The position numbers and the translations under genes are program-made. Positions 1 through 64,000 of a DNA stretch of 64,000 bases are shown here, piece by piece. Below the pieces are notes generated by a model. That model saw only the letters and a list, made by a program, of their open reading frames with translations. It had not been told where the DNA came from and did no database searches. This DNA is from Pseudarthrobacter sp. L1SW (GTDB taxonomy: Bacteria; Actinomycetota; Actinomycetes; Actinomycetales; Micrococcaceae). The stretch covers positions 2,046,001 to 2,110,000 of the forward strand of contig NZ_CP078079.1 of assembly GCF_020809045.1 (NCBI RefSeq), in the 5' to 3' direction. How positions within the stretch are numbered: position 1 is the stretch's first letter; each line of letters begins with the position of its first letter.

Positions 1-640
1 TCGATTGGATGGCGCCGGCGCTCTTCAGGAGAGTTCGCCAGGAAGCGTGCTGGTACTGAAAGCCTTGGTCCGAATGCACCAGCGGCTGCTGGCCATGATC
101 GAGTCTGCTGAGGGCCTCGCGCAGCGAAGTGTTGGTGAGCTCCAGGTTCGGGGACGAGCTGATGGTGTGGGAAATGATTTGTCGGTCGAAAAGGTCCATG
201 ACCGGTGAGAGGTAAAGTTTCCGGTCCCCGACCCGAAACTCGGTTACATCTGTCACCCATTTCCTGTTGGGGCCATCGGCCTCAAACTTCCGATTGAGTA
301 TGTTCGGGGCAACCTTCCCCTGGTCACCCTTGTAGGAGCTGTAACGCTTCTTTCGCCGGACTTTGCAGACGAGACGCATCGCATGCATGAGTTTCAGCAC
401 GGTCTTCTTGGCGATCGTCCATCCTTGCTTGACCAGCTCTGCATGGATCCGCCTGTGCCCGTACCGGCCATGGTTCTTCTCGAAAATGTCGATGACCTTG
501 GCCTTAATCGCCTCCATGGGGTCGGGAGCTTGGAGACGGGCCTGATGGTAGAAGAATGTGGACCTGGCAAGACCTGTGACCTGAAGCAGTGCCGAGAGGG
601 AAAAGTCAGCCTTGAGAGCGATGAGGGCTTGAACCTTCAC
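1..640 (-). CDS. IS3 transposase OrfB (DDE catalytic part), cut by window edge
   Basis: This is the catalytic half of the transposase. About 213 codons are visible from a GTG at 638-640, with no internal stop. An HTH_21-like segment (HGRYGHRRIHAEL) is followed by the rve integrase core: the first catalytic Asp is in KWVTDVTEF and the second in HSDQGFQYQ. The final Glu would lie beyond the window. The reading frame is -1 relative to orfA and overlaps its stop as GTGA, so OrfAB could be made by the -1 frameshift known for IS3 elements, or OrfB by coupled initiation. I saw no obvious A6G slippery heptamer at the overlap. Confidence 0.9.
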   Translation of the reverse strand, partial: MKVQALIALKADFSLSALLQVTGLARSTFFYHQARLQAPDPMEAIKAKVIDIFEKNHGRYGHRRIHAELVKQGWTIAKKTVLKLMHAMRLVCKVRRKKRYSSYKGDQGKVAPNILNRKFEADGPNRKWVTDVTEFRVGDRKLYLSPVMDLFDRQIISHTISSSPNLELTNTSLREALSRLDHGQQPLVHSDQGFQYQHASWRTLLKSAGAIQS

Positions 641-1125
641 CGTCGTTCCTGCGCCCTCAAGGCCCGCAATTTTCCCAGGTAAGCCACCTCGGCCCGCAAA
701 CGCTCGTTTTCCCGCCGGAGTCGTTCCAGTTCCGATAGCTCCACTGGTGGCGGGCCGCCGGTCTTACTGGGTCGGCCTTTTGCTTTCGGGCGCAGGGCGT
801 CCGCCCCCTCCCGGCGATATGCGCGAGCCCACGTTTCCAGAAGTTTGGGTGATGACAGGCCAGCTTCTGAAGCGAGATCTTGCGCAGTCTCGCCTGCAGC
901 GAAGCGTTTGACCAGACCGAGCTTGAATTCAAACGAGTATGCGCGTTTTGTCGGCTTAGTCATCAACGCTCCCCGGCCATGGATCTTCCACCGCAGATAA
1001 AGACGACGGACCGGCGAGCGGGCGACGCCCAGCAAGTTGGCCGTCGCCGTATCGGCAACGCCCTTCTCAAACCACGTTACAACGACCTCGCGCTGATCCT
1101 CCGATAACGAACTAGACGCACGCAT
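637..1125 (-). CDS. IS3 transposase OrfA (DNA-binding part)
   Basis: 162 aa DNA-binding protein of the insertion sequence. It has an N-terminal helix-turn-helix (about residues 8-45, SEDQREVVVTWF to VRRLYLRW) and a second one (about 62-105, YSFEFKLGLVKRF to ETWARAYR). A charged C-terminal coiled coil follows (ELERLRRENERLRAEVAYLGKL), typical of the leucine-zipper region through which OrfA and OrfAB multimerise. The two-HTH layout and length fit the IS150 subgroup. ATG is at 1123-1125; its Shine-Dalgarno GGGGAG lies inside one arm of an inverted repeat (1128-1183). Confidence 0.9.
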   Translation of the reverse strand: MRASSSLSEDQREVVVTWFEKGVADTATANLLGVARSPVRRLYLRWKIHGRGALMTKPTKRAYSFEFKLGLVKRFAAGETAQDLASEAGLSSPKLLETWARAYRREGADALRPKAKGRPSKTGGPPPVELSELERLRRENERLRAEVAYLGKLRALRAQERR

Positions 1126-1127
1126 AA

Positions 1128-1183
1128 AACTGCTCCCCGGGAGTCGGAACTGAATTTCTCAGTCCAACTTCCGGGGAGCAGTT
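1128..1183 (-). repeat. 13-bp inverted repeat at IS end covering the orfA ribosome-binding site
   Basis: AACTGCTCCCCGG at 1128-1140 is a perfect inverted copy of CCGGGGAGCAGTT at 1171-1183, with 30 nt between. The outer arm is the IS tip; the inner arm contains the GGGGAG Shine-Dalgarno of orfA. RNA entering from outside (for example from rbpA) would fold and hide that site, whereas RNA started between the arms would not. IS10 and IS50 are known to use this kind of protection; its operation here is inferred. Confidence 0.7.
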
Positions 1184-1231
1184 CAGTGCAGGGACAGGCC
1201 CCTTCGAGTTAAGGCCTTGGGCTGGAGTCCG

Positions 1232-1579
1232 TTAGGCGGAGCGCCGTTCTCCGCGGCGTTCGCGCAGGATAGTCAGCCGGTCTTCGAGGATCTGCTCCAG
1301 CTCGGGGAGCGAGCGGCGTTCCAGGAGCATGTCCCAGTGCGTACGGACCGCTTTGTCGTTGCTGGTATCGGGACGTTCGCCATCAACCAGGAGGGCTTCC
1401 TTGCCGGTCTTCGAAACCCAGACCGGGGGGATTTCCGCTTCCGAGGAGAACGTAACGAAGACCTGCTCGCCGTCTTCGCACCGGTACTCGACACGCTGGC
1501 GCGGAGCCGGCTCGACTCCGGACTCGGTCTCCATGCTCTGCGCGCCAAGGCGCATGCCCCGCAGGCTGCGATCGCTCAT
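1232..1579 (-). CDS. rbpA: RNA polymerase-binding protein RbpA
   Basis: 115 aa actinobacterial RNA polymerase-binding protein that stabilises open complexes with the principal sigma factors. After a short basic N-terminus comes the beta-barrel core (VEYRCEDGEQVFVTF to LLVDG), then the highly conserved C-terminal sigma-interacting segment (THWDMLLERRSLPELEQILE). Of the Zn ligands of the Streptomyces protein only the first Cys is kept (YRC); the His and second Cys positions are replaced, so this form probably binds no zinc. The start was set at ATG 1577-1579 because a GGGAGAAATC ribosome site precedes it and family members begin MSDRSLRG. The stop is 46 bp from the insertion sequence. Confidence 0.95.
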   Translation of the reverse strand: MSDRSLRGMRLGAQSMETESGVEPAPRQRVEYRCEDGEQVFVTFSSEAEIPPVWVSKTGKEALLVDGERPDTSNDKAVRTHWDMLLERRSLPELEQILEDRLTILRERRGERRSA

Positions 1580-1737
1580 GATTTCTCCCTCTGGTCGGTT
1601 CGCGGTGTACAACACCGCGCCAGCCGGCGGTGACAAGCACTGCCGGACTACTGTGTGCTCTGTGCTGCATCTTTAGATTCAACGCATCGCGAAGCTTTGT
1701 TGTTCCAGCGGATCTGCTCCAGCCGGACAAATACACA

Positions 1738-1767
1738 ATTATACCGGCGCGGGGCCGGAACAGCCAA
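1738..1767 (-). promoter_or_regulatory. probable rbpA promoter
   Basis: On the minus strand TTGGCT (1762-1767) and TATAAT (1738-1743) are separated by 18 bp and point toward rbpA, giving a 5' leader of roughly 150 nt. The perfect TATAAT is rare in GC-rich intergenic DNA. Confidence 0.55.
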
Positions 1768-1842
1768 AAGAGGGCCCGTGGCTGCACGGACCCCTCCTCG
1801 GAACCGGCAACGACGGTCAGCCGGCACTCGCGGTGCTGGGCC

Positions 1843-2784
1843 TTAGGGCTCCGACGGCTTGGCGCCAACCTCGTCGAACAGGCCTCCCGTGGACTCGGGG
1901 CTGGTTCCGCCGAGGGCGTTGCCGATTCCCTTGAGTGCCTCGCCGACTTCGCTGGGAATGATCCACAGCTTGTTGGAGGAGCCTTCTGCCAGCTTTGGCA
2001 GGGTCTGCAGGTACTGGTACGCCAAGAGTTTCTGGTCGGGATTTCCGCGGTGGATGGCGTCAAAGACCTTTTGGATGGCCTGCGCCTCCCCATCGGCGCG
2101 GAGGATGGCGGCCTTGGCGTCGCCTTCCGCCTTGAGGATGGCCGCCTGCCGCTGGCCCTCGGCGGTCAGGATGGCGGACTGCTTGGTTCCTTCGGCGGTC
2201 AGGATCGCGGCCCGGCGGTCGCGTTCGGCACGCATCTGCTTTTCCATCGAGTCCTGGATGGAGTGGGGCGGATCGATGGCCTTCAGTTCCACTCGCGAAA
2301 CACGGATGCCCCAGCGGCCGGTGGCCTCGTCCAGGACGCCGCGGAGCTGTCCGTTGATCTGGTCCCGGGAGGTGAGCGCCTCCTCCAGGTTCAGCCCGCC
2401 CACCACGTTGCGCAGGGTGGTGGTGGTGAGCTGCTCCACGGCCTGGATGTAGTTGGCGATCTCATACGTGGCGGCGCGCGGGTCCGTGACTTGGAAATAC
2501 ACCACGGTATCGATCGAGACCACCAGGTTGTCCTCAGTGATGACAGGCTGCGGCGGGAAAGAGACCACCTGCTCGCGCAGGTCCAGCAGCGGCAGGAGCC
2601 GGTCCACGAACGGAATCAGGATGGTCAGTCCCGGATTGAGCGTCCGCTGGTATTTGCCCAGCCGTTCAACAACACCTGCCCGTGCCTGTGGAATGATCCG
2701 GATGGCCCGGACCAGGACGATGATCACAAACACGATTAGGACCACCAGCACAATGGCGAGGGCGGCTCCTCCTGCGTTATCCAT
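1843..2784 (-). CDS. SPFH/band-7 (stomatin-like) membrane protein
   Basis: 313 aa. One N-terminal membrane segment (about residues 8-30) anchors a band-7 domain (about 30-200; RIIPQARAGVVERLGKYQRTL at its start). Then comes a heptad-like stretch of four AI-L-(T/K/R)-A-(E/D)-G repeats (about 192-235) expected to form the coiled coil of flotillin/stomatin oligomers. Such proteins scaffold membrane microdomains or protease complexes. It lies 33 bp after an NfeD-type gene on the same strand, the usual partner, so the two probably form one operon. A GGAAGAAGG-like ribosome site precedes ATG 2782-2784. The exact physiological role is unknown. Confidence 0.85.
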   Translation of the reverse strand: MDNAGGAALAIVLVVLIVFVIIVLVRAIRIIPQARAGVVERLGKYQRTLNPGLTILIPFVDRLLPLLDLREQVVSFPPQPVITEDNLVVSIDTVVYFQVTDPRAATYEIANYIQAVEQLTTTTLRNVVGGLNLEEALTSRDQINGQLRGVLDEATGRWGIRVSRVELKAIDPPHSIQDSMEKQMRAERDRRAAILTAEGTKQSAILTAEGQRQAAILKAEGDAKAAILRADGEAQAIQKVFDAIHRGNPDQKLLAYQYLQTLPKLAEGSSNKLWIIPSEVGEALKGIGNALGGTSPESTGGLFDEVGAKPSEP

Positions 2785-2817
2785 ACATTTCCTTCTTCCC
2801 CAATTGATCAGGCAGTA

Positions 2818-3282
2818 TCAAGGCCTGGTGTCTGATTCCGACGCTGCCGAAACCACGGCGGTGGCACCGTCGATGGCGGCCACCACTACTTTTTGCCCGG
2901 CAGGAAGGACTCCCGCGGCTGAGCGGGCACTCCAGATGTCCCCGCCGATTTTGACCAGGCCGCCGTCGGAGGAGACGGGTTCCATGACAATGGCGTGTTC
3001 GCCGATCAGGCGGTCAACATTGGTCCGCTGTTCGGACGGGCCCTTCTTCAGATGCGACAGGGCCACCGGCCGGACGAAGGCGATCATGAGCAGGGAGACG
3101 ACGCAGAAAACCACGATTTGCAGCCAGAGGTCCGCGCCGGCGAAGTCAGCCACGAGGGCGGCGAGGGTTCCTCCGCCGAGCATGATGAAAAACAGGTCAA
3201 GGGTGATCATCTCGATCACTGCAAAAGCGAGGAAAGCGGTGAGCCACAGTGCCCACCAGTTCTCGCCCAACCATTCGAACAA
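2818..3282 (-). CDS. NfeD-family membrane protein (short form)
   Basis: 154 aa. Three hydrophobic segments in the first 85 residues are followed by a small C-terminal beta domain (about 95-150; LIGEHAIVMEPVSSDGGLVKIGGDIWSARSA) matching the OB-fold of NfeD. It lacks the ClpP-like protease domain of long NfeD proteins. NfeD and stomatin genes are typically neighbours, as here (the stomatin gene follows on the same strand). The start is a TTG (3280-3282) behind GGGGGAG. Confidence 0.8.
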   Translation of the reverse strand: MFEWLGENWWALWLTAFLAFAVIEMITLDLFFIMLGGGTLAALVADFAGADLWLQIVVFCVVSLLMIAFVRPVALSHLKKGPSEQRTNVDRLIGEHAIVMEPVSSDGGLVKIGGDIWSARSAAGVLPAGQKVVVAAIDGATAVVSAASESDTRP

Positions 3283-3407
3283 CGTGCTCCCCCTTCGCTA
3301 CGGGGAGCCGCTACCGCGGACCCACCAGCAACTGTCCTTCCATCCTAGTGCGGGCAGCCGTGGCATGGGTGGGCCGCAGGCAGTTGCAGTAGATAGTGGC
3401 CAATCCG

Positions 3408-4289
3408 TTATTGGATGGGGGCTTTGGCGGGGCGGAAGACTGTCAGGCGGAACCGGGCTTCCGAGACAACGGGCTCCGGCTGGCCCTCCAGCCTTGCGGC
3501 GATGGCGGTTCGGCCGCTGTGATGCCCCGCCGGGCCCATGAACGCAAGGTCGGCCGCCTCCCGGCGGGTGAGCGCCAGGGGGAAGTCGACGTCCCGGGCT
3601 GTCTCGACCGTGAAGTGCGCTTCCATTGCCCCGGCCAGCCGGCTCTCCTTGCCTTCTTCAATACTGAGCATGCCGGTCACGTCCGCGATGGAGGCGAGGT
3701 GGCCGGGCCGGGGCGTGACCACCGTCAGCCGGCCTGTTGGCCGCAGGACGCGGGCGAACTCCGCTGCGTTCCTGGGCGCGAAAATAACGGTGATGGCGTC
3801 GACTGAGTTGTCCTTCACGGGCAGCGGCTGCCAGATGTCCCAGGCGACGTTCACCGCCTCCGCGTTGAGCCGGGCGGCTCGCCGCAGGGCGAACTTGGAG
3901 ATGTCCAGGCCAAGGGCTGCCACCTCCCGGCCGTCGGCCACCGCTGCGTCGAGCAGGACGCGCAGGTAATGTCCGGTTCCGGTTCCGGAGTCAAGGACGA
4001 CGGCGTGTTCCCCTGGAAGGGTAGGGACGACGGCGGCTGCCACCGCCTGCGCCAGCGGCAGGTAGTGCCCCTGCCCCAGGAAGTTGAAGCGGGCTTCCAC
4101 CATCTCGGCGGTGTCGGCCTCGAACGCGGTGCCTTTTCCCACCAGCAGGTTGAAGTACCCCTGCCTGGCGGCATCAAAGCTGTGGGACGAGCCGCAGACG
4201 AGACGGCTTTGGCCGGAGGGGTGCGGTCCCGCCAGCTCCAGCGGCTGGAAGCACACGGGGCACAGCAAGGGCAGGTTGGGAGCGGGCAT
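3408..4289 (-). CDS. 23S rRNA (guanine-N1) methyltransferase, RlmA/RrmA type
   Basis: 293 aa SAM-dependent methyltransferase. The N-terminus has a Zn-finger-like pattern (CPVC at residues 10-13, then C and H in CGSSHSFD), followed by a QGYFNLL motif. A Rossmann SAM site (VVLDSGTGTGHYLRVL, about residues 92-107) and a downstream IFAPRN motif, both usual in RlmA/TlrB proteins, follow. Family members methylate G745 or G748 of 23S rRNA; which base is modified here cannot be told. I chose ATG 4287-4289 because a -10-like TAAGAT (4297-4302) ends 7 nt before it, suggesting a leaderless message. A start at 4298 would lie inside that promoter. Confidence 0.85.
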   Translation of the reverse strand: MPAPNLPLLCPVCFQPLELAGPHPSGQSRLVCGSSHSFDAARQGYFNLLVGKGTAFEADTAEMVEARFNFLGQGHYLPLAQAVAAAVVPTLPGEHAVVLDSGTGTGHYLRVLLDAAVADGREVAALGLDISKFALRRAARLNAEAVNVAWDIWQPLPVKDNSVDAITVIFAPRNAAEFARVLRPTGRLTVVTPRPGHLASIADVTGMLSIEEGKESRLAGAMEAHFTVETARDVDFPLALTRREAADLAFMGPAGHHSGRTAIAARLEGQPEPVVSEARFRLTVFRPAKAPIQ

Positions 4290-4383
4290 AGCCACCATCT
4301 TAGGGCGGCCCGCCTGGCCGCCTGCCCGGTTGCTGTACTGGATCGTGCCCGCCGCGGCAGCCCGTCGCCCCGGCTGGGTCCGC

Positions 4384-5064
4384 CTAGGATCCGGCGGCGC
4401 TGACCGGGCCGGTATCGAACCCGAGCCCTGCCCTGGCCTTGCCGATCCCGGGCTCCGCCCAGTGGGCGGCGTATTCCGCGTTGCTGCTGAGCGAGCGCAG
4501 CTGCGCCCGGTCCACGTACAGCACACCGTTCAGGTGGTCGGTTTCGTGCTGCACAATGCGGGCCTGCCAGCCTGCGAATTCCCGCTGCGCCGGCGAGCCG
4601 TCCGGCGCCTGGAAGTCCAGCAGGACGTTCTGGGGCCGGGCCACGACTGCCTGGAGGCCGTTCAAGGAGAGGCAACCCTCGTAAAAGGAGGCATACTCCG
4701 TTCCCAGCGGGGTGTACCGGGGGTTCAGGAGCGCCAGGAACTCCAGGGGGCTGCGCTTGCGCAGCGCAGCGGCCTCCGGATCGACGTCGTACTGGTCCTC
4801 CACAACGGCGATCTGGAGGGGGATGCCGAGCTGCGGCGCTGCCAGTCCCACACCGGGGGCCTCGTGCATGACCTGCCGCATGAGGGCAATAAGGCGGTCC
4901 AGCTGGTCTGGGGAGAGCTGGCCGTCAAAGGCGGCGGCGCGCTGCCGAAGGGCGGGGTGGCCGGCCTGCACGATAGGCGGGAGGGTGCCTGCTGAGAGGA
5001 TCCGTTCCACGGTTTCCCGGATCTGTTCATCGCTGAGGGTGGTCTCAGGCGGGATGGGGCTCAT
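4384..5064 (-). CDS. def: peptide deformylase
   Basis: 226 aa metalloenzyme that removes the formyl group from nascent proteins. All three deformylase motifs are present: GVGLAAPQ (about residues 70-77), EGCLS (about 128-132, metal-binding Cys) and QHETDHLNG (about 171-179, the HExxH metal site). The N-terminal extension of about 30 residues is common in actinobacterial paralogues. A -10-like TAGGCT (5071-5076) followed by 6 nt and then ATG suggests a leaderless transcript. It is divergent from the NTF2-like gene. Confidence 0.95.
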   Translation of the reverse strand: MSPIPPETTLSDEQIRETVERILSAGTLPPIVQAGHPALRQRAAAFDGQLSPDQLDRLIALMRQVMHEAPGVGLAAPQLGIPLQIAVVEDQYDVDPEAAALRKRSPLEFLALLNPRYTPLGTEYASFYEGCLSLNGLQAVVARPQNVLLDFQAPDGSPAQREFAGWQARIVQHETDHLNGVLYVDRAQLRSLSSNAEYAAHWAEPGIGKARAGLGFDTGPVSAAGS

Positions 5065-5070
5065 GCAGAA

Positions 5071-5116
5071 AGCCTACTGGCCGGGCGCCACCCTGCCGGG
5101 CACGGTGGGTTAGTGT
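5071..5116. promoter_or_regulatory. divergent leaderless promoter pair (def / NTF2-like gene)
   Basis: TAGGCT on the minus strand (5071-5076) lies 6 nt before the def ATG, and TAGTGT on the plus strand (5111-5116) lies 7 nt before the ATG at 5124. Both fit the TANNNT -10 consensus at the distance expected when transcription starts at the start codon. No clear -35 hexamers were seen. Confidence 0.45.
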
Positions 5117-5123
5117 CGTTTCC

Positions 5124-5537
5124 ATGGCTGAAGACCCCTCCCTGAGCACCTCTCCGCTGGACCGCGTCCTCGGATTCATCCGGGTTCTGGAAGCAGGCGG
5201 AGGCGCCGCTGAGGTCAGGCCCTACCTGGCGGACGACTTCGTGCTGGTGGAGGCACCGCACCTGCTGGCGCCGGCAGGCTCCACCCGTTCGCTCGCTTCG
5301 GTCCTTGCCGGCGCGGAACGAAGCTCCGAGGTGGTGTCCGGGCAGAAGTTCAGCATTCGGCGGACCACCTGTGAAGGCGGCAGGGTGGCCGTGGAGGCAG
5401 ACTGGTCCGCGACGGTCCAGATGGACCTCCCCTACTGGGACCGGGGGGAGACCATCCGGGCCAGGACGTCGTCGGTTTTTGAGGTCGCTGACGGAAAGAT
5501 CGTGAGCCAGGACAGCTACGACTGCTACTTTCGGTAA
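5124..5537 (+). CDS. NTF2-like / SnoaL-type small protein
   Basis: 137 aa with the cone-fold pattern of the NTF2-like superfamily: N-terminal helices (LDRVLGFIRVLEAGG), a strand-helix unit (YLADDFVLVEAPHLL) and C-terminal strands ending FEVADGKIVSQDSYDCYF. The ending matches the usual SnoaL_2 terminus with (D)GKI..(W)..Y. No catalytic residues can be assigned, since the superfamily covers enzymes and binding proteins. It is probably transcribed alone from its own leaderless promoter and converges on the FAD monooxygenase gene. Confidence 0.75.
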   Translation: MAEDPSLSTSPLDRVLGFIRVLEAGGGAAEVRPYLADDFVLVEAPHLLAPAGSTRSLASVLAGAERSSEVVSGQKFSIRRTTCEGGRVAVEADWSATVQMDLPYWDRGETIRARTSSVFEVADGKIVSQDSYDCYFR

Positions 5538-5571
5538 CTCGCCCCGCGCCCTCCGTCCGGGCGTCCCCGGC

Positions 5572-6720
5572 CTACTGCATGGTGAAGCGCCGCGCCGTCC
5601 ACTGGTTTATGGCCGGCACTGACGCGACGCCGCCGATGGCAAGGTTGCGGACCTTCAGGAGCGGCACCGGCAGGGGGCGTCCCAGCAGCATGTTGACCTC
5701 CGACTGGCGCCTGGCAATCGCGGCGGCGCGCCGGCGGGCAGCGTCGAATTCCTTCAGCCGCCCGTCCACGCGCTTTCCCGCTGCGGCCTCCCGGACCAGG
5801 GGAGCAAGGGCCTGGGCGTCCAGCCAGCCAAGGTTCATACCTTGGCCGCCGATTGGGCTGATTTCGTGTGCGGCGTCTCCCACCAGTACCACCCGCCCCG
5901 CGACGGTGCGCCGGGCAAGGGTGGAACGGACGCTGAAGCCGCTCAGCATGGTGTTCGTCCGGACGTCCGGCAGGATCCCCGTCCGCCGCTGCACCAGCCC
6001 TGCCAGCCGGCCGGCGTCGGCTGTTCCTGCTGGCTGGCTGAGCCGCACCACCCAGCGCCGGAGGGCGCCCGGCAGCGGGAAGGACTCGACGATCCCCTCC
6101 GGTTCGAGGAAAAGGACGGCCAGCTGCCCATGGGTTCCGGAGTCGGCGAAGTCGCCCATCAGGTAATGGTCCGGATAGGCCCTGGTGCGGACAGGTATGC
6201 CGAGCGCATCACGCAGCACCGACCTGGCGCCGTCGGCGGCAATGACCAGCGAGGCATCAAAGCGGCTGCCGCCTGCCCTTTCGCCCCCGGAACATTCGAC
6301 GACGACGGCGCCTGTATCGCCGTCGTCGGTCACTCCCGTGACGCGTACGCCCCTAACGATTGCCCGGCTGTCGAGGGTATGGACGCGTTCCTCCAGGAGC
6401 TGTTCCGTGCGGTACTGGGGGAGGGCCAGCACGAACGGAAAGTCCTCCGACACGCCTGCGAAGGACATGGTGCCCACTGTCCTGCCGCCGCTGAGGGCCA
6501 TGCCCGCATGGATCGGGACGCCCTCCCGGACCATGGCACCGGCCAGGTGCACCCGTTCCAGCGCTTCGAGGGCGGGCGGGTGGATCCCGATGGCGCGGCT
6601 GTGGATATTGCGTTCGGTCCGCTGCTCGAGGACGCGCACGGACATGCCGTCCTGGAGCAGCGACGCCGCCAGGTAGAGGCCCACGGGCCCGCCGCCGACG
6701 ATGACCACGTCCGTTGCCAT
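5572..6720 (-). CDS. FAD-dependent aromatic hydroxylase (SrsC-like), last gene of type III PKS operon
   Basis: 382 aa flavoprotein of the p-hydroxybenzoate hydroxylase class. It has an N-terminal dinucleotide site (VVIVGGGPVGLYLAASLL, residues about 4-21), a central DG motif (VIAADGARSVLRDALG) and the second FAD motif GDAAHEISPIGGQGMNLG (about 272-289). It would hydroxylate an aromatic ring with NAD(P)H and O2. The start ATG 6718-6720 follows the methyltransferase stop by one base (TGACATG), showing translational coupling. Gene order PKS-methyltransferase-flavoprotein is that of srsABC, where the flavoprotein turns methylated alkylresorcinol into a quinone. The substrate here is inferred from context only. 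Confidence 0.85.
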   Translation of the reverse strand: MATDVVIVGGGPVGLYLAASLLQDGMSVRVLEQRTERNIHSRAIGIHPPALEALERVHLAGAMVREGVPIHAGMALSGGRTVGTMSFAGVSEDFPFVLALPQYRTEQLLEERVHTLDSRAIVRGVRVTGVTDDGDTGAVVVECSGGERAGGSRFDASLVIAADGARSVLRDALGIPVRTRAYPDHYLMGDFADSGTHGQLAVLFLEPEGIVESFPLPGALRRWVVRLSQPAGTADAGRLAGLVQRRTGILPDVRTNTMLSGFSVRSTLARRTVAGRVVLVGDAAHEISPIGGQGMNLGWLDAQALAPLVREAAAGKRVDGRLKEFDAARRRAAAIARRQSEVNMLLGRPLPVPLLKVRNLAIGGVASVPAINQWTARRFTMQ

Positions 6721-6721
6721 G

Positions 6722-7417
6722 TCAGCCCTTAGAAAAGGCGAGGACCTGGTGGAAGGCGCTGCCGGGCCTGACCACCCAGCCGGGGGGAGCGATCGCCGCG
6801 AGCTCCGGGCGCGTATAGCTCCGCCGGATGGACGTGAGCCCGTCCGCGCGGATGAAGGAGTGGCGGAAAGGTAGGGCGGCGGCACTGAAAAGGGCATAGG
6901 CTACCGGGCTGCGGCGAAGATCGTTGTGGAGCACGGCTTTGCGGGCCAGCACCCGCGAGTGCGCCAGCAGTTCCTGCAGCTGCCCCGCATCGAGGTGGTG
7001 CAGGACATGGTTGGAAATCACGAAGTCGTACTGCCTGCCCTCGCTGACAAGGTCGGCGCTGTGTGCCTGCCGGAAACTGAGTCCCGGCACTGCGGCCCGG
7101 CGCCCGGCGAAGGCGGCGGCGCGGGGGTCGGGATCGATGCCGGTGATGTGCAGGACCAGGTGGTCGCGGGTGGCCCAGTGCGCCAGCAAGGCGGGGAGAT
7201 CGCCTCCGCCTGAGCCGATGTCCAGGAGCGTGCCCGGGCCGGAGCTGCCGGCCAGGAATGGACGCAGCTCCCGCACATACAGCCGGCGCCATCCGGACAG
7301 CACACGGTTTACGACCGCGAACTGGCGGTAGGTGTTGTCCAGGGCCTGCGGGTCGCAGTCAGGCAGGTCCATGGTTTCGATCGCCCCGACGGCGCGCTGC
7401 CGCAGCAGGAGATCCAC
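6722..7417 (-). CDS. class I SAM methyltransferase of the type III PKS operon
   Basis: 231 aa. SAM-binding motif I is TLLDIGSGGGDLPALLAHW (about residues 62-80) and the acidic motif II is ITGIDPDPRAAAFA. A post-motif FVISNHVLHHLDAGQLQELLAHSRVL segment is typical of UbiE/small-molecule methyltransferases. GTG start (7415-7417) 5 nt after the polyketide synthase stop. By position it corresponds to the O-methyltransferase SrsB of phenolic-lipid clusters, but the acceptor cannot be read from sequence. Confidence 0.85.
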   Translation of the reverse strand: MDLLLRQRAVGAIETMDLPDCDPQALDNTYRQFAVVNRVLSGWRRLYVRELRPFLAGSSGPGTLLDIGSGGGDLPALLAHWATRDHLVLHITGIDPDPRAAAFAGRRAAVPGLSFRQAHSADLVSEGRQYDFVISNHVLHHLDAGQLQELLAHSRVLARKAVLHNDLRRSPVAYALFSAAALPFRHSFIRADGLTSIRRSYTRPELAAIAPPGWVVRPGSAFHQVLAFSKG

Positions 7418-7422
7418 GGGGA

Positions 7423-8631
7423 TCAGGCCACCGGCGCTTCCGCGGGCAGCCGCTCCGGTGCCTGTTCCGCCGGCGAGGTGCGCGCTGGCCTGGCGGTGCG
7501 CGCCTGCCGCAGCTTGGTGAAAACCGCTGTTTCCACGGTGAGCCCGGGGCCGAAGGCCATGGAGCAGATCCGCTCGTCGCCCGGTTCCGGGTCCTGTTCG
7601 AGGATGTGCTTGATGACGAAGAGGACGGTTGCGCTGCTCATGTTGCCGTAATTGCGGAGGACTTCACGGGCTGGAACCAGCTGTTCCTGCGTCAGGCCGA
7701 GCCTGGACTCGACTTTGTCAAGGATGCTGCGGCCGCCCGGGTGGATGGCCCAGTGGCGGATGGAGGAGTAGGGGAGTGCGGCCAATTCCGGTTCCCGTGC
7801 CAGGAGGGGGTCCAGCGCCCCGACGATGTGGTCGTCGATGATGTGCGGGACGTAGTTTCCCAGGACCATCTCGAATCCGTGGTCGCCTATGTTCCAGGCC
7901 ATGGCGTCCTCGCCAACGGGGGTGAGGACAGTTTCGAAGTGGTCCAGCCGCATCAGTGCATGTTCTTCGGTGCCTTGCCGGGCAGTGACGACGGCGGCTG
8001 CCGCACCATCGGCGAAAAGGGCTGACCCCATGATGGTGTCCGGGTCGTTGGACGTGCGGACGTGCAGCGAGCATAGTTCTGCACAGACCACCAGCACGAC
8101 GGCGTTGGGGTCGGCTTCGCAGAACAGCTTTGCTGCGCGCAGGGCGGGAAAGGCCGCATAGCAGCCCATGAATCCGAGGTGGTAGCGCTGGACCGCCGGA
8201 TCCAGGCCGAGCTCGCGCACGATCTTGTAGTCCGGCCCCGGGTTGAAGAATCCCGTGCAGGAGACTGTCACCAGGTGAGTTATGTCAAGTAGATTGAGTT
8301 CCGGGCAGGCGTCGACGGCGGAGCGGGCAGCTTCCACAAAAAGCTTGGTGGCCTCGCGGCCGAAGATCTCGTTGCGGACTTTGGTGCTGGGATTCAGCAG
8401 GAGGCCGGTGGCAGGGTCATAGAACTGCGGATCGTCCGCGCGGAACTCGTTGGTGAGTTCCTCGACAGCGGTAAAGCGTGTGTCGATCGCAGCTGAATCG
8501 AAGCAGGTGTTCACCAGCCGGGAACCAAGCCTGGACAAACCCGGCTGCGCCGCAAAGACATCCCGGGCCTCTGACTGGATCAGCATCGTTTTCGGAACTG
8601 CAGTTTCAAGTGAACGCACGTAGACCGTCAT
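7423..8631 (-). CDS. type III polyketide synthase (alkylresorcinol/alkylpyrone synthase-like)
   Basis: 402 aa ketosynthase of the chalcone/stilbene synthase superfamily. The catalytic triad is visible: Cys125 in VSCTGFFNPG, His297 in WAIHPGGRSIL and Asn330 in NYGNMSSATV. The C-terminal FGPGLTVE loop is also present. These enzymes extend a starter acyl-CoA with malonyl-CoA and cyclise the chain; bacterial SrsA/ArsB relatives use fatty acyl starters to give alkylresorcinols or pyrones. It is the first gene of a three-gene operon with a methyltransferase and a flavin hydroxylase. The last 25 residues are Ala/Pro/Arg-rich and probably disordered. ATG 8629-8631 has no strong ribosome site. Confidence 0.93.
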   Translation of the reverse strand: MTVYVRSLETAVPKTMLIQSEARDVFAAQPGLSRLGSRLVNTCFDSAAIDTRFTAVEELTNEFRADDPQFYDPATGLLLNPSTKVRNEIFGREATKLFVEAARSAVDACPELNLLDITHLVTVSCTGFFNPGPDYKIVRELGLDPAVQRYHLGFMGCYAAFPALRAAKLFCEADPNAVVLVVCAELCSLHVRTSNDPDTIMGSALFADGAAAAVVTARQGTEEHALMRLDHFETVLTPVGEDAMAWNIGDHGFEMVLGNYVPHIIDDHIVGALDPLLAREPELAALPYSSIRHWAIHPGGRSILDKVESRLGLTQEQLVPAREVLRNYGNMSSATVLFVIKHILEQDPEPGDERICSMAFGPGLTVETAVFTKLRQARTARPARTSPAEQAPERLPAEAPVA

Positions 8632-8940
8632 TTGTTCATTCTTAGCGAGCCCTTGGATTAAGGCAACGGTGGGCCGGGGCGGTGACCTGCGCAGTTATCC
8701 AGCGGGCGCGGGATTCCCATGGTGGTGCACCCTCGCTTCCGGACACTGCAGCAAACGCCGATAATCTACATTATGTAAAGTAGAAGAATTCGATGTCGCC
8801 TCTGCTGCGTCCTTCCATGCCGTCCAGCGCCGGCTGTGATCGACATGGAGATCAGTGCGTGCATGATGGTTGGAAGACATGAACAAAGCCCAGCGCGTCC
8901 AACCGGGGCATTAACACTGCTTTTCTACGCTTGGAGAACC
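8632..8940. other. intergenic region between PKS operon and DUF4304 gene
   Basis: About 310 bp with divergent genes on both sides. Apart from an AT-rich imperfect palindrome (8766-8783) I see no gene. Short open frames here lack ribosome sites or family features. The promoter of the PKS operon must lie here; AAGAAT, 6 nt before its ATG, is only a weak -10. Confidence 0.5.
8766..8783. promoter_or_regulatory. AT-rich imperfect palindrome, candidate operator of the PKS operon
   Basis: CTACATTATGTAAAGTAG reads as CTAC-n-TTA-nn-TAA-n-GTAG, with 14 of 18 positions symmetric. It is conspicuous as an AT-rich block in GC-rich DNA and lies about 135 bp upstream of the type III PKS gene. Palindromes of this size are typical of MarR/TetR-type repressor sites. 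No regulator gene is adjacent. Confidence 0.35.
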
Positions 8941-9627
8941 TTGAATGCTCAAAATGCGCTAAAAGTGGCATTGAACGAGTTCGTTGGTCCCGCAGTCCGG
9001 GATGCGGGTTTCAACGGCTCCGGAAAGACGTGGAGACGCATCAACGGACATGGGGACTGGGCAATCGTGAACGTCCAGTCGTCAGCGTGGAGCACTTCCG
9101 AGGAACTGCGCTGCGTCATCAACATTTCTCTCGTTCCACAGCCATGGATCGCTTGGACTTCCCATCTCTTGGACCAAGAAGTGCCGAAAACCCCAGACGA
9201 GGCATCGGGGCTCTATCGCGACCGGATCCATCCCACAGGATCCCCGGCAAACACGGACGAGTGGTGGACGGTCCGGAACGAAGCGGATGCAGCGACCGTC
9301 GCCCGGGATATGGTGCTCAGGCTCACAACGGATGCCCTACCGCTTCTGGCTAATCTTCTTGAACGTCCCAAGCTTCTGGAGTCCTTGCGAAACAAGGACC
9401 TGGGAATGGTCCGCGGGGCGGGCTGGGACCTGCACTTCATGCGAGCCGAAGCCGTTCTCCGCGCTGAAGAGGGAATGTCCCCCACGCTTGAGGAGCTCCT
9501 GGACGATATCGACCGGCATTCAGGGGAAAAACTTCGTGCCAATGCTGAGAGGTTAATCTCCTGGGTCCAGTCTAGAGCGGCCGCGGCAGACCATGGAGAC
9601 CGGCGCGTCGCAAGCGACCGTGAATAG
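8941..9627 (+). CDS. DUF4304 domain-containing protein
   Basis: 228 aa. The domain starts almost at once (ALKVALNEFVGPAVRDAGFNG, then the K-TWRR and GDWAIVNVQSS strands) and ends in an acidic helical tail. DUF4304 proteins are uncharacterised; they are often found in accessory regions. The start is taken as TTG 8941 because TTGGAG lies just before it and because the conserved domain begins within 10 residues. An in-frame upstream start at 8836 would add a non-conserved segment. The gene stands alone between divergent and convergent neighbours. Confidence 0.7.
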   Translation: MNAQNALKVALNEFVGPAVRDAGFNGSGKTWRRINGHGDWAIVNVQSSAWSTSEELRCVINISLVPQPWIAWTSHLLDQEVPKTPDEASGLYRDRIHPTGSPANTDEWWTVRNEADAATVARDMVLRLTTDALPLLANLLERPKLLESLRNKDLGMVRGAGWDLHFMRAEAVLRAEEGMSPTLEELLDDIDRHSGEKLRANAERLISWVQSRAAAADHGDRRVASDRE

Positions 9628-9719
9628 TCACAAATCGAACAATGTCCAGCCACGGCGGCGAAAGCATTCCCAGGTGTCCTGGGACTGTGCCCCTCCCCCG
9701 CGTCCGGAAACGATCAGCC

Positions 9720-11303
9720 TTAGAACGTGAGAGCTCTCGGGGTCACGGTGAGGTTGATGCCTGCGTTTCGTCCCAGCAGGTCCCGGGCGGCCTCCGGGAC
9801 GCTTATCCGTCCGCTCCAGCGGTGAACGGTGGTGTCCGTGTCCTTCAGTTGGTCCCTGTCCCCCGGCTCCCAGTCCCTGAGGGCCGTCGGGATCAGGCTG
9901 TTCCACGCGGCCCAGGCCCTCGGCAGCGGCCGGTTTTTCCCGGGAGGTTCAATGTCAACCACCAAGGTATCCTGCCAGTCCTCGGTCTGTTCCAGGTGGT
10001 CATCGAAGAAGAAGTGCCCCTCCTTTTCCCTGATGGACATCAGCCGAAGGCGGAGCGCGTGACGGAGCCGGGGTACTACCCTGCCCCCGACACGGGGCCG
10101 TGGTGCCTTGGAGGACAGGAAGGTCGTCAGCAGCGGAACCGGAGAATCGATGGGGTCCCCTTCCCGCCAATGCTCAATCTGCACCGGACAGAAGTGGGCC
10201 GCGCTTTGCTCGTGGACCATGACCGGCAGTCCCCTGATGGCCAGCGCGACGTCAAGCTGGAATTCGACGTCGGCGGGGGCCTCCCTGCCGACCGTGAAGC
10301 CGACCAGCTCCACTTCGACCTTGAGATCACCGAAAAGGAAGCGTTGGAGGTTCTGGTAGCCCTCCTCCGAGTTGACGATTCCGTACCGTCCGCTGTGACT
10401 GCGGTGCACAACGGCCAGCGGCGCACCGCGGACTGCCGCGTTGTCGATCTGGACCAGCCCGTCACTGCGGGCTCCCACCGCTTTGGATGACAGACCCATG
10501 GCCACGTCGTAGTCTTCAGGGTTGGAGCCGACGAGGCAGAACAGTTCTTCTACCGGGAACCCGTCCCCGGGCATCTCGGTTGCGACGAATTGGTCACGTG
10601 TCCGTGTCCGCCTGGAGGCCGGCGGAGTGAGGTATTCGTACATTCGGTCAGGGCCAAAGATGTCCGCCCCCTGGAGGCCGGTGGCGTCGCGAATTTTCTC
10701 GAGCAGGCCAAATCCGATGGCGAAACGGATTCCACCGTGCGGCGTCGCGTAGGTGAAAACCCTGGCGACAAACCCGGCCCCCGCGGCGGGGTCTACTGTG
10801 CCGTCTTGCCCGGCCAGGCTTTCGGGGATGACGCGTTGCAGCAGCGAGCGGCAGATCAGCCCGCCCATGGAATGGGCCACCAGGAAGACCTTTGGCGCGC
10901 CGGTTTTCTCCAACACAAGCTTGATCAACTTGAACAGGTCACGTGCCGCCTGTTCAAAGGAGAAGTCCTCCGCGTCCGCGCCAAAGGTGTCTGCTGATAC
11001 ATCGTAAAAGCGGTGGATCCAGACCGACGCCGGGCTCACCGAGCCGGCGTCCGCGCTGTTGAGGAAGGCCCATTGGTCCCCGTGGACAGGAACCTCGTAC
11101 TTATGGTCGCTCACCAGCCGCAGCATCGGAGATTCGAACTGGTGGAACTTCGCCCGGCCGTTGCTGTCGGCCCTGACGTGGACAGAGCCCTGGCTGAAGC
11201 CGTAGAAGGGGTCATCGACGGCGCTATTGACCGCCGCCCCCGTCCCTGCGAAACCTCTGACGTAGATCACCGGCAGCCGGCCGTCGTCACCAGGGAACCC
11301 CAT
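9720..11303 (-). CDS. alpha/beta hydrolase, PGAP1/lipase-like
   Basis: 527 aa predicted serine esterase. It opens with a strand plus oxyanion turn (VIYVRGFAGTG), then shows the nucleophile elbow VAHSMGGLICRSLL (Ser about residue 167). A plausible acid lies in ARSDGLVQ and a plausible His in HRSHSGRYG, which together complete a triad. The region after about residue 330 (QRFLFGDLKVEVEL onward) is a beta-rich C-terminal domain of unknown role. No signal peptide is seen, so the protein should be cytoplasmic. A strong AAGGAGGG ribosome site precedes ATG 11301-11303. The natural substrate is unknown. Confidence 0.8.
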   Translation of the reverse strand: MGFPGDDGRLPVIYVRGFAGTGAAVNSAVDDPFYGFSQGSVHVRADSNGRAKFHQFESPMLRLVSDHKYEVPVHGDQWAFLNSADAGSVSPASVWIHRFYDVSADTFGADAEDFSFEQAARDLFKLIKLVLEKTGAPKVFLVAHSMGGLICRSLLQRVIPESLAGQDGTVDPAAGAGFVARVFTYATPHGGIRFAIGFGLLEKIRDATGLQGADIFGPDRMYEYLTPPASRRTRTRDQFVATEMPGDGFPVEELFCLVGSNPEDYDVAMGLSSKAVGARSDGLVQIDNAAVRGAPLAVVHRSHSGRYGIVNSEEGYQNLQRFLFGDLKVEVELVGFTVGREAPADVEFQLDVALAIRGLPVMVHEQSAAHFCPVQIEHWREGDPIDSPVPLLTTFLSSKAPRPRVGGRVVPRLRHALRLRLMSIREKEGHFFFDDHLEQTEDWQDTLVVDIEPPGKNRPLPRAWAAWNSLIPTALRDWEPGDRDQLKDTDTTVHRWSGRISVPEAARDLLGRNAGINLTVTPRALTF

Positions 11304-11672
11304 GGTTGTCCCTCCTTGTGCAGTTGTTCACGACTGTGTGGAGCCCGCTGGAGCGTCCAAGTCTTCGCCGATTCGAACACCGCGGGCGTTACTGCAGCGT
11401 TACTGCCTCCCGCTCCCTGGTTGGCCTGCCTGCCCGGCGACGGTAACGCAGCGGTAACGGCGCCCCGGGTGTACTGGGCTGGGGTGAGCAATCTTGCGTC
11501 AATATTTCGGAAACGCGAGCCAACTCCTGATTTTCCTCCAGCAAGATCAAAGGGACCAAGAGGAAGGCCTCCAATGTCAACGGAGGGCGCCTTGGGCAGC
11601 CAAGGGGATTGGCGGCGTAGAAGCCTGAACCTTCCCGCAAGTATCGTGCCAGGACGGGGAGGGGTGACTGCA
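11304..11672. other. intergenic region beside the lipase-like gene
   Basis: About 370 bp between two divergent genes. The only clear structure is the pair of inverted direct-repeat units at 11386-11460, listed separately. No convincing coding sequence is present. Confidence 0.5.
11386..11460. repeat. two inverted pairs of 11-bp-period direct repeats (SARP-box-like)
   Basis: GCGTTACTGCA (11386-11396) is followed immediately by GCGTTACTGCC (11397-11407). On the opposite polarity, GGTAACG occurs at 11442-11448 and again at 11453-11459, also with an 11-bp period. Direct heptamer repeats with an 11-bp period are the known binding pattern of SARP regulators. A SARP/BTAD-like gene lies at 11868-12659. 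The arrangement could serve the divergent promoters of the lipase-like gene and the small gene at 11673. The functional link is inferred. Confidence 0.45.
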
Positions 11673-11924
11673 ATGATGCAAGACCATCATTGGGGAGAGG
11701 CTGCGGGTGACCAGGAACCAGAGCCGGAGCTCCCCTCCGCCGGCTTTATGGTCATCCGAACCTGGCACGAGCCCGGCCACCCACAGGAATTCCGCGCGCG
11801 GATAACCTACGGGCAGACTCCCAGCAGTTCCCAAAGGACCGTGGCCACAGCCGATCCAGCTGAGGTCCTAAGCGTGGTCAAGCGCTGGCTGGCCGCTCAG
11901 CCAGGGGTGACGGGGCGGAACTGA
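11673..11924 (+). CDS. small conserved-looking hypothetical protein
   Basis: 83 aa. After an acidic head comes a compact beta-type core: GFMVIRTWHEPGHPQEFRARITYG, then a VATADPAEVLSVVKRWL helix. Codon use and the ATGATG start behind GGGGAGGGG support a real gene. The same alternation of strands and a terminal helix suggests a small globular domain, function unknown. Its last 57 bp overlap the 3' end of the convergent SARP-like regulator. An in-frame GTG at 11664 is an alternative start. Confidence 0.55.
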   Translation: MMQDHHWGEAAGDQEPEPELPSAGFMVIRTWHEPGHPQEFRARITYGQTPSSSQRTVATADPAEVLSVVKRWLAAQPGVTGRN

Positions 11925-12659
11925 CCGTTCCGTCCGCAAACCCGGCCGGCGCTCAAGGGCTCCGGCGAGGAGCGCACTGACTGATTCCGAAGGCAGCAGC
12001 CCCATGTCATCCCCAAGCTGTTTCCGGTACCGCTCGTAAGCCCTGAGCGCGGCGGCAGGGTTGCCGTCCTGCAGTTCAGCCTGGATAAGGAGCTGGACGG
12101 CACTCTCATAGAGCGGCTCGATCTCCACCGCCGCCTCAGCGGCTGCCTCCGCCGTCGCGGTGTCGCCCAAGGCAAGCGAATGTGCGGCAATGGCTACGTA
12201 GGCCCGCAACCGGTCCTGCTGCAGCCGGCTCTGTTCAACCATGATCCAGTCCTCGTACCAGCCGGGAAGCAGTTGCGCATCCCGTAACCCGTCCAGCAAA
12301 GCCGCACGGTTGGTCTGCAGCGCCGCAGCGCCCAGGGACCTGGCCTGGAGCCGGACCCGCCTTAGGTCGACATCCACGTCGTCGCTGAGGTACAGCATCC
12401 GGCCTTCATTGACGATCAGGCCGGGCACTTGGCGTGAAATCAAATGAACACTGACCCGCAGGCTCTCCAACGCCTTGGAATCCGGATACTCGGGCCACAA
12501 CAAGCCAACGAGGTAGGTACGAAGGAGTGGACCCTTGATGGCCAGCGCCGCGATGAGCCGCTGCTGGCGCGTTGCAACATGCACGACTGCACCGTCCCGC
12601 CAGAGACGCCAGGACCCGAGCAGTTCCAGTTTCAATTCTCCATAGCCGTCGTCGCCCAT
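11868..12659 (-). CDS. SARP/AfsR-like transcriptional regulator with BTAD domain
   Basis: 263 aa. The N-terminal OmpR-type winged helix (about residues 8-100; LKLELLGSWRLWRDGAVV to VNEGRMLYLSDDVDVDL) is followed by a bacterial transcriptional activation domain (about 105-245; ELQDGNPAAALRAYERYRKQLGDDMGLLPSESV is the hallmark). It has no ATPase or TPR extension, so it is of the short SARP size. Such proteins bind tandem heptamers and activate secondary metabolism or stress genes; the repeats at 11386-11460 are a candidate target. ATG 12657-12659 follows AGGTTCCC. Confidence 0.85.
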   Translation of the reverse strand: MGDDGYGELKLELLGSWRLWRDGAVVHVATRQQRLIAALAIKGPLLRTYLVGLLWPEYPDSKALESLRVSVHLISRQVPGLIVNEGRMLYLSDDVDVDLRRVRLQARSLGAAALQTNRAALLDGLRDAQLLPGWYEDWIMVEQSRLQQDRLRAYVAIAAHSLALGDTATAEAAAEAAVEIEPLYESAVQLLIQAELQDGNPAAALRAYERYRKQLGDDMGLLPSESVSALLAGALERRPGLRTERSVPPRHPWLSGQPALDHA

Positions 12660-12801
12660 GGGAACCTGATTTCGGTTCAGAAAAACTTGTGGTGGATGGT
12701 ACGAATGAGGATCCTCAGGACGGTGGGTCCTGTCAATGGTGCTGTTCCCAAACTTTCAAAGGGAGAGTCCCCTATCCGAAGCGGGGCAGCCCGGATGCAA
12801 T

Positions 12802-12951
12802 CTAGCGCTTTGATCCGATCCCTGCGCCCACCACTGCACCGACGCCGAGTCCCAGCGCAAAACCGAGGAAGGGACTGTCAAATACCGCGAGCCCAAGGGT
12901 GATTCCAAGAGCAGCGCCAACGAGGCAACAGATGGCCAGTGGCTTGTTCAC
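12802..12951 (-). CDS. small glycine-rich membrane protein
   Basis: 49 aa, almost entirely two hydrophobic helices (KPLAICCLVGAALGITLGLAVF and FLGFALGLGVGAVVGAGI) with glycine-zipper spacing. It would be an inner-membrane miniprotein of unknown role. The start is GTG 12949-12951 because GGAGGGC lies directly upstream at good spacing; an ATG further out (12984) lacks such a site. Confidence 0.6.
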   Translation of the reverse strand: MNKPLAICCLVGAALGITLGLAVFDSPFLGFALGLGVGAVVGAGIGSKR

Positions 12952-13021
12952 GGCGCCCTCCAGCAGCGGATATTTCGGCAACACAGGTCCCCCAGAGACT
13001 ACTGGGCGTTTCCCGGCAGCG

Positions 13022-13495
13022 TCACCCGTGGTACGCCCTCTGGAGTTCGGCGATGTCCAGCTTGCGCATCCCCAACATCGCCTGCATGGCCCGCTGGGAC
13101 CCGTGGGGGTCGGGACCCGCGATCAAGGACGGGAGGACAGTGGGGACGATCTGCCAGGACAAGCCGAAACGGTCCTTCAGCCAGCCGCACTGGCTCTCCG
13201 AGCCGCCGTCGGTCAAAGCCGCCCAATACCGGTCCACGGTGGACTGGTCCTCACAGTCCACCACGAACGAGACCGCCTCAGTGAAGGTGGATCCCCGGGC
13301 ACCATTCAGGGCGGTGAACCCCCGTCCTTCCAGTTCAAAGTCGACGGCGATTGCCTCGCCCGCAGCGCCTGGTCCTCCCTCACCGAAGCGCGAAACGTTG
13401 AGGATCCTGGAATCATCGAAAACCGAAGTGTAGAACTGAGCCGCTTCTTCCGCCTGGTTCTCGAACCAGAGGCAGGTCCCGATCTTTCGAGGCAT
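13022..13495 (-). CDS. VOC-family protein, PhnB/3-demethylubiquinone-like
   Basis: 157 aa with the glyoxalase-like fold of the PhnB-like group: IGTCLWFENQAEEAAQFYTSVF at the N-terminus, DFELEGRGFTALNGA in the middle, and RYWAALTDGG plus QCGWLKDRFGLSWQIVP as family signature. Members are often annotated 3-demethylubiquinone-9 methyltransferase-like, but enzymatic activity is not established. Start ATG 13493-13495 after GGAAGGGAG. Confidence 0.85.
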   Translation of the reverse strand: MPRKIGTCLWFENQAEEAAQFYTSVFDDSRILNVSRFGEGGPGAAGEAIAVDFELEGRGFTALNGARGSTFTEAVSFVVDCEDQSTVDRYWAALTDGGSESQCGWLKDRFGLSWQIVPTVLPSLIAGPDPHGSQRAMQAMLGMRKLDIAELQRAYHG

Positions 13496-13567
13496 TGGTG
13501 CTCCCTTCCGGCTTGAGCCTAGCGCCGCGGTGTGAGGCATACAACGGCTGGCGTTAAGCTCGATTCC

Positions 13568-13969
13568 ATGACTTCCCGCAATGAGAAGACCGCAAGACCG
13601 CAGGCCCTCCGCCTGGCGGTGGCCGCGGCGGGAGCCGACGCCGCCATGATCCTGGTGTTCGCCGCCGTCGGCCGCGACGCCCACCAGCGCGGCGAAGTGG
13701 TGACCGGGGTGCTGCTGACTGCCTGGCCGTTCCTGGCCGGAGCTGCGATGGGATGGCTTATCGCAAGGGCCTGGCGGGATCCCCTTTCGGTACGCCGGAC
13801 GGGCATTGCCGTTTGGCTCGGCAGCGTGGCGGGAGGGATGGCACTGCGCGCCCTGACGAGCCAGACCGTGGTGCTCCCGTTCGTCATTGTGGCCTTGCTT
13901 AGCCTGGGCGTCCTGCTGCTTGGCTACCGCCTGCTGGCGGCGGGGCTCAAGCGCCGCCGCGACGCCTGA
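13568..13969 (+). CDS. DUF3054 membrane protein
   Basis: 133 aa integral membrane protein with four predicted helices (AAAGADAAMILVFAAVG; GVLLTAWPFLAGAAMGWLIA; GIAVWLGSVAGGMALRAL; VVLPFVIVALLSLGVLLLGYRLL). It ends in a basic tail. It matches the actinobacterial DUF3054 pattern; function unknown. A -10-like TAAGCT (13555-13560) ends 7 nt before the ATG, so the message is probably leaderless, which also supports this start over an upstream one. Confidence 0.8.
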   Translation: MTSRNEKTARPQALRLAVAAAGADAAMILVFAAVGRDAHQRGEVVTGVLLTAWPFLAGAAMGWLIARAWRDPLSVRRTGIAVWLGSVAGGMALRALTSQTVVLPFVIVALLSLGVLLLGYRLLAAGLKRRRDA

Positions 13970-14073
13970 ACAGGCGCAGGATGGTACGGCCGCAAGCAAC
14001 TGCCGATGTAATAGGCTGGCAGGAGAAGCTTGCCGGGCACTGCTACGGCGCAACAGATCCGGAAGGGTTCAAC

Positions 14074-14355
14074 GTGATCACTGCATTCGTTCTGATCAAG
14101 ACCGACGCCGCCCGCATACCCGAGACAGCCGAGGAAATCTCCGCTATCGAGGGGATCAGCGAGGTTTACTCCGTCACCGGCGAATGGGACCTTATCGCAG
14201 TGGCCCGGGTTCCCCGGCACGAGGACCTGGCCGACGTCATCGCGGACAGGCTTTCCAAGGTCCCTGCGGTGGTCCACACCACGACCCACATCGCTTTCCG
14301 CGCGTACTCACAGCACGATCTGGACGCAGCGTTCGCGCTGGGCTTTGAACAGTAG
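14074..14355 (+). CDS. stand-alone Lrp/AsnC ligand-binding (RAM) domain protein
   Basis: 93 aa consisting only of the Lrp/AsnC C-terminal domain: ITAFVLIKTD, then ISAIEGISEVYSVTGEWDLIAVARV, then the closing VVHTTTHIAFRAYS strand. The N-terminal helix-turn-helix is absent by design; such proteins occur beside trp and respiratory genes in actinobacteria and may sense amino acids. GTG start at 14074-14076 with GGAAGG 7 nt upstream. It converges on trpD. Confidence 0.85.
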   Translation: MITAFVLIKTDAARIPETAEEISAIEGISEVYSVTGEWDLIAVARVPRHEDLADVIADRLSKVPAVVHTTTHIAFRAYSQHDLDAAFALGFEQ

Positions 14356-14375
14356 CGGGCAGGCAACTCCGGCGC

Positions 14376-15431
14376 TCACCGGGCGGTGAGCGCGACCCAC
14401 TTCCCAAGGACGGCCGCGGCGGCCCCGGAATCAATGGACTCGGCCGCGCGGACAAAAGCCTTGCGCATCCGGTCAAGGAACGGGCCCTCTGCGGATTCAT
14501 CAAAGGCCACAAGTCCGGCCGCTGCATTAACCAGGACGGCATCCCTGACAGGGCCTTCCTTGCCGGCCAGGACATCGCGGACAACGGCAGCGTTTACCTC
14601 TGCGTTTCCGCCCCGCAACTGTTCCACGGTGGCAAGGCGGATCCCCAGGTCCTGCGGAGAGAAAGTCAGTTCGGTGACCCGGCCATCACGGATTTCCCAC
14701 ACTGTCGAGGGCCCTGTGGTGGTGAGTTCGTCGAGGCCGTCGTTGCCGCGGAATACCAGGCCCCTGCTCCCCCGCTGAGCCAGCACGCCGGCTACCAGGG
14801 GCGCCATCCTGGCGTTTGCGACGCCGACTGCTGAGGCCTGGACCTTGGCAGGGTTTGTGAGGGGGCCGAGGAAGTTGAAAGCAGTGGGAACGGCCAGCTC
14901 CCGCCGCGGAACCGCGGTGTGCCGGAACGAGGGGTGGAACACCTGCGCGAAGCAGAACGTGATGCCGGCTTCTTCGGCGTTGCGTGCCACCTCCTCGACG
15001 GACAGGTCCAGCCGCACGCCCAAGGCTTCGAGCACATCGGCAGAGCCTGACGACGACGACGCGGCCCGGTTGCCGTGCTTGACCACCTTGGCGCCGGCTC
15101 CCGCGGCGACCAGGGCCGCCATGGTGGAGATATTCACGGTGTTCAACTGGTCGCCGCCGGTGCCCACGATGTCCAGCTTTTCGCCCGAAATGGTCACTGG
15201 CCTTGCATGCGCAAGCATGGCTTCCACCAGGCCCGAAAGCTCCTCAACCGTTTCACCCTTGGAGCTTAGTGCCACCAGGAATCCGGCAATCTGTGCAGGT
15301 GTGGCCTCCCCCGCCATGATGGTGTCCATCGCCCAGGAGGTATTGTCCGCCGTAAGGTCAGCTCCGCCGATCAGGGCGGAGATCAGGCGGGGCCAAGAAT
15401 TGCCGGACGGTGCGGGAGCCTGTGAAGTCAC
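14376..15431 (-). CDS. trpD: anthranilate phosphoribosyltransferase
   Basis: 351 aa. It transfers phosphoribose from PRPP to anthranilate, the second step of tryptophan synthesis. The PRPP site [14 protein letters not shown] and the [21 protein letters not shown] segment are intact, as are the [20 protein letters not shown] anthranilate-site residues. Other trp genes are not adjacent, as is usual in this group. The GTG start at 15429-15431 abuts AGGAG too closely for a ribosome site, but TAGCAT (15438-15443) lies exactly 6 nt upstream, so a leaderless transcript is likely. Divergent from ctaE. Confidence 0.95.
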
Positions 15432-15564
15432 CTCCTGATGCTATCGACCGTTGCCCGGGAGTGACCAATATGAACCCCTCCGGGAACTTTTCCAGGCGAT
15501 TTCGCGTCTTTGTAGAAAAAGTCCTCCGAAAAGGCGGTTTGCGTTGGGCAGCACGGACTTTTAC

Positions 15565-15577
15565 AGACATAATGTCT
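15565..15577. promoter_or_regulatory. palindrome overlapping the ctaE -10 region
   Basis: AGACAT-A-ATGTCT is a perfect 6-bp inverted repeat around one base. It contains CATAAT (15568-15573), which lies 6 nt before the ctaE GTG and would start a leaderless transcript. TTGGGC, 18 bp further up, is a possible -35. A repressor bound here would block the promoter directly. No regulator can be named. Confidence 0.4.
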
Positions 15578-15579
15578 AT

Positions 15580-16218
15580 GTGACATCTGCGACCCATGCC
15601 CCCAGTACCCCGGCGCACCCCACGCTGAACCGCCCCAACATGGTTTCCGTCGGAACCGTTGTGTGGCTGTCCAGCGAGTTGATGTTCTTCGCCGGTCTCT
15701 TCGCCATGTACTTCACACTGCGCTCCACGAGTGCGCAGATGTGGGCCGAGGAGACAGCCAAGCTCAACTTCCCCTTTGCGCTCGTTAACACCATCGTCCT
15801 CGTGGCCAGTTCCTTTACTTGCCAGATGGGCGTCTTCGCGGCCGAACGGCTGCAGCCGCGCCGGACCGGGGGTGCGTTCCAATTCGCCCGCTGGGGTATG
15901 AACGAATGGTTCACCCTGACCTTCCTTATGGGCGCATTCTTCGTTGCCGGACAGACCACCGAGTACGCAATGCTGGTCTCTGAGCACGTCTCGCTGTCCT
16001 CCAACGCCTACGGCTCCGCCTTCTACATGACCACCGGCTTCCACGGCCTCCACGTCATCGGCGGGCTCATCGCCTTCCTGCTCATCATGGGCCGGTCCTT
16101 CGCCGCGAAGAAGTTCGGGCATTTCGAAGCGACATCAGCGATTGTCACCTCTTACTACTGGCACTTCGTGGACGTCGTGTGGATCGGCCTCTTCCTGGTC
16201 ATCTACGTACTCAAGTAG
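15580..16218 (+). CDS. ctaE: cytochrome c oxidase subunit III
   Basis: 212 aa with five to six membrane helices; subunit III of the aa3 oxidase. Characteristic segments are [42 protein letters not shown] and [21 protein letters not shown] (His/Glu of the family conserved). It heads the ctaE-qcrCAB cluster, the actinobacterial arrangement in which bc1 and aa3 form a supercomplex. The GTG at 15580 gives the proper N-terminus and lies 6 nt below a -10-like CATAAT, implying a leaderless message. Confidence 0.95.
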
Positions 16219-16304
16219 CCAGCTTTGATTCTTTTTCTACAAGAGGCAGAATTTCAGGTAGCGGCTCCCGGAGCCGGCGCAGGATCGAATAAAGGAACCA
16301 CCAC

Positions 16305-17093
16305 GTGAAGGCACTCTCACAAAAGCGGCGTCACCCACTAGCAGCACTAGCGCTGCTCCTGATGGGGCTCCTCATCACGGGTGGGCTGTACGCCGCGGCC
16401 ACCACCGTCAACGAGGCAAAGGCCTCCACCACTTCCTACAGCGCCAATGACGTGGAAGAGGGCGGCAAGCTGTTCGCCGCCAACTGCGCCACCTGCCACG
16501 GCATGGGCGCAAGCGGAAGCCAGGACGGTCCTTCGCTGGTTGGCGTTGGCGCAGCAGCCGTTGACTTCCAAGTGGGCACCGGCCGCATGCCGATGCAGAT
16601 GAACGGCCCCCAGGCCATGAAGAAGCCCGTCCAGTTCAACGATGAGCAGACCCGGCAGCTTTCAGCCTATGTTGCTTCCCTGGGCGCCGGCCCGGCAGTT
16701 CCCGAAGAAAGCCTGCTTGATGAAGGCGGTGACGCCGCTGCCGGCGGCGAACTGTTCCGCACCAACTGCGCCATGTGCCACAACGCGGCTGCTGCCGGTG
16801 GTGCCCTGACCCGCGGCAAGTTCGCCCCGGCCCTGGCGGACGTATCCGGCAAGCACATCTACGAAGCCATGGCCACCGGCCCGCAGAACATGCCCGTGTT
16901 CAGCGATTCGAACATCACCCCTGAAGGCAAGCGCGACATCATCACCTTCCTGAAGCAGATCGAGACCACCGGTTCGCCCGGCGGAGCAGACCTCGGATCC
17001 TTGGGCCCGGTGGCAGAAGGCCTGTTTGTCTGGGTTGCCGGCCTCGGTGTCATCATCGCCTTCACTATCTGGCTGACTTCCCGGACCTCTTGA
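16305..17093 (+). CDS. qcrC: cytochrome bc1 diheme cytochrome c subunit QcrC
   Basis: 262 aa. An N-terminal signal anchor (about residues 11-31) and a C-terminal membrane helix (about 236-257) flank two c-type heme domains with CATCH at 61-65 and CAMCH at 155-159. In actinobacteria this diheme protein replaces soluble cytochrome c and passes electrons directly from the Rieske protein to CtaC. GTG start at 16305 after AAGGAACC. It is the second gene of the ctaE-qcrCAB operon. Confidence 0.95.
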   Translation: MKALSQKRRHPLAALALLLMGLLITGGLYAAATTVNEAKASTTSYSANDVEEGGKLFAANCATCHGMGASGSQDGPSLVGVGAAAVDFQVGTGRMPMQMNGPQAMKKPVQFNDEQTRQLSAYVASLGAGPAVPEESLLDEGGDAAAGGELFRTNCAMCHNAAAAGGALTRGKFAPALADVSGKHIYEAMATGPQNMPVFSDSNITPEGKRDIITFLKQIETTGSPGGADLGSLGPVAEGLFVWVAGLGVIIAFTIWLTSRTS

Positions 17094-17191
17094 CCCCGGG
17101 GAACCACCACACACTTCTGCTGATCCTTCAGCAGCTTGATATTAGAAACTAACCCGGCAACCGCCGGGACGAGAGAAGGATGAGGCGAATT

Positions 17192-18265
17192 ATGGGCAAC
17201 CATAGTGACGGCAGTCCGAACCACTCGGGCACCGTAGCTACGGCTGGTCAGAATGAGGTGGAGAAATTCCAGGATCCTGGAATCCCTCCGCACCGTTTGC
17301 GCCTGGCTGACACGGACCCGAAGGCCGCAAAGCGGGCAGAACGGCAGGTCGCCTTACTATTTGGCATCTCTGTTGTTGGAACCCTGATCTTCCTGGTGGC
17401 GTACTTCGCCATCGACCTGGGAGGCGAAGACTCGAGCATCGGCACCATAAGGCTGCAGAACATGCTGCTCGGCCTTGGCACCGCATTTGCCATGCTTGGC
17501 ATCGGTACCGGCATTGTGCACTGGGCCAAGGCCCTCATGCCGGACCACGAAGTCTCCGAGGAACGCCACGCGATCCGCTACGAGGAGGACCGCCAGGCGG
17601 CGGTCCGCATTGTCGATGACATCGTCGAAGAGACGGGCATCAAGCGCCGTCCGCTGATCCGGAACACCCTCCTGGGTGCTGTTGCCCTGGCGCCGCTGCC
17701 GGCCATCGCCATGTTCGGTGACCTCGGACCGCGTCCGGACAACAAGCTGGCCCACACCATGTGGGCACCCCAGGAAGGCAAGCTCAAGCGGCTTGCCCGT
17801 GATCCTGACGGGACGCCCATCAAGGCTTCCGACGTCACCATCGGCTCCGCTTTCCACGTCATCCCGGAAGGGCTGAACGAACTCCACGAGGGCAAGCTCA
17901 ACGAAAAGGCCAAGGCAGTTGTGCTGCTTATGCGGCTGGACCCGGCATCGCTGAACCCCTCCGAGGGCCGTGAGGACTGGGGCTACAACGGCATCGTTGC
18001 CTACTCCAAGATCTGCACCCATGTCGGCTGCCCTGTTGCTCTGTACGAGCAGCAGACGCACCACCTGCTGTGCCCGTGCCACCAGTCCACCTTCGACCTC
18101 ACCCAAGAGTGCAAGGTGATCTTCGGCCCCGCCAGCCGGCCTCTCCCCCAGCTGCCCATCGCAGTTGACGACGAGGGCTACTTGGTCGCCACGAGCGACT
18201 TCAAAGAACCCGTAGGACCAAGTTACTGGGAGCGTGATATGCATGAGCGCAGCATCAACAGCTGA
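17192..18265 (+). CDS. qcrA: cytochrome bc1 Rieske iron-sulfur subunit QcrA
   Basis: 357 aa. Three membrane helices in the N-terminal half, characteristic of the actinobacterial Rieske protein, precede the [2Fe-2S] domain. The cluster ligands are in CTHVGCPVALYE and CPCHQSTFD. It oxidises menaquinol and hands electrons to QcrC. ATG 17192 is preferred over 17180 because GAGG lies 6 nt before it, while the earlier codon touches its only ribosome site. Its last 23 bp overlap the qcrB start. Confidence 0.93.
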   Translation: MGNHSDGSPNHSGTVATAGQNEVEKFQDPGIPPHRLRLADTDPKAAKRAERQVALLFGISVVGTLIFLVAYFAIDLGGEDSSIGTIRLQNMLLGLGTAFAMLGIGTGIVHWAKALMPDHEVSEERHAIRYEEDRQAAVRIVDDIVEETGIKRRPLIRNTLLGAVALAPLPAIAMFGDLGPRPDNKLAHTMWAPQEGKLKRLARDPDGTPIKASDVTIGSAFHVIPEGLNELHEGKLNEKAKAVVLLMRLDPASLNPSEGREDWGYNGIVAYSKICTHVGCPVALYEQQTHHLLCPCHQSTFDLTQECKVIFGPASRPLPQLPIAVDDEGYLVATSDFKEPVGPSYWERDMHERSINS

Positions 18266-19913
18266 GCCGGCTTTCGTCGCCAAAACCAAGACGGGGCGGT
18301 TTACCGACTTCGTCGATGCACGTGTGGGCGGTTCCGGGATCCTCCGCGAATTCGGCCGCAAGGTCTTCCCGGACCACTGGTCCTTCATGTTCGGCGAAGT
18401 GGCCCTCTACTCGTTTGTCATCCTCCTGCTTTCGGGCACGTTCCTGACATTCTTCTTTGATCCGTCCATGGCGGAGACGCACTACGACGGGTCGTACGTT
18501 CCGCTGAAGGGCGTCGAGATGTCCGTGGCGTACAGCTCGTCGCTCGACATCTCCTTTGACATCCGCGGCGGCCTGTTTATGCGCCAGGTCCACCACTGGG
18601 CAGCACTGCTGTTCGTGGCGTCCATCGCAGTGCACATGCTGAGGGTCTTTTTCACCGGCGCCTTCCGCAAGCCCCGCGAAATGAACTGGGTGGTGGGTGG
18701 CGTCCTGCTCATCCTCGCCATGGCCGCCGGCTTCACCGGCTACTCACTCCCTGATGACCTGCTCTCCGGAAACGGCCTGCGCATCATCGACGGCGTGATC
18801 AAGTCCATCCCGGTCATCGGCACCTACATCTCGTTCTTCCTCTTTGGAGGAGAATTCCCGGGCACGGCCATCATCGGGCGCCTGTACATGCTCCACATCC
18901 TGCTGGTGCCGGCACTGATCCTGCTCATGATCGTCCTGCACCTTTTCATGGTGGTTGTCCACAAGCACACCCAGTACCCCGGCCCCGGCCGCAACGACAA
19001 CAACGTTGTCGGCTACCCCCTGGGTCCGGTCTATGCAGCCAAGGCCGGCGGATTCTTCTTCATCGTCTTCGGCGTCCTGGCCCTGATGGCAGGCTTCTTC
19101 ACGATCAACCCGATCTGGAACTACGGGCCCTACGACCCCTCCCCCGTATCCGCCGGTACCCAGCCCGACTGGTACATCGGATTTGTTGACGGCGCACTGC
19201 GCCTGATGCCGGGCGTCATTGGCGACTTCCACTTCGAGTACGTGATCTTCGGCTACACGCTCACGCTGAACGTCCTGCTCCCGGCCCTGGTCCCGGCGGG
19301 TATCCTGTTCACGATCATGTTCATGTACCCGTGGATCGAACGGTGGGTCACCAAGGACGAGCGCGAGCACCACGTCCTTGACCGTCCCCGGAACGCGCCC
19401 ACCCGTACGGCCATCGGTATGGCTGGCTTCGTCTGGTACTGCGTCATGTGGGCAGCTGCAGGCTCCGACCTCATTGCAACCCACTTCCATGTCTCCCTGA
19501 ACGACGTCACGTACTGGCTGCGGGCCCTGTTCTTCGTCGGGCCGATTATTGCCTTCGTCGTTACCAAGCGTGTGGCCTTGGCCCTTCAGCGCAAGGACCG
19601 GGAGATCGCCCTGCACGGACGCGAGACGGGCCGTATTGTCCGCCTCCCGCACGGGGAGTTCATCGAGGTCCACGCTCCCCTGGATGAGTACAAGCGCTAC
19701 AAGCTGGTCGGCTTCGAATCGCCTGAAGTTCTTCCTGCCGTACCGAACGAACACGGCGTGGTGACCCGTAAGGAGAAGCGCCGCGCATTCCTGTCGAAGT
19801 GGTTCTTCGAGGACCGCGTTGCGCCGGCAACTCCCGCTGAGCTTGAAGCTGCGCACGGCCACGGCCACGCTGCAGTGGAAGCACCTGAGGAAGCAAAGAG
19901 CCTGTCCCACTAG
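18243..19913 (+). CDS. qcrB: cytochrome bc1 cytochrome b subunit QcrB
   Basis: 556 aa multi-helix membrane protein, the target of Q203-type inhibitors in mycobacteria. The two heme b ligand pairs are visible in RQVHHWAALLFVASIAVHMLR and HILLVPALILLMIVLHLFMVVVHKH. It is longer than mitochondrial cytochrome b because of the actinobacterial C-terminal extension (basic, ending in a His/Gly/Glu-rich tail). It overlaps qcrA by 23 bp, so translation is probably coupled. A strong terminator follows at 19931. Confidence 0.95.
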   Translation: MSAASTAEPAFVAKTKTGRFTDFVDARVGGSGILREFGRKVFPDHWSFMFGEVALYSFVILLLSGTFLTFFFDPSMAETHYDGSYVPLKGVEMSVAYSSSLDISFDIRGGLFMRQVHHWAALLFVASIAVHMLRVFFTGAFRKPREMNWVVGGVLLILAMAAGFTGYSLPDDLLSGNGLRIIDGVIKSIPVIGTYISFFLFGGEFPGTAIIGRLYMLHILLVPALILLMIVLHLFMVVVHKHTQYPGPGRNDNNVVGYPLGPVYAAKAGGFFFIVFGVLALMAGFFTINPIWNYGPYDPSPVSAGTQPDWYIGFVDGALRLMPGVIGDFHFEYVIFGYTLTLNVLLPALVPAGILFTIMFMYPWIERWVTKDEREHHVLDRPRNAPTRTAIGMAGFVWYCVMWAAAGSDLIATHFHVSLNDVTYWLRALFFVGPIIAFVVTKRVALALQRKDREIALHGRETGRIVRLPHGEFIEVHAPLDEYKRYKLVGFESPEVLPAVPNEHGVVTRKEKRRAFLSKWFFEDRVAPATPAELEAAHGHGHAAVEAPEEAKSLSH

Positions 19914-19930
19914 GGTTCATATGGCAAAGC

Positions 19931-19975
19931 AGGAAGGCCCGGTCCAATGTGGACCGGGCCTTCCTTTTTGTCTTT
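19931..19975 (+). terminator. intrinsic terminator after qcrB
   Basis: A perfect 15-bp stem (AGGAAGGCCCGGTCC at 19931-19945 and its complement at 19951-19965) with loop AATGT is followed by TTTTGTCTTTT. It closes the ctaE-qcrCAB operon. The stem is symmetric, so it may also stop transcripts from the convergent gntR gene. Confidence 0.9.
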
Positions 19976-20033
19976 TACCTGGCTGCTGTTGCAGCCATGG
20001 GCTGCACGGCGTGTCTCCGCGGCAACAGTCGTC

Positions 20034-20804
20034 TCAGTGGTTTCGCGACCGGCGGGCACCGGGCCGCTGCAGCGGAACCCACAGCTTGTATCTGTCCGCG
20101 CGGTAGTACGAAACGGAATAGTCAACCATTGCCCGGGCAACGAATGCATGCCGCTGGATCTTCAGAAGCGGCGCACCCACTTCAACGTTCAGCAACCGGG
20201 CCGTGGACGGGGACGCCGCGGTAGCCTCGATCATGTCCTCGCCCCACTCCATCACCAGCCCGAATTGCTCGCTGAGGACGTTGTACAGCGAGGTGGGCGG
20301 TTCGCCGTCGAGCAGGCCCGGCACCCGGTGCGCTGGAATGAAGTTCTCGTCAACGCTCATGGGTTCCCCGTCGGCCAGCAGCAGGCGCCGGAAACGCACC
20401 AACGGGGTTCCTTCGTCCAGCTGCAGTTCGCGGGCAAGGAACGCACTGGCAGCAATCTGCTCAAAGCTCAGGACCTTCGCCGCGGGAACCATCCCCCGCC
20501 GCTGCATCTCCTCGCTGTAGGAGGTCAGCTTTACCTGGAGATCGAGCTTCGGCCGGCGGACGAAGGTCCCCAAACCAACCACCCGCTCAATCACTTCTTC
20601 GCCAACCAGCGCATCAATGGCCTGGCGCACGGTCATGCGGGCAAGGCCAAACCGTTCGGCGAGATCCCTCTCGGAGGGCAGGGCCGATCCGGGCGGGCAG
20701 GAGTCGGCGATGTACGTCCGCAGGATCTCACGCAACTGTACGTAGATTGCCGTGCCACTGCCCCGGTCAATTTCGCCACCGATGGCTGCCGCGCTAGCAG
20801 GCAT
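20034..20804 (-). CDS. GntR-family regulator with UTRA domain (HutC/DasR-like)
   Basis: 256 aa. The N-terminal winged helix (YVQLREILRTYIADSCPPGSALPSERDLAERFGLARMTVRQAID) is followed by a UTRA ligand domain (about residues 95-240; LTSYSEEMQRRGMVP, then ADGEPMSVDENFIP). It ends with SVSYYRADRYKLWVPLQRP, very like the end of Streptomyces DasR. DasR-type proteins respond to aminosugar phosphates and control PTS genes. The gene is divergent from ptsH with a dre-like palindrome between them, which supports that role. GGGGAG precedes ATG 20802-20804. Confidence 0.85.
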   Translation of the reverse strand: MPASAAAIGGEIDRGSGTAIYVQLREILRTYIADSCPPGSALPSERDLAERFGLARMTVRQAIDALVGEEVIERVVGLGTFVRRPKLDLQVKLTSYSEEMQRRGMVPAAKVLSFEQIAASAFLARELQLDEGTPLVRFRRLLLADGEPMSVDENFIPAHRVPGLLDGEPPTSLYNVLSEQFGLVMEWGEDMIEATAASPSTARLLNVEVGAPLLKIQRHAFVARAMVDYSVSYYRADRYKLWVPLQRPGARRSRNH

Positions 20805-20846
20805 GGGTCATCTCCCCTGCATTGAAGTTCACCCTCCAATTTTAGG

Positions 20847-20862
20847 TCAGGTCTAGACCAGC
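20847..20862. promoter_or_regulatory. dre-like operator (DasR-type binding site)
   Basis: TCAGGTCTAGACCAGC matches the known DasR consensus ACTGGTCTAGACCAGT at 13 of 16 positions and contains the perfect palindrome GGTCTAGACC (20850-20859). It lies between the divergent GntR-family gene and ptsH, where a PTS-controlling repressor would act. Confidence 0.65.
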
Positions 20863-20968
20863 TTTGGCCACCCTGCCCAGCGGTTTAGCAGGGCCGGGTG
20901 GCAGGCCCTATATTTGACATGAAAACGCGATGTCGACGGCGGGGGGCCGTCATAACGAAGGAGTCCCT

Positions 20969-21262
20969 TTGCCAACACATAAGGCCGTGGTCAAAGCCCC
21001 GGTGGGGCTGCACGCCCGACCTGCCGCAGTCTTCGTCCGGGCTGTTACGGAAACCGGACTGCCAGTAACCATTTCGAAGGCGGGCACCCCTGATGTTGAC
21101 GCCCGCTCGCTCCTGCAGGTGATGGCGGCGGACTTTCACCAGGGATGCAAAGTGGAACTGGGCATCAGCGACGCCGCGCTCAGCGGCGCGGTGGGCCGCC
21201 AGAAGGCCGAGGATGCCCTCCGGGCGCTCGGTGAGCTGCTGGAGTCGCAGGGCAGCGCCTAG
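20969..21262 (+). CDS. ptsH: phosphocarrier protein HPr
   Basis: 97 aa sugar phosphotransferase carrier. The phosphorylated His15 sits in GLHARPAAVFV, and a Ser46-equivalent lies in VDARSLLQVM. It relays phosphate from EI to sugar-specific EIIA proteins. No EI or EII gene is adjacent. The start is a TTG (20969-20971) behind AAGGAG; the N-terminal MPTHKAVV then fits the family. TATATT (20909-20914) with TTAGCA 18 bp upstream is a possible promoter. A dre-like site lies about 110 bp upstream. Confidence 0.93.
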   Translation: MPTHKAVVKAPVGLHARPAAVFVRAVTETGLPVTISKAGTPDVDARSLLQVMAADFHQGCKVELGISDAALSGAVGRQKAEDALRALGELLESQGSA

Positions 21263-21285
21263 GACTTGCCAAGTGCCTTAACTAG

Positions 21286-21320
21286 GACGTCGGGCCCCAC
21301 CAAAGGTGGGGCCCGACGTC
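21286..21320. terminator. strong hairpin between ptsH and ctaF (no U-tract)
   Basis: A perfect 16-bp stem (21286-21301 with 21305-21320) around loop AAA lies between two convergent genes. No T-run follows on either strand, so it would be a bidirectional hairpin terminator of the U-poor type or an RNA-end stabiliser. Confidence 0.7.
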
Positions 21321-21337
21321 GTTATGAGCAAGAAGCG

Positions 21338-21739
21338 CTAGTGTGCGTGGTCTCCGCGGCTGTATTCGTACACCCAGCCAATAAGTGCCACGACAGCCAG
21401 TCCGCCTGCAATGAACACAATCCAGAAACCGACTGCAAGGCCAAGGAAGCCCGTGGCGCAGGCAATGCCCAGGACCAGCGGCCACCAGCTCCAGGGGCTG
21501 AAGTGCCCCTGCTCGCCGGCGCCCTCGTGGATCTCAGCATCGCTGCGGTCCTCGGGACGCATGCCGACACGCTTGCCGGTGAATCCGAGGTATCCGCCGA
21601 TCATGCCGGCGAGACCGCCCACCAGCAGGATGCCGAGGATGCCCACCCACTCACCCCAGTTGGTGAGGAAGCCGTATACCAGGGACACCGGGACGAAGAA
21701 GAAAACTCCGGCACCAAAAATCCAAGATTCAATTTTCAT
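21338..21739 (-). CDS. ctaF: cytochrome c oxidase subunit IV (actinobacterial CtaF)
   Basis: 133 aa with four predicted helices in two hairpins; the first is KIESWIFGAGVFFFVPVSLVYGFLT and the last WPLVLGIACATGFLGLAVGFWIVFI. This small subunit is specific to actinobacterial aa3 oxidases. It starts 2 nt after the ctaD stop, so ctaC-ctaD-ctaF form one operon. Confidence 0.93.
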   Translation of the reverse strand: MKIESWIFGAGVFFFVPVSLVYGFLTNWGEWVGILGILLVGGLAGMIGGYLGFTGKRVGMRPEDRSDAEIHEGAGEQGHFSPWSWWPLVLGIACATGFLGLAVGFWIVFIAGGLAVVALIGWVYEYSRGDHAH

Positions 21740-21741
21740 TG

Positions 21742-23463
21742 TCAGTTGTCCCTCTGGTCGGCGTTTCCGAGTACCTTGGCGGCCGGAGCCGGCGACTCAA
21801 CGGTGTGGACCTGGCGGAGTTCCGGGTGGTGCAGGTCCAGGGCGGGCCGCTCCGAGCGGATCCTGGGCAGCGAGGTGAAGTTGTGCCGCGGCGGCGGGCA
21901 GGACGTGGCCCATTCCAGTGACGCGCCGAAGCCCCACGGATCATCCACCTGGACCTTTTCAGCGCTGCGCCACGTGATGTACACGTTCCAGAAGAACGGA
22001 ATCAGCGAGGCACCCAGGACGAACGAGGCCACCGTGGAGAACTGGTTCATCCAGGTGAAGTTGTCCTCCACCAGGTAGTCCGCGTACCGGCGGGGCATGC
22101 CCTCGACGCCCAGCCAGTGCTGGATGAGGAACGTGCCGTGGAAGCCCAGGAAGAGGAGCCAGAAGTGGATCTTGCCCAGGCGTTCATTGAGCATCTTCCC
22201 GGTGAACTTGGGCCACCAGAAGTAGAACCCGGCGAACATGGCAAACACCACGGTGCCGAACACCACGTAGTGGAAGTGCGCCACCACGAAGTAGGAATCG
22301 GAGACGTGGAAGTCCAGCGGCGGGGAGGCCAGGATGATGCCGGTCAGGCCGCCGAACAGGAACGTGATCAGGAAGCCGATGCTCCAGAGCATCGGAGTCT
22401 CGAAGGTCAGCGAGCCGCGCCACATGGTGCCGATCCAGTTGAAGAACTTCACGCCGGTGGGGACCGCGATGAGCATGGTCATGAAGGCGAAGAACGGCAG
22501 GAGCACGGCGCCGGTGACGTACATGTGGTGGGCCCACACGGTGACGGACAGCGCGGCGATGGCGATCGTTGCGTAAACCAGGCCCTTGTAGCCGAAGATC
22601 GGCTTACGGCTGAAGACCGGGAAGATCTCCGAAACAATACCGAAGAACGGCAGCGCGATGATGTACACCTCGGGGTGGCCGAAGAACCAGAACAGGTGCT
22701 GCCAAAGGACGGCACCGCCGTTCTCAGGATCGAAGATGTGGGCACCGAAGCGGCGGTCCGCGCCAAGGGCGAACAGTGCTGCCGCCAGCGGCGGGAAGGC
22801 CATCAGGACCAGTATGGACGTCACCAGGGCGTTCCACGTGAAGATCGGCATCCGCCACATCGTCATGCCCGGGGCGCGCATGCAGACAATTGTGGTGATG
22901 AAGTTGACCGCACCCAGGATGGTGCCGAAGCCCGACAGCGCCAGGCCAAAGACCCACAGGTCCCCGCCGATGCCGGGGCTGAAGGTGGTGTTGGAGAGCG
23001 GCGCGTAGGCGAACCAGCCGAACGACGCCGCGCCCTGCGGGGTGATGAAGCCGGACACCGCAATGGTGGAGCCGAAGAGGAAGAACCAGAACGCCAGCGC
23101 ATTTAGGCGCGGGAACGCGACGTCCGGCGCGCCGATCTGCAGCGGCATGATGACGTTCGTAAACCCGGCGAAGAGTGGCGTTGCGAACATCAGCAGCATC
23201 ACGGTGCCGTGCATGGTGAACAGCTGGTTGTACTGTTCCTTGGTCTGCAGGATCTGCATCCCGGGCTCGAACAGCTCAGCACGGATGAGCAACGCCATGA
23301 CGCCGCCAAGGCAGAAGAACACGAAGGATGCGATCAGGTACATGTACCCGATGGTCTTGTGGTCGGTGGAGGTGATCCAGTTGACGACGATGCGTCCCTT
23401 GGACTTCGGAACCACGGGAGCTGCGAGGACTCCGGTGGGTGCGGATTGAGTGTACGTGGCCAC
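21742..23463 (-). CDS. ctaD: cytochrome c oxidase subunit I
   Basis: 573 aa, twelve-helix catalytic subunit of the aa3 oxidase. The heme-copper centre is evident: [17 protein letters not shown] (His-Tyr pair), WAHHMYVTG (CuB His pair) and HFHYVVFG for the heme ligands. The ESEN-type residue pattern is replaced by the actinobacterial form. The last 40 residues form an Ala/Pro-rich tail. It is flanked by ctaC (10 nt) and ctaF (2 nt). Confidence 0.96.
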
Positions 23464-23473
23464 GTCGCTCCCC

Positions 23474-24346
23474 TTACTTAATTTCGTTCACGTTCGGGTT
23501 GCGGTCGTACTCGACGCCGAGGAGACCCGTGTTGCCCGCTTCGCGCAGATCGTTCATGTGGGCCTGGAATTCGGATTCCGACACCACCTTCACGCGGAAC
23601 AGCATTTCGGAGTGGTACTCGCCGCAAAGTTCGGCACACTTGCCGTCGTAGGTGCCCTCTTTAGTGGGGGTGAACCTGATGTAGTTGGTCTTGCCCGGGA
23701 TCATGTCGCGCTTCTGGAGGAAGGCGGGTACCCAGAAGGAGTGGATGACGTCGCGTGCGTTGAGCTCGAGGTCAACGGACTTGTTGACCGGCAGGTACAG
23801 CGTGGGCAGCTTTTCCTTGTCGATGGTGTTGCCCGTGAGGTGCGCCTGAACCCCGGCCTCGTGGACGTCCTCCTGGATGACGTCGCCGGCCTTGTAGTTG
23901 AAGTCCCATGCCCACTGCTTGCCGCGGACGTCAACAACGACGTCGGCTGGCTGGGAGCGGTTGTCAATCGCCTGCTGGTCACGGTCGGTGAAGTAGAAGA
24001 ACACCACGACCATGAACAGGGGGATGGTCAGGTAGAAGACTTCAAGGGGCAGGTTGAAGCTGGTCTGCCGCGGGAACCCGACGGTTCCCTTCCGGCGGCG
24101 GTATGCAACAAGGCACCACACGATCAGTCCCCAGGTAATGATGCCCACAACCAGAGCGGCAATCCATGAGTTGACCCAGAGGTCCATGATGCGGTCGGTG
24201 TTGCTGGTGGTGCCACGTTCAGTGGGCAGCCACCCCTTCTCTACCTCTGGCGAACATCCGGTCAAAACCAACGCGCCGGCAATTGCCAAGCTTGAGATCG
24301 TTGTGATCGTTTTGCGTCGGCTGCCGGTTCGGTTCTGCGAACTCAC
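23474..24346 (-). CDS. ctaC: cytochrome c oxidase subunit II
   Basis: 290 aa lipoprotein subunit carrying the CuA centre. A signal peptide with lipobox ALVLTGCS precedes two membrane helices. The CuA ligands are in [16 protein letters not shown] near the C-terminus, with the upstream His in DVIHSFWVP. It accepts electrons from QcrC. GTG start (24344-24346) behind AGGAAGG. First gene of ctaC-ctaD-ctaF. Confidence 0.96.
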
Positions 24347-24532
24347 AGACGGCCCTTCCTACTTGTTGCTGTTGTCCGGGCAGCCTTGGCCGCCCCGGGC
24401 ACACTAAAAGTTTTACTACTCGGTGTAGAGCTTACCGCTCCGCCGGGCGTTTCGCCCACATGTCGGCGCCGTGCCTCCGTACCGATATTTTCGGCAGGAG
24501 ATCCGGCGCCGGCATCGGGCGAAATAACCGGC

Positions 24533-24922
24533 TTAGTGGAACGAATCGCCGCACGCGCAGGAGCCGCCGGCGTTCGGGTTGTCGATGGTGAAGCCCTGCT
24601 TGGAGATGGTGTCCTCGAAGTCGATGCTGGCGCCGCTGAGGTACGGAACGCTCATCTTGTCGACGACAACTTCGACGCCGTCGTAGTCGCGGACTGCGTC
24701 TCCGTCCAGGAGCCGCTCATCGAAGTAGAGCTGGTAGATCAGTCCGGAGCAGCCGCCGGGCTGCACTGCAACCCGGAGGCGCAGATCCGTACGGCCTTCC
24801 TGCTCGAGAAGGCTGCGTACCTTGCCTGCGGCGACGTCGGTCAGCTTGACCTCGTGGACGGGCAGTTCGTCACTGGCCGTGCTGGTGGTACCGGTGCTGT
24901 TCTCATTGGTTGCGGTGCTCAT
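24533..24922 (-). CDS. erpA: iron-sulfur cluster insertion protein ErpA/HesB
   Basis: 129 aa A-type Fe-S carrier. The three conserved Cys are C58 in QPGGCSG and C122/C124 in GGSCACGDSF. A Thr/Ser-rich N-terminal extension of about 20 residues precedes the core. It would deliver clusters to apoproteins such as respiratory Fe-S proteins. ATG 24920-24922 is preceded by AAGAAGG. It is separated from ctaC by 186 bp and is probably its own unit. Confidence 0.93.
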   Translation of the reverse strand: MSTATNENSTGTTSTASDELPVHEVKLTDVAAGKVRSLLEQEGRTDLRLRVAVQPGGCSGLIYQLYFDERLLDGDAVRDYDGVEVVVDKMSVPYLSGASIDFEDTISKQGFTIDNPNAGGSCACGDSFH

Positions 24923-25111
24923 TTGGCCTACCTTCTTAGGACGGTCTGGCGGCGCCGCGCTGGCGGCGCCTGCCCCTACGGTTTCGGTATGGGCTATAGC
25001 TACATGCTACGCGGGGCGGAGGTGTAGCTCTAACTCCTGAACGTAACCATGGAAGGTCCCGGGTTGTTCCCCGGGACGGTCCTGCACAGGGCCCCAACCG
25101 GTGCCGCTGCC

Positions 25112-26554
25112 TCAGAGTCCCTGGTGGTTAATCCGGGCCAGGAGCAGGGCCTCGGCAAGGATGGCCTTGCGGAAGTCGCCAAGGTGCAAGGACTCGTTGG
25201 CACTGTGTGCCCGGGAGTCCGGATCCTCCACGCCGGTCACCAGGATCTGCACGTCCGGATACAGTTCCGTGAGGTCGGCAATAAAGGGAATGGATCCGCC
25301 GATCCCGGTTTCAACGGCCGTGACCCCCCAGGCCTCGCCCAGCGCCCACATGGCCAATGTTGCCGCCGGCGATGACGTGTCGGTCAGGAACGGGTTGCCG
25401 CTCTCCCCCGGCGTGAAGGTCACCATGGCGCCGAACGGTGCGTTCGCCTCCACATGGCGGCGGACGGCCTCCATGGCTTCCTCCGGGACCTGGCCGGGAG
25501 CCAGGCGCAGGCTGAACTTCGCCCGCGCGCGGGGCAGCAGGGTGTTCGAGGCCGCGTCCACCGAGGGAGCGTCGAATCCGATGATGGAGAGGGCCGGCTT
25601 GGTCCACAACCGGGAGGCGATGCTGCCCGACCCTGCCAGCCGGACGCCGTCGAGCACTGATGCGTCTGCCCGGTAGTCCTCCTCGGAAAGGTCCACGGTG
25701 GCTGTATCCCGCGCCACCAGCCCCTCGATCGCGACATTTCCTTCGTCGTCGTGCAGGGTGGCAATGAGGCGCGACAGGAGCGTGGGCGCATCCAGCACCG
25801 GTCCCCCATACATGCCGGAGTGGACGGCGTGGCCAAGGACCTGGACTTCGATGGTTCCGTCCACGAGTCCCCGCAGGCTGGTGGTCAGCGCCGGCACCCC
25901 CACCTTCCAGTTGCTGGAATCGGCGACGACGATCACGTCGGCGCGGAGCAGTTCCCGATTTGCTTCCAGGAACGGGCGGAAAGTCGGTGAGCCGGCTTCT
26001 TCCTCGCCCTCGAAGAAGAAGGTGACGCCGAGGCCCAGCGAACTGCCAAGAACTTCCGTGACCGCCGCATAGGCGGCTATGTGCGCCATGATGCCGGCTT
26101 TATCGTCCGCCGCGCCCCGGCCGTACAGCCGTCCGTCCTTCTCGACAGCGGTGAAAGGTTCGGTCTGCCACAGGCTTCGGTCCCCTGTGGGCTGGACGTC
26201 GTGGTGGGCGTAGAGGAGGATCGTGGGCTTGCCGTCAGCAGCAGGCCGTTGGGCGACGACGGCGGGGCCTCCGGGAGTGCCGTCAGGCTTGTCGCAGCCG
26301 AGGATCCGGACGTTCCCGAGACCCACGCCGCGGAGCAGTTCCGCCACGGCTTCGGCGCTGCGTTCCAGCGGGGCCCGGTCGAAGCTTGGCCAGGCGATGC
26401 CGGGGATGGCGACCAGTTCTTTGAGCCTGGCCAGGGTCTGGTCAAAGGAGCGGTCAATGGCGGTACGGAGGTCTTCCGTCCAGCCGTGTCCTGCAAGGCC
26501 CGGGGATGGAAGGGCACTGTGGTTGTGCGGCGTTGCCGTCGGCGATGAAGTCAT
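25112..26554 (-). CDS. M20 family dipeptidase
   Basis: 480 aa cytoplasmic zinc peptidase. Metal-site motifs are LLYAHHDVQPTGD, LYGRGAADDKAGIMAH and FFFEGEEEAGSP. The dimerisation insert (about residues 210-330) and the C-terminal SIPFIADLTELYP part are intact. Relatives cleave dipeptides such as beta-Ala dipeptides or carnosine. TAATGT lies 6 nt before ATG 26552-26554, suggesting a leaderless message. Divergent from the DUF3043 gene. Confidence 0.92.
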   Translation of the reverse strand: MTSSPTATPHNHSALPSPGLAGHGWTEDLRTAIDRSFDQTLARLKELVAIPGIAWPSFDRAPLERSAEAVAELLRGVGLGNVRILGCDKPDGTPGGPAVVAQRPAADGKPTILLYAHHDVQPTGDRSLWQTEPFTAVEKDGRLYGRGAADDKAGIMAHIAAYAAVTEVLGSSLGLGVTFFFEGEEEAGSPTFRPFLEANRELLRADVIVVADSSNWKVGVPALTTSLRGLVDGTIEVQVLGHAVHSGMYGGPVLDAPTLLSRLIATLHDDEGNVAIEGLVARDTATVDLSEEDYRADASVLDGVRLAGSGSIASRLWTKPALSIIGFDAPSVDAASNTLLPRARAKFSLRLAPGQVPEEAMEAVRRHVEANAPFGAMVTFTPGESGNPFLTDTSSPAATLAMWALGEAWGVTAVETGIGGSIPFIADLTELYPDVQILVTGVEDPDSRAHSANESLHLGDFRKAILAEALLLARINHQGL

Positions 26555-26645
26555 GGCAAAACATTACCCGCGTCACATCACCTGCTTCAGGCAACGCCTG
26601 GCTTCGGCATGACGTCCGTTCCCCGCCGCAAGGTATTCTGTTCTG

Positions 26646-27245
26646 GTGTTCGGACGTAAAAAGGAAGCGCCCTCGGCGCAGCAAACAGTAGACCAACAGG
26701 CTGCAGAGCCGGCGCGGCCAGAGGGATTGGCCGGCAAGGGGGCTCCGACTCCCACGCGTAAAGCACAGGAAGCGGCCCGCAGGCGGCCACTGGTCCCGGA
26801 GGACCGGAAAGCCTCCAAGGCAGCCGAGCGCCAGGCAGTCCAGGACCAGCGGCTTAAGATGCGCCAGGCGCTGGACACCGGTGACGAAAGGTTCCTGCCG
26901 CTGCGCGACAAGGGTCCGCAGAAACGGTTTGCCCGCGACTATGTGGACGCCCGCTTCAGCCTCGGTGAGTACTTGATGTTCGGCGCCCTCGTCTTCGTCC
27001 TGGTGTCCTTGGTGGTCCCGGCGTCCAGTGACATGATGATCTACGTCCTCGGCGGCTTCTGGGTGATGTTCCTGGCCGTCTTCGTGGACGTGTTCATCCT
27101 GTCCCGCCAGCTCCGTAAGCGGCTCACCGCGAAATTCGGCGAGGTTGAGCGCGGAACTGTTTGGTACGGATCCATGCGTTCCCTGCAGTTCCGCAAGCTC
27201 CGCCTCCCCAAGCCCCAGGTCAAGCGCGGCCAGTACCCGGCCTGA
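26646..27245 (+). CDS. DUF3043 membrane protein
   Basis: 199 aa. A long charged, Ala/Arg-rich cytoplasmic head (residues 1-95) leads to RFARDYVDARFSLGEYLMFG, the DUF3043 signature. Two hydrophobic helices follow (about 112-150), then a basic tail. Conserved in actinobacteria, function unknown. TATTCT (26634-26639), then 6 nt, then GTG 26646 indicates a leaderless start. Confidence 0.85.
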   Translation: MFGRKKEAPSAQQTVDQQAAEPARPEGLAGKGAPTPTRKAQEAARRRPLVPEDRKASKAAERQAVQDQRLKMRQALDTGDERFLPLRDKGPQKRFARDYVDARFSLGEYLMFGALVFVLVSLVVPASSDMMIYVLGGFWVMFLAVFVDVFILSRQLRKRLTAKFGEVERGTVWYGSMRSLQFRKLRLPKPQVKRGQYPA

Positions 27246-27274
27246 GCCCCCTGCGGCACGCTCCAACAGACAAT

Positions 27275-27307
27275 AAAAACCCCGGCGGATTTCCGCCGGG
27301 GTTTTTT
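27275..27307. terminator. bidirectional intrinsic terminator (DUF3043 / pyrD)
   Basis: The stem CCCCGGCGGA (27280-27289) pairs with TCCGCCGGGG (27292-27301). It is flanked by AAAAA on the left and TTTTTT on the right, giving a U-tract in both directions between convergent genes. Confidence 0.92.
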
Positions 27308-27322
27308 CACCTTTTGAGGGGC

Positions 27323-28393
27323 TTAGGAGCGGTGGCCCTTGGCCAGTTCGCGGTTGATCCGGGCAGCCCAGAACGGTCCTTCATAAAGGAAAGCCGTGTA
27401 ACCCTGGACGAGGGTCGCCCCGGCGTCGAGCCTGTCCTGGACGTCCTGCGCTGTTTCGACGCCGCCGACGGCCACCAGGGTGAGGGCGTCACCGGTGACC
27501 TGCTTTAGCCGCCGCAGCACCTCAAGGGAACGCTGCTTCAGCGGTGCGCCCGAAAGTCCTCCGGCGCCGCACCTTTCCACCTCTTCCGCCGGTGAGGCCA
27601 GGCCGGTCCTGGCGATGGTGGTGTTGGTGGCGATAATGCCGTCCAGCTTGAGGTCCAGCGCCAGCCGTGCGACGTCGTCGATATCCTCATCGCTGAGGTC
27701 CGGGGCGATCTTCACAAGCAGGGGTACATGGCGCCCTGCTGCCCTGTCCGCTTCTGCACCCACAGCCGTCAGCAGCGGCCGCAGCGACTCCACATCCTGC
27801 AGCAGTCGGAGGCCTGGGGTGTTGGGGGAACTTACGTTGACCACCAGGTAGTCCGCAGCCGGTGCAAGGCTGCGGGCACTGACGAGGTAATCCTCCACGG
27901 CGTCGGCCAGGTCCACCGTTTTAGTCTTGCCGATATTGACGCCGATAACGGGCCGAACGCCCGGGTGCCGCCGCTGGAGGGCTGCACGTGCGGCCTTAAG
28001 CCGCGGGGCCACGGCCGTTGCGCCGTCATTGTTGAATCCCATCCGGTTGATGACCGCCCGGTCCTCCACCAGCCGGAAGAGCCGCGGTTTCTCGTTGCCG
28101 GGCTGGGACTGGCCGGTGATGGTACCTACTTCCACGTGGCCGAAGCCAAGCTCCGTCAGCGCCTCGATTCCGTGGCCTTCCTTGTCGAACCCGGCAGCAA
28201 GCCCGAACGGTGAAGGAAAGGTTAATCCAAAAGCGGTGGTCTGGAGGGACGGCGCGGGAGCTGTCAGCTTCGCCAGGAATTTCCCCGCCCCGGAGCGATG
28301 CGCCAGCCTGATGCCCGTGAATCCGATCTTGTGGGCGCGCTCGGCGTCCATCCATGAAAAGGCCAGCCTGAAGAATGTGGGATAAACGCGCAT
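27323..28393 (-). CDS. pyrD: quinone-dependent dihydroorotate dehydrogenase
   Basis: 356 aa class 2 enzyme of pyrimidine synthesis, membrane-associated and coupled to the quinone pool. The N-terminal amphipathic helix ([23 protein letters not shown]) is the quinone tunnel. FMN and substrate motifs are [37 protein letters not shown] and [12 protein letters not shown] 28391-28393 was chosen because the conserved N-terminus begins there. Divergent from the hydrolase pair. Confidence 0.95.
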
Positions 28394-28468
28394 GCCCCTA
28401 GTTTTCCGTCTTGGACGGCCCAGACCAAAATGAGGCGGCGGAAACCGGCGGCGGATTAGCATAAGCCC

Positions 28469-28542
28469 ATGGAATGGCAGCAGGACATCCTGGGCGCTGA
28501 CTTCGAGTCACATGCCTTCCGCGCCACGGGCCGGACGGTGTG
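28469..28542 (+). pseudogene. out-of-frame 5' end of the first alpha/beta hydrolase (apparent frameshift)
   Basis: From ATG 28469 the frame encodes [20 protein letters not shown], which parallels the start of the downstream paralogue ([12 protein letters not shown]). It then runs out of register at about 28530. One extra base near GGGCCGGACGG (28528-28538) would read through as ATGPDGVERTATLVRF into the main hydrolase frame. TAGCAT followed by 6 nt and ATG gives a leaderless start here, which supports this being the original 5' end. It is either a true mutation or a base-calling loss in a short C run. Confidence 0.6.
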
Positions 28543-29469
28543 GAGCGCACGGCCACCCTGGTCCGGTTCCGCCCCGCACCCAGGAAGTTGCCCCAATCCC
28601 CGGGCCGCCGCAGGGCCGTCCTGTTCCTGCATGGCTGGAGCGACTATTTCTTCAACGTGGACCTTGCCCGCTTCTGGTCCACGGCGGGTTATGACTTTTA
28701 CGCACTGGACATGCACAACCACGGCAGGAGCCTGCGTCCTGACTTCCCGGGCGGGTACGTCGCGGACCTCACGGATTATGACGCTGAAATCGAAGCCGCG
28801 TTCCGGCTGATCGGCCAGGACGGCGCCGCCCCCTCACTGACCCTTATGGGCCATTCAACAGGGGGGCTGGTGGCGGCGCTGTGGGCCAGCCGGCACCCTG
28901 GCAGGGTATCCCGGCTGGTTCTGAACAGCCCGTGGCTGGAAATGCATGGAAGCTCCCTGGTACGGCGTGCGGCGTCCAGGATGGTGGGGCCTGTTGCGCG
29001 GTTCCGGCCTGAAGCCGTGCTTCGGCTTCCGGAGCGTGGGTTCTACTGGCGGACGATCAGCAGTTCGGCGGACGGTGAATGGACGCTGGATGACCGGTAC
29101 CGTCCCCCTATGGCGTTTCCCGTCCGGGCAGGCTGGCTCAATGCGGTGCTGGCCGGGCACTCCAAGGTGGCCCGGGGACTTAACATTGATGTTCCCATCC
29201 TTGTCCTGCTGTCCAGCGGCAGCGCCAACGGCCTCTTCTGGTCTGAAGAGATGCGGCGGACGGATGCCGTACTGGACGTCAACATCATTGCCGCCCGTGC
29301 CCTTACCCTTGGCCGTACGGTGACCGTTGAACGGATAGGCGGTGCCCTTCATGACGTGTTCCTCTCCCCCGCCGCGGTGCGTGCGGATGCCTACGCCCGG
29401 CTGGCACGCTGGCTCAGGGCCTATGGGGACGAGGAGCCCGAGCGGTCCGAAAGTTGGAAGAGCGGATGA
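28540..29469 (+). CDS. alpha/beta hydrolase, 5' end displaced by frameshift
   Basis: 309 aa as an intact frame from GTG 28540. It has the oxyanion segment VLFLHGWSDYFFN, the nucleophile elbow LMGHSTGGLVAAL (Ser about residue 104), and an acid/His pair in the C-terminal half (GGALHDVFLSP has the likely His). The DMHNHGRSLRP motif is that of Ser aminopeptidase/lysophospholipase (Hydrolase_4) proteins. It lacks the natural N-terminus, which lies in another frame at 28469. It overlaps the next, paralogous hydrolase by ATGA. The catalytic core itself looks complete, so the protein could still be active if made from GTG 28540. Confidence 0.8.
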   Translation: MERTATLVRFRPAPRKLPQSPGRRRAVLFLHGWSDYFFNVDLARFWSTAGYDFYALDMHNHGRSLRPDFPGGYVADLTDYDAEIEAAFRLIGQDGAAPSLTLMGHSTGGLVAALWASRHPGRVSRLVLNSPWLEMHGSSLVRRAASRMVGPVARFRPEAVLRLPERGFYWRTISSSADGEWTLDDRYRPPMAFPVRAGWLNAVLAGHSKVARGLNIDVPILVLLSSGSANGLFWSEEMRRTDAVLDVNIIAARALTLGRTVTVERIGGALHDVFLSPAAVRADAYARLARWLRAYGDEEPERSESWKSG

Positions 29470-30494
29470 ACGGCGGGCACACAGGCCCGGAAACAACCAC
29501 CGCCCTGTGGTCTGCCGATTTCCTGGGGCCGCGTTTTAAGCAGCGTTTGCTGGCGCTGGAGCCCGATGACGAGGGTGAAGTGTGCGCAACGCTTGTCCGT
29601 TGCGCACAGCACGCGCCACGGCAGGGGACGGCGGGACAACGGGCGGCCGTCAACGTGGTCCTGTATGTCCACGGCTGGGCGGACTACTTCCTCCAGGCGG
29701 AAGCCGCGGAGTACCTGACCGACGCCGGGTTCCCCTTCTACGCCGTGGACCTGCGGAAATTCGGCCGCAGCCTGCGCCCCTGGCAAACGCCGGGCTTTAC
29801 TGATGACCTGGCCGTTTACGACGAGGACCTGGCCGCGGCCATTAGCGCCATCAGGGAAGACCTCGCGGAAGAATTGGGGCCGGACGTCAAGCCCACGGTT
29901 CATCTGCTGGCCCATTCCCTGGGCGGACTGATCGCCGCGCTGTGGGCGGACCGGCACCCTGAAGCGTTGGGCACCCTGATTTTGAACGCCCCCTGGCTGG
30001 AGCTGCAGGGCAGCAGCATCATCCGCACAATCGCCATGCACCTGGTGGACCCGCTGTCCAGGGCCGACCCCCGCCGTCCGTTGTGGCTTCCCGAGATGCC
30101 CGGCTACTGGCAGAGCGTCAGCAGTGAGGCCCACGGGGAGTGGCACTTCGACCCCCTGTGGCGGCCCAAGGCATCATTTCCCATCCGGGCTGGCTGGGCG
30201 AAGGCGGTCCTTGCCGGCCACGCCGCCGTGGAGCGCAGGCTGGACATCAAGGCCCCGGCGCTGGTCATGCTGTCGGACCGGACCCACATACAGGTCGACT
30301 GGTCAGCTGAGCTGATGGCGGCGGACGCCGTCATTGATGTGGAGGAAACCGCGAACCGTGCGCTGCGCCTAGGCCGGCGGGTGGCGGTTTTCCGTTACCC
30401 CGGTGCGATCCACGACGTCTTCCTGTCCCGCCACGGTGTGCGGGAGGAAGCTTACCGGGACCTGGCAGCGTGGCTTAGGGGCTATCCGGACTAG
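29466..30494 (+). CDS. alpha/beta hydrolase, paralogue of the preceding gene
   Basis: 342 aa Hydrolase_4-type serine hydrolase. [14 protein letters not shown] is the oxyanion region, [19 protein letters not shown] the nucleophile elbow, and [12 protein letters not shown] holds the likely His. It closely follows the first copy in layout ([23 protein letters not shown]), so the pair arose by tandem duplication. ATG 29466 overlaps the upstream stop. Relatives act on lysophospholipids or monoglycerides; the substrate here is unknown. Its 3' end overlaps uppS by 20 bp. Confidence 0.87.
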
Positions 30495-31317
30495 GGGCCG
30501 CCGGCGCGGCAGCATCCACTGCTCCGCCGTACCGGCGGTCCCGCTGGGCATACTCCTCCACTGCCGCCCACAGCGTCCGGCGGTCGACGTCCGGCCACAG
30601 GGTGTCCATAAAGACGAACTCCGCGTATGCGGACTGCCACAGCAGGAAGTTGGACAGCCGCTGCTCGCCCGAGCTGCGGAGGAACAGGTCGACGTCCGGC
30701 AGGTCCGGCTCGTCAAGGTGCTTCTGGATGGTCTTCTCCGTGATGGCACCCGGCTTCAGCCTGCCGGCGGCGACCTCGGCGGCGATGGCCGAAACGGCGT
30801 CGGTGATCTCAGCCCGGCCGCCGTAATTAACACACATGGTCAACGTGCACGTGCTGTTGCCGGCGGTGTACTCCTCGGCCTCTTCAAGCTCCCGGATGAC
30901 CGAGCCCCACAGCCGGGGCCTGCGGCCGGACCAGCGGACGCGCACGCCCCATTCATCCAGCTGGTTCCTCTGCCGGCGCAGCACATCCTTGTTAAATCCC
31001 ATCAGGAAGCGCACTTCCTCCGGCGACCGGCGCCAGTTCTCCGTGGAAAAGGCATACACGCTGACATACTCGATACCCAGTTCAATGGCCCCAGCCATGA
31101 CATCCAGCAGCGCCGGCTCCCCTGCCTTGTGCCCTTCAATCCGGGGCAGTCCGCGCTGGTTGGCCCAGCGCCCGTTGCCGTCCATCACGATCGCCACGTG
31201 GCGGGGAATGAACTCTGCGGGGATGGCGGGTGCCACTGCACCGGAGGGATGCGGGTAGGGGGCAACCACCGGGTGGGTGCGCTTACGGGACGCGGGGTTC
31301 TTTTTGCCGAGGGCCAC
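30475..31317 (-). CDS. uppS: isoprenyl (undecaprenyl) diphosphate synthase
   Basis: 280 aa cis-prenyltransferase making the lipid carrier for cell-wall synthesis. [27 protein letters not shown] is the catalytic signature with its Asp. It also has [17 protein letters not shown] and [28 protein letters not shown] basic N-terminal extension of about 35 residues is usual in this group. It follows recO by 2 nt. Confidence 0.95.
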
Positions 31318-31319
31318 TG

Positions 31320-32072
31320 TCAGCTTCGCTCCACATGTTTGAGGGACTTCAGGACTCGTTCAAGATGCCATTGCAGGTAGGCGGCCACCAGGCCGGCAGC
31401 TTCTTTCCGGTGCACGGGAAGGGAACCGTCCGCTGTCGTCCAGTCGCCCGTCAGCAGTGCCGCCAGGAGGTCCACGGTTTCCGGCGCCGGAGCCGGCGAG
31501 CCAGGGGGCCTGCATCCGCTGCAGACCATTCCTCCCAGCGGGGCGGAGAAGGCGGTGTGGGGGCCGGCAGCCCCGCAGCGGGCGCAGTCCGTGAAGCTCG
31601 GGGCCCAGCCGCCGGTGGCCAGGGCCCGGAGAAGGTAGGAATCAAGGATCAGTCCGGCGGCATGTTCGTCCCTGCTGAGGGACGCCAGCGCGCCCACCAG
31701 CAGGTTGTACTGCGCTGTCCCCGCCTCGCCGTCCACGTCCGTCAGCTTTTCAGCGGTCTCCGTCATGGCAGCGGCCACCGTGTACCGCCCGTAGTCCGCG
31801 GCGATGTTCCCGCCGTAAGCACCCTTGGCCACGGCCTGGGTAACGATGTCCAGAGTCTTCCCGGACACAAGCTGCAGGTCCGCCACCATAAAGGGCTCAA
31901 GGCGCGCGCCGAAACGGCTGCTGGTGCGCCGGACCCCCTTGGCAACGGCACGTACCTGTCCGTGGTGCTTGGTCAGGAGTGTGATGATCCGGTCCGCCTC
32001 GCCCAGCTTGTGGGTGCGCAGTACGACGGCGTCGTCCCGGTATGCGCGGGAGGCGAAAGAGTGTTGGGCCAC
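31320..32072 (-). CDS. recO: DNA repair protein RecO
   Basis: 250 aa mediator of RecFOR recombination. The N-terminal OB-fold starts [29 protein letters not shown] Zn-binding pair follows (CARCG and CSGCR, about residues 165-190), then a helical C-terminus. GTG start (32070-32072) behind GGGAAG. It is co-transcribed with uppS; leuA upstream is separated by a hairpin terminator. Confidence 0.94.
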
Positions 32073-32126
32073 GCCTTATCTTCCCATCCTTTGCAGGCAC
32101 AATTCCGCCGCCACGGGGGCGGGGCG

Positions 32127-32162
32127 CCCTTGTGCCGCCGGCGGGTCCCGGCGGCACAAGGG
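32127..32162 (-). terminator. hairpin terminator after leuA (no U-tract)
   Basis: Perfect 15-bp inverted repeat (32127-32141 with 32148-32162), 6-nt loop, 9 nt downstream of the leuA stop. No T-run follows, so efficiency as an intrinsic terminator is uncertain. Confidence 0.7.
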
Positions 32163-32170
32163 TGCGCTGT

Positions 32171-33991
<1,821 letters not shown>

Positions 33992-34019
<28 letters not shown>

Positions 34020-34048
34020 CAGCTAAGGAGAAGGAGCTCTGCACGCAC
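33992..34048 (-). CDS. leuA leader peptide (four consecutive Leu codons)
   Basis: 18-codon frame from GTG 34046-34048 to TAG 33992: MRAELLLLSCRGEASDAI. The four Leu codons are CTC CTT CTC CTT. It lies 81 bp before leuA and ends ahead of it without overlap. TACCCT (34055-34060) ends 6 nt before the GTG, so the peptide would begin at the 5' end of the RNA. Leu-rich leaders before leuA are an established attenuation device in actinobacteria; this one is recognised from its composition, position and hairpin. Confidence 0.8.
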
Positions 34049-34162
34049 CTTTTGAGGGTAACACGCGTGCGTAAGATGAAAGGGCACTACCGTCCGTAAA
34101 GTCCACCATGCAGACGCCTCCGGGTATTCGACCGGGCGCGGCCCTTCATCAAAGGAGTTTCA

Positions 34163-36115
34163 GTGCCCATATCGGGGATCGACCTGTCCACCATCGACCA
34201 CACGGTCCGGCCGCAGGATGACCTGTACCAGCACGTCAACGGTGCCTGGCTGAAGGCCACGGAAATCCCTGACGACCGCCCCCTGGAGGGCACCTTCACG
34301 GCCCTCCGGGACGGTTCGGAGATCGCGGTCCGGGACATCATTGAAGAAGCGGCAGCCAAGGGTGGGGCCGCCAGCGGAATCGAGCGGAAGATCGGGGACC
34401 TTTACAACAGCTTCATGGATGAGGCCTCTGTAGAGGCCAAGGGCCTTGAACCGATCCGGCAGAGGCTGGCGGCCGTGTTCGCCACGACCTCCGTGGCAGA
34501 GCTCGTGTCCCTGGCAGGGCGGCTCTTCCGGGCCGACGTTGGCGGGCTCTTCTACATCTACCCCGCGCCGGACGCCGGCAACCCCGACCGGATTCTTTTG
34601 TACACCGGCCAGGGCGGCCTCGGACTTCCCGACGAGTCGTACTACCGGGAAGAGAAGTTCGCACCGATGGTCACTGCGTACCAAGCGCATGTAAAAACCA
34701 TGCTCGAACTGGCGGGCGTGGCCGACGCCGGTGCCGCCGCAGGGCGGGTTGTGGAGCTGGAGACCAAGCTCGCATCCCACCACTGGGACAATGTCACGCT
34801 GCGGGACCCGCAGAAAACCTACAACCTCAAGACGGCGGACGAAGCGTCCGCCCTGTTCCCGCTGCTCACCACCTGGTTCGAAGCTGCCGGGATCGACGAG
34901 GCCAAACGGCAGGAAATCGTGGTGAGCACCCCGCCGTTCTTCGAGGGCGCCGCGGCGCTCCTCGAATCCGAGCCCCTGGCCCACTGGCAGGAATGGCTCG
35001 CCATGCGGGTGGTGAGCGCCGCGGCCCCCTACCTGTCGTCGTCGTTCGTGGATGCCAACTTCGCGTTCTACGGGACCACCATCAGCGGCACCCCGCGGAA
35101 CAAGGACCGCTGGAAGCGCGGCGTCGCCGTCGTCGAAGCGGCACTGGGCGAAGCCGTGGGACAGATCTACGTGGCCCGCCACTTCCCCGAGACGCACAAG
35201 GCCCGCATGCAGGCGCTTGTTGCCAATCTGATTGAGGCCTACCGGCAGAGCATCACCGCAGTGGGCTGGATGGGAGAGGCCACGAAGGCGGAGGCGCTTC
35301 GGAAACTGGAGGGCTTCCGGGCGAAGATCGGCTACCCGGAGGAATGGATTGACTACTCAGCCGTGGAGATCGATCCGGCTGACCTCCTGGGCAACGTGGA
35401 GCGTGCACACAATGCCGACGTCGACCGGCACCTTGACGAGGTGGGCAAGCCGGTGGACCGCAACAAGTGGCTCATGACACCGCAGACGGTCAACGCGTAC
35501 TACCACCCCATGATGAACGAAATCGTGTTCCCGGCAGCGATCCTGCAGCCTCCGTTCTTCACCGCCGACGCGGACGACGCCGTGAACTACGGCGGCATCG
35601 GGGCCGTCATCGGGCACGAGATCGGCCATGGTTTTGACGACCAGGGATCCCAGTTCGACGGCGGCGGAACGCTGCGGAACTGGTGGACGGATGAGGACCG
35701 GCAGGCTTTCGAAAAGCTCACCGCCAAACTCGTGGCCCAGTACGATGCCCTGTCACCCTCCGCGGCGCCGGGACACAACGTCAACGGCCGGCTCACGCTT
35801 GGCGAAAATATCGGCGACCTGGCCGGGCTGGCGATCGCCTACAAGGCGTATCAGATCAGCCTTGACGGTAAGGAGCCGGAGGTCCTGGACGGCCTGACCG
35901 GGGAGCAGCGCTTTTTTGCCTCCTGGGCCGCCGGATGGCGGCAGGTCATCAGGCAGGAGGAGGCTATCCGCCGCCTCGCGACGGACCCCCACTCCCCCAA
36001 CGAGTTCCGCACCAATGCCATTGCCAGGAACCTCGACGCCTTCCACGAAGCATTCGATGTTTCCGAGCAGGACGGCATGTGGATGCCTCCCGGGGAACGC
36101 GTCAGCATCTGGTAG
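34163..36115 (+). CDS. M13 family zinc metallopeptidase (PepO/neprilysin-like)
   Basis: 650 aa. The zinc site is GHEIGHGFDDQGSQFDG with the third ligand in LGENIGDLAG. The NAYYHPMMNEIVFPAAIL substrate-binding segment and the C-terminal CxxW-like end (here MWMPPGERVSIW) are family features. There is no signal peptide, so it is a cytoplasmic oligopeptidase of the PepO type. GTG 34163 follows AAAGGAG. It is divergent from the leuA leader. Confidence 0.94.
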   Translation: MPISGIDLSTIDHTVRPQDDLYQHVNGAWLKATEIPDDRPLEGTFTALRDGSEIAVRDIIEEAAAKGGAASGIERKIGDLYNSFMDEASVEAKGLEPIRQRLAAVFATTSVAELVSLAGRLFRADVGGLFYIYPAPDAGNPDRILLYTGQGGLGLPDESYYREEKFAPMVTAYQAHVKTMLELAGVADAGAAAGRVVELETKLASHHWDNVTLRDPQKTYNLKTADEASALFPLLTTWFEAAGIDEAKRQEIVVSTPPFFEGAAALLESEPLAHWQEWLAMRVVSAAAPYLSSSFVDANFAFYGTTISGTPRNKDRWKRGVAVVEAALGEAVGQIYVARHFPETHKARMQALVANLIEAYRQSITAVGWMGEATKAEALRKLEGFRAKIGYPEEWIDYSAVEIDPADLLGNVERAHNADVDRHLDEVGKPVDRNKWLMTPQTVNAYYHPMMNEIVFPAAILQPPFFTADADDAVNYGGIGAVIGHEIGHGFDDQGSQFDGGGTLRNWWTDEDRQAFEKLTAKLVAQYDALSPSAAPGHNVNGRLTLGENIGDLAGLAIAYKAYQISLDGKEPEVLDGLTGEQRFFASWAAGWRQVIRQEEAIRRLATDPHSPNEFRTNAIARNLDAFHEAFDVSEQDGMWMPPGERVSIW

Positions 36116-36123
36116 CAGCGCGG

Positions 36124-36153
36124 GATGGGGCCCGCCCTCCGGCGGGCCCCATC
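36124..36153. terminator. hairpin between pepO-like gene and LCP gene
   Basis: GATGGGGCCCGCC (36124-36136) and its complement (36141-36153) form a perfect 13-bp stem with loop CTCC, 8 bp after the peptidase stop. The genes converge. There is no T-run. Confidence 0.7.
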
Positions 36154-36170
36154 GACGTTAAGCCTGCCTG

Positions 36171-37742
36171 CTAATCCCCGACGACAAGGGCCGGGTTGGC
36201 CTGCTGGCAGGAAGCGTCTTTTGCTGTCTGGTTAACGATGTCCTCGGGCAGTACGGCCGCCCCGTACGTAGTGCCGGCGGTGAAGTCGGTACCGAGGTAC
36301 ACCTGGACCCCCGCAATGTTCGGCGCAGGCAGCATCTGTGCGGCCGGGATGCCCAACATCGCCGCAACATCCGCTGCAACATCCGCGAAATCCGCGCCGT
36401 AGTAGACCACCGACTGCGCCACCGCCGTCGCCTCGAACTGGCCGGCCTGCGTGAATCCGCCGGAGATCAGTGCCTGGACAATTTCCTGCGCACGGCCCGG
36501 GACGCCGCTGCCGTTGGCCACAGTGACCGGTTGCAGGGCTTTGTCGTAGGGCGGGAGCGCAGGCGCGGTTTCCGTGGGGGCCGTGGTGGGGGGCGCCGAT
36601 GTTTCGGAAGGCGCCGGCGACGGCGCGGTGGGATCGGTCAGGTCGACGTCCTGGCGCAGGGCGGAGAAGAGCTGGGAACCGGCGGGCTCAGCAATCTGGA
36701 GCCTGTTGGGATCCATCACTGCCGGCGCAGTGGGGACAGCCACGAACGCCACTTTGCTGATGTCGATGTCCTTGAGCCGGGTCCCGATGGTGAGCAGGCT
36801 TGGCACCGAGGCGAGTCCTTCATCGACGGTCAGGTTTTGGGTGACGACGTCGGCGATCTTCAGCATCTTGCCGGGATCCGAAAGCGTTCCGTCGTCCTTG
36901 ATCTTGCGGGTCAGGGACGACAGGAAGCCTTGCTGCGCCTTGATGCGGCCGAGGTCGCCGCCGTCGGCAAAAGCGTGCCGGGTGCGCAGGAACGCGAGGG
37001 CCATTTCGCCCTGGACCGCGGAGGTTCCGGCGGGCAGCCGGAGGCGGGAGTCAGGATCGTAGACGGCGTCGCTGATGCACACCTCGACTCCCCCGACCGC
37101 GTTGGACAGTTCCTTCACCGCGTTGAAGTCGGCCATCATGAAGTGGTCAACCTCCAGGCCGGTGAGCTTGTTGACCGTATCCACGGCGCAGCCAATGCCC
37201 GCTTCCGCCATGGCTTCGTTGATCATCACGCCGCTGCGGGCAGGATAGACCTGGTTGGTTTTTGTGTCCTTGCACTGCGGGATGTCAACCAGCAGGTCCC
37301 GCGGGAAGCTGATGACGCTGACGCGTTTGTTGTCCTCGGAGATGTCCATCAGCATCATGACATCGGACTTGCCGTATCCGTTGGAGTCATCCGCGGTGCC
37401 GTAGCCGGAGTTCTTCCCGTCACGCGTGTCCGAACCGAGAATAAGGATCTGCATCCGTCCGGAGGCGTCACTCACCGAATCGGTGCTGCCGCCGCCTGCA
37501 TTCAGGGGGGCTTTGGAAATATTGCCCTGCAGGCGCAGGAACCAGAAGCCGGCAAACACGAGGCCGCCCACAATGGCCACTGAGAGGACGGCTGTGACCA
37601 CCTTGAGCCACACCGGCATGCGGCTGACGGGCCCAAGATGGCGGGCCGCGCCGGCGGCTCCGTCCTCGGCATGTCGGGATACGGGTCCGGGCCCTGCGGG
37701 CCCGTCGAATCCGTTGTCGCGTCTATCGCGGCCTAGCCCCAC
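36171..37742 (-). CDS. LytR-CpsA-Psr (LCP) family cell-wall ligase with LytR_C domain
   Basis: 523 aa. A cytoplasmic head, one membrane helix (about residues 43-70) and the extracytoplasmic LCP domain (about 95-260) come first. The LCP domain has ILILGSDTRDG, KSDVMMLMDISEDNKRVSVISFPRDLLVDIP and a conserved Arg/Asp set for the polyprenyl phosphate. A Thr/Pro/Ala linker leads to a LytR_C domain (about 415-510; VTVANGSGVPGRAQEIVQAL). LCP enzymes attach teichoic acids or other glycopolymers to peptidoglycan. GTG start behind GAGGAAGG; TAAAAT (37778-37783) is a likely -10. Confidence 0.93.
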   Translation of the reverse strand: MGLGRDRRDNGFDGPAGPGPVSRHAEDGAAGAARHLGPVSRMPVWLKVVTAVLSVAIVGGLVFAGFWFLRLQGNISKAPLNAGGGSTDSVSDASGRMQILILGSDTRDGKNSGYGTADDSNGYGKSDVMMLMDISEDNKRVSVISFPRDLLVDIPQCKDTKTNQVYPARSGVMINEAMAEAGIGCAVDTVNKLTGLEVDHFMMADFNAVKELSNAVGGVEVCISDAVYDPDSRLRLPAGTSAVQGEMALAFLRTRHAFADGGDLGRIKAQQGFLSSLTRKIKDDGTLSDPGKMLKIADVVTQNLTVDEGLASVPSLLTIGTRLKDIDISKVAFVAVPTAPAVMDPNRLQIAEPAGSQLFSALRQDVDLTDPTAPSPAPSETSAPPTTAPTETAPALPPYDKALQPVTVANGSGVPGRAQEIVQALISGGFTQAGQFEATAVAQSVVYYGADFADVAADVAAMLGIPAAQMLPAPNIAGVQVYLGTDFTAGTTYGAAVLPEDIVNQTAKDASCQQANPALVVGD

Positions 37743-37837
37743 GTGGTGAACCTTCCTCTAAAAACCAAATCCGGCCCATTTTAGTGGCCCAGGCTGGGAA
37801 AATGCCGGGCGGTCCGCGCCGGCACGGCTGTCGCGGC

Positions 37838-38797
37838 TCAGAAGCCCAGCTTTACCAGCTGTTTCGGGTCCCGCTGCCAGTCCTTCGCCACCTTCACGTG
37901 AAGGTCAAGATAGATCCGCGTGCCGAGGAGCGCCTCGATGCCCTTGCGGGCATTGGTGCCAACTTCGCGCAGCCGGCTGCCGCCCTTGCCGATGATGATG
38001 GCCTTCTGCGAGGGACGTTCAACGTACAGGTTGACCCGCACGTCCAGCAGCGGGCTGTCTTCCGGCCGGTCTTCGCGGGGAACAATTTCCTCCACCACAA
38101 CAGCGAGCGAGTGGGGCAGTTCATCGCGGACGCCTTCCAGCGCCGCCTCCCGGATCAGTTCGGCGACCATGACGGCCTCGGGCTCGTCCGTCAGCTCACC
38201 GTCCGGGTACAGCGGGGGCGACGGCGGCATGTGGGTGATCAGGACGTCCGCCACGGTGCCCACCTGGAAGCCGTCGGTGGCAGAAACGGGAACGATATCC
38301 TTCCAGCCGTCCTCCCCCATCACCTCCCGGCCGAGGGCCGCAACAGCCAGGAGCTGTTCGGTCAGGGCCTGGCGGTCCACGAGGTCGGCTTTGGTGACGA
38401 TGGCAATCACGGGCTTGCTGCCCACTGCTGCAAGCTGCGCGGCAATGAATTTGTCCCCGGGGCCGATCTTTTCGTTGGCCGGCAGGCAGAAGCCAATCGC
38501 GTCCACCTCGGCCAGCGTGTCTGCCACGAGGTCGTTGAGGCGCTTCCCGAGAAGGGTGCGGGGGCGGTGGAGCCCTGGCGTATCCACGAGGATGAGCTGG
38601 GCATCCTCGCGGTGGACGATGCCTCGGATGGTGTGGCGGGTCGTCTGCGGCTTCGCGGAAGTAATAGCCACTTTCTTGCCCACCAGCGCGTTCGTCAAAG
38701 TGGACTTGCCCGCGTTGGGCCGGCCCACCAGGATCGAGAACCCTGCCCGGAAACCGCCAAAATCGTCGTGGCTTTCGGCCTTATTTTTCTTGCTCAC
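37838..38797 (-). CDS. era: GTPase Era
   Basis: 319 aa ribosome-assembly GTPase that binds 16S rRNA. G motifs are GRPNAGKST (G1), DTPG (G3) and TKAD (G4). The C-terminal KH domain ends with IIGKGGSRLREVGTNARKGIEALLGTRIYLDLHVKV. GTG start 38795-38797 after GGGAG; this start overlaps the end of the CorC-like gene by 17 bp. Last gene of phoH-ybeY-corC-era. Confidence 0.95.
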   Translation of the reverse strand: MSKKNKAESHDDFGGFRAGFSILVGRPNAGKSTLTNALVGKKVAITSAKPQTTRHTIRGIVHREDAQLILVDTPGLHRPRTLLGKRLNDLVADTLAEVDAIGFCLPANEKIGPGDKFIAAQLAAVGSKPVIAIVTKADLVDRQALTEQLLAVAALGREVMGEDGWKDIVPVSATDGFQVGTVADVLITHMPPSPPLYPDGELTDEPEAVMVAELIREAALEGVRDELPHSLAVVVEEIVPREDRPEDSPLLDVRVNLYVERPSQKAIIIGKGGSRLREVGTNARKGIEALLGTRIYLDLHVKVAKDWQRDPKQLVKLGF

Positions 38798-40112
38798 GTG
38801 AGACTCCCTGCTGGGTTGCTTCCGCCTCGTCGAAGAGGTCTTCAAGGTCAGTGTCTTCTTTTGCCAACGGCGCCGCAATGATGTGGCTGACGCGGTTCCG
38901 TCGGCCTTCAAGCCGGTCGGCCCTGAGGGACACGCCGTGTACTTCCACGGAGCTCCCCACGATGGGAACGCGGCCCAGGGCCTTGGCGAGGAGGCCGCCG
39001 ACGGTGTCCACTTCGTCGTCGTCAAGCTCAATGTCAAAGAGCTCCCCGAGGTCGTCGATGCCCATGCGTGCGCTGACCCGGTACGAGCCGTCACCCAACG
39101 CAACCGCCTCGGCGCTTTCGGTGTCGTACTCGTCCACGATTTCGCCCACGATTTCCTCGATCAGGTCCTCCAGGGTGACCAGGCCGGCCGTTCCGCCGTA
39201 TTCATCGATCACGATGGCCACGTGCGTGGACTCTTTCTGCAGCTCGCGGAGCAGGTCGCTGACGGGTTTGGACTCCGGTACGTACCGGACGTCGCGGGCG
39301 AGCGACTCCACCAGCGGCGGTTCCTCATTGGGCGCCAGCTCATGGATGACGGCGGCAACATCCTTCAGGTAGATGATGCCGAGGATATGGTCGGTGCTGT
39401 CGCCGATGACCGGAATCCGGGAATAGCCGGAGCGGAGGAACAGGGACATTGCCTGGCGCAGGCTGGACCCCGCCTCGATGGTGAGGATGTCTGTCCGGGG
39501 CACCATGACGGCCCGGACAAGGGTGTCCCCGAAGTCGAAGACGGACTGGATCATCTCAGCCTCGGTGTCCTCGATCATGTCCGACTCGCTGGCGCGCTCC
39601 ACGAGTTCACGGAATTCCTGCTCGCTGAAGAACGCCTCGTCACCGCCGGGCGCTCCCGGGGCCGCGGTACTTCCAAGCCTCACCAGCCAGCCGGGGATGG
39701 GCCCCAGGACCCAAGTGAGGAAACGGATCATGGGCGCGGTGAAGCGGACAACAGCAGCTGCGTGGAGCCGGCCGAGCTGCCGCGGTGAGACGCCAACAAT
39801 GACAAAGCCCAGCAGGGCCATGATCCCGGTTGCCGCCAGGCCCGCAAGCCAGACATTGCTGAGCAGGCTGTAGAGCAGGACGGACACGGCGACGGCGGAC
39901 GCCATTTCGAACCAGACGCGCCAGAACCGCAGGGCCCTGATGTGGGCCACCGGCTGGCCGAGGATGCGCCGCAGGGCGCCACCGCGGCTTTTGACCAGGG
40001 CTTCTTCGGCGTCATGGCGCGGAATGAAGTTGAATGCGGCCTCCGCCGCGGTCAGCACGGCCGCAACGGCCAGGAAAACCAAGGCCATTGCCACGAGGAG
40101 CAGGGGCGTCAC
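38781..40112 (-). CDS. CorC/HlyC-type membrane protein with CBS pair
   Basis: 443 aa. An N-terminal CNNM-like membrane domain (three to four helices in residues 1-145) is followed by a CBS pair (about 200-325; MVPRTDILTIEA and DEYGGTAGLVTLEDLIEEIVGEI). A C-terminal transporter-associated CorC_HlyC domain ends the folded part. Such proteins are linked to Mg2+/Co2+ handling. GTG start overlaps the ybeY stop (GTGA). The acidic C-terminal tail is disordered. Confidence 0.92.
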   Translation of the reverse strand: MTPLLLVAMALVFLAVAAVLTAAEAAFNFIPRHDAEEALVKSRGGALRRILGQPVAHIRALRFWRVWFEMASAVAVSVLLYSLLSNVWLAGLAATGIMALLGFVIVGVSPRQLGRLHAAAVVRFTAPMIRFLTWVLGPIPGWLVRLGSTAAPGAPGGDEAFFSEQEFRELVERASESDMIEDTEAEMIQSVFDFGDTLVRAVMVPRTDILTIEAGSSLRQAMSLFLRSGYSRIPVIGDSTDHILGIIYLKDVAAVIHELAPNEEPPLVESLARDVRYVPESKPVSDLLRELQKESTHVAIVIDEYGGTAGLVTLEDLIEEIVGEIVDEYDTESAEAVALGDGSYRVSARMGIDDLGELFDIELDDDEVDTVGGLLAKALGRVPIVGSSVEVHGVSLRADRLEGRRNRVSHIIAAPLAKEDTDLEDLFDEAEATQQGVSREQEK

Positions 40113-40582
40113 TGGGTGGTCTCGGCAGGCGCTTCTTTGCCGGTGAAGCCGGACAGCAGTTCACGCTGGAGCCCGAACATTTCGGCCTTTTCCTCGGGTT
40201 CGGCGTGGTCGTAGCCCAGCAGGTGCAGGATCCCGTGGGTGGTCAGCAGCAACATCTCGTCCTGGAGGGGGTGGCCGGCGTTTTTGGCCTGGACCTTGGC
40301 CACCTGCGGGCAGATGGCAATGTCGCCCAGCATTCCCTGCGGTGTGGGCCGGTCCGGCGTACCCGGGGTCAGCTCGTCCATGGGCACGGACAGCACATCT
40401 GTGGAGCCCGGCTCATCCATCAGCTCAATGTGGAGCTTCTCCATGGCAGGTTCGTCCACCAGGAGGATGGACAGTTCAGCTTGCGGATGGATGTAGAGCT
40501 GTTCGAATATGTACCGGGACAACGCCACGAGTTCAGCTTCATCCACCTGGACGCCGGACTCATTGTTCACCTCGATGCTCAT
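40109..40582 (-). CDS. ybeY: rRNA maturation endoribonuclease YbeY
   Basis: 157 aa zinc-dependent RNase involved in 16S rRNA 3' maturation and ribosome quality control. The three-His signature is HGILHLLGYDH (about residues 117-127). LSVPMDEL and GDIAICP are also family segments. It overlaps phoH by ATGA and the CorC-like gene by GTGA, so the operon is translationally coupled. Confidence 0.95.
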   Translation of the reverse strand: MSIEVNNESGVQVDEAELVALSRYIFEQLYIHPQAELSILLVDEPAMEKLHIELMDEPGSTDVLSVPMDELTPGTPDRPTPQGMLGDIAICPQVAKVQAKNAGHPLQDEMLLLTTHGILHLLGYDHAEPEEKAEMFGLQRELLSGFTGKEAPAETTQ

Positions 40583-41667
40583 GAGTGTTCCCCCCGCTTG
40601 CCGGCGCCCGCCGAATGCTTCACCCGGCTGCGCTGTGCGTCATCCCAGATGCTGTAGGCATTGACAATATCCCCCACCAGCCGGTGCCGGACAACATCCG
40701 CTGCGTCCAGCACGGAAAAACTGACGCCTTCGATGCCCTGCAGGATCTCCTCGACAATGCGGAGCCCGGAACGGGTGCCGAAAGGCAGGTCCACCTGGGT
40801 GACGTCACCGGTGACCACCATCTTGGAGCCAAAGCCAAGCCGGGTCAGGAACATCTTCATCTGCTCGGGCGTGGTGTTCTGCGCCTCGTCAAGGATGATG
40901 AAGGCGTCATTGAGCGTTCGTCCGCGCATGTAGGCCAGGGGAGCCACTTCTATGGTGCCGGCCGCCATCAGCCTGGGAATGGACTCCGGGTCCATCATGT
41001 CGTGCAGCGCGTCGTAAAGCGGGCGGAGGTAGGGATCGATCTTGTCGCTCAGGGTTCCCGGCAGGAATCCCAGCCGCTCCCCCGCCTCAACTGCCGGACG
41101 CGTCAGGATGATCCGGCTGACCTCCTTCTGCTGAAGCGCCTGCACTGCCTTGGCCATGGCCAGGTAGGTCTTGCCGGTTCCGGCCGGGCCGATGCCGAAA
41201 ATCACGGTGTTGTCGTCGATGGCGTCAACGTAGGTCTTCTGGTTCAGCGTCTTCGGCCGGATCGTCTTCCCGCGGCTGGACAGGATGTCGTGCGTCAGCA
41301 CGTCCACGGGGTTTTGCAGTGACTGGGTACGCAGGAGGGCCACGAGCTGCTGCAGGACGGCCGGACTGATGACGGTTCCACGGGCCACCAGGCCGCGGAC
41401 CTCGTGGAGGAGCCGCATGATGCGGGGCACGTCGCTGGCAGGACCGGTGATGGAGAGCTCGTTGCCGCGGACATGGAAATTGACGTGCGGGAACTGTTCC
41501 TCGATGAAGCGCAGCGCCTCATCGTGGCTGCCCAGTGACTGGACCATCTGGTCGGAGTTGTCGAAAACAACAACTTCGGTACGGCTGCCGGGGAGAGAGT
41601 GGGGAAATTCCCCTGCGGCGCCTTCGCCCGTGTTGAGCCGGCGCTTTCCATTCGCTGATTCAGTCAT
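40579..41667 (-). CDS. PhoH-family ATPase
   Basis: 362 aa. An N-terminal KH-like part (EEQFPHVNFHVRGNELSITGPASDVPRIMRLL) is followed by a P-loop ATPase with GPAGTGKTYLAMAKA (Walker A) and DAFIILDEAQNTTPEQMKMFLTRLG (Walker B). Members form RNA-helicase-like complexes with YbeY, in agreement with the gene order. The first gene of a four-gene operon. Confidence 0.94.
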   Translation of the reverse strand: MTESANGKRRLNTGEGAAGEFPHSLPGSRTEVVVFDNSDQMVQSLGSHDEALRFIEEQFPHVNFHVRGNELSITGPASDVPRIMRLLHEVRGLVARGTVISPAVLQQLVALLRTQSLQNPVDVLTHDILSSRGKTIRPKTLNQKTYVDAIDDNTVIFGIGPAGTGKTYLAMAKAVQALQQKEVSRIILTRPAVEAGERLGFLPGTLSDKIDPYLRPLYDALHDMMDPESIPRLMAAGTIEVAPLAYMRGRTLNDAFIILDEAQNTTPEQMKMFLTRLGFGSKMVVTGDVTQVDLPFGTRSGLRIVEEILQGIEGVSFSVLDAADVVRHRLVGDIVNAYSIWDDAQRSRVKHSAGAGKRGEHS

Positions 41668-42026
41668 GGTGATGGCCCGCAGGCCCGTTATCCCCTCAAA
41701 GTCCGAAAATAAATGTCCACCGCCGGGCCGGTCACCGCATCCGGTGCGCCTTGCCCAAGCGGTCCCTCCATCTTACGCCAGTACGGCGTCGACACCGGAT
41801 TGTCCCACTACAAGGACAAGCGTGAACACGCCGTCCGGTACAGGAGGTTGCTTCATTAGGTATCAACTTCATATCGGCCTCATATCGTTCCTGTTGCAGT
41901 TGGCTCCAGTGGCTCCGGCAGGGCCATTCTGTTCGATGCCCTGTGCCATGCTGGAAATCCAGATTCATTGCTGGAGTACCGCCGCCCGGGGAAGCGGCCC
42001 ATTCGTGAAAGGACGGGCAAACAAAC
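41668..42026. other. intergenic region between phoH-like gene and GerMN lipoprotein gene
   Basis: About 360 bp between divergent genes, holding both promoters. The only repeat noticed is TCATATCG at 41869-41876 and 41880-41887, an 11-bp-period direct repeat. I see no RNA gene or convincing small reading frame. Confidence 0.5.
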
Positions 42027-42974
42027 GTGCCGGAATCTGCTGCGCCCCTGAGGGCAGGACGACGACAGGGCCGTGTCCGCCCTGCGGTCCTCGCGGCGGT
42101 TCTGGCAGTGACACCGCTCCTGGCGGGGTGCCTCGCCGAGCCGAATCCTGCACCGAGCGGGCTCCTGAATTCCGGCCCTGCTGCCACCGGCACTGCGCCG
42201 TCCACCAGCGCACCGCTCGAAACCACGCAGTCCTCCAACAAGGCGCCGGTGTACTGGATTGGCCGCACCGGCAGCAGCGTGTTCCTCTACCGTGAGTTCA
42301 GGGACGTGCCGGAGCAGGAGAACCCCGTGACCCGTGCCCTGCGGGCGATGATGCAGGATAAGCCGCTTGACCCCGACTTCTTCACCCCCTGGCAGAACCC
42401 CAGCGAGCTGGCCACCTCGATTTCCGGCAAGGACGTCATCACGGTGGACGTGTCCGAGGACGCGTTCAACAGCAACCTCGACGCCGACATGGCGGCCCGT
42501 GCCGTCCAGCAGCTGGTCTACACGGCCACGGCCGCTGCGGCCAGCTCCGGGCTCATCGATTCCGGGCAGCAGATCCGCGTGCGGATCCTGGTGGACGGGC
42601 ACACAGACTACGTTGCTTTCGGCCACGTCCAGCTGGGCGACCCGATGACGAGGGCCGCGGGCATGGTGGCGCCCGTCTGGGTCATCGATCCGCAGGAAAA
42701 TGTGGAAATCGCCGGCGGAAGCGTGAAGATCACTGGCCGCAGCACGCTTGCCGGCAGCAAGTTGCGCTGGCAGATCCAGCGGATGGAGGCGGGCGGCACC
42801 AAGGCGCCCTTCCTCACCGGAGAAACAACGGCCTCTGCCGAACCGGGACAGGGAGGGCTCTTTACGCTGGCCCTCACGCTCCCTGCGGGCGACTACGAGC
42901 TGCGCGTTGCCCAGGCCGGCGCCAGCGGGCAGCCGGACCAGAACGAGGACTCGCGGGCCTTCAAGGTCCGCTAG
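42027..42974 (+). CDS. lipoprotein with GerMN and Gmad2 domains
   Basis: 315 aa. A signal peptide with lipobox LLAGC (about residues 31-35) and a Pro/Thr/Ser-rich linker are followed by a GerMN domain (about 70-180; VFLYREFRDVPEQENPVTRALRAMM to VTVDVSEDAF). A Gmad2 immunoglobulin-like domain comes last (about 215-310). Relatives occur as sporulation/germination or LpqB-like lipoproteins; in a non-sporulating actinobacterium the role is unknown. GTG start 42027. It converges on rsmE. Confidence 0.87.
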   Translation: MPESAAPLRAGRRQGRVRPAVLAAVLAVTPLLAGCLAEPNPAPSGLLNSGPAATGTAPSTSAPLETTQSSNKAPVYWIGRTGSSVFLYREFRDVPEQENPVTRALRAMMQDKPLDPDFFTPWQNPSELATSISGKDVITVDVSEDAFNSNLDADMAARAVQQLVYTATAAAASSGLIDSGQQIRVRILVDGHTDYVAFGHVQLGDPMTRAAGMVAPVWVIDPQENVEIAGGSVKITGRSTLAGSKLRWQIQRMEAGGTKAPFLTGETTASAEPGQGGLFTLALTLPAGDYELRVAQAGASGQPDQNEDSRAFKVR

Positions 42975-43001
42975 CCCGCACCCTGCAGCTCCGCTGCCTG
43001 C

Positions 43002-43796
43002 TCAACCGGCAGGTGCGGCGCGAGGGGCCGCCCATCGTCCCAGGACGTCGCTGGCGAGCACGACGGCGGCGGGCCCGGCAGTAGATGAGCGCAGCACATG
43101 GGGGCCCAGCAGCGCCGTGACGGCACCTTTGCCGCAGAGGCGGGTGACTTCCCGGGGACTGATGCCGCCTTCCGGTCCAACAAGCAGGAGCACTTCCCGC
43201 GGTTCCGTCCCGTTTCCGCCGCCCTGCCATGCTTCCAGCACGGTCCGCAGGGGCCTGACCGCGTCCTCATGCAGGATTATGGCAAGCTGAGCCGTCTCCA
43301 CGAGGCCGGCCAGCGCGGCCGTGTCGACGGCGGGCCGTACCTCGGGAATCCATGCGCGGCGGGCCTGCTTGGCTGCCGCCGTGACCACGGACTGCCATTT
43401 GGCGTGGGCTTTCGCCGCCCGGTCGCCTTTCCACCGGACGATGGACCGCTCGGACTGCCAGGGTATAACGGCGTCGATCCCCAGCTCTGTTGCCGTCTCA
43501 ATGGCAAGTTCGTCCCTGTCGCCTTTGGCCAGTGCCTGCACCAGCACCAGCCTGGTGCCTGGCTGCGGCTCGACGGACAGGGAGGCGCACTCAACATCAA
43601 GCCCGGACGGGGATGCCGCCAGCACCTTTCCGCTCATGCGGGTCCCGGCGCCGTCCACGATGTCAACGGGCTCGCCGGGGGCTATCCGCTTCACCGTGAC
43701 GGCGTGCCGCGCCTCGGGCCCTTCAAGGACAAAGACCTCCCCCGCCACCATCTGGTCAAGGGAACCGGGAGGGGTGAAAAAGACCGGGTTGCTCAC
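43002..43796 (-). CDS. rsmE: 16S rRNA (uracil1498-N3)-methyltransferase
   Basis: 264 aa SPOUT-fold methyltransferase modifying U1498 in helix 44. The N-terminal PUA-like part begins MSNPVFFTPPGSL. The knot region shows LLLVGPEGGISPREV and LGPHVLRSSTAGPAAV, the RsmE signatures. GTG start, 2 nt after dnaJ, so it is the third gene of hrcA-dnaJ-rsmE. Confidence 0.95.
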   Translation of the reverse strand: MSNPVFFTPPGSLDQMVAGEVFVLEGPEARHAVTVKRIAPGEPVDIVDGAGTRMSGKVLAASPSGLDVECASLSVEPQPGTRLVLVQALAKGDRDELAIETATELGIDAVIPWQSERSIVRWKGDRAAKAHAKWQSVVTAAAKQARRAWIPEVRPAVDTAALAGLVETAQLAIILHEDAVRPLRTVLEAWQGGGNGTEPREVLLLVGPEGGISPREVTRLCGKGAVTALLGPHVLRSSTAGPAAVVLASDVLGRWAAPRAAPAG

Positions 43797-43798
43797 CG

Positions 43799-44926
43799 CT
43801 ACAGGTTACCGAGCCGGTCCCGGAGCTTGGCGAACATGCCTCCGCTGGCCGCAAGCTTTCCTTCGGTGATCTGCTCACCGCGGAGTTTGGCAAGCTGCCG
43901 CAGGAGGTCCTCCTGTGCAGGGTCGAGTTTCGCGGGGGTTTCGACCTGGAGGTGCACTTTCAGGTCGCCGCGCCCGTAACCGCGGAGGTGGGTCACGCCA
44001 AGTCCACGAAGGGTGATGATCTCGCCGGACTGGGTGCCGGGCTTGACGTCGATTTCCTGCGGCCCGTCGAACGTTTCCAGGCTCACTTCGGTACCCAGGG
44101 CTGCCGCCGTCATGGGAATGTGCAGGGTAGCGTGGAGGTCGTCGTTGTCCCGGACATACGTGGCGTCGTTGTTTACGCGGATCTCGACGTAGAGGTCGCC
44201 GGCAGGGCCGCCGGCAGGACCTGCTTCGCCCTGGCCCGAGAGCTGGATGCGGGTTCCGGTGGCCACGCCGGCTGGAACCTTGATGGTCAGTGAACGGCGG
44301 CTGCGGATGCGTCCTTGGCCGCTGCACTCGTTGCAGGGGTCCTTGATGACGGTGCCGAAGCCTTCGCAGGTTCCGCACGGGGCGGCGGTCATGACCTGTC
44401 CCAGGATGGACCGGACTGCGCGCTGGACCTGGCCGCTGCCGCCGCAGATGTCGCAGCGTTCCGGGTGGGTTCCCGGCTGGCAGCACGAACCGTCGCAGGT
44501 GGGGCACGTAACGGCTGTGTCCACTTCCAGTTTCTTATTGACGCCGAAAACAGCGTCACGCAGTTCAATGCGGACACTGATGAGGGCGTCCTGGCCGCGC
44601 CTGACGCGGGAAGCCGGGCCGGTGCTTCCGCCGGCACCGAAGAAGGTGTCGAAAATGTCCTGGAACGCGAAGCCCTGGCCGGCGTATCCGCCTCCGCCGA
44701 AGCCGTTGTCCGTGCCGTTTTCGTTGCCGGTGGTGTCATAGACGCGGCGCTTCTGCGGGTCAGAGAGAACCTCGTAGGCGTGGGTCACGGCCTTGAAGCG
44801 GTCCGACGCGTCCTCACCCGGGTTGACGTCCGGGTGGAGGGTGCGCGCCAGTTTGCGGTAGGCCTTCTTGATCTCTTCTCCCGTGGCCTCCGGTGAGACT
44901 CCAAGGACGTCGTAATGGCTGCTCAA
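43799..44926 (-). CDS. dnaJ: chaperone protein DnaJ
   Basis: 375 aa type I DnaJ. The J domain holds HPD ([12 protein letters not shown]), then a Gly-rich linker. The Zn region carries four CxxCxGxG units: CPTCDGSC (last Gly replaced by Cys), [16 protein letters not shown] and CNECSGQG. Two substrate-binding beta domains close the protein. It stimulates DnaK. TTG start with GGAAGAG upstream. It follows hrcA by 80 bp and is presumably under CIRCE/HrcA control. Confidence 0.95.
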
Positions 44927-45006
44927 AGTTCGTATCTCTTCCTTGTTGTACTGCCTGCAGTTGGACTGCGGAAAATGCTCTGCCTGCCCGGGGGAACCGG
45001 AAAACG

Positions 45007-46020
45007 TCAGGGGCCCAGGATCCGCGAAAGGTACCGGGCGACGGCCCTGACGGCGGCCATGGTGGTGGGATAGTCCATCCTGGTTGGCCCCAGGACGCCG
45101 ATTTTGGCAACGTGGTCCGGACCGTACCCTGTTGCAACCACGGATGCCTCGGCCAGGCCGTCGTAGGGATTCTCGCGGCCGATGCTGACAGCCACCCCGC
45201 GGTGGTCCTGCGCCATTTCGCTCAGCAGGCGGAGCATGACCACCTGCTCCTCAAGCGCTTCGAGGACCGGACCGATGCTGAGCGGAAAGTCCACGTTGGA
45301 CCGCGCAAGGTTGGCTGTGCCCGCCATGACCATGCGGTCCTCCCTGCTGCTCTGGGCCAGTCCCTCGAGGCCGACGGCGAGGGCATGGGCGGCCTGCCTT
45401 TGGCTCGGGGCCGCTGTGGCCACCACCGCCGGCAGGGACTGGGCGAGCTGGCTCAGCGGCGTGCCGGCAAGGGATCCGAGGAACCGTGCCCGCAGGCTGG
45501 CGAGGGCGTCATCCGCCAGGTCCTGGCCGACGTCGATGACGCGCTGCTCCACCTTGCCGCTGTTGGCGATCAGCACCACCAGCACCTTCCGCGGTGCAAG
45601 GAGGACGAACTCGATATGGCGGACCAGTGCCCGGCTCAGGTGCGGGTACTGGACCACCGCAACCTGGTTGGTCAGCTGCGACAGCAGCCGGACGGTGCGG
45701 TCAAGGACGTCGTCAAGGTCGTCCGATCCTTCCAGCAGTGACTGGATGGCCCTCCGTTCCGCCTGGGACAGCGGTTTGACTGCAGAGATCTGGTCCACGA
45801 ACAGCCGGTAACCCTTGTCTGTGGGGATACGCCCGGCGCTGGTGTGCGGAGCGGTGATCAGGCCCTCTTCCTCCAGGGCGGCCATATCGTTCCTGATCGT
45901 CGCGCTGGACACACCGAGATGGTGCCGCTCCACCAGGGCCTTGGACCCGACGGGTTCCCGGGAGTGGACGTAGTCCTCCACGATTGCACGCAGCACTTCG
46001 AGTTTGCGTGGCTCGCTCAC
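45007..46020 (-). CDS. hrcA: heat-inducible transcription repressor HrcA
   Basis: 337 aa repressor of class I heat-shock genes. The N-terminal winged helix ([51 protein letters not shown]) is followed by the ligand/dimer domain ending [35 protein letters not shown] 46018-46020 with GGAGG upstream is the start. A CIRCE element 60 bp before it implies autoregulation together with dnaJ. Confidence 0.95.
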
Positions 46021-46080
46021 ACTCCACCTCCATCCAGGGTTCGGGGCGGCAGCACCGCCCGCGCTGTGCCACCTCAAGGG

Positions 46081-46107
46081 TTAGCACTCGACATGCCTAA
46101 GTGCTAA
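46081..46107. promoter_or_regulatory. CIRCE operator (HrcA binding site)
   Basis: TTAGCACTC-N9-AAGTGCTAA matches the CIRCE consensus TTAGCACTC-N9-GAGTGCTAA with one mismatch. It lies directly upstream of hrcA-dnaJ, the expected site of heat-shock repression. Confidence 0.92.
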
Positions 46108-46196
46108 CAGTCTATTATGCCTCCCCCCGTTGCTAGCATTGGTACCGCTCCGGGCGAAATTCCGGACCTGTACCGAACGCTAGGCGGAGTGAAACC

Positions 46197-47051
46197 ATGC
46201 AGTACCAGAACTGGGGCCCGCGGGACTTGTCCGCTCCCGCAAAGACTGAACTGCCCGAGGTGCCCGTTGAACGGGGAATGGTGCTCGAGGACGTCCAGTC
46301 CGGCTGGGTGGGTGCCGTGACCCGCGTCGAAAAATCCGGCGGAATGCATGTGGTTGCCCTGGAGGACAGGCGCGGAAAGTCCAGGTCTTTCCGCTTGGGC
46401 TTCGGATTCCTCCTCGAAGGGCAGGCCATCAAGCTCCTGCCCCCGGCCCCGCGGCAGGCAGCCGGTGCCGTTGCCGGGCCCGGCCGGACGGCTTCCGGGT
46501 CAGTCCGGGTTGCCGGCCAGCGGGCGCAGGTGGCCAAAGCCAGCCGCATCTGGGTGGAGGGAAAGCACGACGCGGAACTGGTGGAAAAGGTCTGGGGAGA
46601 TGACCTGCGCGTGGAGGGCATCGTCGTCGAACCCCTCCACGGCATTGATGACCTCGCGGCGGCAGTCGCAGGGTTCAGGCCCGGACCCGGCAGGCGGCTG
46701 GGTGTCCTGGTGGACCACCTCGTGCCGGACTCCAAGGAATCACGCATAGCCGACGCCGTTATGGCCTCGCCGGGTGCCGCGGGGAACGTCCTGATTGTGG
46801 GCCACCCCTATGTGGACGTGTGGCAGGCCATCCGGCCCGCTGTCCTGGGCATTGAGCAGTGGCCAGTGGTGCCGCGCGGGCAGGACTGGAAGACCGGCAT
46901 CCTCGCAGCGTTCGGCTGGCCCCATGCCACCAAAGAGGACATCGGGCTCGGCTGGCAGAAACTCCTCGGCGCCGTCCGCACCTACGCAGACCTTGAAGCC
47001 TCGCTGTTGGGGAGGGTTGAGGAAGTCATCGACTTCCTCACCGTTCCCTGA
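46197..47051 (+). CDS. DUF3097 protein
   Basis: 284 aa. A beta-rich N-terminal domain (about residues 20-85; GMVLEDVQSGWVGAVTRVEKSG) is followed by a Toprim-like segment: SRIWVEGKHDAELVEKVWGDDLRVEGIVVEPLHGIDDL and LGVLVDHLVPDSKESRIADAV. The EGKHD...LVDHL spacing resembles Toprim Glu/Asp motifs, so a nucleic-acid-related role is conceivable. The family is actinobacterial and uncharacterised. GGCGGAGTG precedes the ATG. Confidence 0.87.
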   Translation: MQYQNWGPRDLSAPAKTELPEVPVERGMVLEDVQSGWVGAVTRVEKSGGMHVVALEDRRGKSRSFRLGFGFLLEGQAIKLLPPAPRQAAGAVAGPGRTASGSVRVAGQRAQVAKASRIWVEGKHDAELVEKVWGDDLRVEGIVVEPLHGIDDLAAAVAGFRPGPGRRLGVLVDHLVPDSKESRIADAVMASPGAAGNVLIVGHPYVDVWQAIRPAVLGIEQWPVVPRGQDWKTGILAAFGWPHATKEDIGLGWQKLLGAVRTYADLEASLLGRVEEVIDFLTVP

Positions 47052-47093
47052 GGGCGCTCCACCCCGGCGCGCGCATTCCGGCGCCGATACCGG

Positions 47094-47165
47094 GCAGTAC
47101 CAAGTATTCTTGGTACTGCGGATCCTGCAACAATGCAGGCCTGCGCACCAAGTAAGCATTCTTGG
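47094..47165. repeat. cluster of three hairpins upstream of the DUF4870 gene
   Basis: Hairpin A: GCAGTACCAAG (47094-47104), loop TATT, complement 47109-47119, a perfect 11-bp stem. Hairpin B: CCTGCA/TGCAGG (47124-47139), loop ACAA. Hairpin C: CCAAG/CTTGG (47148-47165). The cores of A and C are related (CCAAGTA...TTCTTGG). They lie between the DUF3097 stop and the next start and could be terminators or a structured leader. Confidence 0.5.
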
Positions 47166-47197
47166 CCGGCACCATTGCACTTCAGAAGGAACAGACT

Positions 47198-47620
47198 GTG
47201 GCAGAAAACGCACGCGATCACAGGGACACCCAGGGCGGCCAGGGCCGTTCGGAGTACCACGGCGTTCCCGCGAATGCGCTGCCCCTCACAGCCAGCGAAG
47301 ACCGCCAATGGGCCACGATGGCCCACTTTGGGGGCATCCTGGGCTGTGTTCCGTCGCTGCTGATCTACCTGATCTTCCGGGACCGGGGGCCTTTCACCGC
47401 CCAGGAATCCAAGGAAGCCCTGAACTTCAGCCTGCCGCCCACCATCGCTGCCCTCGTTGCGAACATCCTGGTGGTCTTCGTCCCCGTGATCGGCAACGTC
47501 TTTGCCGTCATAGCCACCCTCATCTGGATTGCCCTGACCTGCTTCTCGGTGGCGGCCGGCATCCATGTCAACCGTGGACAGCCGCACCGGTACCAGTACA
47601 ACCTGCGCTGGATCAAGTAA
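47198..47620 (+). CDS. DUF4870 (Tic20-like) membrane protein
   Basis: 140 aa. A polar head of about 45 residues leads to DRQWATMAHFGGILGCVPSLLIYLIF. Two further helices follow (PTIAALVANILVVFVPVIGN and IATLIWIALTCFSVAAGIH). The tail YQYNLRWIK is typical of DUF4870. Function unknown. GTG 47198 is preferred because AGAAGGA lies 7 nt upstream. Confidence 0.85.
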   Translation: MAENARDHRDTQGGQGRSEYHGVPANALPLTASEDRQWATMAHFGGILGCVPSLLIYLIFRDRGPFTAQESKEALNFSLPPTIAALVANILVVFVPVIGNVFAVIATLIWIALTCFSVAAGIHVNRGQPHRYQYNLRWIK

Positions 47621-47702
47621 CCCCACCCCCGCCCCGCAAGGCCGCACCGGCTCCACGGCCAGGGGAACGCTGCGGGCGCGGGCCCGCGTTGCTTTGTGCC
47701 GA

Positions 47703-48932
47703 TCAGTCCGGGAGGACCCGGCGTACCACCGCGTCTGCCAGCAGCCTCCCTTTGAGCGTGAGGACCAGCCTTCCCTTGAAAGCGGCGGCAGGATCCACGA
47801 GGCCGTCCGCGATCAGTCCGGCCACCTCGTGCCGTCCCGCCTGGCCCAGTGACGACACGTCGAGGCCGGACTGGAGACGGGCCTCGAGCATGACACGCTC
47901 GACATTCCGGGTCTCCTGGTCCAGGGTTTCCCTGCCCGCTGCCGGTGACACTCCCTGCGCAAGGCGTCCGGCGTAGGCCGTGGGGTGCTTGACATTCCAC
48001 CAGCGGACGCCGCCCACGTGGGAGTGCGCCCCCGGTCCAATCCCCCACCAGTCGTCGCCCCGCCAGTAGGCGAGGTTGTGCCGGCAGGCCTGCTCCGGCG
48101 TGCGGGCCCAGTTGCTGACCTCGTACCAGCCGAGGCCGGCCTGGGTGATGAGGTGGTCGGCGAGTTCGTACTTGTCGGCGTGGTCGTCGTCGTCGATTCC
48201 GAGAACTTCGCCACGGCGGATCTGGGCGGCGAGCTTGGTGCCGTCCTCCACAATGAGGGCGTAGGCGCTGATGTGGTCCGGCTGGTAGGACAGCGCCGTC
48301 TCAAGGGAGTAGCGCCAGTCGTCCAGCGACTCCCCTGGTGTCCCGTAAATGAGGTCCAGGCTCACGGCAAGTCCGGCATCACGCGCCCACTGAACGACCT
48401 GCGGCACGCGGCTGGGCGTGTGGGTCCTGTCCAGGACCTTCAGGACATGGGGAACAGCGGACTGCATGCCGAAGGAGACCCTGGTGAACCCGGCGTCCTT
48501 GAGAATGGCCAGGGATTCAGGGGTGACCGAGTCCGGGTTCGCCTCCGTCGTGACCTCGGCGCCGTCCTCGATTCCCCACTGGTCAATGGCGCGACGCAGG
48601 ATGAGCGCGAGGTCCCCTGCGGGAAGGAGGGTTGGTGTGCCGCCGCCGAAGAACACCGTGCTCAGCGCGCGGGCGGGAAGTCCCGATTCGGCCAGAACCC
48701 TGGCAGCCAGCGACACTTCGGAGGCCGCAGTGGCGGCATACGCGTCCTGCGACGCGCCGCCGCCGAGCTCGGTGGCGGTGTAGGTGTTGAAATCGCAGTA
48801 CCCGCACCGGACGGCACAGAAAGGAATGTGCACGTACAGCCCGAAAGCCCGGTCCGCCGCACCGTCCGCTGCCTGGGCAGGCAACAGACCGTCCGACGGC
48901 GCCGGGTCGCCGAGGGGAAGAATGCTAGGCAT
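47703..48932 (-). CDS. hemW: radical SAM heme chaperone HemW
   Basis: 409 aa. The radical SAM cluster motif is CAVRCGYCDF (CxxxCxxC) in VHIPFCAVRCGYCDFNT, followed by FFGGGTPTLLP and GMQSAVPHVL. The C-terminal part has the HemW_C domain ending LTLKGRLLADAVVRRVL. It was long named coproporphyrinogen oxidase HemN-like, but HemW proteins insert heme. It follows lepA by 36 nt on the same strand, a conserved pair. SD GGAGG. Confidence 0.93.
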   Translation of the reverse strand: MPSILPLGDPAPSDGLLPAQAADGAADRAFGLYVHIPFCAVRCGYCDFNTYTATELGGGASQDAYAATAASEVSLAARVLAESGLPARALSTVFFGGGTPTLLPAGDLALILRRAIDQWGIEDGAEVTTEANPDSVTPESLAILKDAGFTRVSFGMQSAVPHVLKVLDRTHTPSRVPQVVQWARDAGLAVSLDLIYGTPGESLDDWRYSLETALSYQPDHISAYALIVEDGTKLAAQIRRGEVLGIDDDDHADKYELADHLITQAGLGWYEVSNWARTPEQACRHNLAYWRGDDWWGIGPGAHSHVGGVRWWNVKHPTAYAGRLAQGVSPAAGRETLDQETRNVERVMLEARLQSGLDVSSLGQAGRHEVAGLIADGLVDPAAAFKGRLVLTLKGRLLADAVVRRVLPD

Positions 48933-48968
48933 TGCTGGGGCCTCCGGTGTTGCCGGACGCTGTGTTCA

Positions 48969-50822
48969 CTACTTCTTTGCCTTGTCCTTGGACTCATCGG
49001 TGGTGAGGGCGGCGATGAAGGCTTCCTGTGGAACCTCCACGCGGCCCACCATCTTCATGCGCTTCTTGCCTTCCTTCTGCTTTTCCAGCAGTTTGCGCTT
49101 ACGCGAAATGTCACCGCCGTAGCACTTGGCGAGAACGTCCTTGCGGATGGCGCGGATGCTTTCCCGGGCAATGATCCTGGAGCCGATGGCCGCCTGGATG
49201 GGCACCTCGAACTGCTGGCGTGGAATCAGCTCGCGCAGCTTGGTGGTCATCATGACGCCGTAGGAGTATGCCTTGTCGCGGTGGGTGATGGCTGAGAAGG
49301 CATCCACCTGCTCGCCCTGGAGCATGATGTCCACCTTGACGAGGTCCGCCACCTGGTCGCCGTCGGCCTTCCAGTCAAGCGAGCCGTAGCCGCGGGTCTT
49401 GGACTTGAGGATGTCGAAGAAGTCGAAAACGATCTCGGCGAGCGGCAGGCGGTAGCGGATTTCCACCCTGTCCTCCGAGAGGTAGTCCATTCCGCCCATA
49501 ACGCCGCGGCGGCTCTGGCACAGTTCCATGATGGCGCCGACGAACTCGTTCGGAGCGAGGATGGTGGCGGACACCATCGGTTCGCGGACCTCGTGGATCT
49601 TGCCGGAGGGGTATTCGCTGGGGTTGGTCACATGGACCACCTTCTTGTCCTCCAGCGTCACTTCGTATTCCACGTTGGGTGCGGTGGAAATCAGGTCCAG
49701 GTTGTACTCGCGCTCGAGCCGTTCGCGGGTGATTTCGAGGTGGAGCAGGCCGAGGAAGCCCACGCGGAAGCCGAAACCCAGCGCGGCCGACGTCTCGGGT
49801 TCGTAGACCAGCGCGGCGTCATTAAGCATCAGCTTCTCAAGCGCGTCCCGGAGCACCGGGTAGTCGGTGCCGTCCAGCGGATACAGGCCGGAGAACACCA
49901 TCGGCTTGGCATCGGCATAGCCCGGCAGTGATTCAGCGGCCGGCTTCGCGAGGTTGGTGACGGTGTCGCCGACCTTGGAAAGGCGGACGTCCTTCACGCC
50001 GGTGATGAGGTATCCCACTTCGCCGACGCCGAGGCCCTTCGAGGGCGTGGGTTCCGGGGAGCTCACGCCGATCTCCAGGAGTTCGTGCGTGGCCCGCGTG
50101 GACATCATCTGGATGCGCTCGCGCGGGTGCAGCATGCCGTCCACCACGCGGACATAGGTGACCACGCCGCGGTAGGTGTCGTAGACGGAGTCGAAGATCA
50201 TGGCGCGGGCCGGGGCGTTTGCGTCGCCCTCGGGAGCCGGCAGGTCGCGCACGATCTTGTCCAGCAGCGCTTCAACGCCCATGCCGGTCTTTCCCGATAC
50301 GCGGAGCACGTCCTCCGGGTCGCCTCCGATGAGGCTGGCAAGTTCCGCAGCGTACTTCTCCGGCTGCGCTGCCGGAAGATCGATCTTGTTCAGGACCGGG
50401 ATGATGGTGAGGTTGTTCTCCATCGCGAGGTACAGGTTGGCCAGCGTCTGGGCCTCGATGCCCTGCGCCGCGTCCACCAGGAGGATCGCCCCTTCGCAGG
50501 CTGCGAGGGAGCGGGAGACCTCGTACGTGAAGTCGACGTGGCCCGGGGTATCGATCATGTTGAGCGCGTAGCTCTTGCCGTCAAGTTCCCACGGCATCCG
50601 GACCGCCTGTGACTTGATGGTGATGCCGCGTTCGCGTTCGATGTCCATCCGGTCCAGGTACTGGGCCTTCATGTCGCGGGGCTGGACCACTCCGGTCAAC
50701 TGAAGCATCCGGTCGGCCAGCGTGGACTTGCCGTGGTCAATGTGCGCGATGATGCAGAAATTCCGAATAATGGCCGGATCTGTCGCGGCGGGCACCGGGG
50801 CGGTGCGGGCCATGGGAGACAC
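48969..50822 (-). CDS. lepA: translation elongation factor 4 (LepA)
   Basis: 617 aa ribosome-binding GTPase that back-translocates or rescues stalled ribosomes. G motifs are [23 protein letters not shown] and NKIDLP. The C-terminal LepA-specific domain ([46 protein letters not shown]) is intact. GTG start with AAGGA upstream. It heads lepA-hemW. Confidence 0.96.
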
Positions 50823-51009
50823 GCAGGGTCCTTACTGTTGGCATTCACTGATGGCATTGGGCAACCAGGCAGGACGCGCCGATGGCACGCTGCGGCCCGA
50901 CCGCACATTTTCAACTTCCAGTGTCCCACGTCAGCGCCTGCGCCACCGCATCCTGGCTGGACCAGCTGTCTTCGTTCCCCCGTACCGGGCCCGGCTATAG
51001 GGTTGCTGG

Positions 51010-51573
51010 ATGGTTCTCAATCTCCGATCACTGCAGGATGCCGTCCAGGCAGGCCTCCGGGCACTCACAAAAGCAGCCAGGACTTCCGCCGCACCGGACA
51101 GGGTTTCCTCCCCCGGCCCGACGGCACCGGCATCCGGCAACAGCCGCCGCCCTGCCTCCGTCCGCGACGGCGACGGGTACCCAGGTGACTTCCAGGGCCA
51201 GTTCAGCGCCCACTACGCGCCCAAGCCGGACGGTGAACCGGATCCGGGCGAGGTGGTGTGGGCGTGGGTGCCCTACGAAGAGGACCACAGCCGGGGCAAG
51301 GACCGCCCCGTACTTTTGGTGGGCCGCAGCGGCCGATACCTGCTCGGGGTAATGCTGACCAGCAAGGACCGTGTTCCCGAAGCGGCAACGTCGCAGGACT
51401 ATGTTGACCTGGGCGCCGGCGCCTGGGACAGGCAGGGCCGGGCCAGCGAGGCCCGGCTGGACCGGATCGTACAGCTTCGGCCGGAGGGCATCCGGCGGGA
51501 AGGTGCAGTCCTGGACCGTGCGCGGTTCGAAAACGTGGCGGACGGGCTGCGCAGGCGACACGGCTGGACGTAA
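51010..51573 (+). CDS. PemK/MazF-like protein
   Basis: 187 aa. The last 115 residues form a CcdB/PemK-type barrel: GEVVWAWVPYEEDHSRGKDRPVLLVGRSGRYLLGVMLTSKD, then LDRIVQLRPEGIRREGAVLDRARFENVADGL. The KDRPVLLVG strand is the usual MazF signature. The first 60 residues are a Pro/Ser/Arg-rich extension, unusual for a toxin. No antitoxin gene is adjacent, so a solitary or non-toxin member is likely. TAGGGT (50998-51003) lies 6 nt before the ATG, indicating a leaderless message. Confidence 0.82.
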   Translation: MVLNLRSLQDAVQAGLRALTKAARTSAAPDRVSSPGPTAPASGNSRRPASVRDGDGYPGDFQGQFSAHYAPKPDGEPDPGEVVWAWVPYEEDHSRGKDRPVLLVGRSGRYLLGVMLTSKDRVPEAATSQDYVDLGAGAWDRQGRASEARLDRIVQLRPEGIRREGAVLDRARFENVADGLRRRHGWT

Positions 51574-51743
51574 GGACGGAAAATGGCCAGCCCTGCCGCT
51601 GACCTGCTATTCTTTATAGCTGTGTGTCCGTGCAGGTCGACGGCCACTGATGGTTGGCCGCCATAGGTATCCCCACGCCGCTCAGTCAATGGCCAACCTG
51701 AAAGCCCTCTAGACCATTTCCGCATTAAAAAGAGAGTTCACAC

Positions 51744-52004
51744 GTGGCGAATATCAAGTCCCAGAAGAAGCGCATCCTCACCAACGAGAAGGCACGCCTG
51801 CGCAACAACGCAGTCAAGTCAGAGCTGAAGACGGCCATCCGCGCCGTCAACACCGCCGTTGAGTCCACGGACAAGGATGCAGCTGCTGCTGCCCTGGTTG
51901 CTGCCAGCCGCAAGCTGGACAAGGCTGTTAGCAAGGGTGTCCTGCACAAGAACAACGCAGCAAACCGCAAGTCGGCGATCTCCAAGAAGGTCAACGCACT
52001 GTAA
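51744..52004 (+). CDS. rpsT: 30S ribosomal protein S20
   Basis: 86 aa, Lys/Arg/Ala-rich helical protein that binds 16S rRNA. It starts [22 protein letters not shown] and ends [18 protein letters not shown] start behind AAAGAGAG. A leader of up to about 130 nt separates it from the probable promoter near TATTCT (51608); this leader holds a small hairpin (CGGCCA/TGGCCG, 51641-51660). The gene converges on holA. Confidence 0.96.
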
Positions 52005-52032
52005 GGTTTCCAGTTCCACCGAACTGATGGTC

Positions 52033-52060
52033 GTGGCCGGTCCCCTCGGGGGCCGGCCAC
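52033..52060 (+). terminator. terminator after rpsT
   Basis: GTGGCCGGTCCCC pairs with GGGGGCCGGCCAC (one G-U pair) starting 28 bp after the rpsT stop. The following bases are ACATCTTTAA, a weak U-rich stretch. Confidence 0.75.
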
Positions 52061-52212
52061 ACATCTTTAAGCTGCGGATTCAAGCGGAAGGGTTCCTGCC
52101 GGTCCAAGGCTTGTGCGCGGATCCGAGCCTTGCAGGTTCTGAGGCGCCTACAAGTTTAGGTCCTGCGCGGCCCGGAGTCTGTGGAAGGTCCCGTAGGACT
52201 GGGGGACAACAC

Positions 52213-53229
52213 TCAGCGGCCCCGGACTGACATGGCGATCACCGTGACGGCATGCTCCACCGCATACACGGGGTCCCGGGAAAGCCCTTTGACCTGCGCG
52301 TCCGCCTCGGCCGTTGCCTGGATGGACCGGACCAGGCCATCCGGGGTCCACCGGCGGACGTCCCGCTGCGCCTGCTCCACGAGCCAGGGCTGCATGCCGA
52401 GCTCCGCCGCGATCTGGGCAGAGGAGCCGGATGCACCGGCAACGCGGGCCACGGTACGGAGCTTTGCGGCCAGTGCGGCAACAAGGGGAACGGGGTCTGC
52501 TCCCGTGGCCAGGGCATGGCGGAGCGTGGACAGGGCCAAGGGAGCGTTGCCTGCCATTGCCGCGTCCGCCACCTTGAACGCCGTCGCTTCAATACGGCCC
52601 CCGTAGTAGCGGTCTACAATCTCCGCAGTCACGGTGGTCCCTGCATCGGCGATGAGCTGGCTGCACGCCGCCGCAAGCTCCGAAAGATTCGCGCCGACGG
52701 CGTTCACCAGTGCCTGCACGGCGTCCTGCTCGATACGGCGGCCGCCGGCCTTGAACTCGGCCGCTACGAACGCAGTCTTGTCTGAGTCTTTTTTGAGGGG
52801 CTGGCAGTCCACCACGGGCCAGCCGCCCTTCTTGACCGCGTCCAGGAGTTTTTTCCCCCGGACTCCGCCGCCGTGCCGGAGGACCAGGACGACATCCGCT
52901 TCCGGATGGTCCAGGTATGCGAGGCAGTCCGCCAGGAAGGCGTCGTTCATGGCCTCGACGGATTCCACTTCAATGAGCTTGCTTTCGCCGAAGAGGGACG
53001 GGCTGACCTGCATCAGCAGGGTGCCCGCCTCGTAGGCCGCAGCATTGATCCGGCTTACCTCGACGTCCGGGGCCGAGGCCCGGACCTGGGCACGGACGTG
53101 GTCCATGGCCCTGATGCCCAGGTACTCCTCCGGGCCGCTGACCAGCACCACCGCTGCCGGCGCTACATCCCGCCAGGAGGCTGAATTCGCTGCCGGGGAA
53201 CGGGTTGCTCGCTTCTGCGCAGCGGCCAT
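52213..53229 (-). CDS. holA: DNA polymerase III subunit delta
   Basis: 338 aa clamp-loader subunit that opens the beta sliding clamp. It has the degenerate AAA+ fold of HolA (VVLVSGPEEYLGIRAMDHV; LVLRHGGGVRGKKLLDAVKKGG) and a C-terminal helical collar domain (LGMQPWLVEQAQRDVRRW). Its 5' end overlaps the comEC 3' end by 67 bp in another frame. Last gene of the leuS-degV-comEA-comEC-holA run. Confidence 0.93.
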   Translation of the reverse strand: MAAAQKRATRSPAANSASWRDVAPAAVVLVSGPEEYLGIRAMDHVRAQVRASAPDVEVSRINAAAYEAGTLLMQVSPSLFGESKLIEVESVEAMNDAFLADCLAYLDHPEADVVLVLRHGGGVRGKKLLDAVKKGGWPVVDCQPLKKDSDKTAFVAAEFKAGGRRIEQDAVQALVNAVGANLSELAAACSQLIADAGTTVTAEIVDRYYGGRIEATAFKVADAAMAGNAPLALSTLRHALATGADPVPLVAALAAKLRTVARVAGASGSSAQIAAELGMQPWLVEQAQRDVRRWTPDGLVRSIQATAEADAQVKGLSRDPVYAVEHAVTVIAMSVRGR

Positions 53230-55352
53230 CGTGGGTTCCTTCCGGAAAGTCTTGTGGAGTATTCCAGCCTGCCACGTCCGGCCGTCCGCTCCAAGCTGGC
53301 CTCGGACAGTGGCACCCGGGGCCGTCCCGGCTCAGGCACGGACCTGCAGCCAATGCGGCGCAGGGTCCCGGCTTGTCGCGTTTCCAGGACTTCGATCAGG
53401 GCAACAGTTTGCCGATGCAAAGCAAGGATCAAGTGGCCGAGCCGGCGGGGACGGCAGGCCACCCACACCGTCCCGAAGGTCAGGACAGACAGCAGGAGCA
53501 TGGTGGACAGCCCTGCAATGCCTTCCGGCCACGGCAGCGATGCACCCGGAAGTTGTGCAGTGAACCTTGCCGTAGCTGCAACGCCGGCGCTGAAGGTGCC
53601 TGCCACGGCGATCAGGGCTGTGGCGGCCCAGGGCGCCGGAATCACCAGGGGCACGGCTGCCGTCCCCAGGAGTGTCACCGGGGCCACCAGGGGTGACGCA
53701 ATAACATTTGCCAGCAGCGAGTACGTTGAGAACTGGGGCTGCAGCATGACCAGGACGGGCCCGCACATCAACTGCGCGGACAACGGGACGGCCGCCGCGG
53801 CGGCCACCCAGCGCGGAATGACTGCCGGCGTCCAGTCGATGACGCGGCGTCCAAGGACAATGATCCCCAAGGTGGCCAGGACGGACAGGAGGAACCCGAA
53901 ACTCGACCCCAGCCCAGGGTCGATCAGCAGCAGCCCGATCACGGCAAGGCACAGGAAGCTCAGCCCGCGCCCGGATCGCCCGCCAGCCAGCGAGATCACG
54001 CCAACAGCCCCCATCAGCGCCGCCCGCAGGACGCTTGCATCGGGACCCACGAGCACCACGAACAGGCCCAGCCCAGCGCCGGCGAGCACAGCAGCGGGCA
54101 CGCGCGGAAGGCGCAGGCTCCGGCAGGCCAACAGCAAGGCGCCGAGGACAAGGCTGCAGTTGGCCCCGCTGACGGCTGTCAGGTGCGTCATGCCGACGCT
54201 TCTCATGGCGTTGTCCAGGCCCTCATCCAGCTTGCTGGTGTCTCCCGTGACCATGCCGGGAAGCAGGCCCGCCGGATCGGGGGCCAGGAAGGAGGCTGCC
54301 GCCACAAACCGTTCCCGCAGTATCTTGGCCGATCCCTGCAGCAGGGGAGGTGCGTTAGGCCGCCCGGGGGCGGAGGAAGCAGTGAGGATCCCGGCTTCGT
54401 TCCGGCCTGGATCAGGCGGGCGAAACTTTCCGGCAGTGCGGACCAGCTGGCCCGGTACAAGGTTGGCCCACGCCTGGCCGCCCATGACCACTACCTGGGC
54501 ACGGGTCCGGAGGATGGCTCCCCCGGTGCTGATCTCCTGCGTCCAGACGGGTACGGACCACCGTTCCGGCGGTCCTGCCTGCCCGGGTGCCGACAGCGCG
54601 CGAGGCGTCCCCGCCACTTCGACCACGGCCACCACCGACTTTCCGGCCGCGATCGCTTCCGCCAGTGGACCCTCGGACCTCTGGGTGGCTGCCACAGCCG
54701 AATGCGAGGCCGCGGCGGCAGCGAGGAAGAGCGCTGCCGCACTGGTGGCCAGGAAGCTCCGCTGAACAGGAGTACCTCCGGCTCCCGCCGCCCGTCTTCC
54801 CCATACCCCTGCTCCCGCCGCCCGTCGTCCTGCAGGGCGGGCCTCCCCTGCCACAGTTTCCCCTGGCCTGCGCCGGCGGAAGCCCGCCAAGGAGGCCCTG
54901 GCTGCCCTGGATAACAGGAGCAGTCCAAGGACCACCGCTGCGCAGCACAGGATTCCCAGAGGCAGCGGCGTCAGCCAGAGTCCAGCGATTGACGCGGCCC
55001 ACACTGCTGCCGCCGGCAGGGTGAGGCGAATGTCGGTGCGGCGGCGCGGGGCCTCACCGGAAGTGCCGGTGGTTGTCCCTTGACCGTCCTTCACCGCCCG
55101 CTGCCAGGCCGCCTCCCGGATCAGGCTCCAGCGCCCCAGGACACGGTGCCCGGACGGCGACGCAAGGGCCAGCGTCCGCCGCCGGCCAGGAACATTTTCG
55201 GAGCGGACTGCCGGAATGTCAGGGGCCTCCTGAAACCCCGCGCCTGCTTCAGGGCTGCCCCCCGGACCGGATGGTGTGGACGGGCCACGGACCGCGGACT
55301 CCACATAGCGGCTCCAAGGACTCGTCACGGACGACTTCCTTCCACTACCCAT
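53163..55352 (-). CDS. comEC: ComEC/Rec2 competence membrane protein without metallo-beta-lactamase domain
   Basis: 729 aa DNA-uptake channel protein. A DUF4131-like part precedes the multi-helix Competence domain (about residues 350-620; DKTS-like GMVTGDTSKLDEGLDNAMRSVGMTHLTAVSGANCSLVLG is diagnostic). The C-terminal metallo-beta-lactamase domain of long ComEC proteins is absent, as often in this group. The last 60 residues are Arg/Pro-rich and run over the holA start. The first 85 residues look unconserved; a GTG at 55094 is a possible true start. Confidence 0.87.
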   Translation of the reverse strand: MGSGRKSSVTSPWSRYVESAVRGPSTPSGPGGSPEAGAGFQEAPDIPAVRSENVPGRRRTLALASPSGHRVLGRWSLIREAAWQRAVKDGQGTTTGTSGEAPRRRTDIRLTLPAAAVWAASIAGLWLTPLPLGILCCAAVVLGLLLLSRAARASLAGFRRRRPGETVAGEARPAGRRAAGAGVWGRRAAGAGGTPVQRSFLATSAAALFLAAAAASHSAVAATQRSEGPLAEAIAAGKSVVAVVEVAGTPRALSAPGQAGPPERWSVPVWTQEISTGGAILRTRAQVVVMGGQAWANLVPGQLVRTAGKFRPPDPGRNEAGILTASSAPGRPNAPPLLQGSAKILRERFVAAASFLAPDPAGLLPGMVTGDTSKLDEGLDNAMRSVGMTHLTAVSGANCSLVLGALLLACRSLRLPRVPAAVLAGAGLGLFVVLVGPDASVLRAALMGAVGVISLAGGRSGRGLSFLCLAVIGLLLIDPGLGSSFGFLLSVLATLGIIVLGRRVIDWTPAVIPRWVAAAAAVPLSAQLMCGPVLVMLQPQFSTYSLLANVIASPLVAPVTLLGTAAVPLVIPAPWAATALIAVAGTFSAGVAATARFTAQLPGASLPWPEGIAGLSTMLLLSVLTFGTVWVACRPRRLGHLILALHRQTVALIEVLETRQAGTLRRIGCRSVPEPGRPRVPLSEASLERTAGRGRLEYSTRLSGRNPRWPLRRSEQPVPRQRIQPPGGM

Positions 55353-55440
55353 CGGGAGCGCTGGCCATCAGCAGCACCTGAGGACCGCAGCTCACACGTG
55401 CGTCCAGATCGTAGGGGCCTTCCCGCACCGGCGGGCCTTC

Positions 55441-56352
55441 TCACACGGTCACCAGCGGCAGGAGCGCTTCAAGCATCTTGGGTCCCACGCCGTCCACGGC
55501 ATCCAGCTCTTCGACGTTCTTGAAAGCCCCATGCTCTTTGCGCCAGTCCACGATGCGCTGGGCAAGCACGGGGCCCACTTTCGGCAAGGCATCCAGCTCC
55601 TCCACGCCCGCGGTGTTGAGGTTGATTTTTCCGTCCGCCGATGTTCCGGTTCCGCCACCCACGCCGCCACCGCCGTCCTGGCCCGCGCCCTCCTGTTCGG
55701 AGGCAGGGCCCTCTTCGCCTTCCCGCGGAACGTGGATTTTCTGGCCGTCCTCCACCGCGAGGGCCAGGTTGAGGCGGTTCAGGTCGGCCCCGGGTATCCC
55801 TCCTCCGGCAGCTGCGATGGCCTCGTGGACCCGGCTGCCTGTGGGCAGCTGCACCACGCCCGGCCTTGCCACCGCACCGGCCACATGGACCACCACCGAT
55901 CCGGTGGAATCCCTTCCGTTGGCGTGCCTGGCAGGTTCAGTGGCACCTCCTGCCGCCTGGTCCCCTGCGGGGGCGCTTTCGTCCACCAGGCTGCCGGTGC
56001 TGATGCCGCTGAGCGGCAGGATCTCCGGACGGCCTGATGCGGCCTGCCACCAAAACCATGCACCGGCTGCAACGGAAAGGACGCCCAGCAGCACGGCGAG
56101 GCGCTGCCCCACCCGCCAGCGGAGCACGGGCCCCACCGCTGAGGGGGCAGGATCCCTGTCCGGCGCGGAGCCAGCGGATGGGGAATGCGGGGAGGCGCCC
56201 GGCGGGTCCCCTGCCGGTCCCCGGTACTCGAAGGGTGCCTCCCCGCTGCCGTCCAGGAGCAGGCCGGCGGGAGCGTCCCCGAGGGCGGCCTGCAGGCGTT
56301 TCCTGGCATGGCGCGCCGAACCACCTGCTTCTCCAGCGTCCCGGCGTGCCAT
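55441..56352 (-). CDS. comEA: ComEA-type DNA-binding protein
   Basis: 303 aa. A cytoplasmic Pro/Gly-rich head and one membrane helix (about residues 84-105) precede a SLBB domain (VVVHVAGAVARPGVVQLPTGSRVHEAIAAAGG). A Gly/Glu-rich linker and a C-terminal helix-hairpin-helix pair follow (INLNTAGVEELDALPKVGPVLAQRIVDWR; VDGVGPKMLEALLPLV). It would bind DNA at the cell surface and pass it to ComEC. TAGCGT (56359-56364) ends 6 nt before the ATG, so it may have its own leaderless promoter inside the cluster. Confidence 0.93.
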   Translation of the reverse strand: MARRDAGEAGGSARHARKRLQAALGDAPAGLLLDGSGEAPFEYRGPAGDPPGASPHSPSAGSAPDRDPAPSAVGPVLRWRVGQRLAVLLGVLSVAAGAWFWWQAASGRPEILPLSGISTGSLVDESAPAGDQAAGGATEPARHANGRDSTGSVVVHVAGAVARPGVVQLPTGSRVHEAIAAAGGGIPGADLNRLNLALAVEDGQKIHVPREGEEGPASEQEGAGQDGGGGVGGGTGTSADGKINLNTAGVEELDALPKVGPVLAQRIVDWRKEHGAFKNVEELDAVDGVGPKMLEALLPLVTV

Positions 56353-56401
56353 AGCTTCACGCTAGGGATACGTCCGGGCGCGGCAACAGTGCTGGTACCC
56401 G

Positions 56402-57415
56402 TTATGTGGAAAGGCCCGCGGAAGGGGTTCCCGTTTCCGCCAGCTCCTCCCCAACGATCACGGCCAGGACTCCCAGCCCGGCATGGGCTGCGAGGACGGC
56501 GGGAAGGGAGCTGGTCTGGGCCCGCGGGCACCCGGGCAAGGCCAAGGCCAGCCGTGCGGCCAGGTTTTTCGCTTCTTCGGGGTTGCCAAAGTGGTGGACG
56601 GCGAGGTGGACGGCCGACGCCGGCCGGCCAGCAGCATCGGCGGCAACGATCTCCTCCAGGCGCGCAACGGCCCTGGCAGCAGAGCGCACCTTCTCAAGCG
56701 GCACAATCCTGCCGCCATCCACGGCGAGGATCGGCTTGATGGCCAGCATCGTCCCCAGCAGCGAGGCGGCGGCACCGATCCGGCCCCCGCGGCGCAGCTG
56801 CTCCAGGCTGGGAACATAGAAATAGACCTTCGTCCGTCCTGCCTGTTCGGCCGCGGCAGCGGCAACGGCTGCAGCGCCACCGCCGTCGGCCGCTGCCCTC
56901 ACGGCCGCCTGGACGGCCATGCCCAAAGCCATGCCAACGGTCCGGGAGTCCACAACTTCCACCGGAATGTCCACCCTGTCCGCGGCCAGCCGGGCCGCGT
57001 CCACCGTGCCGGACAGGTCCCCGGAGATATGGACGGAGACCACCGCTTCGAAGCCCTTCTGCCGTGCAGCGCGGTAAGCCTGCTCGAATTGGCCCGGCGA
57101 GGGCCGGGATGTCTTCACGGAGGTTCCGCTGGCCAGGGCAAGGGCGATTGTTTCGGAGATGTCGTCTTCGCCCTCGCCGTAGATCTCCTCCCCCACCATT
57201 ACGGGCATGGGGATGACGGTCAGGACGCCGTCGCCCGTGAGCGCGGCCACCCATTCCGGCGGCAAGGCAGCGGCGGAATCAGTGACCACGGCAGTGCGCA
57301 CGACGGCGGCCTGCCGGGTTCCAGCACCATCCCGCCGGACAGCGTCCTGCCTGGCGCGCATCGCCGCGAGGCGTCCGCGGATCCACGGCCAGGCGGCGGC
57401 GTCACGGTCGGGCAA
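56402..57415 (-). CDS. DegV family fatty-acid-binding protein
   Basis: 337 aa. DegV motifs are VVTDSAAALPPEW, SVKTSRPSPGQFEQAY, VSVHISGDLSGTVDAARLA and VEVVDSRTVGMALGMAV. FakB relatives present fatty acids to the FakA kinase, but no fakA is nearby. A TTG start (57413-57415) behind AGGAGG gives an N-terminal extension of about 40 residues before the domain. It follows leuS by 56 nt. Confidence 0.9.
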   Translation of the reverse strand: MPDRDAAAWPWIRGRLAAMRARQDAVRRDGAGTRQAAVVRTAVVTDSAAALPPEWVAALTGDGVLTVIPMPVMVGEEIYGEGEDDISETIALALASGTSVKTSRPSPGQFEQAYRAARQKGFEAVVSVHISGDLSGTVDAARLAADRVDIPVEVVDSRTVGMALGMAVQAAVRAAADGGGAAAVAAAAAEQAGRTKVYFYVPSLEQLRRGGRIGAAASLLGTMLAIKPILAVDGGRIVPLEKVRSAARAVARLEEIVAADAAGRPASAVHLAVHHFGNPEEAKNLAARLALALPGCPRAQTSSLPAVLAAHAGLGVLAVIVGEELAETGTPSAGLST

Positions 57416-57471
57416 GGGGGCCTCCTGGGGTCACGGCAGGCCGCCGGAGCTGTTCCGGCGGCCTGGTCCGG

Positions 57472-60000
57472 CTAGGCCGGGACGATGTTGACCAGTTTAG
57501 GGGCGCGGACAATCACCGTGCGGATGCCGCGGCCATCCAGTGCACGCTGGACGTTTTCCGATGCAAGCGCCAGCTCGCGCAGCTGGTCCTCGGAGACGTC
57601 CGGGGAGACCTCGAGCCTGTCCCGGACCTTGCCCTGGACCTGCACAACGGCGGTGACGGTGTCCTGGACCAGCAGGGAGGCATCATGGGCCGGCCAGCCC
57701 GCATTCGCGACGGAGGCCGGGTGTCCCAGGACGTTCCACATGTCCTCCGCGGTGTAAGGCGCGAAGAGGCTGAGGATCACCGCGACGGCCTCCGCAGCCT
57801 CACGGACGGCAGGATCCGCGCCGCCGGCGCCGGAGTCGATGGCCTTGCGCGTGGCGTTCACCAGCTCCATCAGCTTGGCCACCACCACGTTGAACTTGTT
57901 GGCGTCCAGCAGTTGGGCAGCGTCGGCGATGGTCCGGTGCGTGACGGAGCGCAGGGTGCGGTCGCCCGTGGTGACGTCGGCGCCGGGTTCGCTCGCCACG
58001 TCCTGGGCCAAGCGCCAGGCGCGGGCCAGGAACTTGGCGGAACCGGACGGCGAGACGTCGGCCCAGTCCACGTCGTCCTCAGGCGGGGAGGCAAAAATCA
58101 TTGTGAGGCGGACCGCGTCCACCCCATACTTGTCCAGCTGCTCGCCCAGGTCCACGCCATTGCCCAGGGACTTGCTCATGGCCTTGCCGCCGTTGAGCAC
58201 CTGGCCCTGGTTCAGCAGTGCGGTGAAGGGCTCGTTGGCTTCAATCAGGCCCAGGTCATTGATGACCTTGGTGAAGAACCGGGCGTACAGCAGGTGCAGG
58301 ATGGCGTGCTCCACGCCGCCCACGTACTGGCCCACAGGCATCCAGTCGTTGACCTTCTCCGGGTCGAACGGGCCCTCGGTGTAGTGCGGGGAGACAAAGC
58401 GGAGGAAGTACCAGGACGAGTCCACGAAGGTGTCCATGGTGTCGGTATCGCGCTTGGCCGGGCCATGGCAGGACGGGCACTCGACGTTGACCCAGGCCTC
58501 GGCCGCGGCCAGGGGCGAGGTGCCCTTCGGCGACAGGTCCTCGCCGCGCAGGTCGGAGGGAAGCGTGACGGGCAGCTGCTCGTCGGGAACCGGGACCTCG
58601 CCGCAGGACGGGCAGTGGATGATGGGGATGGGCGTGCCCCAGAACCGCTGGCGGCTCAGCAGCCAGTCCCGCAGCCGGAAGTTCACGAACTTTTCGCCCG
58701 TGCCCTGCTTCTCCAGCATGGCGATCGCGGCAGGGATGGCTTCGGACTTGGGCAGGCCGTCGAGGTTGCCCGAGTTGATCAGGGTGCCCTCTCCCGCCGT
58801 TGCGGTGCCGGACACGGCCGGGTCTTCCTCACCGGTGTCCAGCACTGCCCGAACGGGCAACTCGAACTTCCTGGCGAAATCCAGGTCCCGCTGGTCGTGC
58901 GCGGGCACGGCCATGATGGCACCGGTGCCGTAGTCGGCCAGGACGTAGTCAGCGGCCCAGACCGGCAGCTTCTCCCCGTTCAGGGGATTGATGGCGTACC
59001 GACCGGTGAAGACACCGGTCTTTTCCCGTTCCGTGGACTGGCGCTCGATTTCGGACAGCGCCTTGACCTGTTCACGGTACTCGTCCAGCGCAGCGGCGTG
59101 CTCGTCCGTGACGAGTTCGACGGCGAGCGGCGCGTCTGCTGCCACCACAAAGAACGTTGCGCCGTACAGGGTGTCCGGGCGGGTGGTGAAGACCGTCACC
59201 TCCTTGGCGGGCCTGCCGCCGTCGGCCTCGATCACGAAGTTGACGTGGGCACCCTCCGAGCGGCCGATCCAGTTCTTCTGCATGGCCAGCACGCGCTCGG
59301 GCCAGTGCCCGCGGAGCTGCTCCATGTCATCGAGCAGGCGGTCGGCGTACTCGGTGATCTTGAAGTACCACTGGTTGAGGGACTTCTTGGTGACCGTGGT
59401 GCCGCAGCGCTCGCAGGCGCCGTTGACTACCTGCTCGTTGGCCAGCACGGTCTGGTCCTTGGGGCACCAGTTGACCGGCGAGTCCTTGCGGTAGGCCAGC
59501 CCGCGCTCGTAGAAGCGCTTGAACAGCCACTGGGTCCAGCGGTAGTACTCGGGGTCCGAGGTATGGAGCCGTCGGGACCAGTCGGCCGAGATGGCGTAGC
59601 GCTTAAAGGATGCAGCCTGGGTGTCGATGTTGGCGTAGGTCCACTCGCTGGGGTGGGCATTGCGCTTGATGGCAGCGTTCTCCGCCGGCAGGCCAAACGA
59701 GTCCCAGCCGATCGGGTGGAGGACGTCGAAGCCCTTCTGGCGGAAGTAGCGGGCCACCACGTCACCCATGGCGAATGCTTCCGCGTGGCCCATGTGGAGG
59801 TCCCCCGAAGGGTACGGGAACATGTCCAGTACGTAGCGCCGTTCCCGGGACCCGTCGTCGACAGGGGTGAAGACCTTAAGGTCTTCCCATACCTGCGGCC
59901 ACTTGGCCTCCATCGCCGTGAAGCTGTAGGTGCCCTCCTCGGGCACTTCCGCTGACACTGCTGCTGTTGTTCCGGTCTCTGTCTCCGGCTGAACGCCCAC
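57472..60000 (-). CDS. leuS: leucyl-tRNA synthetase
   Basis: 842 aa class I aminoacyl-tRNA synthetase. HIGH-type motif [16 protein letters not shown], the editing domain with [16 protein letters not shown], and the KMSKS motif in [13 protein letters not shown] are present. A Zn-type insert [13 protein letters not shown] and [11 protein letters not shown] also occurs. GTG 59998-60000 behind AGAAGAGGG is chosen; GTG 60064-60066 behind GGGAG is also possible. Any start at or above 60102 falls in the leader terminator. Upstream lies a Leu-rich leader peptide and hairpin, so expression probably rises when leucine charging falls. Confidence 0.94.
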
Positions 60001-60086
60001 TGCTGCCCTCTTCTGTTCTGTTACGGCATCTGTGCTGCCATAACGGCCTGATCCTCCTGCTGCCACCGGAATGCTCCCGGACACAC

Positions 60087-60111
60087 AAAAGCCCCTCACC
60101 ATGGAGGGGCT
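60087..60111 (-). terminator. leader terminator of leuS (attenuator)
   Basis: On the minus strand AGCCCCTC (60104-60111) pairs with GAGGGGCT (60090-60097) around a 6-nt loop, followed by a short T-run and GTGTGT. It lies 8 nt after the leader peptide stop and before either leuS start, the place of an attenuator. A second small hairpin (TATCCG/CGGATA, 60121-60138) over the last leader codons could be the pause or competing structure. Confidence 0.7.
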
Positions 60112-60119
60112 GCCGCACG

Positions 60120-60173
60120 CTATCCGTTGTTCCGGATACCGGGCGGCTGGCTAAGCAGGAGGATCGCACGCAT
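60120..60173 (-). CDS. leuS leader peptide (three consecutive Leu codons)
   Basis: 17-codon frame from ATG 60171-60173 to TAG 60120: [17 protein letters not shown], with Leu codons CTC CTG CTT. TAAAGT (60180-60185) ends 6 nt before the ATG, so the RNA would begin at the start codon. An intrinsic-terminator-like hairpin follows. The N-terminal part (Met-Arg-Ala-X-Leu-Leu-Leu...Ser) parallels the leuA leader. Position, codon content and terminator support a leucine-sensing attenuator. Confidence 0.75.
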
Positions 60174-60185
60174 GAGACCACTTTA

Positions 60186-60543
60186 GCGCACCCGGGAAGG
60201 AACACCGCCGGACCTTTGCCGGGAAGGACGGCCTCCGCGGGAACCCGGTCGGCAACGGGTTCCCCCTACTGCAACGGGTGCCGGGATTACCTGTCCCCCT
60301 ACTGGCCCCATCGGTAAAACTACGTGCCCTCCCCTACCCCCTACCGCCGCGAAATTGAGTGCCTTTCCCCTCTTGCCAATAACGTCAGGGCAGGTGCATT
60401 GTAATGTTCAAGTCTGTGGGGAAACTGACTGGTCTCCGGCGTAGGAGCCTGAAATGTATTCTTGCCATTTACACCCGCAGCAACGTAGCCGCGGGCTGCA
60501 CCCCTCGTTCTACCCCAGCCGAGAAACCAACGGGTGACGAACC
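60186..60543. other. intergenic region between leuS leader and RND operon, with C-rich repeats
   Basis: About 360 bp between divergent units. GCAACGGGT occurs at 60252 and 60271, and TCCCCCTACTG at 60261 and 60294 (33 bp apart, three helical turns). Two more CCCCTAC units lie at 60331-60344. These are possible operator repeats for the RND operon or the leuS promoter. No gene is evident, and no obvious RND promoter hexamers stand out. Confidence 0.5.
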
Positions 60544-63500
60544 ATGTTTGGCTGGGTTACCCGGTTCAGCATGCAGTTTCGGATCCTGGTTCTCGCGATC
60601 GCAGCGGGCCTCATCACTTTTGGCGTAGTGAATGTTCCACACATGGCTGTGGACACCATGCCGGAGTTCGCCCCCGCACAGGTCGAGATCCAGACCGAAG
60701 CCCTTGGGCTTTCCGCCGCTGAGGTCGAACAGCTCATCACCGCCCCTATGGAGGCGGACCTCCTCAACGGCGTGGCCTGGCTGGACGAGATACGCTCCAA
60801 GTCCGTTCCCGGGCTCTCGTCCATCGAACTCGTCTTCGAGCCCGGAACGGACGTCCTGCGCGCCCGCCAGCTGGTGGCGGAAAGGATGACGCAGGCGCAT
60901 GCGCTGCCCAACGTCTCCTCGCCGCCCCTGATCATGCAGCCGATGTCCTCCACCAGCCGCGTGATGATGATCAAGATGAACTCCACCGAGCTCTCCGGCA
61001 TTGACATGTCGGTCCTGGCCCGGTGGAAGATCAAGCCGCGCCTGATCGGCATTCCGGGCGTCGCGAACGTATCCATCTGGGGCCAGCGCGAACAGCAGCT
61101 CCAGGTTGAAGTTACTCCCACGCAGCTCCGCGACAAGGGCATAACCCTTGAACAGCTGGTCAAGACCACCGGTAACGCCGTATGGGTATCGCCGTTGAGC
61201 TTCCTGGAGGCATCCACACCGGGGACCGGCGGTTTCGTGGAGTCGCCCAACCAGCGCCTTGGCATCCAGCACGTTCTCCCCATCCGCACCCCGGCCGACC
61301 TGGCCAAGGTGAGCGTAGAGGAAGCGGACCCACCGGTACTCCTGGGTGACATCGCCCAGGTCAAGGAGGACCACCAGCCACTGATCGGCGACGCCGTGAC
61401 CGGCACCGGTGCAGGCCTGATGCTGGTGGTGGAGAAGTTCCCCGGCACCAGCGCCGTGGAGGTCACGCGCAACGTTGAAGCCGCCCTGAAGGACATGGAG
61501 CCGGGCCTCACCGGGATCCAGATCGACACGTCCGTCTTCCGGCCCGCAACAGGCGTCCAGGAGTCCGTAGAGAGCCTTGGCCTCGCACTGCTGATCAGCC
61601 TGCTGATCGCCGTAGCCCTGTTCTGGCTGTTCTTCCGCTCCTGGCGTGCGGCCCTGATTGCGCTCGTGGCCATCGCCACGACGGTCACGACGGCGGCAGT
61701 TGTGCTGTTTGCCCAGAACGCAACACTCAATATCGCCATCCTGCTCGGGGTGCTGCTCGGCACATCGGTGATCGTGGGCGACATCGTGGAGGACATCCAG
61801 GCCCACCGGCGACGTGCCGTGGGCGAGGACGCGACGCAACCTGGGACTTCCCCAAGATCGAGGATCAGCGTCATCGCCAAGGGTGTCCGCACCCCGCTGT
61901 TCCACGCATCGCTCATCATGCTGGTCGTCCTCGTTCCCACGCTCTTTGTGACCGGGGTCGGCGGCGCGTTCTTCACCCCGCTGTTCTGGTCGCTGGCGCT
62001 GGCGTTGGCCGCTGCACTGCTCGTCGGCCTGTCCGTGACGCCCGTGCTGGCGCACTTCCTGCTTCCATCCACGACGACAACCCACAAAGAGTTTGCTGCT
62101 GTCAACCGCGGGAAGGCGTACTACGAGCGCGCGGTAGGCGGAATCAACCCTCGTAAGGGCGTGGCCCTGGTGTCTGTTGCGGTGGTGGGCGTCCTTGGCA
62201 TCGCTGCCGGCTCCCAGCTGACGCAAAACAGGCAACTCGTGCCCACGATGCCCGACCGCACCCTCTTGGTTCAGTGGGACACCATGGCCGGGACCTCCAA
62301 CGATGAAGTCCAGCGGATTGCCGCGAAGGCCGCCGACGAGCTTCGGGCCCTTCCGGGGGTCTCCGGGGTCGGTGGGCATGTGGGGCGTGCCATCTCCGCA
62401 GACCAGGTGGTGGGCAACAGCTCTGCTGAGCTGTGGGTGTCCATCGACCGGGGGGCCAACTTCGGCGAGACCGAGCGGGCCGTGCGGGACGTGGTCCAGG
62501 GCTACCCTGGCATCGCACACAATGTGATGAATTACTCGCAGCAAACCATCGGTGACGTTCGCTCCAGCATGGAACCGGGCTTCGCGGTCCGGGTGTTTGG
62601 AACCGAAATGCCGGTGCTGCGCGAAAAAGCAGCGGAAATTCGCCAGGCCCTCCAGAAGATCGATGGGGTGAACAATCCGACCATTAACACCCCGGACATG
62701 GTCCCGATGGTGGAGGTCCAGGTCAACCTCGAAGCCGCCCAAAAGGCAGGCATCAAGCCCGGCGACGCAAGGCGCGCCGCTGCGACGCTGATGCAGGGCA
62801 TCGTGGTTGGGAACCTCTTTGAACAGCAGAAGGTTTTCGAGGTGGTTCTGCGGGGAGCCGTTGGCGTCCGGGACGACCTGACGAGCATCCGTGAACTGCT
62901 TCTCGACACCCCCAACGGCGGCCACGTCCAACTGGGGCAGATCGCCGACGTGCGCATGGTCCCGAATGAAGTCGTCATCCAGCATGATGCCACGTCGCGG
63001 CGCATCGACATTGTCGCCGACATCAGCGGACGCCCGCTGGAAGACATCCAGCGGGACATCCGGGCAGCCATCCAGCAGATCGAGTTCCCGCTCGAGTACC
63101 ACGCCGAGATCCCCACGAAATATGGCGAACTCCAGGCCGCGGATACCCTGGTGCACGGGCTCGGAGCTGCTGCGGCCCTGGCTGTGCTGCTCCTGCTCCA
63201 GACAGCGGTCAGGAGCTGGAAACTGGCGTTCGCCACCTTCCTGGCACTGCCTGCCGCAATGTCCGGAGCAGCGGTGGCGGCATGGTTGGGATCGGCGTCG
63301 CTGTCCTGGCTTTCGCTGACAGCGTTTGCTGCCGTCCTGGCCATCGCCGCACGCAACGCAGCCCTGTTGTCCGCACGCGTCGACGAAATCTGGCGCGAAA
63401 CTGCCGGAGCGTCGCGCACGGACGTGGTCATGCAGGCAGCCCGGGACCGGGTATCACCAGTCCTGAAATCGGCCATCATCACGGTCCTCATCCTGATACC

Positions 63501-63717
63501 GCCAGCCTTCCTTGGCGGCACGGTGGGGCAGGCCCTGATAGTACCGATGCTGCTGATCATTGCCGGCGGCCTGGTGACCACCACGCTCGTGGGGCTCTTC
63601 ATCCTCCCGCTGCTCACCCTCTGGTTCGGTCCCCGCACGGAGCCCGAAGAGTGGTCGGAAGTCTACGAATCAGAACAGCCAGTCATGTCAATGCCGGAAA
63701 AGGTGAAAGTATCATGA
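60544..63717 (+). CDS. RND efflux permease, heavy-metal (HME/CusA-like) type
   Basis: 1057 aa proton-driven inner-membrane pump. The overall plan is TM1, a porter half (residues about 35-330), a TM2-TM6 block (about 345-520; LLGTSVIVGDIVEDIQAHRRR carries TM4-type acids), a second porter half, then TM8-TM12 (about 880-1040). MFGWVTRFSMQFRILVLAIAAGLITFG and PEFAPAQVEIQTEALGLSAAEVEQLITAPME are HME-like. Such pumps are typical of Gram-negatives, but actinobacterial members exist; with no outer-membrane channel the substrate is unknown. It overlaps the next gene by ATGA. Confidence 0.9.
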   Translation: MFGWVTRFSMQFRILVLAIAAGLITFGVVNVPHMAVDTMPEFAPAQVEIQTEALGLSAAEVEQLITAPMEADLLNGVAWLDEIRSKSVPGLSSIELVFEPGTDVLRARQLVAERMTQAHALPNVSSPPLIMQPMSSTSRVMMIKMNSTELSGIDMSVLARWKIKPRLIGIPGVANVSIWGQREQQLQVEVTPTQLRDKGITLEQLVKTTGNAVWVSPLSFLEASTPGTGGFVESPNQRLGIQHVLPIRTPADLAKVSVEEADPPVLLGDIAQVKEDHQPLIGDAVTGTGAGLMLVVEKFPGTSAVEVTRNVEAALKDMEPGLTGIQIDTSVFRPATGVQESVESLGLALLISLLIAVALFWLFFRSWRAALIALVAIATTVTTAAVVLFAQNATLNIAILLGVLLGTSVIVGDIVEDIQAHRRRAVGEDATQPGTSPRSRISVIAKGVRTPLFHASLIMLVVLVPTLFVTGVGGAFFTPLFWSLALALAAALLVGLSVTPVLAHFLLPSTTTTHKEFAAVNRGKAYYERAVGGINPRKGVALVSVAVVGVLGIAAGSQLTQNRQLVPTMPDRTLLVQWDTMAGTSNDEVQRIAAKAADELRALPGVSGVGGHVGRAISADQVVGNSSAELWVSIDRGANFGETERAVRDVVQGYPGIAHNVMNYSQQTIGDVRSSMEPGFAVRVFGTEMPVLREKAAEIRQALQKIDGVNNPTINTPDMVPMVEVQVNLEAAQKAGIKPGDARRAAATLMQGIVVGNLFEQQKVFEVVLRGAVGVRDDLTSIRELLLDTPNGGHVQLGQIADVRMVPNEVVIQHDATSRRIDIVADISGRPLEDIQRDIRAAIQQIEFPLEYHAEIPTKYGELQAADTLVHGLGAAAALAVLLLLQTAVRSWKLAFATFLALPAAMSGAAVAAWLGSASLSWLSLTAFAAVLAIAARNAALLSARVDEIWRETAGASRTDVVMQAARDRVSPVLKSAIITVLILIPPAFLGGTVGQALIVPMLLIIAGGLVTTTLVGLFILPLLTLWFGPRTEPEEWSEVYESEQPVMSMPEKVKVS

Positions 63718-64000
63718 CCAGTAAAAGCCTCCTTCGGCGCCTGCCAGTCGCAGCTGCTGTCTGCGCCGCCCTGTTGTCCTCCCTGCCCGCCTGTGCCCAA
63801 ACCACGGCTCAGGCGGAGTCGGCAGCCGAGGCGCCGGCCAAGGTGGAGAAGAATGCCACCACGGGCATCGCACGCATAACGCTCAGCGAACGGGCCATTG
63901 ACCGGCTCGAACTGCTCACGGACACCGTCAAGCCTGCCCCTGAGGGGGGAGGCATTGTCCTCCCTTATGCTGCCCTGCTTTACGACGCCCAGGGGAAGAC
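63714..64000 (+). CDS. RND adaptor lipoprotein (start only, cut by window end)
   Basis: 95 codons visible. A basic start and hydrophobic signal (RRLPVAAAVCAALLSSLPACA) end in a lipobox-like LPAC, so the protein is probably anchored as a lipoprotein. The following ITLSERAIDRLELLTDTVKP and VLPYAALLYDAQGKT segments are those of HlyD-like RND adaptors (beta-barrel part). The start overlaps the pump stop (ATGA). The rest lies beyond the window. Confidence 0.8.
   Translation, partial: MTSKSLLRRLPVAAAVCAALLSSLPACAQTTAQAESAAEAPAKVEKNATTGIARITLSERAIDRLELLTDTVKPAPEGGGIVLPYAALLYDAQGK

Follow-up and report, generated by a model that had tools for sequence, protein, structure and literature searches.

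Leader-peptide attenuators upstream of leuS, the gene for leucyl-tRNA synthetase, were predicted in 2005 for Streptomyces coelicolor and S. avermitilis (Seliverstov et al. 2005, PMC1262725), and in 2021 the S. lividans leader LeuL2, with the peptide MRAVRLLLSEPR, was reported from RNA-seq to be leaderless and to be followed by a hairpin and a U-run (PMC8079986). The leuS gene in the 64 kb stretch of DNA analysed here (the window) likewise has a Leu-codon leader and a terminator with a U-run; as in LeuL2, an LLL frame of the leaderless type precedes the hairpin, its leaderless start being predicted here solely from the spacing to the −10 box. A preliminary description of the locus had held a Leu-codon leader before leuS, rather than before a biosynthetic gene, to be less usual; in view of the 2005 prediction this does not apply to the phylum concerned. 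Two differences from the Streptomyces systems stand out. Whereas the window frame has 17 codons through the loss of a stop, most relatives in the genus have 8 codons ending in TAG; further, the Streptomyces schemes include an antiterminator, for which the folding energies obtained here give poor support.

The Corynebacterium glutamicum ilvBNC attenuator (PMC11857589) and the ilvB-II motif (PMC10272879) likewise have a short leader that begins beside the transcription start and contains branched-chain codons, with hairpins and then a terminator, and are controlled through the speed of translation. They differ from the leuS leader in gene and amino acids, and the three-hairpin switch reported for them, with a GCC segment common to antiterminator and terminator, was not found in it. 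The LEU element before leuA (PMC1262725) has a similar Leu-codon leader, represented in the window by VRAELLLLSCRGE at 34048; in contrast to the leuS leader it lacks a terminator, and a pseudoknot plus pairing with the leuA ribosome-binding site were proposed for it. The leuS leader also shares the logic of the E. coli trp attenuator, in which the ribosome, once stalled, keeps the first arm of the first hairpin covered; unlike the latter, it has a predicted leaderless start, is very short, and has its arms 2 and 3 adjacent to each other, which leaves room for no more than a small 2:3 hairpin. The leuS leader belongs to a known kind of attenuator, for which a wider spread and a defined geometry can now be given, and is not a new kind.

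Parts and length of the leuS leader

The features of the locus are collected in Table 1. In the window, the last Leu codon, CTT, begins 8 nt before the hairpin arm, and the terminator stem, GCCCCTC-GAGGGGC at 60110-60091, has an outer A-U pair and TTTTG. The GTG start of leuS is kept in relatives. The preliminary description had pointed to TAAAGT, 6 nt and ATG as an apparent leaderless start, to a 17-codon frame with three Leu codons and to a terminator-like stem with a T-run before leuS: all of these are present on the minus strand, the last as a covarying GC stem with a U-run, and the −10 spacing is the only ground for predicting the leaderless start itself.

Table 1. Features of the leuS leader and leuS in the window
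Feature	Position	Strand	Basis
−10-like box TAAAGT	60185-60180	minus	sequence; 6 nt upstream of leader ATG
Leader ORF, 17 codons, ATG 60173-60171, stop TAG	60173-60120	minus	putative leaderless start
Leu codons CTC CTG CTT (leader codons 5-7)	60161-60153	minus	geometry over 87 leaders
First hairpin (A:B), clamp GCCGC 60147-60143 with GCGGC 60116-60112	60147-60112	minus	covariation; −23.3 kcal/mol
Intrinsic terminator (C:D), AGCCCCTC-CATGGT-GAGGGGCT-TTTG	60111-60086	minus	covariation; −14.4 kcal/mol
leuS, leucyl-tRNA synthetase, GTG start at 60000	57472-60000	minus	NCBIfam TIGR00396, 979.8 bits

When both strands of the 64 kb were searched for TAnnnT followed after 6 or 7 nt by (A/G)TG and an ORF no longer than 25 codons that contains LLL, only two places were found, namely the leuS leader and the leuA leader at 34048. 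The leuS arrangement lies far beyond chance, and its conservation in relatives settles the point that the leader is real: the leader core (≤3 mismatches) is present in 139 of 150 genomes of the genus, which also provides the conserved peptide that the preliminary description had made decisive for its reading.

Most of the genus relatives have the 8-codon leader MRAILLLS, whose TAG overlaps the foot of the hairpin arm. In the window the TAG at codon 9 is replaced by CAG, which lengthens the frame to 17 codons; the same replacement is seen in 10 other genomes of the 150 and at locus L002. By this comparison, the 17-codon frame is a derived state and not the typical length. Accordingly, the hairpin described as lying over the last leader codons does so in the window, but in most relatives it comes after the stop. 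In other families the frame runs three codons further and ends with a TGA inside the hairpin arm; across 87 leaders the stop is at −2 in 16 and at +7 in 66. Leaders of the window genus and those of the Streptomyces type repeatedly begin with an MRA-type N-terminus, and elsewhere the N-terminal residues vary (MQRF, MSVVQ, VHTV, MFAQ, MDLSLQ) while the position of the Leu codons stays fixed. This makes the codon more likely than the peptide to be what is sensed.

At 33910-34048 of the window (minus strand), leuA (2-isopropylmalate synthase) is preceded by its own Leu leader of the LEU-element type, VRAELLLLSCRGEASDAI, at 34048. The similarity between this leader (CTTAGCTGCCGC) and that of leuS (CTTAGCTAGCCGC) may reflect a shared origin. 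Downstream of the leuS terminator, AGCAGGAGGATC at 60061-60050 (minus strand) is an exact 12-nt complement of the Ile-Leu-Leu-Leu codon stretch GATCCTCCTGCT of the window. As a functional pairing it was rejected: perfect in the window, it decays in relatives, contains AGGAGG and is probably not maintained. It also does not lie at the leuS start, and pairing of the LEU-element type was not found at this locus.

Spread of the leader across actinobacteria

We collected 80 leuS loci by taking the leuS genes of named genomes, and leaders of the same build were found upstream of most of them. The layout is present at most loci of the wider Arthrobacter group, the relatives among which such a comparison had been proposed, at some loci of Actinomadura, Kribbella, Nocardioides and Planobispora, and in genomes with Streptomyces-type leaders. 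No such leader was seen before leuS in Kocuria, Rothia, Micrococcus, Yaniella, Nesterenkonia and some Propionibacteriaceae among these 80 loci, and the Glutamicibacter-type loci have a divergent version only. In the latter (L037, L038, L043, L044, L045) a short frame of the leaderless type with a rare CTA codon (e.g., MNPKRNLA) stands before a terminator, and the usual GCCGC hairpin is missing.

A strict DNA pattern was too strict for a phylum-wide search, returning one leuS match and two unrelated places. We built a covariance model from 29 leaders and searched 198 genomes sampled across the class, of which 80 gave matches. Among 100 aligned matches, 85 lie at a locus that encodes LeuS, as judged by tblastn, and most of the others precede ilvB or citramalate synthase. 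The model also recovered leaders before leuS with the peptide MRAVRLLLSEPR, which is identical to the published LeuL2 and is present in 13 leaders, and these have the same 8-nt spacing as the window. The putative leuS attenuation switch is widespread across actinobacteria, so that control of leuS by a leader peptide would be a solution used broadly among them and no special trait of Streptomyces. Rfam has no family matching the leuS leader element, for which a covariance model is now given.

The same model matched the Val/Leu leader VVVLTKRVAH of the acetolactate synthase gene (ilvB) in the genome of the window (L115, G000:C1:2462595-2462700, minus strand). In other actinobacteria, citramalate synthase (TIGR00977, 609-670 bits) is preceded by leaders of the same layout with Ile codons (L178-L181; L183-L188), and an Ile-codon pattern matches 8 of the 198 class genomes. 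Our literature search did not turn up any description of attenuation by a leader peptide for citramalate synthase.

Covarying hairpins and codon-to-hairpin spacing

Over the two hairpins A:B and C:D, 97.6% of the cells are paired in the 100 aligned matches, which were fitted to a covariance model that itself favours pairing. Double changes occur in 15 of the 16 pairs. They fill 143 cells, whereas shuffling leaves 26.5 and sliding the structure 6-16; the slid structures pair only 39-62% of cells. A MAFFT alignment of 29 sequences, which is not fitted to a structure, has double changes in 9 of the 16 pairs. The covariation test suggested in the preliminary description thus came out strongly for both hairpins.

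The strongest of the new findings concerns the spacing between the Leu codons and the first hairpin. In 81 of the 87 leaders the last Leu codon before this hairpin begins exactly 8 nt upstream of arm A, over Leu runs of 1 to 4 codons. The codon is CTT in 72 of the 87, a codon that makes up 9% of the Leu codons in four genes of the window. The −10-to-start spacing is 6 nt in 65, 7 nt in 21 and 8 nt in one of the 87, a figure that is partly built in since the filter had required a box within 4-10 nt. Toeprints in general place the leading edge of a ribosome about 12 nt downstream of the codon in its A site. Given the 8-nt spacing, a ribosome waiting at the last Leu codon would just cover the five-base arm A. 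The fixed spacing supports charging-dependent, ribosome-mediated attenuation, and the geometry is one that a leucine-charging sensor would need, whereas neither a frame arisen by chance nor an arrest peptide would. The parts of the leader, their conservation, covariation and fixed spacing are direct results of the computation.

Folding calculations gave no strong competing structure. In the aligned leaders the first hairpin almost touches the terminator and can form together with it, and alternative folds before the 3' arm of the terminator is made are weak. With arm A masked by the ribosome footprint, the terminator persisted in all of the minimum-energy folds computed. Pairing of arm B with arm C and the loop averages −3.9 kcal/mol (−2.6 in the window) against −14.4 for the window terminator. 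Swapping B and the C-loop segment between species, for the leuS leaders only, did not weaken this pairing significantly (p = 0.09, a value uncorrected for phylogeny). Two other pairings were inspected by eye and set aside, namely that between B and the stretch following the U-run (GTGTGT), which appears in some folds but inconsistently across families, and that of leader codons 3-5 with a conserved CCGG after the U-run, which gives several cases of 5-9 bp but is not general.

Proposed regulation of leuS and alternative readings

Taken with the conserved peptide, the covarying hairpins, the fixed Leu-codon spacing and the precedent of the orthologous leader LeuL2 in S. lividans, the leader very probably represents leucine-charging-dependent, ribosome-mediated attenuation of leuS, by which synthetase output would be raised when charged tRNA-Leu is low. 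This supports the reading of the preliminary description, the response to tRNA-Leu itself being predicted. The leaderless mRNA would start at the leader ATG. With ample charged tRNA-Leu, the ribosome would clear the three Leu codons and leave, A:B and the adjoining C:D would both form, and most transcripts would end before leuS. With charged tRNA-Leu scarce, it would wait with CTT in its A site and its leading edge on the 5-nt arm A, and A:B could not close; the freed arm B would then interfere with the terminator, in the classical model by pairing with the loop of the terminator and its 5' arm, and the polymerase would read through the disturbed terminator into leuS. Support is good for the leader, for the hairpins and for the geometry of masking; we infer the stalling, the masking itself and, above all, the way in which loss of A:B lowers termination. 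The classical antiterminator route is plausible here, since mutational work on C. glutamicum ilvBNC supports an antiterminator (PMC11857589).

Results from S. coelicolor count against an attenuation reading: mutation of the control codons was reported to be without effect in the ilvB leader, and in leuA to have an effect not consistent with attenuation (PMC1262725). In favour of the proposed mechanism we counted the leaders of the same layout that the same model found, with branched-chain codons before ilvB and Ile codons before citramalate synthase. A variant of its last step dispenses with the antiterminator: the first hairpin would itself aid termination, either through stacking or because it holds RNA polymerase, and a stalled ribosome would act simply by keeping this hairpin from forming. 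The compatible, nearly abutting hairpins and the lack of a strong competing fold speak for this variant, but we know of no precedent, and ilvBNC is reported to use an antiterminator (PMC11857589); we regard it as a tentative and rather unlikely option. Somewhat more doubtful still is its extension to a single attenuator family comprising leuS, ilvB and citramalate synthase, in which a control codon lies 8 nt before a hairpin abutting the terminator, there is no true antiterminator, and the stalled ribosome melts a hairpin that the terminator needs. The fixed codon-to-hairpin spacing provides a sharp test of how an attenuator without a strong antiterminator works.

The remaining readings depart further from charging-dependent attenuation. 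The strength of the terminator would suit a constitutive leader that merely sets a low basal level of leuS or releases a short RNA, with no sensing role for the Leu codons; the fixed codon-to-hairpin spacing, and a Leu kept at the same place in different families, make this improbable. It is slightly less probable again that the nascent peptide rather than the codons stalls the ribosome, as in an arrest peptide sensing a small molecule: the MRA-type N-terminus shared by the window genus and Streptomyces-type leaders would agree with it, but N-termini otherwise differ around a fixed Leu codon position. T-boxes control many synthetase genes elsewhere, which is what would recommend a T-box or another riboswitch here. 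The chance of this is negligible, as the window has no Rfam match at gathering score and none that is credible at a relaxed threshold, the search indicates no tRNA-binding or ligand-binding structure in the leader, and the sole T-box-like match of the genome lies elsewhere, below the cut-off. That weak match (37 bits; L177, G000:C1:2332029-2332263, minus strand) possibly belongs to ileS.

Two further elements were noted between the terminator and leuS. A small ORF near 60042 (MAAQMP) was rejected as a candidate, its start codon showing no conservation. At 60044-60020 (minus strand) there is a hairpin, GTTATGGC...GCCGTAAC, whose pairing, judged by eye, seems to be kept through base changes in close relatives.
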